The notes beneath the pieces are model-generated. The model did no database searches, had not been told where the DNA came from, and worked only from the letters and a program-made list of their open reading frames with translations. A stretch of DNA of 33,240 bases from Butyrivibrio sp. (GTDB taxonomy: Bacteria > Bacillota > Clostridia > Lachnospirales > Lachnospiraceae), in the NCBI GenBank assembly GCA_017413105.1, contig JAFPVA010000279.1, forward strand, positions 1 through 33,240. The letters run 5' to 3'. How positions within the stretch are numbered: position 1 is the stretch's first letter; every line of letters starts with the position of its first letter. A program made the translations under genes and the position numbers. Positions 1-33,240 of this stretch are shown in pieces.

Positions 1-14
1 AGGGGGACCTACGC

Positions 15-1406
15 ATGAAGAAGATCTACGTACTGGACACCAACGTTTTGATTCAGGCACCGCATGCATTAAAGTGCTTTGAAGACAACGAGGTCGTTCT
101 TCCGCTGGTAGTCTTGGAGGAACTTGACTCACACAAGAGAGATGAGGGTGAGCGAGGCGCCAATGTGCGAGAAGCTATCAGGATTTTGGAACAGCTTCGT
201 GGAACCGGGGATTTAGTTAAGGGTATCAACCTGGATAATGGAGGATATCTGCGGGTTGAGAAGAACTTCAAGGATGTTGAGCTTCCCAAGGACATGTCAG
301 AGTACAAATCTGACAACAGAATTCTTAAGGTCTGTAAGGGGCTTAGGGATACTAGTAAGGAACAGGTAATTCTTGTAACCAAGGATATTCTGATGCGCAT
401 CAAGGCACAGATCCTGGGAGTGAAATCTGAGGACTTTACGACTGAGCAGGTGGCAGGTGAGGGCGAGCAGTACAGCGGCCGAATCGATGTCTATGCTCCC
501 GAAGAAATCTTCAAGGATTTCAAGAAAAAGGGAATTCCTGTAGATAAGGTGTATTGCTGTGATGACAATGGCAAGCAGTATGCGCCTGAGCTTTATGAAA
601 ATGAGTTTGTAGTAGTAAGAGCTGATCAGTCCACAAACAAGACCCAAATGGGGCGAGTTTGCGGTGGCTTTATCAAGAAGCTTGAGTATGAAAAGAGCCA
701 GCCCTACGGAGTAAAGCCGAGAAACGCAGGACAGTACTTCCTTCAGGAGGCACTTATGCAGCCGGCTGAGATAGCTCCTTTGGTTATTGTAAAAGGTATG
801 GCAGGAACCGCCAAAACCTTCTATTCTTTGGCGGTAGGTCTTGAAAAGATGATCAACAGACCTACCGGTGAGTACAGAAGAATTCTGGTGTGCAGACCAA
901 ACTCCCAGTTTGATGACGACATCGGATTTTTGCCCGGTGATGAGCAGGAGAAGATTTCTCCTCTTATGAGACCAATCATAGATAACCTTGAGCAGCTGAT
1001 TGACTCCAACGAGGAAGAGCGCTACAAGGATGAAAAAGAGCTTCAGGGCAAGACAGATGAGGTCTTTGAAAGAGGAATTGTTCAGTGCGAGGCACTTAAC
1101 TTTATCAGAGGACGTTCAATCCTCAAGACCTATCTCATTATTGACGAGGCCCAGAATATGACGCCTACTCAGGCTAAGGGTATCATCACCAGAGCAGGAA
1201 AGGACACAAAGATAATTCTTCTTGGTGATCCTAACCAGATTGACAGACCGTTCCTTGATGAAAGGACCAATGGTCTTTCCTATGCATCTGAGCACATGAA
1301 GGGAAGTCCTCTTGCCTGGCAGATCACACTTTCTGCTTCTGAGTGCGAGAGAAGTAAGCTGGCTATGGATGCCATCGGCAGGATGAAGGATAAAGAAGAT
1401 TTTTAA
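15..1406 (+). CDS. PhoH family protein (PIN domain plus PhoH ATPase)
   Basis: The 463-residue protein has two parts. Residues 1 to about 150 form a PIN-type nuclease domain that opens with VLDTNVLI and keeps the acidic positions typical of PIN folds (DTN, EELD, SDNRIL, VTKD). Residues from about 240 onward form a PhoH P-loop ATPase with Walker A GMAGTAKT (about 261-268), Walker B LIIDEAQN and the sensor GDPNQID. This is the YlaK-type architecture, thought from family knowledge to couple ATP-driven RNA unwinding or remodelling to ribonuclease activity; the substrate is unknown. The start is an ATG preceded by AGGGGG at the first bases of the window, so the promoter lies outside. A terminator follows. 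Cytoplasmic; no sign of damage. Confidence 0.93.
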   Translation: MKKIYVLDTNVLIQAPHALKCFEDNEVVLPLVVLEELDSHKRDEGERGANVREAIRILEQLRGTGDLVKGINLDNGGYLRVEKNFKDVELPKDMSEYKSDNRILKVCKGLRDTSKEQVILVTKDILMRIKAQILGVKSEDFTTEQVAGEGEQYSGRIDVYAPEEIFKDFKKKGIPVDKVYCCDDNGKQYAPELYENEFVVVRADQSTNKTQMGRVCGGFIKKLEYEKSQPYGVKPRNAGQYFLQEALMQPAEIAPLVIVKGMAGTAKTFYSLAVGLEKMINRPTGEYRRILVCRPNSQFDDDIGFLPGDEQEKISPLMRPIIDNLEQLIDSNEEERYKDEKELQGKTDEVFERGIVQCEALNFIRGRSILKTYLIIDEAQNMTPTQAKGIITRAGKDTKIILLGDPNQIDRPFLDERTNGLSYASEHMKGSPLAWQITLSASECERSKLAMDAIGRMKDKEDF

Positions 1407-1430
1407 AGTGAATATGTAAATATGAATTTG

Positions 1431-1466
1431 ACGGGATCATATCGCCATGATATGGTCCCGTTTTTT
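1431..1466 (+). terminator. Rho-independent terminator after the phoH-like gene
   Basis: The sequence ACGGGATCATATC pairs with GATATGGTCCCGT (one G-T pair) around a three-base loop and is followed directly by six T residues. It lies 25 bp after the stop codon. Confidence 0.9.
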
Positions 1467-1484
1467 GCACAACTCATAGGTTAA

Positions 1485-1770
1485 GATAGGGAACCAAATA
1501 TCAAGGATAAAAACATAATCTTTTGGTAATACTCATTCCCAACGGCGAGAAATAGAATGGATAGTCAATCCCATATCAAGGACACGTGCTCAAATTTTTG
1601 ATAGTATCTATTGGTTGCTGGATAGTGAACCCCATATCAAGGACATGTGTTCATGTTTATGGCAGTGTTTATGGCAGTATCTATCGTCAATGCTGATGTT
1701 GAATATGCGTCCCTATATCCGTTTCCTTCAAAAAAGATGTCGTGATTTTTTTTGCCTACGTCTTTTTGAC
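1485..1770 (+). repeat. Repeat family C, copy 1 (tandem-like units plus conserved block)
   Basis: Three related units beginning GATAG.GAAC..ATATCAAGGA occur at about 1485, 1559 and 1620; the last two are 34 bp and differ at only a few positions. The third runs into a block (about 1655-1757) that recurs at 32690-32780: GGCAGTAT, then TGCGTCCCT.TATCCG, then TTCAAAAAAGATGTCGTGAT and a T tract before GCC. If translated, the block reads RPYIRFLQKRCRDFF, nearly the same as the second copy. Here the T tract has eight T instead of seven, which shifts the frame. No function recognised. Confidence 0.7.
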
Positions 1771-1821
1771 GAATTTCATGGAAAAAGATGCATAGAATTA
1801 GGGTTTGAGCTCGAATTCAAG

Positions 1822-1873
1822 GCTAATGTTACTGCTAAAAATCTAAAAATTTGATTTTGGCAGTAATATTAGC
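1822..1873. repeat. Long imperfect inverted repeat (hairpin)
   Basis: GCTAATGTTACTGCTAAAAATC is mirrored by GATTTTGGCAGTAATATTAGC across a loop of about nine A/T bases, giving a stem of about 21 bp with a few mismatches. No T tract follows, so it is not a standard terminator. It contains TTACTG/CAGTAA, faintly like the ends of family A, but no other part of family A is present. Confidence 0.7.
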
Positions 1874-2054
1874 TGATGAAAAATTGACATCATGCAAAAA
1901 TTTGCGATTCACTGCAGCTTAAAATGCAAAAATGAAGATAAAGACGTCGAGTAATTTTATTTTGGTATCTATAATCTGAAAAACGCTAAAAAAGACGCAA
2001 TCATCGCCATAAAACGACTAGTGAATCTCTTATCACTGTGAGTATAGAGACCAA

Positions 2055-2221
2055 AGTATGAGTTCTTGGATGTGATTACAGAAATCCGCACTAGCTGCGG
2101 GTTTCGTGAGAACATGATTCAAGAGTCAACCAAGCCCTGCGACGTTAGTCGCCTTCAAATGGCTTGGTTGATACATTCTTGGATTTTATATCCAAGAATG
2201 TATGGATTTCTGACTTATACT
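2055..2221 (+). repeat. Repeat family B, copy 1 (about 167 bp, structured)
   Basis: From about GTATGAGTTCTTGGAT onward the sequence is nearly identical to 33101-33240. Proposed outer ends AGTATGAG and CTTATACT pair at 7 of 8 positions, then CAGAAATCC (2079-2087) pairs with GGATTTCTG. Inside are the hairpin CCGCA/TGCGG, a conserved unpaired core TTTCGTGAGAACATGATTC, a stem TCAACCAAGCC/GGCTTGGTTGA (2126-2171) with inner GCGAC/GTCGC, and a perfect 14-bp stem at 2171-2203. The left half is homologous to family A. I see no target duplication at these ends. Possibly a structured RNA or mobile element. Confidence 0.75.
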
Positions 2222-2283
2222 ACTAATCATGTAGTGGACGGATTTAGTTCGACTTTTAGCCAAGCTAATAATTTTAGTTATAT

Positions 2284-2325
2284 CCCCCGGATACCTTTAA
2301 TGGTTATTCGGGAGGGCTTTTTCTG
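2284..2325 (+). terminator. Possible terminator downstream of repeat B
   Basis: CCCCCGGATACC can pair, with single-base bulges, to GGTTATTCGGGAGGG across a short loop; CTTTTTCTG follows. The bulged stem makes this only a plausible terminator. If real, it implies that the repeat B region is transcribed on the plus strand. Confidence 0.4.
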
Positions 2326-2496
2326 TTAGACCCAAGAGTCTACCGTCGGGTAATAGTTATTCGTGAGGATTTCTGTCGTGGTAAACTAAATTTGGACAAT
2401 TTACCGCATTTGGAGAAAGTTGCATCATCTAGCAGATTTGAATCTCCGTCCAAAGAATATTTTTATAATTTGTTATAGTACAACCGAACTAATGTT

Positions 2497-2505
2497 TGAT
2501 ATAAT
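2497..2505 (+). promoter_or_regulatory. Extended -10 promoter element for the UvrD-like gene
   Basis: TGATATAAT is a full extended -10 element, 33 bp before the chosen ATG. No good -35 hexamer lies at the right spacing, as is common with extended -10 promoters. Confidence 0.55.
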
Positions 2506-2537
2506 GAATCTAATATTTGTTTTGATTGGGAGCTATT

Positions 2538-4706
2538 ATGGAAGAGTTATTGGATAAACTTAATGAATCGCAGAAAGAAGCTGTTACAAGTACTGAAGGC
2601 TACGTAAGAGTAATTGCCGGAGCCGGAAGTGGCAAGACAAGGGCTCTTTCATATAGATTTGCTTATCTTGTAAATGCGCTGGGAATTATGCCGGGGCATA
2701 TTCTTTGCGTTACATTTACCAATAAATCTGCCAATGAAATGAGGCAGAGAATACATCTTTTGACAGGAGATAATGACACCGGTTATATCAATACCTTCCA
2801 TGGATTCTGCGTTTCTGTATTGCAGGAAGATTCTCATGCTCTACAATATCCTAAGAGTTTCCTGGTTCTGGATAATTCAGATATAGATGACATCCTCAAG
2901 ATTATTTATGAGGAAAGAGGACTGTCATTACGAGACAAGACCTTTAGCTCTGCCAGGGATATGTTTGAAATGCGTAAATGCAAAAATGAACCGGAGTACT
3001 ACCTTGACATGCTGAACATGTCGGTAGATGCCCTTAAGGAAAAGTACGACAAGGCAGAAAATGTGGATGATATCCTGTTTTATGGATACCTTTATCAGGA
3101 AAAGAAATGTTTTGGCCTTGATTACAATGATCTCATTAAGTTTACGCTCTATATGTTTAATGAGCGTGCGGATATCAAGCTTAAGTGGCAAAAGAGGCTT
3201 GAATATATCATGATAGATGAGTTTCAGGATATTGACGGCCTTCAGTATGAGCTGATGGATGTGCTTTCTGCTTACCACAGGAATCTCTTTATTGTGGGCG
3301 ATCCGGACCAGACAATCTATACCTGGAGAGGTGCCAGTGTTGGATATTTACTGGACTTTGAGCGGGAGCATCCGAATCTTAAGACGATTTACATGAACGA
3401 TAATTACAGGTCAACTCCCCAGATACTCTCGGCATGCAATAGCTTAATAGACAAGAATACACACAGGCTCAAAAAAAATCTTGTATCCATGAAAAAAGAT
3501 GGTCAAAGTGTGCTATGTCATCTTGCCCCCAATACAGCTGATGAAGCAGACTGGATTACAGGTCAGATGCTTGTACTAAAAGGCCTGGGCGTTCCATATA
3601 AGGATATGGCGGTTCTTTACAGAGCGCACTATGTCACCAGAACAATTGAAACTGGTCTGCTAAAAGAAAAAGTCCCCTATACCATTTATTCCGGAGTTCA
3701 GTTTTACGGACGCATGGAGATAAAGGACGCACTGTGTTACCTTAGAATGATCCTGTACAGGGATGACATTTCATTTAGACGTATCGTAAATGTTCCTAAG
3801 AGAAATCTTGGAAAAAGAAGAATGGCTTTCCTGGAAGAATACTCCAGAGAAAAAGGCTGTTCTTTGTACATGGCTCTTTACGAAAATCTTGAAAATGAGA
3901 ATATCAAAGGCACAAAGGCTAAAGAGTTTATTCATATCATAGAGAAATACGCTGATAGCTACGAGGGCATGCCTGTATCGGAGCTTCTTACAAAAGTGCT
4001 TGAGGATACCGGTTATGAGCAGATGCTTCGCACAGAGGGTGCACAGGATAGATTGGATAATCTAGCAGAACTCAAACAGTCCATCTTTGAATATGAGACC
4101 ACCTGTGGTGAGGAAGTTGGACTTGAAGACTATCTAAGGCACATAGCGCTGTTTACTAATGCTGATTCTGATATAGAGGGAAGTGATAAGGTCAGGCTCA
4201 TGACTGTTCATGCCGCGAAAGGTCTCGAGTTTCCATATGTTTTCCTGTGTGGTATGAACGAAGGAATCTTTCCCTCCAAAAAAATCCATACTCTTGAAGC
4301 TATGGAGGAAGAGCGAAGACTTGCTTTTGTTGCTATGACCAGAGCCAAGGAAAGACTTTTTATCTCTGAAGCGGGCGGTCAGACATTTGAGGGAATACCA
4401 AGGTACCCGTCAAGATTCATTATGGATATTGATAGAAATCTTTTGGAATTTACCGAGACTCCTTCAGAAGAGATGATGAATGCAGTCAGTAAATATATAG
4501 AGAATGACAGCAGACATCTTAAGGGAGCGGAAAAGCTAAATCTTTTGGAAAAAGGTCAGAGAGTAGAACATGCAATTCTTGGAGCCGGAACTATCCTTGA
4601 TATCAATATGGAAGAGGAGAGCTATCTGGTTCAATTTGACGGAATGGCGACACCCAGACAGATTGCCATGAAGGTAAAACTGAAAGCGCTAGATTGTGGC
4701 TTTTGA
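2538..4706 (+). CDS. UvrD/PcrA-type superfamily I DNA helicase
   Basis: The 722-residue product carries all superfamily I motifs in order: Walker A AGAGSGKT (27-34), VTFTNKSANEM, TFHGFC, motif II MIDEFQDI, motif III VGDPDQTIYTWRGA, motif IV NYRST, motif V TVHAAKGLEFPYVF and motif VI RRLAFVAMTRAKE. A short C-terminal Tudor-like tail (EKGQRVEHAILGAGTIL) resembles that of PcrA. These proteins are 3'-5' translocases in nucleotide excision repair and fork rescue. I start at the ATG with GGGAG five bases upstream rather than at the TTG four codons earlier. The stop TGA lies inside the 8-bp target duplication of a family A element that begins three bases later, so the insertion left the reading frame intact. 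Confidence 0.93.
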   Translation: MEELLDKLNESQKEAVTSTEGYVRVIAGAGSGKTRALSYRFAYLVNALGIMPGHILCVTFTNKSANEMRQRIHLLTGDNDTGYINTFHGFCVSVLQEDSHALQYPKSFLVLDNSDIDDILKIIYEERGLSLRDKTFSSARDMFEMRKCKNEPEYYLDMLNMSVDALKEKYDKAENVDDILFYGYLYQEKKCFGLDYNDLIKFTLYMFNERADIKLKWQKRLEYIMIDEFQDIDGLQYELMDVLSAYHRNLFIVGDPDQTIYTWRGASVGYLLDFEREHPNLKTIYMNDNYRSTPQILSACNSLIDKNTHRLKKNLVSMKKDGQSVLCHLAPNTADEADWITGQMLVLKGLGVPYKDMAVLYRAHYVTRTIETGLLKEKVPYTIYSGVQFYGRMEIKDALCYLRMILYRDDISFRRIVNVPKRNLGKRRMAFLEEYSREKGCSLYMALYENLENENIKGTKAKEFIHIIEKYADSYEGMPVSELLTKVLEDTGYEQMLRTEGAQDRLDNLAELKQSIFEYETTCGEEVGLEDYLRHIALFTNADSDIEGSDKVRLMTVHAAKGLEFPYVFLCGMNEGIFPSKKIHTLEAMEEERRLAFVAMTRAKERLFISEAGGQTFEGIPRYPSRFIMDIDRNLLEFTETPSEEMMNAVSKYIENDSRHLKGAEKLNLLEKGQRVEHAILGAGTILDINMEEESYLVQFDGMATPRQIAMKVKLKALDCGF

Positions 4707-4708
4707 CA

Positions 4709-4853
4709 GTAACTGTTCAGACAGAAATGCGCACTAAACTGCGCATTTCGTGAGAACTTGATGCAAGAGTGAGCGCATTCCTTCGACGAAGTCGAATTGG
4801 AATGAATGCGCGAATTCGTTACTGGAGCGAGCTGCATGCGAGTGAACAGTAAC
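4709..4853 (+). mobile_element. Family A element, copy 1 (145 bp MITE-like)
   Basis: The 145-bp element runs from GTAACTGTTCAGACAG to GTGAACAGTAAC; its ends are 11-bp inverted repeats with one mismatch in this copy. Perfect 8-bp direct repeats TTTTGACA flank it (4701-4708 and 4854-4861), the signature of a target duplication. Inside, in order: hairpin AAATGCGCA/TGCGCATTT, the core TTTCGTGAGAAC..TGATGCAAGAGT, a stem GCGCATTCC/GGAATGaatGCGC capped by TTCGAC/GTCGAA, and an internal GTTACTG. It has no long T tract and no convincing ORF. Copies 2 and 3 are in the opposite orientation. Confidence 0.9.
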
Positions 4854-4867
4854 TTTTGACAAGTTAG

Positions 4868-5260
4868 ATTTCTTATAACTATCTTGTAGACTACCCTGCA
4901 ATTTATCCAGAGAAAAGAAATAGCGGTATCGGAAGCATGCTGATAAAGCTTCTTTCAGAGTATATAGATGGAGCGGGAAGCATTATTATAGAAGTGGAAG
5001 ATCCTGACTATGCAGAGGACGATGAAGAGAGGAAACTCAGGACCAGACGCATTGGATTTTATTTTCGCAACGGCTGTTTTGATACCGGAGTAAGAGTCAG
5101 ATGCTTTGGTGTGGTATTTATCCTACTTAAGATGGGGAATACAGAACTTGAAAAGCAGGAATGCTGGGAGATGTATTCCTCTTTTTACAGAGCTGTACTT
5201 CCAAAGGATATGTATGATGAGAATATAGAATTATTAGGGTATACGGACGAAAACACGTAA
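4868..5260 (+). pseudogene. GNAT acetyltransferase remnant (C-terminal half)
   Basis: The frame encodes YNYLVDYPAIYPEKRNSGIG followed by SMLIKLL, which matches acetyl-CoA-binding motif A of GNAT acetyltransferases (R/Q-x-x-G-x-G), and then a C-terminal region with RRIGFYFRNG and DTGVRVRCFG, typical of a Lachnospiraceae GNAT family. The N-terminal half is missing: an in-frame TAG lies at 4865-4867, and the upstream DNA is the helicase gene and the family A element. Removing the element and one target duplication puts the remnant directly after the helicase stop, so truncation came before the insertion. A 107-residue product from ATG 4937 is possible but would lack half the fold. Confidence 0.75.
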
Positions 5261-5281
5261 AGAGACATCCGATCTGAAAAA

Positions 5282-6598
5282 TCAGTCGGCGTAGGTCTGT
5301 CGTATATTATCAATTTCTGCATAGTTCTTTTCAAAAACATCTACAACAGAAGGAGAGAACTGACGACCTTTCTGATTTATGATCTCAGCCTTGGCATCCT
5401 CAGGATTCCAGGGCTCTTTATATGAACGCCTGCTGGTAAGGGCATCATACACGTCTGCAACGGCAACTATCTGGGCAACTAAAGATATTTCATCGCCCTT
5501 AAGACCTCTAGGATAGCCGGTTCCGTCCCATTTCTCATGGTGTTCGTAGGCAATGGACCTGGCCATGGTCATGATTTCTCCCTGGTTGTGAGACAGCAGA
5601 TTTTCTCCATAGGTGGAATGAGTTTTGATTATTTCATATTCTTCAGGAGTAAGTTTCCCCGGCTTTTCTATGATTTCGTTGGGAATCATCAATTTGCCGA
5701 TGTCGTGCATCATGGAAGCAATCTTTATGTAGCTGACATCGTCCTCGTTTTCTAATAGCGGTTTTGCTAAAATCGCAGTGTATTCTGAAACGCGTCTGAT
5801 GTGCTGACCGGTCTCACCGGATTTTGCTTCTGATATAGTCGCAAAATCACGGATGATGTCACTCTGGTTGTCCTGGAATTTTTTCATGTATTCGATTTTG
5901 TGGTCATGCTCTTTGGAGACTATGACATTTAGCTTGGAAAAGCTGGCGGCAAACAGGCAGCATACCACAAGAAGCATATCGAGCCAGATTTTTTGAACGT
6001 TGAGAGTACCAATCTGCAACTCGTCAAAAAAGAAATAGGCTCCATAACATATATCCATCAGAGCAAGGAGCATGAGATTGTAGAGAAGGACTGGCCACCA
6101 TTTAAGAGAATCTATATGCTGGGAAATGTACATAACATCGCTTGAATGCACCAAGACAAGTATGATGAGAGCTATGACATAAACTATTATGTAACTGATG
6201 GCATTTGTGGAGAGGATGAGCGCAAACCTGTCCTGAAGAGTAAATTCAATGTACATGGTGGCTGCGATTGCCATGTTCTCGCCTATTATTTTTGAAAAAA
6301 TGTAGATCGGTAAAATCAGTGATGCAAAGTCGCAGAGGATACTGAAGGCTATGAAAACAATGTTTGCAGTGGAAGAATTAAAGGAAAACAGACGCTGAAT
6401 GATAAACGTATTAACCGTATGGTTCAGTATTTCAGCAATCATCGAAATAATAGGGCTGGAAACGAAAAAAAGTATGAATCCACGCTTTATCTGCTCTTTA
6501 ATACTATATCTGTCCTTAATAACATTAAGAGAAAAGAGTACAAATAATAGCGATACTATAAATCTTGGCCAATAATAATTTGCTAAAACGTAGAGCAT
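5282..6598 (-). CDS. Membrane HD-GYP domain protein (putative c-di-GMP phosphodiesterase)
   Basis: The 438-residue protein starts with about seven hydrophobic segments (residues 10 to 220) that act as a membrane sensor region, then a short coiled linker and an HD-GYP domain (about 255-425). Catalytic motifs are intact: H266 in GQHIRRV, HDIGK (298-302), H327, HHEKWDGTGYPRGLKG (353-368) and D382 in AVADVYD. Family knowledge makes it a phosphodiesterase that opens c-di-GMP or related cyclic dinucleotides. No GGDEF domain is fused and no cyclase lies nearby. The start is an ATG with GCGAGG upstream. It is convergent with the GNAT remnant and divergent from the sdh operon. Confidence 0.9.
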   Translation of the reverse strand: MLYVLANYYWPRFIVSLLFVLFSLNVIKDRYSIKEQIKRGFILFFVSSPIISMIAEILNHTVNTFIIQRLFSFNSSTANIVFIAFSILCDFASLILPIYIFSKIIGENMAIAATMYIEFTLQDRFALILSTNAISYIIVYVIALIILVLVHSSDVMYISQHIDSLKWWPVLLYNLMLLALMDICYGAYFFFDELQIGTLNVQKIWLDMLLVVCCLFAASFSKLNVIVSKEHDHKIEYMKKFQDNQSDIIRDFATISEAKSGETGQHIRRVSEYTAILAKPLLENEDDVSYIKIASMMHDIGKLMIPNEIIEKPGKLTPEEYEIIKTHSTYGENLLSHNQGEIMTMARSIAYEHHEKWDGTGYPRGLKGDEISLVAQIVAVADVYDALTSRRSYKEPWNPEDAKAEIINQKGRQFSPSVVDVFEKNYAEIDNIRQTYAD

Positions 6599-6694
6599 AT
6601 TATCCTCGCTTTACTTTTTTTACACATACTTCTCTATACTAATTGTAGCAACGGAATATGAAATGCGTATTAACGATTTATTATTTTTTTATGC

Positions 6695-6713
6695 CATGAT
6701 ATATAGTATCATG
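6695..6713. promoter_or_regulatory. Inverted repeat in the promoter region of the sdh-like operon
   Basis: CATGATA and TATCATG form perfect 7-bp arms around TATAG, about 30 bp before the first gene of the operon. The spacer and right arm contain TATAGT, which could be a -10 element, so this may be an operator. No good -35 hexamer is visible and the regulator is unknown. Confidence 0.35.
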
Positions 6714-6741
6714 AAATAATAAAGAGAAGGGGAAATATGTG

Positions 6742-7302
6742 ATGAAGCTAAAGAAAATAAACGCAGTGATCTCACTTTTGACAGTTCTTTTTTTACTGGC
6801 TCATATTGTATATAACGCATTTTGCTACCTGACTATGTACTACAATCCTGTACTTAAGATAGTATTTAGCGTGCCGTTTATGTTTGCGGTGATGATCCAT
6901 GCAGTACTTGGCATGCTGTCGGTATTTCTCTTGAGTGATGGTACTGCTTTAGCTGATTATCCCGGGCTGAACCGGAAAACGGTTCTCCAGAGAGTGACTG
7001 CAGCACTTTTCTTTCCGCTCTTAATGCTTCATGTAAAGGTTTTTGAATTTTATTCATTTGCTTCGGGAGCAGGGAATTATATATTATTCTTTCTGATTCT
7101 GGCAGCCGATATCCTCTTTTACCTTATCGCTGCTCTTCATGTGTCGGTGTCCATATCGAGGGCATTTATCACCCTTGGAATCCTTTCGTCAAAAGAAATA
7201 CAGGAAAAAATTGACCGTGCAGCCATCGTTACTGCACTTAGTATTGTGATCATTGCGGCTGTTATCATTGTAAAAGGACTGATTTTTATGTTTTTAAAAT
7301 GA
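6742..7302 (+). CDS. Succinate dehydrogenase/fumarate reductase-like membrane anchor (cytochrome b-type)
   Basis: The 186-residue protein is almost entirely hydrophobic, with about five membrane segments. Histidines lie in or next to the segments at residues 21, 53, 97 and 133, a pattern that suits axial ligation of one or two b-type hemes. Position as first gene of a three-gene operon, followed after 7 bp by a flavoprotein and then an iron-sulfur subunit, identifies it as the single membrane anchor of a type B-like complex. Its role would be electron exchange between the quinone pool (or another membrane carrier) and the flavoprotein. I use ATG 6742 after GAGAAGGGG; a GTG one codon earlier is also possible. 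Similarity is by context and topology, not by a diagnostic motif. Confidence 0.7.
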   Translation: MKLKKINAVISLLTVLFLLAHIVYNAFCYLTMYYNPVLKIVFSVPFMFAVMIHAVLGMLSVFLLSDGTALADYPGLNRKTVLQRVTAALFFPLLMLHVKVFEFYSFASGAGNYILFFLILAADILFYLIAALHVSVSISRAFITLGILSSKEIQEKIDRAAIVTALSIVIIAAVIIVKGLIFMFLK

Positions 7303-7309
7303 GGGGCGT

Positions 7310-8947
7310 ATGAAAGACGTTTGTGTTATTGGTGCCGGAATAGCAGGAATGACTGCGGCTGTAAAGTGTGCAGAAAAAGGAATCAGGGTTACTCTTGTAT
7401 CACCTGCACCTTCTGAGCGGGCCCAGTCTGTCATGGCCATGGGAGGCATAAACGCTGTAACCACGTACTGTGAAGAGGGCGACAGCGTGGATTGTCACGC
7501 AAAGGATACGTTGAAAGGCGGATGCTTTATTGCAGGAGATGACGCAGTAAGAGGTCTGTGCAGCCATGCAGGAGAAATCCTTGATTACCTTGAGAGCATT
7601 GGGACAGTTTTTTCAGTTGACGAGAAGGGCCGTCCTGATAGGCGCGCCTTTGGTGGTCAGTCTCACAAAAGGACATATTTTTGTGGATCGTCTACGGGAA
7701 AACAGATAGTGTCTGCTCTTGTCATGGAAGTAAGACGCTATGAGGCGATGGGGCTTATAGTACGAAGGCTTTTTACGAATTTCTACTCGGCCCTTATTTG
7801 GGATGGTGTCTGTTACGGAGCTGTTTTATTTGACGAAAAAACAAATCGTCCGGAGATAGTTTATGCCGATGCTCTGGTAATTGCCAGTGGCGGCCTGAAC
7901 ACTCTTTTTGGAAAAACCACAGGCGCTGTACAGGGCGGTAGCTATGTTACAGGCAAGCTCTTCATGCAGGGCGTGGAACTTAAGAACCTTGAATTCATTC
8001 AGTACCATCCAACTACCTTGGAAACGTACCAGAAGAAAATGCTCATTTCTGAGGCAGTTAGAGGTGAGGGCGGCCGGCTGTTTTACAAAGATGATTCGGG
8101 AAATCCTGTATACTTTATGGAAGGTAAGTATGGTCTAAAAGGAAATCTTCAGACCAGAGATGTAGTTGCCAGAGAAATATATAATACGGGGAAAGAGGTA
8201 TTTCTGGACATCTCTTTTCTGGACCAGAAGCTTATCCATGAGAGGCTTTCGGAGGTCTATGATGTCTGCATGAAGTATCGTGGCATTGACATCACCAAAG
8301 AGCCGATTCCGGTTACCCCTTCAGTTCACTTTTTTATGGGGGGAATTGCAGTAAAAAATAATCACGAAACAAATATCAGAAATCTTTTTGCTGTTGGCGA
8401 AGCAGCATCAATATATCACGGTGCAAACAGGCTTGGAGGGAATTCTCTTTTGGCGGCAATTTACAGTGGGAGAGTGGCTGCAGATGAAATTGCATCGAGA
8501 GAAAGCGCAGGAGTAAGACCAGATTTTTCAAAAGAACTATTGGAGACAGAAAAGACCATTAGAAGATCCGGAAGTGACGACAGTTCTTTTCCCGTAATGT
8601 ATGTGAGGGATATGGTTGCTGAAGTTATGCTTAAAAATCTTGGGATTGTCAGAAATAAAGAGAGTCTTGAGGAAGGCTTGGAGTCCCTTGAATTTTACAG
8701 GTCTGCAGCTGAAAGAATCAGATATGATGCCAGTGTCCAGGCTTTTTATAATTACAGTCTCATGGGTGTGATTACTCTGGGGAAAGCTGTCATGGAGTCA
8801 GCTCTTTTTAGAAAGGAGAGCAGGGGCGCTCATTACAGGAGCGATTATCCGGAGCAGGAAGACGACTTTGGCTATTCCAGCATCATCAGATATTGTGGTG
8901 ATAAGCTTGAAATACGATATGACAGGAAAAGAGAATATGAGAGTTAA
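7310..8947 (+). CDS. Succinate dehydrogenase/fumarate reductase flavoprotein subunit
   Basis: The 545-residue protein starts with the dinucleotide-binding motif VIGAGIAGMTAA and has the family landmarks QYHPTT (substrate-binding His), VRGEGG, the RDVVAREI segment with the catalytic arginine, HFFMGGI, and the C-terminal FAD-binding block GEAASIYHGANRLGGNSL. It interconverts fumarate and succinate. In membrane-bound SdhA/FrdA the FAD is linked to a His in the segment (S)HSV.A.GG. Here the segment reads AQSVMAMGG, with Gln39 at that position, so FAD is probably not covalently bound. It overlaps the next gene by 11 bp. In a fermentative anaerobe fumarate reduction is more likely than succinate oxidation, but the direction cannot be read from sequence. 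Confidence 0.88.
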   Translation: MKDVCVIGAGIAGMTAAVKCAEKGIRVTLVSPAPSERAQSVMAMGGINAVTTYCEEGDSVDCHAKDTLKGGCFIAGDDAVRGLCSHAGEILDYLESIGTVFSVDEKGRPDRRAFGGQSHKRTYFCGSSTGKQIVSALVMEVRRYEAMGLIVRRLFTNFYSALIWDGVCYGAVLFDEKTNRPEIVYADALVIASGGLNTLFGKTTGAVQGGSYVTGKLFMQGVELKNLEFIQYHPTTLETYQKKMLISEAVRGEGGRLFYKDDSGNPVYFMEGKYGLKGNLQTRDVVAREIYNTGKEVFLDISFLDQKLIHERLSEVYDVCMKYRGIDITKEPIPVTPSVHFFMGGIAVKNNHETNIRNLFAVGEAASIYHGANRLGGNSLLAAIYSGRVAADEIASRESAGVRPDFSKELLETEKTIRRSGSDDSSFPVMYVRDMVAEVMLKNLGIVRNKESLEEGLESLEFYRSAAERIRYDASVQAFYNYSLMGVITLGKAVMESALFRKESRGAHYRSDYPEQEDDFGYSSIIRYCGDKLEIRYDRKREYES

Positions 8948-9614
8948 GATTCTTAGACAAAAGGCTCCTGATACCGATCCATACTGGGAGCAATTTGAAT
9001 ATGACGGCCCCATGGAAAACTCTGTGGCGGGGGTTATAGATTACCTGAATTACAACGATGATATAAGGACTATTGACGGAAAAAGTACCGGGAGAATAAT
9101 CTGGGACTGTGCCTGTTTGCAGGGAGTGTGCGGCGCCTGTGCCATGGTCATCAACGGGAGACCTTCCCTTGCCTGTGAAACTTTTTTGAAGAATCTGAAG
9201 GGAAAAGAACTGGTTCTTCAACCACTCAAAAAATTTCCTGTTATAAGGGATCTTTCTGTGGACAGATCTGTAATCCAGGATAATCTTACAAAGGCGAATG
9301 TCTATATTGACAGCTACCAAGGGGCAGATGCCAGGGAACACGGACGGCAATACCTAGTGGCAAAATGCCTTAAGTGCGGGCTCTGTCTTGAAGTCTGCCC
9401 TAATTATGTAAGCGGCAGGTCTTTCTATGGGGCTGTTTTTGCAAATGACTGTTATCTGGTATCCGGCAGAAATAGTGACAAAAGTAAGAAAATAGGTGAT
9501 ATTTATAACAGATACTTTGCCGGAGGCTGTTCAAAAGCGCTATCCTGCATGGAGGTCTGTCCTATGAGCATTCCAACCATTGCATCCATTGCAAAAATGA
9601 ACAGTAGCAGGTGA
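8937..9614 (+). CDS. Succinate dehydrogenase/fumarate reductase iron-sulfur subunit
   Basis: The 225-residue protein has the three cluster sites of SdhB/FrdB in order: [2Fe-2S] at C60, C65, C68 and C80 (CLQGVCGAC then C); [4Fe-4S] at C144, C147, C150 and C154 (CLKCGLCLEVCP); and [3Fe-4S] at C198, C204 and C208 (CSKALSCMEVCP). It carries electrons between the flavoprotein and the membrane anchor. The chosen ATG overlaps the end of the flavoprotein gene and follows AGGAAAAGAGA; the protein then begins MRVKILRQ, as is usual for the family. A longer frame runs upstream inside the flavoprotein gene but would add an unrelated N-terminus. Confidence 0.92.
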   Translation: MRVKILRQKAPDTDPYWEQFEYDGPMENSVAGVIDYLNYNDDIRTIDGKSTGRIIWDCACLQGVCGACAMVINGRPSLACETFLKNLKGKELVLQPLKKFPVIRDLSVDRSVIQDNLTKANVYIDSYQGADAREHGRQYLVAKCLKCGLCLEVCPNYVSGRSFYGAVFANDCYLVSGRNSDKSKKIGDIYNRYFAGGCSKALSCMEVCPMSIPTIASIAKMNSSR

Positions 9615-9637
9615 TGTACAGAAAGGGAGGTAAACTG

Positions 9638-10183
9638 ATGAATATAGTTGTATATCTGGGGTCAAGCTCAGGAAACAATGAGCATTTTAAAGAAGCAGCA
9701 AAAAAACTTGGCACTTGGATTGGAGAAAACGGAAATACTCTTGTTTATGGTGGGGCAAATGCAGGACTTATGGGAGCTGTTGCAAATGCTACTCTGGAAG
9801 CCGGTGGGAAGGTTATAGGTGTACTTCCAGATATAGCTGCAATACAGAACAGAAAGCACAAAGGGCTTACGGAATACATCGAGACTTCGTCCATGGCCGA
9901 AAGGAAAGCCAAAATGATAGAACTTGCAGATGCATTTGTGGCTCTTCCCGGTGGAATCGGAACTATAGATGAGATAACGGATGTACTGTCTTTATCAAGT
10001 CTTGATGTGGTAACTTGTCCAATAGTTCTTTATAATACGGATGGCTACTATGAACCATTCAGGACACTGATTAGAAATATCATCGAGAACGGACTTGGAA
10101 GAAAAGAATACTTTGAAAGAGCTCTTTTCTCAGATGATATGAATGAAATTGCGGAATTTTTAAGTAGTAGGGGAAAAAAATGA
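9638..10183 (+). CDS. LOG family protein (nucleoside 5'-monophosphate phosphoribohydrolase-like)
   Basis: The 181-residue protein is a Rossmann-type LOG/TIGR00730 member with the diagnostic PGGIGTIDE (104-112), the M-x-x-RK motif near 86-91 and a glycine-rich GGANAGLMG. Family members remove ribose 5-phosphate from adenine or cytokinin monophosphates; the bacterial substrate is often unclear. I use the ATG after a strong AAAGGGAGG rather than a start 27 bp upstream that overlaps the iron-sulfur gene. It lies 23 bp after the sdhB-like gene on the same strand and may be cotranscribed, though no functional link is evident. Confidence 0.9.
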   Translation: MNIVVYLGSSSGNNEHFKEAAKKLGTWIGENGNTLVYGGANAGLMGAVANATLEAGGKVIGVLPDIAAIQNRKHKGLTEYIETSSMAERKAKMIELADAFVALPGGIGTIDEITDVLSLSSLDVVTCPIVLYNTDGYYEPFRTLIRNIIENGLGRKEYFERALFSDDMNEIAEFLSSRGKK

Positions 10184-10219
10184 AAAGACTAATTGCATTC
10201 ATCCGGATGCATTTACTTA

Positions 10220-10248
10220 TTGACAATATTTTTCATTTGTATTATCAT
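10220..10248 (+). promoter_or_regulatory. Promoter P1 upstream of feoA
   Basis: TTGACA (10220-10225), a 17-bp spacer and TATCAT (10243-10248) form a good sigma-A-type promoter. A GTTAG-N6-CTAAC box starts four bases after the -10 hexamer, over the expected start site. Confidence 0.65.
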
Positions 10249-10251
10249 CAA

Positions 10252-10267
10252 GTTAGCAAATGCTAAC
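10252..10267. promoter_or_regulatory. Operator-like box 1 (GTTAG-N6-CTAAC)
   Basis: GTTAGCAAATGCTAAC is a 16-bp inverted repeat at the expected start point of P1. Two more boxes with the same arms and spacing occur at 10351 and 10416. Their position before feo genes suggests a metal-dependent repressor of the DtxR/MntR type or an equivalent. The regulator gene is not in this window. Confidence 0.65.
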
Positions 10268-10334
10268 AAAACAATCATTATACTATCAATAATACCAAAA
10301 ATGAAAAAATAATTAAATTGAATAAAATCTCTTA

Positions 10335-10363
10335 TTGACAAGCCTTTTCAGTTAGATTACACT
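10335..10363 (+). promoter_or_regulatory. Promoter P2 upstream of feoA
   Basis: TTGACA (10335-10340), a 17-bp spacer and TACACT (10358-10363) form a second promoter 115 bp downstream of P1. Its -10 hexamer lies inside operator box 2. Confidence 0.6.
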
Positions 10364-10376
10364 AACGTACGGTTAG
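10351..10376. promoter_or_regulatory. Operator-like box 2 with adjoining half-site
   Basis: GTTAGATTACACTAAC (10351-10366) has the same arms and spacing as box 1 and covers the -10 hexamer of P2. A further GTTAG at 10372-10376 makes an outward-facing CTAAC-GTACG-GTTAG palindrome, so a second dimer could bind next to it. Confidence 0.6.
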
Positions 10377-10380
10377 CAGA

Positions 10381-10406
10381 AAGCAACAGCAAGTTGCTTA
10401 TTTTTT
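10381..10406 (+). terminator. Small terminator or attenuator in the feoA leader
   Basis: AAGCAAC pairs perfectly with GTTGCTT around AGCAA and is followed by A and six T residues. It lies between P2 and feoA, so transcripts from P1 and P2 must read through it. It may be an attenuator or may end a short leader RNA. Confidence 0.6.
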
Positions 10407-10415
10407 AATGGTATA

Positions 10416-10431
10416 GTTAGAAAATGCTAAC
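10416..10431. promoter_or_regulatory. Operator-like box 3 (GTTAG-N6-CTAAC)
   Basis: GTTAGAAAATGCTAAC is the third box with the same arms and spacing. It overlaps TATAGT (10412-10417), a possible -10 of a third start downstream of the small terminator, although no matching -35 hexamer is seen. Confidence 0.55.
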
Positions 10432-10474
10432 ATGTTTTATTTGATTACAGTAAAACAAAGAAAGAGAGGTACGC

Positions 10475-10687
10475 ATGATGCCTTTGACTATGGCTGATGT
10501 AGGTTCAATTGTTAGTATCAAGAAGATTTCAGGAAATGACGAGGTTAAACAGCACCTTGCTGAACTTGGTTTTGTAGTTAATGAGGAAGTTGGTGTTGTT
10601 AATAAGAATGGCGGCAACATGATCATCAATGTTAAGAACAGTCGTATAGCACTGGATAAGACACTGGCAAACAGGATTTATGTATGA
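10475..10687 (+). CDS. feoA: FeoA family protein, first copy
   Basis: The 70-residue protein is a FeoA-type SH3-like domain: MADVGSIVSIKKISG, then HLAELGF and a beta-rich C-terminus ending NRIYV. FeoA is a small cytoplasmic partner of the FeoB ferrous iron transporter. This copy differs strongly from the second FeoA. The ATG follows AAGAGAGG; a second ATG directly after it is equally possible. The gene is first after the boxed promoters and is separated from the second feoA by a 145-bp family A element. Confidence 0.85.
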   Translation: MMPLTMADVGSIVSIKKISGNDEVKQHLAELGFVVNEEVGVVNKNGGNMIINVKNSRIALDKTLANRIYV

Positions 10688-10742
10688 CGTTATGCTGATA
10701 TTTGCAACGTGTCTATTTGCGTCATCGGTAAGAGGGAAAACT

Positions 10743-10887
10743 GTTACTGTTCACTCGCATGCAGCTCGCTCCAGTAACCAATTCGCGCATTCATTCCATA
10801 TCGACTTCGTCGAAGGAATGCGCTCACTCCTGCATCAAGTTCTCACGAAATGCGCAGCTTAGTGCGAATTTCTGTCTGAACAGTAAC
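10743..10887 (-). mobile_element. Family A element, copy 2, inserted between two feoA genes
   Basis: This 145-bp copy has perfect 11-bp ends GTTACTGTTCA/TGAACAGTAAC and is flanked by perfect 8-bp direct repeats GGAAAACT (10735-10742 and 10888-10895). It lies in the opposite orientation to copy 1, differs from it at roughly ten positions and has the same hairpins and core. It sits inside the feo operon. Because it has no T tract it need not stop transcription, but its folding could affect expression or processing of the mRNA. Confidence 0.92.
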
Positions 10888-10948
10888 GGAAAACTTACTT
10901 TTGACTCTTACTTCAAATATATAAAAAGTAGAAAAAGGGAGAAATCTG

Positions 10949-11170
10949 ATGAAGACTTTAAGAGATGTTGAGATTGGACAGTCAGCGGTTGTTAAGAAGC
11001 TGCATGGGGAAGGACCGACAAGAAGACGTATCATGGATATGGGCATCACAAAGGGCGCCGATGTTTATGTGAGGAAAGTGGCGCCACTTGGAGATCCTAT
11101 CGAGCTTACAGTAAGAGGATACGAGCTTTCAGTACGTAAGGCTGATGCAGAATTTGTTGAGGTTGAGTAA
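10949..11170 (+). CDS. feoA: FeoA family protein, second copy
   Basis: The 73-residue FeoA domain protein has the familiar pattern TLRDVEIGQSAVVKKL, then RRRIMDMGITKGADV, then PLGDPIELTVRGYELSVRK, which is closer to the common FeoA consensus than the first copy. It follows AAAGGGAGAAA and lies 44 bp before feoB. It probably stimulates or regulates FeoB. Confidence 0.92.
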   Translation: MKTLRDVEIGQSAVVKKLHGEGPTRRRIMDMGITKGADVYVRKVAPLGDPIELTVRGYELSVRKADAEFVEVE

Positions 11171-11214
11171 ATATATTATTTGCAGTTTTGTTAACTGCTT
11201 ATTAGGAGGAAATT

Positions 11215-13503
11215 ATGGGAATCAAGATTGCTTTAGCAGGTAATCCAAACAGTGGTAAGACCACATTATTTAACGAACTGACAGGTTCCAGGCAGTATGT
11301 TGGTAACTGGCCGGGAGTTACTGTTGAAAAGAAAGAGGGAAAACTTAAGGCTGCTGAATATAAGGATGTTGTTATTCAGGATCTTCCCGGTATCTATTCT
11401 CTTTCTCCATATACATTAGAGGAAGTTGTTTCCCGTACATATCTTGTAACAGAGAAGCCGGATGCCATCATTAATATTGTAGATGGAACAAACATCGAGC
11501 GTAATCTTTATCTTACAACTCAGCTTCTTGAGCTTAATATTCCAATGGTAATTGCTCTTAACATGATGGATCTTGTTCGTAAAAACGGCGATAAGATTGA
11601 TGTTAAAGCTCTTTCAGAAGCTCTTGGCTGCGAAGTGGTTGAGCTCTCTGCTTTAAAAGGAGAGGGAACCGACAGTCTTATTAAAAAGGCAGTAACGTTA
11701 GCAAAAACTAACAATATTTCAGGAAGAAGTAGTGCACTTACAGGTGAAGTAAAGACAGCTATTGAAAGCATTGAGGAAATCCTTAAGGGACAGGCAGATG
11801 AAAAATTCCTTAGATGGAATGCTATAAAAGCTTTCGAGCGTGATGAAAAGGCTGTGGCTGCTCTTAATCTTTCTGCTGATAAGAAATCTAAGATTGAAGA
11901 GATCATAAAAGAGGCAGAAACGAATCTGGATGATGATTCAGAGTCAATCATCACAAATGAGAGATACAACTACATTACAGATATTACAGCTAAAACTGTT
12001 AAAAAAGGCAGAGCTAAGGGTGAACTTTCTGTTTCCGATAAGATTGACAGAGTAGTAACTAACAGAATTCTTGGTCTTCCAATCTTTGCAGCAATTATGT
12101 TCTTCATCTATGCAATCGCAATGGGTGGATGGAGTATTTCATTTGGTACCAGGGCGACAGATTTTGCAAATGATGTGATCTTTGGCGAGTGGGTTCCGGG
12201 ATTCTTTGATACAATTCTTGGATTCTTGCATGTTGAAGAAGGAACAGTTCTTTATGGACTTATTCAGGATGGTATTGTAGCAGGTGTTGGCGCAGTCCTG
12301 GGATTTGTACCTCAGATGCTTGTATTGTTCTTCCTTCTGTCAATCCTTGAGGACGTTGGATATATGGCAAGAGTTGCGTTCGTAATGGACCGTATCTTCC
12401 GTCAGTTCGGTCTTTCAGGAAAGTCCTTTATCCCTTGCCTTGTTGCTACAGGCTGTGGAGTTCCCGGTGTTATGGCAAGCCGTACCATTGAGAATGAACG
12501 TGACAGAAAGATGACCATCATGACAACCACATTCATGCCATGCGGTGCTAAGCTTCCTATCATTGGACTTATTGCCGGTGCAATATTTGGTGGTTCACCT
12601 CTTATTGCTGCTTCAGCTTACTTTATCGGCATTGGATCTATTATCCTTTCTGGAATCATTTTAAAGAAGTTTAAGGCCTTCGCAGGAATGCCTGCACCAT
12701 TCGTTATGGAGCTTCCTGCTTACCACATCCCTTCATGGGTTGGCGTTTTAAGAGCAACCTGGGAGAGAGGCTGGTCATTTATTAAGAGAGCCGGTTCAGT
12801 AATCGTAGTAGCATCAGTTATTATCTGGTTCCTTTCAGCATTTGGAATTGTAAATGGAAAATTTGGACTTGTTGACAACTTATTTGAGGATGAGACACTT
12901 ATAACAGATGAGTACGTTACTGAACTTGCTGACAAGATGAACATAGAGGAAGACGAAGTGAATCCTATGGATGCTTCACTTCTTGCCGGTATTGGTAATA
13001 CTTTCTCATTCGTATTCAGACCTCTTGGCTTTGGTAACTGGAAGCCGGCTGTAGCAACTGTTACAGGACTTGTGGCAAAAGAAAATGTTGTTGGTACTTT
13101 TGGTGTGCTATATAATTATGACGATGAAGCTGAGGAACTTGAGGAAAACGGTGATCAGATCTGGGACAGAGTTGCAGCTGATTACACGCCTATCGCAGCC
13201 TTTGCATTCATGATCTTTAACCTTCTGTGTGCTCCATGCTTTGCAGCAATCGGTGCCATCAAGCGTGAGATGAACAACGCAAAGTGGACCTGGGCTGCAA
13301 TTGGATATATGACCGGGTGGGCTTATGTTCTTGCACTTATCGTATATAATGTTGGCGGTTTGATTGTTGGGGAAGTAGCATTTGGAATTGGTACTATTGT
13401 TGGATTTATTGCTCTTGGAGCTCTTTTGTACCTTATCTTCAGAAAAGGATATGTAGCAGGAGAGGAAGACAAGAATCTCAATGCGGTAAGTGCCCACGCT
13501 TAA
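11215..13503 (+). CDS. feoB: Ferrous iron transport protein B
   Basis: The 762-residue protein has an N-terminal G-protein domain with G1 GNPNSGKT (9-16), G3 DLPG and G4 NMMD, a helical regulatory domain (about 170-270), and a polytopic membrane domain with the two Gate regions, the second marked by ATGCGVPG and MPCGAKLPI. It imports Fe(II) across the cytoplasmic membrane using nucleotide hydrolysis. The start ATG has a strong AGGAGGAAATT. Length and motifs are complete. It is followed after 30 bp by the Cys-rich partner gene. Confidence 0.97.
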   Translation: MGIKIALAGNPNSGKTTLFNELTGSRQYVGNWPGVTVEKKEGKLKAAEYKDVVIQDLPGIYSLSPYTLEEVVSRTYLVTEKPDAIINIVDGTNIERNLYLTTQLLELNIPMVIALNMMDLVRKNGDKIDVKALSEALGCEVVELSALKGEGTDSLIKKAVTLAKTNNISGRSSALTGEVKTAIESIEEILKGQADEKFLRWNAIKAFERDEKAVAALNLSADKKSKIEEIIKEAETNLDDDSESIITNERYNYITDITAKTVKKGRAKGELSVSDKIDRVVTNRILGLPIFAAIMFFIYAIAMGGWSISFGTRATDFANDVIFGEWVPGFFDTILGFLHVEEGTVLYGLIQDGIVAGVGAVLGFVPQMLVLFFLLSILEDVGYMARVAFVMDRIFRQFGLSGKSFIPCLVATGCGVPGVMASRTIENERDRKMTIMTTTFMPCGAKLPIIGLIAGAIFGGSPLIAASAYFIGIGSIILSGIILKKFKAFAGMPAPFVMELPAYHIPSWVGVLRATWERGWSFIKRAGSVIVVASVIIWFLSAFGIVNGKFGLVDNLFEDETLITDEYVTELADKMNIEEDEVNPMDASLLAGIGNTFSFVFRPLGFGNWKPAVATVTGLVAKENVVGTFGVLYNYDDEAEELEENGDQIWDRVAADYTPIAAFAFMIFNLLCAPCFAAIGAIKREMNNAKWTWAAIGYMTGWAYVLALIVYNVGGLIVGEVAFGIGTIVGFIALGALLYLIFRKGYVAGEEDKNLNAVSAHA

Positions 13504-13533
13504 GGTTTTGCTTTTTGGAAAGGGGTGATCTAC

Positions 13534-13701
13534 ATGCCACCTATTATTGGAAATGCTATAGTTATTGCAATTCTCTGTGTCATTTTATTCTTTGCCGGAA
13601 GAGCTTTTATCAATACGATAAAGAATGAAATATCAGGAAAAGGATGTTCAGGCTGTTCGGGAAACTGCTCCTGTTCAAAATGTAATAACGCAAGAAAATA
13701 A
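13534..13701 (+). CDS. FeoB-associated Cys-rich membrane protein
   Basis: This 55-residue protein has one N-terminal membrane helix (residues 5-22), then a basic stretch and a C-terminus with six cysteines in GCSGCSGN followed by CSCSKC. It matches the small proteins usually found just after feoB in Firmicutes, thought to help iron handling at the transporter. The ATG follows AAAGGGGTGATCT. A terminator lies about 90 bp downstream. Confidence 0.88.
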   Translation: MPPIIGNAIVIAILCVILFFAGRAFINTIKNEISGKGCSGCSGNCSCSKCNNARK

Positions 13702-13790
13702 GAACTTTGAAAGCTGCTGTACGGAGTATCCCATGGTCTCTGGAGCGCAAATATGAAGAATGTTGTACAGATAAAAGATAAGATATAATA

Positions 13791-13831
13791 CAAGACCACC
13801 TTTTGGAAAAAACCATCAGGTGGTCTTTTTT
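13791..13831 (+). terminator. Rho-independent terminator of the feo operon
   Basis: AAGACCACC (13792-13800) pairs with GGTGGTCTT (13819-13827) and the T run continues to 13831. Confidence 0.88.
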
Positions 13832-13841
13832 CTGATAGCTT

Positions 13842-13870
13842 TTGCAAAAAAGATAAGAATATCTTATCTT
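13842..13870 (+). promoter_or_regulatory. Candidate promoter with 8-bp palindrome before the RluA-like gene
   Basis: TTGCAA, 17 bp and TATCTT form a weak promoter. Between and over these hexamers lie perfect inverted arms AAGATAAG (13850-13857) and CTTATCTT (13863-13870) around AATAT, which may be an operator. The regulator is unknown. Confidence 0.4.
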
Positions 13871-13932
13871 ATTCTTGTAACCATGATTTTCTGGTGTGGA
13901 AACATTTTTATCTATGGAGTAATAAATCTATA

Positions 13933-14889
13933 ATGAGCGAATATAGAGAACTGACATATCCGGTCAAAGAGGCAGATGGTAAGCTAACAGCCGGTGATAT
14001 CATGAGGGATTTGCTGCATTTGTCCAGCCGGGAGGTGAGCAGGTGCAAGCAGTTTGAGGACGGCGTCATGGCAAAGCGCAGCCCAAAGATAGCTTTTCCT
14101 GACACAGAACAATGTGACAAAACGGGCGCTTATGAAGCAGTCCGGCTTATTGATGAACTTGCTCCCGGCGATACCCTGATTGTCCGCATCTACGAGGATA
14201 ACGATAATGCGGGGGATATAGTTCCAACCTACGGCCCCATAGATATCGTATATGAAGATGAAGATCTTATTGTTTTAAATAAAGAAGGGGATGTGGTGAT
14301 TCATCCATCCTATGCTCATTATACGGATTCCCTCAGCAATCTCCTGGCGGGCTACTATGAAAAGACCGGGCAGAAGCATGTCATCCGGACCATAGGCCGT
14401 CTTGACCGTGAAACCTCCGGCCTTGTCATATTTGCCAAGAACAGGCACAGTGCAGCTCTTTTATCCAAGCAGACTGAGAATATGTCCAGAAGAAAAGAGT
14501 ATCTTGCCATCTGCAGCGGAGTTTTTGATAAGAAGGAAGGCATGGTTGATGCACCTATAAGACGGCGCCCTGATGAGAGGATGATCCGTGAAGTTCATCC
14601 TGAGGGAAAAAGAGCTGTTACACATTTCAAAGTAGAGCAGCAATATGAGGATTATGCTCTGGTACGGCTAATCCTTGACACCGGCAGGACCCACCAGATC
14701 CGCGTCCACATGTCTCATATCGGCCATCCTCTTTTGGGGGACAACTTTTATGGAAAAGAAATTGCTGACAATCATGGGCTTACAAGGGCTGCACTACATG
14801 CGGTAAGACTCGAATTTCAGCAGCCGATAACTTGTGATACAATAAATGTAGAGGCTCAGTTGCCTTCTGATATGCAAAAGCTTCTTTGA
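13933..14889 (+). CDS. RluA family pseudouridine synthase
   Basis: The 318-residue protein has an N-terminal S4-like region, the catalytic motif IGRLDRETSGLVIFAKN (about 154-170, with the nucleophilic Asp) and the C-terminal DTGRTHQIRVHMSHIGHPLLGD block of RluA enzymes. It isomerises specific uridines in rRNA or tRNA; the site cannot be told from sequence. I use the ATG at MSEYRELTYPV; GGAG lies 13 bp upstream, which is rather long. A GTG 39 bp earlier is an alternative. Confidence 0.9.
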   Translation: MSEYRELTYPVKEADGKLTAGDIMRDLLHLSSREVSRCKQFEDGVMAKRSPKIAFPDTEQCDKTGAYEAVRLIDELAPGDTLIVRIYEDNDNAGDIVPTYGPIDIVYEDEDLIVLNKEGDVVIHPSYAHYTDSLSNLLAGYYEKTGQKHVIRTIGRLDRETSGLVIFAKNRHSAALLSKQTENMSRRKEYLAICSGVFDKKEGMVDAPIRRRPDERMIREVHPEGKRAVTHFKVEQQYEDYALVRLILDTGRTHQIRVHMSHIGHPLLGDNFYGKEIADNHGLTRAALHAVRLEFQQPITCDTINVEAQLPSDMQKLL

Positions 14890-14943
14890 ATTACGACAGG
14901 AACAAATAAATCAGAGATTCGGATTGCTTTTATAGGTATTGTC

Positions 14944-17424
14944 ATGACATATTTCACCTGCTTTTTTCTTGATAATGAAAAAGACATTATCGTTGATCTT
15001 TACAAGGACCTGAACAGGCTTTACTATGTTCTTTCGACCCCGAACCATCACACGGGAAACCTTATAAAAAATCTGGCAAGGATATGTGAACTGCCGCTGT
15101 CAGAGGCAGATAACGGCATGCTTGTAATAAAGGGCGAAGTTCCCTGCTTTATCAATGCAAATAATGAAGAAATCTATCTCTTTTACCTTGGGAAAAGAAA
15201 AGTTGCCGATATCTACCCTGACGGGAGGGTGGAGAGAAAGGCTGCGATTCCGGCTATCTCCAAGACTCTCATGAGCCAGACCAAGGACTACAAGCTTGAT
15301 ATTGGAAAGACTATCTTCAAGACCTATATTCCCAAAAATCTTAAGTTCCGTTCGGACCTTCATACTCACATGAACGGCAATCTTCCGGCGGATGTGCTGA
15401 TCGCACTGGGAATTTGTCATCAGATAAGATACCCACTTTATTATGTAAAAAAACTGGACCTGAAGCTCACTGAAGAACAGTGGCTTAAGGTTTATGCCCA
15501 GAGGGAAAAGGTCGCAAGGCAGTTTATCAGTTCTGACCTTAAGGGCAAATACCTTGATAGAAAGATAAACGATAATACCTTTATTAATTTTGCGGACCTT
15601 ATACTTAACAATCTTGATAACGCAGAACTTAACATAGTTAAGATCCGCGGCTCTTTAGGCATCATAAAGGATGGACAGGCGGTTTTCACAAATCTTGAGA
15701 AAGTCTATATTTACCGCTATATCTTTGCCAAGGGAAAAGAGTCTGAGGAAAAGATACCGCTTTCCAATGTGATGCAGATACCGGATGAGGATGTGAGAAA
15801 CACACTTCTTTTGATGCTAAAGGACAGAGAAAATCCGGATTATCATGATAACACTATTTTCCAGGATAAGCTTCTATGGATTGCGAGATGCTATAAGAGG
15901 CAGGGCGTTGAATACGCTGAGATAAGCGATACGACTCTGGTAAAAAAATATGAATCCATCGAGATGCTTCGGCAGGTTCATGAGGTTATGCCGAAAATCT
16001 ACAGAGATACCGGTGTTATGATACGGTTCCTTGCGGCAATCAGAAGGATTCCGCTGACAATTATCAAGGATGCGGTTACTCCGGAGAACTATCTTGAGCA
16101 GAACCTTGAAGTTTTAAGGGCTACAGCCTTTGATCCTTACGTGGCAGGCGTTGATTTTGTAGGAGAAGAGATAAATGATATCAAGACCCTTGAGCCTGTA
16201 TTCAAGGAACTTGTGAAGTTTGCGGCCATTGACCCAAGCTTTGTTATCCGTGTCCATGCAGGAGAAAATGACAGCCAGAAGGATAATATTGCCCACAGCA
16301 TCATGTGCGTGAAAAACAATCTCCTTCCGGGACAGAAGATGCCAAGGATCCGCTTGGGACATGGTCTTTATACCTATTCCTTAAGTTCTAAGAAGGGAAG
16401 AGAGGTCTTAAAATCATTAAAGGAAAATAATGTGGTGCTGGAATTCCAGCTCACTAGCAACGTAAGGCTTAATAATCTTAATTCACTGGATAAGCACCCG
16501 ATTAAGCAGTACTTAAAGCATGGGATAAAATGCGTTCAGGGAACTGACGGGGCTGCTTTGTACGGCACAAATTCCATTGATGAGCAGCTTTCGCTGATGA
16601 CTCTTTTGGAGCTTTCTGACCAGGACATAAAACTTATGAAGGATACGGAAAGCTTTATAATAGAGGAAAGCCAGAGAGCGTATTCTGAAAAGAAATCATC
16701 CTTCAGTAAGCTCATTGGCGACAGGGATATGGAAGATGTGCTTTTGGAAAAGATGAAGGCTGTGAAGATTTCCAAAAAGATATCCGGTGCCCATAAGAAA
16801 TTTGATGCTAACGCCGAACTCAAGAACCAGATAGAAGAGATAACCTGGGACAGATTCCCGGTGGTACTTCTGGGAGGCAGCTTTAATACTGAGAACAGGG
16901 CAACCCGTGTTACAAAAGAAGGGACCGTACATATAGAAAAACTCATGGATTTCCTTGATCCGGAGGAAGTAAGCTTTGTGATAGGTCATAAGCTTTCCGG
17001 CTATGAGAAGTATCTTCTTGAGCATAATCGCAAGAAATTCAGGATCTATGCCATAGTTCCTTCGCTGGTTTCACAAAAGGAAATAGAAGCTCTGAAAAAA
17101 GCAGGCGTTTATATAAGGGTTTCTACTGAATCCGAAGGAATGGGAATTTACAAGAGCTTTAACTATGAGATATTTGAGAGAAGACCCTCACTGGTGGTGG
17201 CATTTGATGGAAACAGCGCTGCTGCGAATCTCATTCAGGAAGCAAGAAACGGAAAAGGAAAGGCGGGAATCTGTGTCTTTAGCCATTCCAGGACTTTGAG
17301 GCAAAAGGCTGCGTCACTTAAGGGATATGTTCATTTCTTTGACGAAAATAATGACCTTATAGAAATTCTCAAAGAATATCAAAAGGAACTCCCTGATAGT
17401 ATGAATGCTTCAAGTGTTCAGTGA
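14944..17424 (+). CDS. Adenosine deaminase-like protein with C-terminal SLOG/Rossmann-like domain
   Basis: The 826-residue protein has an N-terminal region of about 125 residues of unknown type, a metal-dependent deaminase TIM barrel (about 130-560) and a C-terminal Rossmann-like domain (about 636-815). Barrel motifs: H140-T-H142 (metal), HAGE (438-441, metal His and catalytic Glu), GHG (472-474), TSN (504-506) and TDG (534-536). Classical adenosine deaminase has TDD there, so the second Asp, which contacts the purine, is Gly; the substrate may differ. The C-terminal part has VLLGGSF, VIGHKLSG and PSLVVAFDGNS followed by a GKGKAGICVF strand, like DprA/LOG (SLOG) domains. It is far longer than the usual 330-350-residue enzyme. 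It lies 54 bp after the rluA-like gene and overlaps dinB tail to tail by 15 bp. Confidence 0.8.
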   Translation: MTYFTCFFLDNEKDIIVDLYKDLNRLYYVLSTPNHHTGNLIKNLARICELPLSEADNGMLVIKGEVPCFINANNEEIYLFYLGKRKVADIYPDGRVERKAAIPAISKTLMSQTKDYKLDIGKTIFKTYIPKNLKFRSDLHTHMNGNLPADVLIALGICHQIRYPLYYVKKLDLKLTEEQWLKVYAQREKVARQFISSDLKGKYLDRKINDNTFINFADLILNNLDNAELNIVKIRGSLGIIKDGQAVFTNLEKVYIYRYIFAKGKESEEKIPLSNVMQIPDEDVRNTLLLMLKDRENPDYHDNTIFQDKLLWIARCYKRQGVEYAEISDTTLVKKYESIEMLRQVHEVMPKIYRDTGVMIRFLAAIRRIPLTIIKDAVTPENYLEQNLEVLRATAFDPYVAGVDFVGEEINDIKTLEPVFKELVKFAAIDPSFVIRVHAGENDSQKDNIAHSIMCVKNNLLPGQKMPRIRLGHGLYTYSLSSKKGREVLKSLKENNVVLEFQLTSNVRLNNLNSLDKHPIKQYLKHGIKCVQGTDGAALYGTNSIDEQLSLMTLLELSDQDIKLMKDTESFIIEESQRAYSEKKSSFSKLIGDRDMEDVLLEKMKAVKISKKISGAHKKFDANAELKNQIEEITWDRFPVVLLGGSFNTENRATRVTKEGTVHIEKLMDFLDPEEVSFVIGHKLSGYEKYLLEHNRKKFRIYAIVPSLVSQKEIEALKKAGVYIRVSTESEGMGIYKSFNYEIFERRPSLVVAFDGNSAAANLIQEARNGKGKAGICVFSHSRTLRQKAASLKGYVHFFDENNDLIEILKEYQKELPDSMNASSVQ

Positions 17425-18708
17425 GCTCCCTTTGATTATAGTGTTTTTTCCAAAACGATTATCAAGTTCTTCAGTCATCTTATCCAGCTTCTTTTGCCGG
17501 TCATTATCTGCGGAAGGGGCTGGATTTATTATGTCATCGAATAGATTAAGCTGCTGGTAGGAACCATCGTCAAGCTTGGATACTCCGACGCCTACAAGTC
17601 TTATAACTTCTCCTTTTATGAACAGACCTTCATCTCCAAGGAGCAGCTTATCTGAAAGAAGCTTTGCGCTTTTAAAGATTTTGTTCTCGTCATCGATTGA
17701 ATTATCCAGCTGCATCTGGGCTGAGTGTCTTTTGAAATTTCCTGTTTTTACGGAAACAGTTACAGTGCGCCCAAAGACATGATCCTTTTTTAACCTCTTT
17801 GATACACTGGCAGAGAGGGACTTAAGTACAGGCACGATATCCTTATCATAGGAATCTGCATTAAGGTCTGACGATAGCGTTGTCTCATTGGAATAGCTCT
17901 TGGCATCTTCGTAGTGTCCGCTGACATTGGTGCTGCCATGACCGTTGGCGCTCTCATAGATGTATTTTCCGCCGTTATCCCCAAGAACGGATACAAGAAC
18001 CTTTGGGTCCTGCGTTGCAGCATCGCCGATGGTTCTGATACCCATGGATACAAGTTTTGCAGCAGTCTGTTTGCCGCAGCCATATAGATCTCCAATGGGA
18101 AGAGGCCACATTTTTTCCTTTATTTCCTCAGGGAAAAGAGTGTGCACTCTGTCAGGTTTGGTGAAGTCGCTGGCCATCTTTGCAAGAAGCTTGTTGCAGG
18201 AAATGCCGACATTTACTGTAAAACCAAGCTTATCCCTAACTTCGTTTTTTATAAGCTCAGCTATGTTCGTGGGATAGGGAAGCTCTTTTGTCTCAAAAGC
18301 TTTATAAAGACTGCGCATACCTGATACATCAAGATAAGCCTCATCAATTGAAACCTGTTCCAAAATAGGAGAGTATTTGCCGATTATCTCAATGAAAGCA
18401 CGAGAATATTCCCTGTAAGTCTGAAAATCACCTCTTACAAGGACAAGCTTTGGACATTTTTGGAGAGCCTTAACAACAGGCTCTCCGGTTACTATTCCAT
18501 ATTTTTTGGCTGGGATTGATTTGGCTGTGATGATGCCATGACGACTTTTTACATCGCCCCCGACTGCAGAAGGAATTGTCCGAAGGTCCACAGAACCCGG
18601 CTCTTCCTTAAGCTTTTTGACAGCAGACCAGGACAGGAATGCTGAGTTTACGTCAATATGAAAGATTATTGTTTTATATTTTTGATCAATATAATCGCCT
18701 GATATCAT
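17410..18708 (-). CDS. dinB: DNA polymerase IV (Y-family translesion polymerase)
   Basis: The 432-residue protein has the Y-family motifs HIDVNSAFLSW (Asp19, metal) and SIDEAYLDVS (Asp122, Glu123), the YGIVTGEP finger region, helix-hairpin-helix segments and a C-terminal sliding-clamp motif QQLNLFDD near residue 385. It copies damaged DNA with low fidelity. Its start lies 8 bp after the stop of the CPBP gene without a clear ribosome binding site, so translation is probably coupled. Its 3' end overlaps the deaminase-like gene by 15 bp on the opposite strand. Confidence 0.93.
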   Translation of the reverse strand: MISGDYIDQKYKTIIFHIDVNSAFLSWSAVKKLKEEPGSVDLRTIPSAVGGDVKSRHGIITAKSIPAKKYGIVTGEPVVKALQKCPKLVLVRGDFQTYREYSRAFIEIIGKYSPILEQVSIDEAYLDVSGMRSLYKAFETKELPYPTNIAELIKNEVRDKLGFTVNVGISCNKLLAKMASDFTKPDRVHTLFPEEIKEKMWPLPIGDLYGCGKQTAAKLVSMGIRTIGDAATQDPKVLVSVLGDNGGKYIYESANGHGSTNVSGHYEDAKSYSNETTLSSDLNADSYDKDIVPVLKSLSASVSKRLKKDHVFGRTVTVSVKTGNFKRHSAQMQLDNSIDDENKIFKSAKLLSDKLLLGDEGLFIKGEVIRLVGVGVSKLDDGSYQQLNLFDDIINPAPSADNDRQKKLDKMTEELDNRFGKNTIIKGSSLNT

Positions 18709-18716
18709 AGATAAGT

Positions 18717-19688
18717 TTATTCGTTAGTACTTTCTGCAGTGTTTTCCGGAAGAGCCTCAGCGTTGATAGCCGGTAGATTCCATGGATCATAGTCTCTTTC
18801 TTTATTTTTTCTGTAGATCAAATAAACAACCAAAGCGCCTATTGCCAGAACTGCTACAGAAAAATAAGTGCCTTCCACACCAAAACCAACATTGTAGAAA
18901 AGGCTGTCCCTTGCAGAAGCGGCGTCCAGCTTGAAAATTGAAAAAGGAGTTACATTGCCGCTGTTAGGAAGACCAAGGATGATGTTCTGAGTATAGTTCC
19001 AGGCAGTATGTACACCAAAAGCACACCAGATACTATCCATGTAATATACCATGAATGCAAAGAATACTCCTGTAACAATAATATCAACGATAGCAAGGGC
19101 GGTCACACCCTTGTTGAATATATGGAGGATACCAAAGAATGCAGAACTTACAATAATCGCAACCGCTGGGTGCCTGAAGGTTCTGCGAAGTCTCTGATAT
19201 AAAAAGCCGCGGCATAAAAGTTCTTCAGCGGAAGACTGAACAAATACCGCAATAAGAAGAACCAGAAGTTTTACGGGATGAAAACTGTCATAATAGATAT
19301 GGATATCCTTGTGGATAAGGGCAGAAGAAGCACATAGCATATTTGTACCAAATCCTATGAGAAGACCAAGGAGCAGCATTTTTATGTTGTTTCCCCTTGG
19401 CTTTGTCCATAATACGGAAAGGATGGGCCTGCTTTTTTTTGAAATGCGGCACCATAGAAGAACGACAATCCATATACCGATGAATGAGGCGTACATAAAG
19501 AATATTGAGAAAAATCCGGTTTCATCACTGATTATTAAGGATCTCATTGGGAGAATTAATCCAAGCCGACCTACAATCTCTCCTAATGTAATAAGAATAT
19601 AGCTTGAAATAATTAGAACTATACAAAGATCAAAGAAGTTTATCTTTTTGTTATAGATTTTTCCCAAAACACTTTTGATTTTTTCCAT
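18717..19688 (-). CDS. CPBP family intramembrane glutamic endopeptidase
   Basis: The 323-residue protein has about eight membrane segments and the CPBP/Abi motifs EELLCR (E155, E156, R160), FGILHIF (H189) and FGVHTAWN (H227). Family members are membrane-embedded proteases of the Rce1 type; some process peptides or give bacteriocin self-immunity, but the target here is unknown. The hydrophilic C-terminal tail is rich in Asn and Glu. The ATG follows AAGGAGGTAATT, the best ribosome binding site in this region. The upstream region is occupied by a family A element. Confidence 0.9.
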   Translation of the reverse strand: MEKIKSVLGKIYNKKINFFDLCIVLIISSYILITLGEIVGRLGLILPMRSLIISDETGFFSIFFMYASFIGIWIVVLLWCRISKKSRPILSVLWTKPRGNNIKMLLLGLLIGFGTNMLCASSALIHKDIHIYYDSFHPVKLLVLLIAVFVQSSAEELLCRGFLYQRLRRTFRHPAVAIIVSSAFFGILHIFNKGVTALAIVDIIVTGVFFAFMVYYMDSIWCAFGVHTAWNYTQNIILGLPNSGNVTPFSIFKLDAASARDSLFYNVGFGVEGTYFSVAVLAIGALVVYLIYRKNKERDYDPWNLPAINAEALPENTAESTNE

Positions 19689-19738
19689 AATTACCTCCTT
19701 GGAATATATGTTTCTATGATGCTCTGATTTGTGTTGTC

Positions 19739-19883
19739 GTTACTGTTCACTCGCATGCAGCTCGCTCCAGTAACGAATTCGCGCATTCATTCCAATTCGA
19801 CTTCGTCGAAGGAATGCGCTCACTCCTGAATCACTTTCTCACGAAATGCGCAGCAGAGTGCGCATTTCTGTCTGAACAGTAAC
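19739..19883 (-). mobile_element. Family A element, copy 3, between divergent genes
   Basis: This 145-bp copy has perfect 11-bp ends GTTACTGTTCA/TGAACAGTAAC and very high identity to copies 1 and 2, in the same orientation as copy 2. The flanking 8-mers GTGTTGTC and GAGGTGCT do not match, so the target duplication has decayed or rearranged. It fills most of the space between the CPBP gene and the sortase gene and could influence both promoters. Confidence 0.9.
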
Positions 19884-19941
19884 GAGGTGCTTCTTTTATT
19901 ATATGATAGTTTTTGCCCTAATGGGGAAAAAATGCTGTTTG

Positions 19942-19950
19942 TGGTAAAAT
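19942..19950 (+). promoter_or_regulatory. Extended -10 element for the sortase gene
   Basis: TGGTAAAAT is an extended -10 element 46 bp before the sortase ATG. No clear -35 hexamer is present. Confidence 0.4.
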
Positions 19951-19995
19951 GTATTTGAAGACGAAATTTTATTAACTTTTCCGTTGGGAGCTGTA

Positions 19996-20781
19996 ATGAA
20001 AAAGACTATATTTAACATTCTTAGAATACTTGTGATAATTGCCTGCGTGGGAGTGATTTTCTACGAGGCTTTTCATATTTATCTGGACAGGAAGGAATAT
20101 TCTGTTGCTGATAACGAATATGATTCCATAAGAAATGAAATGGTCATTTGGCCTGAAAGTGAGGATGAGAGCTCAGTAATCGATTATCCTCTTTTACAGA
20201 TCGATTTTGAAGGGCTGCTTAAGACAAATCCTGATTTTGTAGCCTGGATCTATTTTCCCTGTCTGGATATTAGTTATCCTGTTGTACGGGAAAATGAGGT
20301 AGATCAGTATCTGTATCTTACCTTTGATGGCACAGAAAATAGGGCGGGAAGCATTTTTGAAGACGTTTTGAGTGACCCGGAGTTTAAAGGTATGCATGAT
20401 ATCGTATTCGGGCACAACATGAGAGACGGCTCAATGTTTGGCAAGCTGAAAAAGCTTTATCAGAGTAAGGAAGATCTTTTGGCAGATAATCCTTATGTCT
20501 ATATCTATACGAAGGATTATGTTTTCAGATACAGAGTATTTGGTTACTATATTACGAATGTTGGCAGCGAAGCCTACAAGGTAGTTCAGACCGATGAGTC
20601 TTACGATGATTTTCTCACTTATATAAAATATAATTCGGCTTATCCAAGACCTTCGGATGCTGACTTTTCAGAAAGGCCATCCCTCCTTACTTTATCAACT
20701 TGTTCCGGGGTATCGGGAAGTGGTAAAAGATTTGTCGTTCACACATACAAAACCGATGCTTGGAAAATAGTTTCAGACTAA
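19996..20781 (+). CDS. srtB: Class B sortase
   Basis: The 261-residue protein has an N-terminal membrane anchor (about 7-28) and an extracellular sortase fold with catalytic His140 (VFGHNM), Cys236 (LSTCSG) and Arg245 (GKRFVVH). The spacing and the SYPVV and YLYLTFDG segments fit class B enzymes. It would attach proteins with a sorting signal to peptidoglycan or assemble surface structures. The ATG follows GGGAG; a TTG 12 bp upstream is less likely. No protein with an obvious LPxTG-like sorting signal is encoded nearby; the next gene product is a lipoprotein. Confidence 0.93.
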   Translation: MKKTIFNILRILVIIACVGVIFYEAFHIYLDRKEYSVADNEYDSIRNEMVIWPESEDESSVIDYPLLQIDFEGLLKTNPDFVAWIYFPCLDISYPVVRENEVDQYLYLTFDGTENRAGSIFEDVLSDPEFKGMHDIVFGHNMRDGSMFGKLKKLYQSKEDLLADNPYVYIYTKDYVFRYRVFGYYITNVGSEAYKVVQTDESYDDFLTYIKYNSAYPRPSDADFSERPSLLTLSTCSGVSGSGKRFVVHTYKTDAWKIVSD

Positions 20782-20935
20782 AAAAATATAATGAAATAAT
20801 TAAGTAAAATTTATAAAAAAATTATTATTTAACGGGTTGAACCTTCCAAAATCATAATGTAACATTAAAGTAGATAAACGGGGGAGTACGTAATTTCGTT
20901 TATTGGTTTATCTTATAATATTAGGAGAGAAAGCT

Positions 20936-21496
20936 ATGAAAAAGTTCAAGAAAGTGGTTGCGGTTGCTTTAGCGGCTTGCCTTACTTTCACTTTTATCGC
21001 TTGCGGATCTACTGAGAGCGCATCTGTAATTGATGATCAGGCTGCTGTCAGAGGTCTTGACGTCGGAGTGGGAGAGTATTGGATTGACGATGGAGCGATT
21101 GCACTGGCAGCGTCAGCTGCATCAAGTCAGGCGGCTTTAGATGCCTGCACAGCAGTGTTTAACCTTATCAATCAGCAAAGAGTAGCAAGTGGTCTTGCTG
21201 CGTATGTATGGAGCGATGCTCTTAAAAATGCAGCGCAGGTTCGTGCGCTTGAGATAACAGATAAGTTTTCTCACACAAGACCAAATGGTACAGATTTCTG
21301 GACAGTTGACAGTAATGTACAGTATGGTGAGAATCTTGCCAAGTTATATCAGTCAGCTGACAGTGTTTACACAGCATGGATGAATTCACCTACCCATGCA
21401 GCTAATATCATGGATGCCGGATACAAGACAATAGGTATTGCTATTGCACAGACAGATGATGGCAGCTGGTATTGGGCTCAGGAGTTTGGATATTAA
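20936..21496 (+). CDS. CAP/SCP-domain lipoprotein
   Basis: The 186-residue product has a lipoprotein signal peptide with lipobox FIAC at Cys23, a short Ala/Ser-rich linker and a CAP (SCP/PR1-like) domain marked by LINQQRVASGL, FSHTRPNG, YGENLA and MNSPTHAANIM. It would be lipid-anchored on the outer face of the membrane. CAP domains occur in many secreted bacterial proteins; the activity is not settled. The ATG follows AGGAGAGAAAGCT. The 155-bp AT-rich gap before it shows no clear promoter; a TATAAT at 20914-20919 is too close to the start to be used simply. A terminator follows. Confidence 0.9.
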   Translation: MKKFKKVVAVALAACLTFTFIACGSTESASVIDDQAAVRGLDVGVGEYWIDDGAIALAASAASSQAALDACTAVFNLINQQRVASGLAAYVWSDALKNAAQVRALEITDKFSHTRPNGTDFWTVDSNVQYGENLAKLYQSADSVYTAWMNSPTHAANIMDAGYKTIGIAIAQTDDGSWYWAQEFGY

Positions 21497-21513
21497 AGCA
21501 AAGACGACAAGCT

Positions 21514-21546
21514 AAAAGGACGGTTCTTATTGAATCGTCCTTTTTT
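21514..21546 (+). terminator. Terminator after the CAP-domain gene
   Basis: AAAAGGACGGTTC pairs with GAATCGTCC and leads into six T residues. On the other strand the stem ends in four T, so it may also end transcription from the convergent minus-strand gene. Its GGACGGTTCTT matches part of the palindrome at 29580. Confidence 0.82.
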
Positions 21547-21590
21547 CGTGGGCTTAATGATCAATCAGGCGCCGCCGGCTTGAATGTTTT

Positions 21591-21611
21591 TCTCTGGCTA
21601 AGGACCAGAGA
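21591..21611. repeat. Short perfect hairpin between convergent genes
   Basis: TCTCTGG and CCAGAGA are perfect arms around a 7-base loop, followed on the plus strand by GACAGCTCTTTTT. It may be a second terminator, but the T run lies seven bases away from the stem. Confidence 0.35.
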
Positions 21612-21632
21612 GACAGCTCTTTTTGACTGATA

Positions 21633-23906
21633 TTACATTCCGGCTTCAGTTAATGCTCTCTGAAATCCTGCAAGGGGAATCATGCTCTGGGCAAAGCCCT
21701 TGCTGCTGACGGTTCCTACAATAACTGAGTTCTCGGCCTTTTTCTTGGCAGAAGTGTAGGAGGGAGCATCCGATGTATTGTTCTTAAAAGTTTCAATACC
21801 GTATTCAAGGTATTTTGAATCTCCCGAAAGATCATAGGCGATTGTCAGAGCTTCTAATAAAAGAGGATTGTTTCCAAGTCTGCTCAGAGAAGGAAGCTCT
21901 TTGTAGTAGAAGAGGCCAAGGCTTTCCACATAACAGTTTTCTATCATGTCATCCACAGCCCTTAAGATGAGACCTTTTAATTCTTCATCAGGAAACTGTT
22001 TATAGTAGCGGGCAAGGGAACCTACGGCGATAGAAATCATAAATGGGACCCTTATAATGGTATTGTCCGTGTAAGGAGAAAACCAGTGCCCGTATTGTTT
22101 CTCCCATGTCTTGAAATCATCAAGGATTTTTTCACACTTTGAAAGCCATGTTTTATCTGAAGTCTCAATGTAGAGAGCGGTAAGAGTTCTAAGGGCCCAG
22201 CCTGTTTCTCTGGCACTGGATTCACCTGCCTTTGCATACATTGGCAGATCAAGGAGTTTTTTTACGTTTTCTCCGATACCTATTGCAGTTTCAAGACCTC
22301 TTACATCCCCTGTAAAATGATAATAATCCAAAAGCCCCTCAACCCATTCGTGGGAGCAGACCATCACTCCGTCAATCACATGACCTTTTGTGTGTTCCCA
22401 CTGTCCGCCGATATATAGCGGATCTTTGTGATAATGACATACGTCCACATCCATCCAATGACTTGCTGAGGCTATGTTGTAGTCCAAAAATCTTCTTATC
22501 CCGGTCCTTGCATAGAGCAGCGCACAGGCATGGGGATAATCATATTCGTTGTTACTCCATATAAGCTTTCCACCGCCCCTGCCCTGAGCTGTATAGTTGG
22601 AGTCATAGGAATCTCCAAAGTTAAGCATTCCATAGCATCTGCAGTGGTTGTCAGCTTTGGCGATGAGGCAGCGCTCAAATTTAGGCTCATTTTTTGATGG
22701 GAAAATATTGGGCCATACACCGGATTCCTTTTGTACATCGGGAAGAACGTAAGGCCTATAGGGCATCTGATAGACGATACTTCTGTCATTCAGACTGCTG
22801 ATTTCTTCTTCTTTTGAATGGAAATGAAGAAGAAATTTCTGTTCCCTCGACATTCCGCTTTCCAAAATGACTTTTTCAACATCCTCAGGAACCAGGAAAA
22901 GAGTCAGTCCGTCAGCATCAGCCATTGCAGCCTTGGGATAGTTCTGCTGTGCCTGATAAATTGTTGCGCATACTCCGCCGTCATTATCAGTAAAGTCTGC
23001 GAATAAAGTGCCATAGAAAGTTTCTGCAAAATGCTCGTTGGATTCTTTCATTAGAAAATCAGAATCAATGACTTTTTCAACTTTTTCTCCATTTTCTCCT
23101 GTTACATAATCTGTCTTGTAATTGGAAGAAGCGGCGATAGTCCGGACTTTACCCTCTGAATTTCTTTTTACCTGAAATCTAAGGGATTCTATATCAAAAG
23201 GATTATCTGTGTCGTTGATTATCCTGTAGGAAACTTCGGTATAGGATTTTCCTGCAAATGCCGTTAGCTTTAACTCGAAGCTGAGGGTTTCTTTGGTAAT
23301 GTTATTTATATGCGTTCCCTGTGTTTTTAGGATTGCGCATACAGGGCCGTCTTCAACGACCTTCCAGTCACCTGTTTTTAGTGAATAGGCATTAGCATCA
23401 CCGGATTTTTTCAGGATAGGACCGGATAGCTGTTTTCCAGGAAAAGTTCTGTCATCTGCTGTAATAAGATCAAACACTTCTTCGGAATTACTTTTTAAAG
23501 TATAGGAGAATAATGTATCGCTTACATCGTCAACAGTAGATACTTCGATTCCATCAGAAGTCTCTTTTACCCTGACTGGATTAAAACGCCTGAAATCAGT
23601 ATCTTCCAAGGAGCAGCTTTCCGGTTCTTCACCAGCTGCAGGGAGATTACAGGTAAAAGAGCATTTCTCATTGGCCGGGATATCTGCAAGAAAGCGGATA
23701 AAGATAAATCGAACCGAGCCATCCCCATAGCGGGAGGTGACTTTTATCTGAGTGGGAAGCAGTGCATTTTCAGCTGGATCCATAAGACTTATATTTTCAG
23801 TGTCGAAAATAAGTCCCTTTTTCAGCGGGAAGCCTATGTAGCAGGGCTCTAAGATGCGGTCGTAGCGGTATAGTTTGTCGATAAAGATTTCAATCTGCTT
23901 ACTCAT
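21633..23906 (-). CDS. PcRGLX/YetA-like family protein (putative exo-rhamnogalacturonan lyase relative)
   Basis: The 757-residue protein begins with a RIFT-barrel-like domain (PCYIGFPLKKGLIF, then YGDGSVRFIFIRF and ADIPANEKCSF), a pattern I recognise from PcRGLX/YetA proteins. A middle beta-rich region follows, then a C-terminal alpha/alpha-toroid-like part (about 430-750) with many aromatic residues and histidines (ASHWMDVDVCHYH, GGQWEHTKGH, CSHEWVEGLLDYY). The family includes exolytic rhamnogalacturonan lyases of PL26. There is no signal peptide, so a cytoplasmic enzyme acting on imported pectin oligosaccharides is likely. Glycoside or heparinase-like activity on another sugar is an alternative. 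The ATG follows GGGAG. No transporter or other sugar gene is next to it. Confidence 0.65.
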   Translation of the reverse strand: MSKQIEIFIDKLYRYDRILEPCYIGFPLKKGLIFDTENISLMDPAENALLPTQIKVTSRYGDGSVRFIFIRFLADIPANEKCSFTCNLPAAGEEPESCSLEDTDFRRFNPVRVKETSDGIEVSTVDDVSDTLFSYTLKSNSEEVFDLITADDRTFPGKQLSGPILKKSGDANAYSLKTGDWKVVEDGPVCAILKTQGTHINNITKETLSFELKLTAFAGKSYTEVSYRIINDTDNPFDIESLRFQVKRNSEGKVRTIAASSNYKTDYVTGENGEKVEKVIDSDFLMKESNEHFAETFYGTLFADFTDNDGGVCATIYQAQQNYPKAAMADADGLTLFLVPEDVEKVILESGMSREQKFLLHFHSKEEEISSLNDRSIVYQMPYRPYVLPDVQKESGVWPNIFPSKNEPKFERCLIAKADNHCRCYGMLNFGDSYDSNYTAQGRGGGKLIWSNNEYDYPHACALLYARTGIRRFLDYNIASASHWMDVDVCHYHKDPLYIGGQWEHTKGHVIDGVMVCSHEWVEGLLDYYHFTGDVRGLETAIGIGENVKKLLDLPMYAKAGESSARETGWALRTLTALYIETSDKTWLSKCEKILDDFKTWEKQYGHWFSPYTDNTIIRVPFMISIAVGSLARYYKQFPDEELKGLILRAVDDMIENCYVESLGLFYYKELPSLSRLGNNPLLLEALTIAYDLSGDSKYLEYGIETFKNNTSDAPSYTSAKKKAENSVIVGTVSSKGFAQSMIPLAGFQRALTEAGM

Positions 23907-24011
23907 TTTATTCTCCCGTGTCTATATGGTCTGTGTATTACATTGTAAAATCATTATAATAGGAAAGTGTTACTATTTCATTACCGGAATTAACGACATA
24001 CGACTTAGCAG

Positions 24012-24047
24012 TAAAAAATGTTACTGTTCAGACAGTAACTAAAAAAT
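24012..24047. mobile_element. Family A scar: 20-bp internally deleted element with target duplication
   Basis: GTTACTGTTCAGACAGTAAC (24020-24039) consists of the first 16 bases of family A joined to its last four. Both ends of the full element contain ACAG or CAG next to the junction, which suggests deletion through a short direct repeat. Perfect 8-bp copies of TAAAAAAT flank it on both sides (24012-24019 and 24040-24047), as expected of a former full-length insertion. Confidence 0.8.
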
Positions 24048-24140
24048 TATCGAAGGCGACACAGTGTATAAAAGAGCCAAGGACAAATTGGCAATTATTC
24101 ACAAAAATCTGCAAGAGAGACGGAAACTTTTAGAATACTA

Positions 24141-24169
24141 TTGCGTGTTTCGTGGAAAAAGATTATGAT
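24141..24169 (+). promoter_or_regulatory. Promoter of the glp operon
   Basis: TTGCGT (24141-24146), a 17-bp spacer and TATGAT (24164-24169). It would start a leader of about 120 bases before glpP. Confidence 0.6.
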
Positions 24170-24200
24170 GTACCCATGAAAAACAATTTTAATTATGGGA

Positions 24201-24266
24201 CTTGAGAGCAGAGTGAGAAAAGTTGCACGGGAGAGGATCCTGGCTTCTTTAGCTTGCTCTTTTTTT
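24201..24266 (+). promoter_or_regulatory. Candidate GlpP-responsive leader with terminator
   Basis: AGAGCA (24205-24210) can pair with TGCTCT (24255-24260), which runs into seven T residues. The purine-rich GAGTGAGAAAAGTTGCAC lies inside this span. The arrangement of promoter, leader terminator and glpP matches the known glycerol-3-phosphate-dependent antitermination of glp genes in Firmicutes. That GlpP controls its own operon here is inference. Confidence 0.45.
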
Positions 24267-24297
24267 GTGTAATTAAGCGTCGTGGGAAGTAGTAAAA

Positions 24298-24879
24298 ATG
24301 ACAAATCGCGAATTTATAGAAAAAGTTGAACTGACCCCCATCATTGCGGCGGTTAAGGATGATGAAGGCCTGGCCAAGGCACTTACGGAAGATCTGGAAA
24401 TTGTTTTTGTTCTTTACGGAGACATAAATACCATTCCACAAATTGTAAAAAGAATAAAGGAAGCCGGAAAAGTGGCCATGGTCCATGTGGATCTCATAAC
24501 AGGCCTCAACAATTCAAAGGATGTTTGTATCGATTATATAAAGAACAACACTGAGGCAGATGGCATAATCACTACAAAGTCAGCACTTATCCAGCATGCT
24601 AAGGAACTGGGACTGAACACGGTTCTCAGGTACTTTATTCTGGACAGTATGGCACTTCAGAATATAGAGAAACAGGCTCAGATAAAGACTATAAGGCCTG
24701 ATCTCATAGAATTTTTACCGGGAATTGTTCTTCCCAAGATGATAAAGAGGATTAATAAGGTAAGTAAGGTTCCAATCATCGCAGGAGGACTCATATCGGA
24801 TAAAGAAGATGTAATGAACGCCCTGGATGCAGGAGCGATAGCGATATCTTCCACGGACATGAATGTTTGGGAAATGTAA
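24298..24879 (+). CDS. glpP: Glycerol-3-phosphate-responsive antiterminator
   Basis: The 193-residue protein matches GlpP along its length: TPIIAAVKDDEGL, VFVLYGDINTI, VHVDLITGLNN, a DGIITTKS segment and the C-terminal PIIAGGLISDKEDV and GAIAISST typical of its TIM-barrel fold. GlpP binds glycerol 3-phosphate and then stabilises an antiterminator in glp leader RNA. It is the first gene of a five-gene operon, 44 bp before glpK, and its own leader has a terminator-like hairpin. The ribosome binding site GTGGGAAG is moderate. Confidence 0.93.
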   Translation: MTNREFIEKVELTPIIAAVKDDEGLAKALTEDLEIVFVLYGDINTIPQIVKRIKEAGKVAMVHVDLITGLNNSKDVCIDYIKNNTEADGIITTKSALIQHAKELGLNTVLRYFILDSMALQNIEKQAQIKTIRPDLIEFLPGIVLPKMIKRINKVSKVPIIAGGLISDKEDVMNALDAGAIAISSTDMNVWEM

Positions 24880-24923
24880 AAAACACCATAAATAGTTGGG
24901 ATAGACATAAAGGAGAGACTTAA

Positions 24924-26426
<1,503 letters not shown>

Positions 26427-26474
26427 ACAAAAATCAGAACATGATTCATGAGAGTTATATATAAGGAGAAGAGT

Positions 26475-27914
26475 ATGTACGACGTAATAGTGATTGGTGC
26501 CGGTGTATCCGGATGTGCAATTGCCAGAGAGCTTTCACGCTATGAGGCAAGTGTATGTGTACTTGAGAAATGTGAAGATGTCTGCGAAGGAACTTCAAAG
26601 GCTAACTCTGCCATAGTTCATGCGGGCTTTGATGCTGACGAAGGCTCACTTATGGCTAAGCTTAATGTCCGTGGAAATGAGATGATGGATCAGCTTTCAA
26701 AAGATCTTGATATTCCATTTAAGAGAAACGGATCAATGGTTGTCTGCATCCATAAGGAAGCCCTTCCAGGACTTCAGGATCTCTATGACAGAGGTGTAAA
26801 AAACGGTGTTAAGGGTCTTAAGATCCTTTCAAGAGAAGAGGCTTTGGAAATGGAGCCAAATCTTTCCGATAATGTAGAGGGCGCTCTTTATGCTCCTACA
26901 GGCGGAATCATCTGTCCTTTTGAACTTACAATTGCCATGGCAGAAAATGCCAATGTAAATGGTGTTGAGTTCAGATTTAACACAAGAGTAGAGGACATCA
27001 AGAAGGATGCAGATGGAATCTGGCATCTTAGAACAAATAACGGAGAATATACAGCAAAGTATGTTGTGAATGCTGCCGGAGTTTATGCTGATAAGATCCA
27101 CAACATGGTCAGCGAAGACAAGATGCACATCATCGAAAGACGCGGTGATTACTGTCTTCTTGACAAGCAGGTTGGCGGTTATGTATCACACACTATTTTC
27201 CCTCAGCCTACTAAATTTGGTAAGGGGGTTCTGGTTACACCTACTGTTCACGGTAATCTCCTGGTTGGTCCAACAGCCATTGACATCGAGAACAAGGAAG
27301 GCACAGCCACAACTGCTCAGGGAATCGACGAGCTGACAGCTAAGGCTTCCGAGAATGTAAAGAATCTTCCTATGAGAAATGTCATTACCTCTTTTGCCGG
27401 ACTTCGTGCTCATCTTGAAAGACATGAGTTTGTAATAGAGGAAGTAAAGGACGCACCACACTTTATTGATGTGGCAGGAATTGAATCTCCGGGACTTTCC
27501 GCATCACCTGCTATTGGAGAGATGGTAGGCGGAATGCTTAAGGACATGATGAAGCTTACTGAGAAAAAAGACTTCATTGCCACAAGAAAGGGCATCACAA
27601 GAACTGAGGGACTTTCTATAGAAGAAATGAATGCTCTTATAAAAGAGAATCCTGCTTACGGAACAATAGTATGCAGATGTGAATCAATTACTGAAGGCGA
27701 GATCCTTGATGCTATTCACAGACCTCTTGGTGCAAGATCACTTGACGGCGTTAAGCGCAGAACCAGAGCGGGCATGGGAAGATGCCAGGCAGGCTTCTGC
27801 AGCCCAAGGACTATGGAAATCCTGAATCGTGAGCTTGGTCTTTCTTATGAAGAGATCACAAAGAGCGGCGGAAATTCAAGAATTGTAATTGAGAGAACAA
27901 AAGGGGAGGTTTAA
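26475..27914 (+). CDS. FAD-dependent oxidoreductase with BFD-like [2Fe-2S] domain (GlpA-like)
   Basis: The 479-residue protein starts with VIVIGAGVSGCAIARELSR (FAD binding), has a DAO-type oxidoreductase domain to about 365 and a C-terminal BFD-like cluster domain with Cys400, Cys402, Cys437 and Cys442. Placement after glpK and before a second flavoprotein and a DUF1667 protein matches clostridial glp clusters in which this acts as glycerol-3-phosphate dehydrogenase. I choose the ATG after AAGGAGAAG; a start 27 bp earlier would add an atypical tail. The stop codon shares its last A with the next start codon. Confidence 0.88.
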   Translation: MYDVIVIGAGVSGCAIARELSRYEASVCVLEKCEDVCEGTSKANSAIVHAGFDADEGSLMAKLNVRGNEMMDQLSKDLDIPFKRNGSMVVCIHKEALPGLQDLYDRGVKNGVKGLKILSREEALEMEPNLSDNVEGALYAPTGGIICPFELTIAMAENANVNGVEFRFNTRVEDIKKDADGIWHLRTNNGEYTAKYVVNAAGVYADKIHNMVSEDKMHIIERRGDYCLLDKQVGGYVSHTIFPQPTKFGKGVLVTPTVHGNLLVGPTAIDIENKEGTATTAQGIDELTAKASENVKNLPMRNVITSFAGLRAHLERHEFVIEEVKDAPHFIDVAGIESPGLSASPAIGEMVGGMLKDMMKLTEKKDFIATRKGITRTEGLSIEEMNALIKENPAYGTIVCRCESITEGEILDAIHRPLGARSLDGVKRRTRAGMGRCQAGFCSPRTMEILNRELGLSYEEITKSGGNSRIVIERTKGEV

Positions 27915-29188
27915 TGGCCATGAAGACATACGATATAGTTATAGTTGGCGGTGGCCCTGCAGGCCTTGCCGCTGCAGTTGCTGCAAAAGAAGCCGGAAAC
28001 GACAGCATACTTATTCTTGAAAGAGATCACGAGCTTGGAGGAATCTTAAACCAGTGTATTCACAATGGTTTCGGTCTTCACACTTTTAAGGAAGAGCTCA
28101 CAGGCCCTGAATATGCATACAGATTTATCAAGCAGGTTCTTGACCTGGGAATTGAATATAAGCTTAATACTATGGTAATGGATATTGCAGAGGATAAGAC
28201 TGTTACAGCCATGAACAGAGAAGATGGTATGTTCCAGATTCCTGCAAAGGCAGTCATTCTTGCCATGGGCTGCAGAGAAAGACCCCGTGGAGCCCTTAAC
28301 ATCCCGGGCTACAGACCTGCAGGTATTTTCTCAGCAGGAACAGCTCAGAGACTTGTAAATATTGAGGGCTACATGCCCGGAAGAGAAGTGGTTATCCTTG
28401 GTTCCGGTGATATCGGACTTATCATGGCTCGCCGTATGACTTTGGAGGGGGCAAAGGTTAAGGTTGTTGCTGAGCTTATGCCTTACTCAGGCGGACTTAA
28501 GAGAAACATTGTCCAGTGTCTTGATGACTACGGAATTCCGCTTAAGCTCTCCCACACTGTAGTTGATATTGAAGGGAAAGAGCATGTGACAGCAGTTACT
28601 ATAGCTGAGGTAGGCCCTGACAGAAAGCCTATTCCGGGAACAGAGGAGAGATATACCTGTGATACACTGCTTCTTTCCTGCGGACTTATTCCTGAAAATG
28701 AGCTTTCAAGAGCGGCAGGAGTAAATATGAGTCCAGTAACATCAGGCCCTGTAGTTAATGAGTCCCTTGAGACAAACATTCCCGGCGTATTTGCCTGCGG
28801 AAATGTACTCCACGTTCACGATCTTGTTGACTACGTTTCCGAGGAGGCTAAGAGAGCCGGACAGAACGCAGTTAAATATATAAATGACGGCTGCAAAGAG
28901 GCGGCAGGTGATGATGTAATCGAGCTTGTTGCTACCGAAGGCGCAAGATACACTGTTCCAAGCACCATCAATGTGAACAGGATGGATGATCTTTTGACTG
29001 TAAGATTCAGAGTTGGGGATGTGTACAAGAATTCATTCGTGAGCGTATACTTCGATGATGAGCGTGTGATGCACAATCAGAAGAGGATCATCGCTCCCGG
29101 CGAAATGGAGCAGATCATTCTTCGTAAATCGCAGCTCCAGGAGCATGCCGGACTTAAGAAGATCACTGTGAAGATTGAGAAGGAGTGA
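27914..29188 (+). CDS. FAD/NAD-dependent pyridine nucleotide-disulfide-type oxidoreductase (GlpB-like partner)
   Basis: The 424-residue protein has two dinucleotide-binding folds: IVGGGPAGLAAAVAA at residues 7-21 and VVILGSGDIGLIMARRM near 160, plus the FAD motif TNIPGVFACGN. It lacks the redox-active CxxC of thioredoxin reductases; LNQCIHNGFG is a common family segment. It is translationally coupled to the gene upstream (one-base overlap) and is read with it and DUF1667 as a three-part dehydrogenase that passes electrons from glycerol 3-phosphate to an acceptor, probably pyridine nucleotide or ferredoxin; the acceptor is inferred. Confidence 0.85.
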   Translation: MAMKTYDIVIVGGGPAGLAAAVAAKEAGNDSILILERDHELGGILNQCIHNGFGLHTFKEELTGPEYAYRFIKQVLDLGIEYKLNTMVMDIAEDKTVTAMNREDGMFQIPAKAVILAMGCRERPRGALNIPGYRPAGIFSAGTAQRLVNIEGYMPGREVVILGSGDIGLIMARRMTLEGAKVKVVAELMPYSGGLKRNIVQCLDDYGIPLKLSHTVVDIEGKEHVTAVTIAEVGPDRKPIPGTEERYTCDTLLLSCGLIPENELSRAAGVNMSPVTSGPVVNESLETNIPGVFACGNVLHVHDLVDYVSEEAKRAGQNAVKYINDGCKEAAGDDVIELVATEGARYTVPSTINVNRMDDLLTVRFRVGDVYKNSFVSVYFDDERVMHNQKRIIAPGEMEQIILRKSQLQEHAGLKKITVKIEKE

Positions 29189-29193
29189 TAATT

Positions 29194-29559
29194 ATGGAAA
29201 ATAGAGAACTTACATGCATTGGATGTCCTATGGGATGTATGCTGACCGTTACTATGGAGAATGGTGAAGTTACTGAGGTTAAAGGCAATACTTGTCCTAA
29301 GGGTGATATATATGCGAGAAAAGAGGTAGTTAATCCTACCCGTATAGTTACAAGCACCGTTAAGATTACAGGTGGTGATAAGGAGCGAATCTGCTGCAAG
29401 ACTGCAAATGACATTCCAAAGTCTAAGATATTCGAAGTAATGAAGGATATTGATGCAGCTGTAGTAGAGGCTCCAAAGCATATCGGTGACGTGCTTATAA
29501 AAGATGTAGCCGGAACCGGTGTTGACGTTATTGCTACAAGAAATGTAGAGATAGCGTAA
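29194..29559 (+). CDS. DUF1667 domain protein
   Basis: The 121-residue protein begins with a cysteine motif C8-x2-C11-P-x-G-C15 and Cys34 in GNTCPKG, which could bind an iron-sulfur cluster or other metal. DUF1667 genes commonly follow GlpA-like and GlpB-like genes in clostridia and often replace GlpC. I choose the ATG after AGGAG; a GTG 9 bp earlier overlaps the preceding gene by four bases. It is the last gene of the operon. Confidence 0.88.
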   Translation: MENRELTCIGCPMGCMLTVTMENGEVTEVKGNTCPKGDIYARKEVVNPTRIVTSTVKITGGDKERICCKTANDIPKSKIFEVMKDIDAAVVEAPKHIGDVLIKDVAGTGVDVIATRNVEIA

Positions 29560-29579
29560 AACAACAGGAACATGAAAAC

Positions 29580-29633
29580 AAAGAGGACGGTTCTTGGTGG
29601 CATAGTTTTTTGCCACTAAGAACCGTCCTCTTT
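29580..29633. repeat. Large palindrome between convergent genes (REP-like)
   Basis: A 23-bp arm (29580-29602) starting AAAGAGGACGGTTCTT and ending GTGGCA is repeated inverted at 29611-29633 with one mismatch, around the 8-base loop TAGTTTTT. The GGACGGTTCTT core resembles palindromic repeats I recall from many Firmicutes genomes. A bidirectional terminator role is possible, but the T run after the stem is only three bases. Confidence 0.7.
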
Positions 29634-29675
29634 GTGGGGGCTAGTAAAACAATTCTTCTTGGGAGGATTGATAGT

Positions 29676-32135
29676 TTACTTAAAGAAATCCAAATCTTCT
29701 TTTAATGTATCTGCCAGTTTCTTAAGCTCGGCAGAGGTTTCTGCAAGTCTTGCAGTCTCACGGCCAAGTTCTGACATTGATGATGCAGTGGTTTCGGCAG
29801 AAGCGGCGTTTTCTTCAGAAATCGCAGAGAGGTTGGTCATAAGATCGACGATTGCTTCGCCATGCTCATCGCAGGATTTCGCCTGTTCAAGAACGTCGAC
29901 AACGGCTTCTCTGGTGTAATCGATTCCTTCAGTAACATTTCCAAACTTGTTGCTGGTGGAGTCAATTCCTTCTTTCTGAGAGTCAATGAGCTCCGTCACT
30001 TCATTGATGGTTGCAACGGTGCGGTTGGACTCCTCTGTAAGGCTGTTAATTATGCCTTCGATTATTGATGTAGACTGGTTTGTCTGATCAGCCAGTTTTG
30101 AAATTTCACTGGCAACAACCGCAAAGCCTTTTCCTGCTTCGCCTGCACGGGCAGCCTCAATGCTGGCATTCAAGGAAAGGAGATTTATCTGATTAGCTAC
30201 AGAAGTGATCATGGTTACTGCTTCCTGGATTTCGCCTACAGATGCATCAGTCTTTTTGACCTGACTTACAATCTTAGTAAAGGCTTCTGTCGTAAGGTCA
30301 CTTGATTTGGTCAGATTGTTCATATTTACAGTAGCTTCTTTTCCGTTGGTGATCATATCATTGGACTTATCCGAAAGGGAAGAAACACTGTCTAAGATCT
30401 GCTGGATATTTGACTGAATCTCAACCATCTTCTGTGAAGAGGTTTCAATATCTTTTGCCTGTTCACCGGCACCCTTTGAGATTTCATCAATTGTCTGGCT
30501 TATTTCCCCGGCTACGGATTTTGTCTTGGATGCACTTTCTTCAAGAGCAACTCCGGAATCTGCCAGTACATCTGTCATATTTTTAAGATTGTTTACAGTT
30601 CCTTCAAGAGTATCCAGGAATCCGTTTAAGTTTGAAGCAAAGGTTGCAAACTCATCATGTCCGGAGTCATTAGCTCTGGCTGATATTTTTCCGGAAGCAA
30701 TCTCTTCAATGGCATTATGGAAAGAATTAACGCTTTTGTTAATGCCTAAACTTACGCGTAAAAGAATGAGAAGCAAAATAATTATGCTGACTATAAGTAC
30801 GACAATAATTATGACGGTAACGCTGGTTCTTACCGCATTCATATTTGCAACGGCATCACTTTGAACCTGGCTGCAAAGTCCTGTCAGAGTAGTATTGATC
30901 GTATGGTTATCGGCTTTCAACTCCAAAGTCGTCTTGTCAACGGTTCTTATTTCATCAAATTTTGATTTTAGTGCACTAAGACATTCAAGTGAAGCCTCTG
31001 CAAGAGAAGAATCTGTGGTGTACTTTGGAATATTTGTTTCGAGTTCAGTGATTTTTGCATCTATTTCAGAAAGGCTTCCTGTAACATCTTTTCCCTCTAC
31101 AACAAGCTTGCTGTAGGAATTTATCATGTCATTTAAAGAGGTAAGATTTGAAGAAAAGCCGTATACACCGGAAATAGCACCACCGTATTTATACGCTACG
31201 CCGGGAGTGATTATTGATGGATCGATATAAAGCTCGTACTCAAGGTCCGGATATTTTTCCAGATCGTAATCGATGATGTTGAGTGTTGTTGAGACTTCTT
31301 CCCAGGTCTGATTTGCTTCATCATATTTTGCTGTGACTTTGACAGCTTTTTCACCGCCAAAATCCGCTATCTCTGCTGAAACAAGTCCATCTCCGGACAT
31401 CTCTGATAATTCCACAGTATTTAGATCAATCGGAACCGAATCTGAACCATTTATGATCTTGATATTTTTAATGAAATAATCTCCTTTATAGGTGAAAGTA
31501 CCGCCTACACGGAAGATAAGATTATTACGTTTTCCTGCATCGGGCAAAGTGTAGTGGTAAATAAGTTTTGTGTATTCTTTTCCATCTATCTTGACAGGAG
31601 TTCCGTCTTCGCCAAAGGTGACATCAATCCAGTGAATCTCAATCCAGTCGTTATTGTTTACAAGACTGCCAAAGCTGTCATTAAGAGCTGTACTGGCAGC
31701 TGCATACTCCTGAAACATTCCGGTAGAAGAATCATAACCGCGCTTGTCATGAATACTGCTTATCTCATTGTAGTTTGAAATGTCTTTATCTACATTGCTG
31801 ATTATTGAATCCACAGAATCTTTGTACTCAGGACCGGAAAGGCTTTTGAGCTCTTTGGCTTTCTGCTCCATTGTAGAGAGGTTTGAAAGAGATGCCTCAA
31901 GATAGCTTTTATCCACATAATACTGATAAAGAGCATCATTTGCCAGATTCTGAGACTGCAAAACACTGATCTCATTAACAAGGGAAACAATTTCGCTATT
32001 TTGGCCGTTTTTGTGAATTGATGTCACACCGACTATGCCGATCACAAGAGCGGCAGCAATTCCCAAAGCACCCATTATTAGGATTTTGCCTTTAACTGAT
32101 TGAATAAAGTTGCCTTTGTTTGTTTTGTTTTTCAT
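29676..32135 (-). CDS. Methyl-accepting chemotaxis protein
   Basis: The 819-residue receptor has a membrane segment at about 18-38, a very large extracellular region of about 395 residues, a second membrane segment at about 435-462, a HAMP domain ([18 protein letters not shown]) and a cytoplasmic signalling domain with the hairpin tip [20 protein letters not shown]. The C-terminus (EDLDFFK) lacks the NWETF-type tether for CheR/CheB. The extracellular region begins and ends with predicted helices and carries a beta-rich middle part (about 160-335). The ligand is unknown. No other chemotaxis gene is nearby. The ATG follows AAAGGATT. Confidence 0.93.
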
Positions 32136-32174
32136 AATCCTTTGCCCTCATAAAATAAAACGCTTTACCGTGTA

Positions 32175-32203
32175 TATTTATTCACATTTTAACGTGCTGG
32201 CAA
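32175..32203 (-). promoter_or_regulatory. Candidate promoter of the chemoreceptor gene
   Basis: On the minus strand TTGCCA, 17 bp and TAAATA lie about 40 bp before the start codon. The -10 hexamer is weak. No flagellar sigma-28-type promoter is evident. Confidence 0.35.
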
Positions 32204-32342
32204 GGCACTTTCAACACGAAAAGAGCCTGATTGTATTAAGTTTCTATTAAACAAAAATAAGATTTTTATGGCAAAAGATAATAAAAATTAAGGGCAGTTA
32301 TAATTATTCAAAAATACGTGCAAGATATCGGATTTCATTTTT

Positions 32343-32371
32343 TTGACAAATGCTCGTATCATTCGTATAAA
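32343..32371 (+). promoter_or_regulatory. Promoter of the small-peptide locus
   Basis: TTGACA (32343-32348), exactly 17 bp and TATAAA (32366-32371) form a near-consensus promoter about 85 bp before the peptide start codon. The rest of the 320-bp gap back to the chemoreceptor gene shows no further gene. Confidence 0.75.
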
Positions 32372-32456
32372 TTTATGTGTGCATTAGTGTTGATTCTTTT
32401 TCCGGATTTTCATAGTATAAAGAAAGTTGGTTTCAGAAATTGAGGAGGGATAGACG

Positions 32457-32642
32457 ATGGGAAATAACATGATTGATGAGGAAGAGTTAAAAAATGTGAC
32501 AGGGGGAGCTACCCGCATTAAACCAAAGAAGATAAAGGTGGCTTGCTGGAAGTGCCAGACTATCTTAGAGGTGGACATGTCCTGCTCAAGCTTTATTTGT
32601 ACTAATGCAAAATGCAGAGTTGTTAATCACTTTGCAGGATAA
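32457..32642 (+). CDS. Double-glycine leader peptide with Cys-rich core (bacteriocin/RiPP-like)
   Basis: The 61-residue product has an N-terminal MIDEEELKNVTGG, which fits the double-glycine leaders removed by peptidase-containing ABC exporters (acidic, E-L-x-x-V-x-G-G). After Gly17 the 44-residue core is basic at first (TRIKPKKIK) and holds Cys30, Cys33, Cys43, Cys48 and Cys53 plus His58. CWKC and CTNAKC could form a zinc-ribbon-like knuckle or disulfides or be sites of modification. A strong GAGGAGG lies 9 bases before the ATG and a near-consensus promoter lies upstream. No exporter, maturation enzyme or immunity gene is seen in the window, unless further right. Confidence 0.75.
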   Translation: MGNNMIDEEELKNVTGGATRIKPKKIKVACWKCQTILEVDMSCSSFICTNAKCRVVNHFAG

Positions 32643-32661
32643 CTAGTTATGCAGATCTTAA

Positions 32662-32800
32662 AGTGATTCCAAGCAAAAGACACGTGCTCATATTTTGGGC
32701 AGTATTTATTGCAAATTAATGGAGAATTTGCGTCCCTTTATCCGCTTTCTTCAAAAAAGATGTCGTGATTTTTTTGCCTGGGTCAAAAAAGACGTTTGTT
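32662..32800 (+). repeat. Repeat family C, copy 2
   Basis: AGTGATTCC, GACACGTGCTCAT, GGCAGTATTTAT, TGCGTCCCTTTATCCG and TTCAAAAAAGATGTCGTGAT plus seven T and GCC match the block at 1620-1757. Changes between the copies inside the shared frame are few and partly synonymous. Confidence 0.7.
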
Positions 32801-32844
32801 TACTCTTAAAATGCTTTATTCACATTATTGGTGGTTTGAAATGA
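32719..32844 (+). CDS. Possible 41-residue basic peptide within repeat C
   Basis: The frame starts MENLRPFIRFLQKRCRDFF, continues AWVKKDV, then a hydrophobic Leu/Ile/Cys-rich end and GGLK. The basic and aromatic first half is shared with repeat C copy 1 at the peptide level (RPYIRFLQKRCRDFF), where an extra T shifts the frame. Its stop codon overlaps the next start as ATGA. There is no clear ribosome binding site, so expression is uncertain. It may be a real small membrane-active peptide or chance within a repeat. Confidence 0.3.
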   Translation: MENLRPFIRFLQKRCRDFFAWVKKDVCLLLKCFIHIIGGLK

Positions 32845-32930
32845 TATTAAAAGAAGATGTGATCTGTTTCTTTGATTCCTGCGCACCAACGTGGGATGAT
32901 GAAATGTATCAGGTTGTAGGAGAAAAATAA
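32841..32930 (+). CDS. Possible 29-residue acidic peptide before a strong terminator
   Basis: The frame starts MILKEDVICFFDSC and ends YQVVGEK. It overlaps the preceding short ORF by ATGA, has GGTGG seven bases upstream and is followed after 22 bp by a perfect terminator, which are the marks of a true small gene at the end of a transcript. No homologous family is recognised. Confidence 0.4.
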   Translation: MILKEDVICFFDSCAPTWDDEMYQVVGEK

Positions 32931-32952
32931 ATATACGCAAATAAATGTATAG

Positions 32953-32985
32953 CAAATGTCCGTGCATCACGGACATTTGTTTTTT
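32953..32985 (+). terminator. Rho-independent terminator of the small-peptide transcript
   Basis: CAAATGTCCGTG and CACGGACATTTG pair perfectly over 12 bp around CAT, followed by six T residues. Confidence 0.92.
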
Positions 32986-33100
32986 ATTTACAAATAAATT
33001 TATTATTGCATTATAGAATTGTGCATTTTATAGCATTGTCTTTGGGTAATATCTGTGTTAAATTCAGTTTATAATTTTTTTCACTTTAAATCATAAAAGT

Positions 33101-33240
33101 GTATGAGTTCTTGGATAAAATTACAGAAATCCGCACTTGCTGCGGGTTTCGTGAGAGCATGATTCAAGAGTCAACCAAGCCCTGCGACGTTAGTCGCCTT
33201 CAAATGGCTTGGTTGATACATTCTTGGATTTTATATCCAA
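33101..33240 (+). repeat. Repeat family B, copy 2 (cut by window end)
   Basis: From about GTATGAGTTCTTGGAT onward the sequence matches 2056-2194 with only a few differences, mostly just after the first TTCTTGGAT. All hairpins of copy 1 up to the loop of the last 14-bp stem are present; the rest lies outside the window. Confidence 0.85.

Follow-up and report, generated by a model that had tools for sequence, protein, structure and literature searches.

A mobile 145-bp element of Butyrivibrio with IS66-like ends and a conserved three-hairpin interior

The locus and the mobility of its repeats

The window (i.e., the whole stretch of DNA that was analysed, 33,240 nt long) belongs to a Butyrivibrio genome, which was assembled into 327 contigs with a total of 4.45 Mb. 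It carries three copies of a 145-bp element, which are 94–95% identical to each other in pairwise comparisons. Copy 1 (4709–4853) follows a UvrD-like helicase gene (2526–4706) and is enclosed by an exact 8-bp target duplication, TTTTGACA (4701–4708 and 4854–4861), whose left copy contains the TGA stop codon of that gene. Copy 2 (10743–10887) lies between exact duplications of GGAAAACT (10735–10742 and 10888–10895) and copy 3 (19739–19883) has no target duplication. The strand that carries the fold described below is the forward strand in copy 1 and the reverse strand in copies 2 and 3, such that copy 1 is inverted relative to the other two. A covariance model of the fold (R1) scored the three copies at 140, 134, and 142 bits, respectively, copies 1 and 2 being among the model's own sequences. 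The copies, their ends, and their flanks bear out the original prediction, which described three full copies with inverted ends, a single mismatch in copy 1 (in the end GTAACTGTTCA), and perfect 8-bp flanks on copies 1 and 2. The list of open reading frames (ORFs) contained none of at least 80 aa that overlaps any of the three copies, and 145 bp is too short for a transposase gene; the element has no coding capacity. Shortly after copy 1, the ORF at 4937–5260 may be a 5'-truncated gene; it had no Pfam match, and related DNA sits elsewhere in congeners.

The element is abundant in its own genome. At least 41 matches were found at E ≤ 0.001 (40 of the 172 first-look candidates were scored) and the 11-mer GTTACTGTTCA occurs 120 times, as opposed to once for the reversed pattern, which excludes chance as the origin of the repeat. 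One internally deleted copy of only 20 bp, GTTACTGTTCAGACAGTAAC (24020–24039, forward strand), is flanked on either side by TAAAAAAT, a perfect 8-bp duplication, and no other sequence in the genome matches this form exactly. Either it lost its interior at a later time or it represents the smallest unit that transposes. Elsewhere in the window (29578–29635), we observed a hairpin with 25-nt arms that are 96% complementary and an 8-nt loop.

We then considered 37 complete and mutually distinct copies for which both flanks were available, taken from the window and from loci collected in several species. The target duplication was a perfect 8 bp in 29 of these copies and had one mismatch in six, four mismatches in one, and seven in one. 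No exact duplication of 5, 6, 7, 9, or 10 bp was found among the 37 copies and, when left and right flanks of different copies were mispaired as a control, none of 1332 combinations was perfect and three had at most one mismatch. The duplicated 8-mers listed vary from site to site. The length of the element was 145 bp in 35 of the 37 copies (one copy of 144 bp and one of 146 bp) and ranged from about 130 to 144 bp in other genera. Seven of the 11 loci from other genera (L288–L298) had definable ends and were inspected for duplications: these were perfect in four (L289, L291, L292, and L298), had one mismatch in L288 and three in L294, and were not seen at the ends used for L290. A perfect 8-bp duplication was also found in a Roseburia metagenome-assembled genome (L185). 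Newly fetched loci add further duplications, in a set biased towards finding them because the ends were chosen there to minimise mismatches.

The 145-bp unit is short, has no transposase gene, and presents terminal inverted repeats and a duplication of fixed length. Within Butyrivibrio, it is thus a transposable element of the non-autonomous kind, which has moved recently and leaves 8-bp duplications. Recent transposition of an element of the MITE type had been proposed from the window alone, and the near-constant length and the sharp 8-bp duplication within Butyrivibrio speak for it against the variable length and missing duplications that would be expected otherwise. Empty sites in sister strains had also been suggested as a check. 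Beside the upstream gene of copy 1, the element was absent in all 11 of the best-scoring loci of sister species. Their similarity to the window extends almost to the end of the upstream gene and is lost from there on, which indicates absence at the level of the gene; clean empty sites at the level of the base were not obtained.

A second repeat family shares the fold and has other ends. The window contains one copy at 2056–2203 (forward strand; R1 121 bits, in the model), at which no 8-bp duplication was seen, and one at 33101–33240 (forward strand; 109 bits), which is cut by the end of the contig. This family is 148 bp long, has ends like GTATGAGTTCTTGGAT / ATCCAAGAATGTAT, and is represented in the genome by at least 42 near-full rows at ≥96% identity (40 candidates scored). 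In one case, a second-family copy is nested in a 145-bp element as a 144-bp insert; it shares a few bases at most with its target site, and not eight. Copies of this family sometimes adjoin further copies.

IS66-like elements with matching ends

The partner of the 145-bp element was searched for by screening the genus for the IS66 transposase domain, which was found in 27 of 61 genomes, and by inspecting the ends of 20 of the loci. These comprised four complete elements with GTTAC-type ends and four GTAAGCG-type pairs of ends, and the rest had one recognisable end or none (a broader end pattern later paired the ends in L239). The four complete IS66-like elements are from sister species, measure 2227–2237 bp, and have perfect 8-bp duplications. 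Three of them (L240 1830–4066, L242 671–2907, and L243 625–2860) have the end GTTACAGTTCAGAC, which reads GTTACAG and is thereby one base off the end of the MITE, and the fourth (L247 627–2853) begins with GTTACTGTTCAGAC, which is the usual MITE end over 14 bases. L242, L243, and L247 contain transposase ORFs of 566–568 aa, and in L240 the domain match lies in an open frame of 572 codons. The transposases of L247 and L243 match the Pfam domain DDE_Tnp_IS66 above its cut-off (1.5e-14 and 1.1e-18), and the score of the partner transposase is below the cut-off of the NCBIfam IS66 equivalog. A transposase gene bounded by the ends of the element, which the original prediction had proposed to look for, is thus present in sister species and, of the families then shortlisted (IS66, ISL3, or IS1595), these four elements support IS66.

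Typical IS66 elements have GTAAGCG-type ends and a tnpA/tnpB/tnpC layout. In contrast, the ends of the partner elements are GTTAC-NRTTCA and the two ORFs of L247 are 98 and 566 aa long. Based on their domain and their ends, these partners are members of a divergent IS66-like group. GTAAGCG ends were found on the IS66-type copies L251, L252, L254, and L255, which come from the same genome and from sister genomes.

None of the seven IS66-domain matches in the element's own genome is located on the contig of the window. This genome holds a 909-bp remnant (L043) with ends GTTACTGTTCACTGGTCAGCC, which are of the same type, no duplication, and a C-terminal transposase piece that matches DDE_Tnp_IS66 below the cut-off. 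It also holds a diverged relative of 2447 bp with ends GTTACCATTCACGG, a transposase that is 43% identical, and no duplication. An intact IS66-like element with matching ends was not found in this genome as assembled. A transposase similar to that of L247 (E ≤ 1e-20) was found in three of the 19 fold-bearing genomes examined and, among the 13 from other genera, in only one, with partial matches. This suggests that the partner has often been lost elsewhere, that different IS66-like proteins play its role, or that it resides in unassembled repeats.

In L242 (598–6794, genome G066), IS66-like ends with a duplication GAAAAAAC bound a unit of 6197 bp. Inside it lie a complete IS copy that has a duplication of its own, another transposase ORF of 568 aa, and an ORF of 451 aa for a putative further transposase. 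In L239 (contig C88 of the window's genome), two divergent IS66-like elements, GTTACCATTCACGG (1204–3650) and GTTACTATTCACGG (3663–6152), are located side by side, both without a perfect 8-bp duplication. Finally, an 88-bp element in L204 (4011–4098), with ends GTTACAATTCAG and a duplication TTTTGCAG, reads as another MITE with similar ends; the core motif described below was not found in it.

The interior fold, its distribution, and its strand

In copy 1, the forward strand presents, in order, the left terminal repeat A (GTAACTGTTCA, 4709–4719), hairpin I (ACAGAAATGCGCA...TGCGCATTTCGT, 4721–4751), a highly conserved unpaired core (GAGAACTTGATGCAAGAGT, 4752–4770), hairpin II (4773–4811), and hairpin III (4818–4853), in which an internal repeat A' (GTTACTG) pairs with the right terminal repeat A* (CAGTAAC; TGAACAGTAAC, 4843–4853). 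The same order, with the core consensus CGURAGAANNUGAUNCARGAGU between hairpins I and II, characterises the elements in general, with exceptions to the consensus such as L106. The three-hairpin model was derived from copy 1 and evaluated on two alignments. The first (A1) consists of 22 elements that were selected by eye for diversity and aligned without reference to structure, and the second (A4) of 14 elements, mostly from other genera, ten of which represent the 11 other-genus loci mentioned above (L297 was left out). Predicted pairs form in 87% of the cells of A1 and 85% of those of A4, with double changes in 23 of 34 and 23 of 32 pairs, respectively. Changes on both sides of a pair were found in 114 cells of A1 (shuffled mean 36; at most 30 when the model was slid along the alignment) and 95 cells of A4 (shuffled mean 32; at most 27 when slid). 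The sliding controls favour the model somewhat, because the structure came from copy 1. Four of five measures of covariation exceeded all 500 shuffles and the fifth did not: the measure based on further pair types was weak, and was reached by 20 of 500 shuffles in A1 and 90 of 500 in A4. One helix of hairpin II pairs in just 44% of the cells of A1. With covarying pairs beyond these controls, the interior is, on comparative grounds, a three-hairpin fold that was kept across related genera while its letters changed. The several stems and unpaired core noted in the original prediction were correctly seen, and turned out to be its important part.

In the 145-bp type, A' repeats the left end A, and both are able to pair with the right end A*. 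The A'–A* pairing fits its own element better than other elements in 18 of 26 cases with IS66-type ends and 39 of 46 with other ends. The corresponding counts for A–A* are lower (16 of 26 and 31 of 46), which points to hairpin III as the firmer constraint. The right end would be used twice: the transposase would recognise it as a terminal repeat, and within the fold it supplies the 3' arm of hairpin III. This double use would explain the resemblance of A, A', and A*.

The R1 model matched 62 of 79 genomes of the genus. In the family, which was sampled at one genome per genus with the own genome among them, it matched 31 of 200. In a sample of the class, four of 291 genomes matched, all from the own genus, and at least six other members of the family in that sample had no match. 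These genome searches used stricter filters that may miss weak matches, and the E-values of R1 are rough. Named records with the core motif were mostly from Butyrivibrio. At the Rfam gathering score, there was no match in the window and none over the element in seven loci, six of them from other genera; only sub-threshold matches with E up to 1 were obtained, and a known RNA family was discarded as a candidate on these grounds. One locus, L292, has a match to SpF66_sRNA (1921–2146) barely above the gathering score, near a tRNA. Carriage by phages or plasmids was likewise rejected, as a DNA search with copy 2 gave no match among 50,697 records of phages and 72,556 of plasmids. No description of the 145-bp element was recognised in searches of the open-licence literature. 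MITEs and structured repeats are already known; a fold that covaries across genera inside a transposon, one end of which would double as an RNA arm, had neither a threshold match in Rfam nor a recognised counterpart in those searches.

Base pairs that differ between strands were used to infer on which strand the fold might act. Across all columns, A-C pairs exceeded G-U pairs, by 85 to 61 in alignment A2 and 14 to 8 in A3; most A-C cells of A2 sit in a small number of hairpin II columns that pair badly. When only columns in which ≥75% of the sequences form a Watson-Crick pair were kept, a filter that was chosen after the all-column counts, G-U exceeded A-C by 41 to 14 in A2 (26 of 32 pairs), 7 to 1 in A1, and 8 to 3 in A4. 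With the filter fixed and rows thinned to <90% identity, the newly fetched loci gave 38 G-U against 8 A-C overall (28 of 32 pairs), 30 against 5 in other genera (28 of 32), and 4 against 3 in the Butyrivibrio part (25 of 32). The core strand was also predicted to fold more stably in 36 of 41 elements of this new set. The alignment used for these counts was fitted to the model, and binomial p-values overstate significance because the sequences are related. The preference for G-U over A-C on one strand suggests that the fold acts as RNA on the core strand.

Taken as a whole, these data are best explained, with a probability of about 0.72, by a MITE that is moved in trans by IS66-like transposases and that encloses a three-hairpin RNA-like module. 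The transposases would be those of the group with GTTAC-NRTTCA ends, leaving 8-bp duplications. The interior would be a module placed between IS66-type ends. That it arose from such an IS by plain loss of internal sequence is not supported: in the 21 loci searched around IS66-type elements, R1 gave no match at E ≤ 1. A plain MITE, whose hairpins would be kept as DNA for the transposase or for a transposition intermediate and would never act as RNA, could account for the position of the fold within transposon ends and for the inclusion of the right end in hairpin III. Moreover, single-stranded DNA tolerates G-T better than A-C. We nevertheless consider a plain MITE unlikely, because those 21 loci, including the four with matching ends, lack the fold, because the fold is also kept in the second family, whose ends differ and in which no 8-bp duplication was seen, and because double-stranded DNA does not predict an excess of G-U over A-C on one strand in well-paired columns. 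Two families with different ends and one fold constitute the best reason to think that the fold itself is kept.

Gene context and relation to known repeats

Orientation relative to the neighbouring genes, with gene calls that are crude ORF picks, differed between two sets of loci. Between co-directional genes of the first set, sense copies outnumbered antisense copies by 24 to 8 and 26 to 10. The stop codon of the upstream gene marked the beginning of 14 of 23 sense copies, as opposed to none of nine gene ends facing the right end. Copy 1 likewise begins at a stop codon. The replication set retained 66 usable matches out of 106, after 19 that had already been seen, 16 with short flanks, and five without a neighbouring gene were dropped. 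It comprised 26 sense and 18 antisense copies (10 and 12 in other genera), and the asymmetry at stop codons was reduced to 11 of 30 against 6 of 22. In the Butyrivibrio part of this set, orientation still leaned towards sense (16 to 6), but at stop codons no such lean remained (7 of 18 against 4 of 8), and the bias at stop codons was still seen in the subset without recognised IS66-type ends (8 of 15 against 1 of 10). Sense orientation and insertion at stop codons were thus rejected as a general rule, having failed to replicate on newly fetched loci. A simple scan of 4601–4960 found no promoter-like match inside copy 1 and one outside the element (shuffle mean 0.8), as well as a single terminator-like match (shuffle mean 0.2), which lies on the complement of the fold strand. 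None of the three window copies has a run of more than four T directly after its right end on the fold strand.

With its variable hairpins, the element would offer hardly any space for an internal promoter, such that the RNA would probably originate by read-through from host genes. It may act in cis in these genes and lower the cost of insertion, for instance by shielding an untranslated stretch against Rho or nucleases. The lack of replication of the sense bias weakens such a role in host mRNAs, and the proposed mechanism does not rest on orientation.

It is rather improbable that the copies are domesticated, i.e., recruited by the host as leaders, terminators, or mRNA-stability elements. The sense bias of the first set and its 14 of 23 copies at stop codons would fit recruitment, as would the replication subset without IS66-type ends. 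However, the bias did not replicate overall, no T run follows the right ends, the scan of copy 1 gave no terminator on the fold strand, and the site of copy 1 lacks the element in all 11 best-scoring sister loci. That the element is an immobile repeat spread by recombination only, as the missing duplication of copy 3 and the existence of adjacent copies (L319) might suggest, is hardly credible and is already refuted for the 145-bp form by the 8-bp duplications of 35 of 37 copies, which have one mismatch or none, and by 8-mers that differ by site.

Returning to the mobile element with an RNA-like interior, we tentatively propose a broader interpretation. An undescribed RNA fold, confined to Lachnospiraceae as sampled, might be a selfish module that rides several sets of transposon ends, IS66-like in many genera and of another type in Butyrivibrio. 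Its RNA might help insertions to be tolerated or kept, in which case the fold, and not the transposon, would be the unit under selection. The interiors of MITEs are usually regarded as filler in deletion derivatives; here the interior has a fold that compensatory changes have conserved across many genera, and the end used by the transposase would double as an RNA arm. This raises the testable question of whether non-coding mobile DNA can bring along an RNA that protects its insertions.

The 145-bp element resembles the IS66 family and IS-derived MITEs in its 8-bp duplications, its IS66-like ends, and its lack of coding capacity. It differs from IS66-type copies in its ends (GTTAC-NRTTCA instead of GTAAGCG) and in its interior, which was not found in IS loci. 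Other structured bacterial repeats, such as bcr1 of Bacillus cereus, NEMIS/Correia, ERIC, and BOX/RUP, are short, dispersed, and strongly folded, and some are MITE-like. Papers on such repeats include PMC6542083 and PMC2267715. The present element is set apart by a fold that shows compensatory changes over many genera and that is found with more than one type of ends. MITEAba12 of Acinetobacter is likewise a non-autonomous, IS-derived element, and its distribution across a bacterial family has been studied (PMC6382973). The element also marks assembly breakpoints in rumen and gut bacteria: many contigs of its own genome end inside 145-bp or 148-bp repeats, and the contig of the window itself ends inside the sister repeat.
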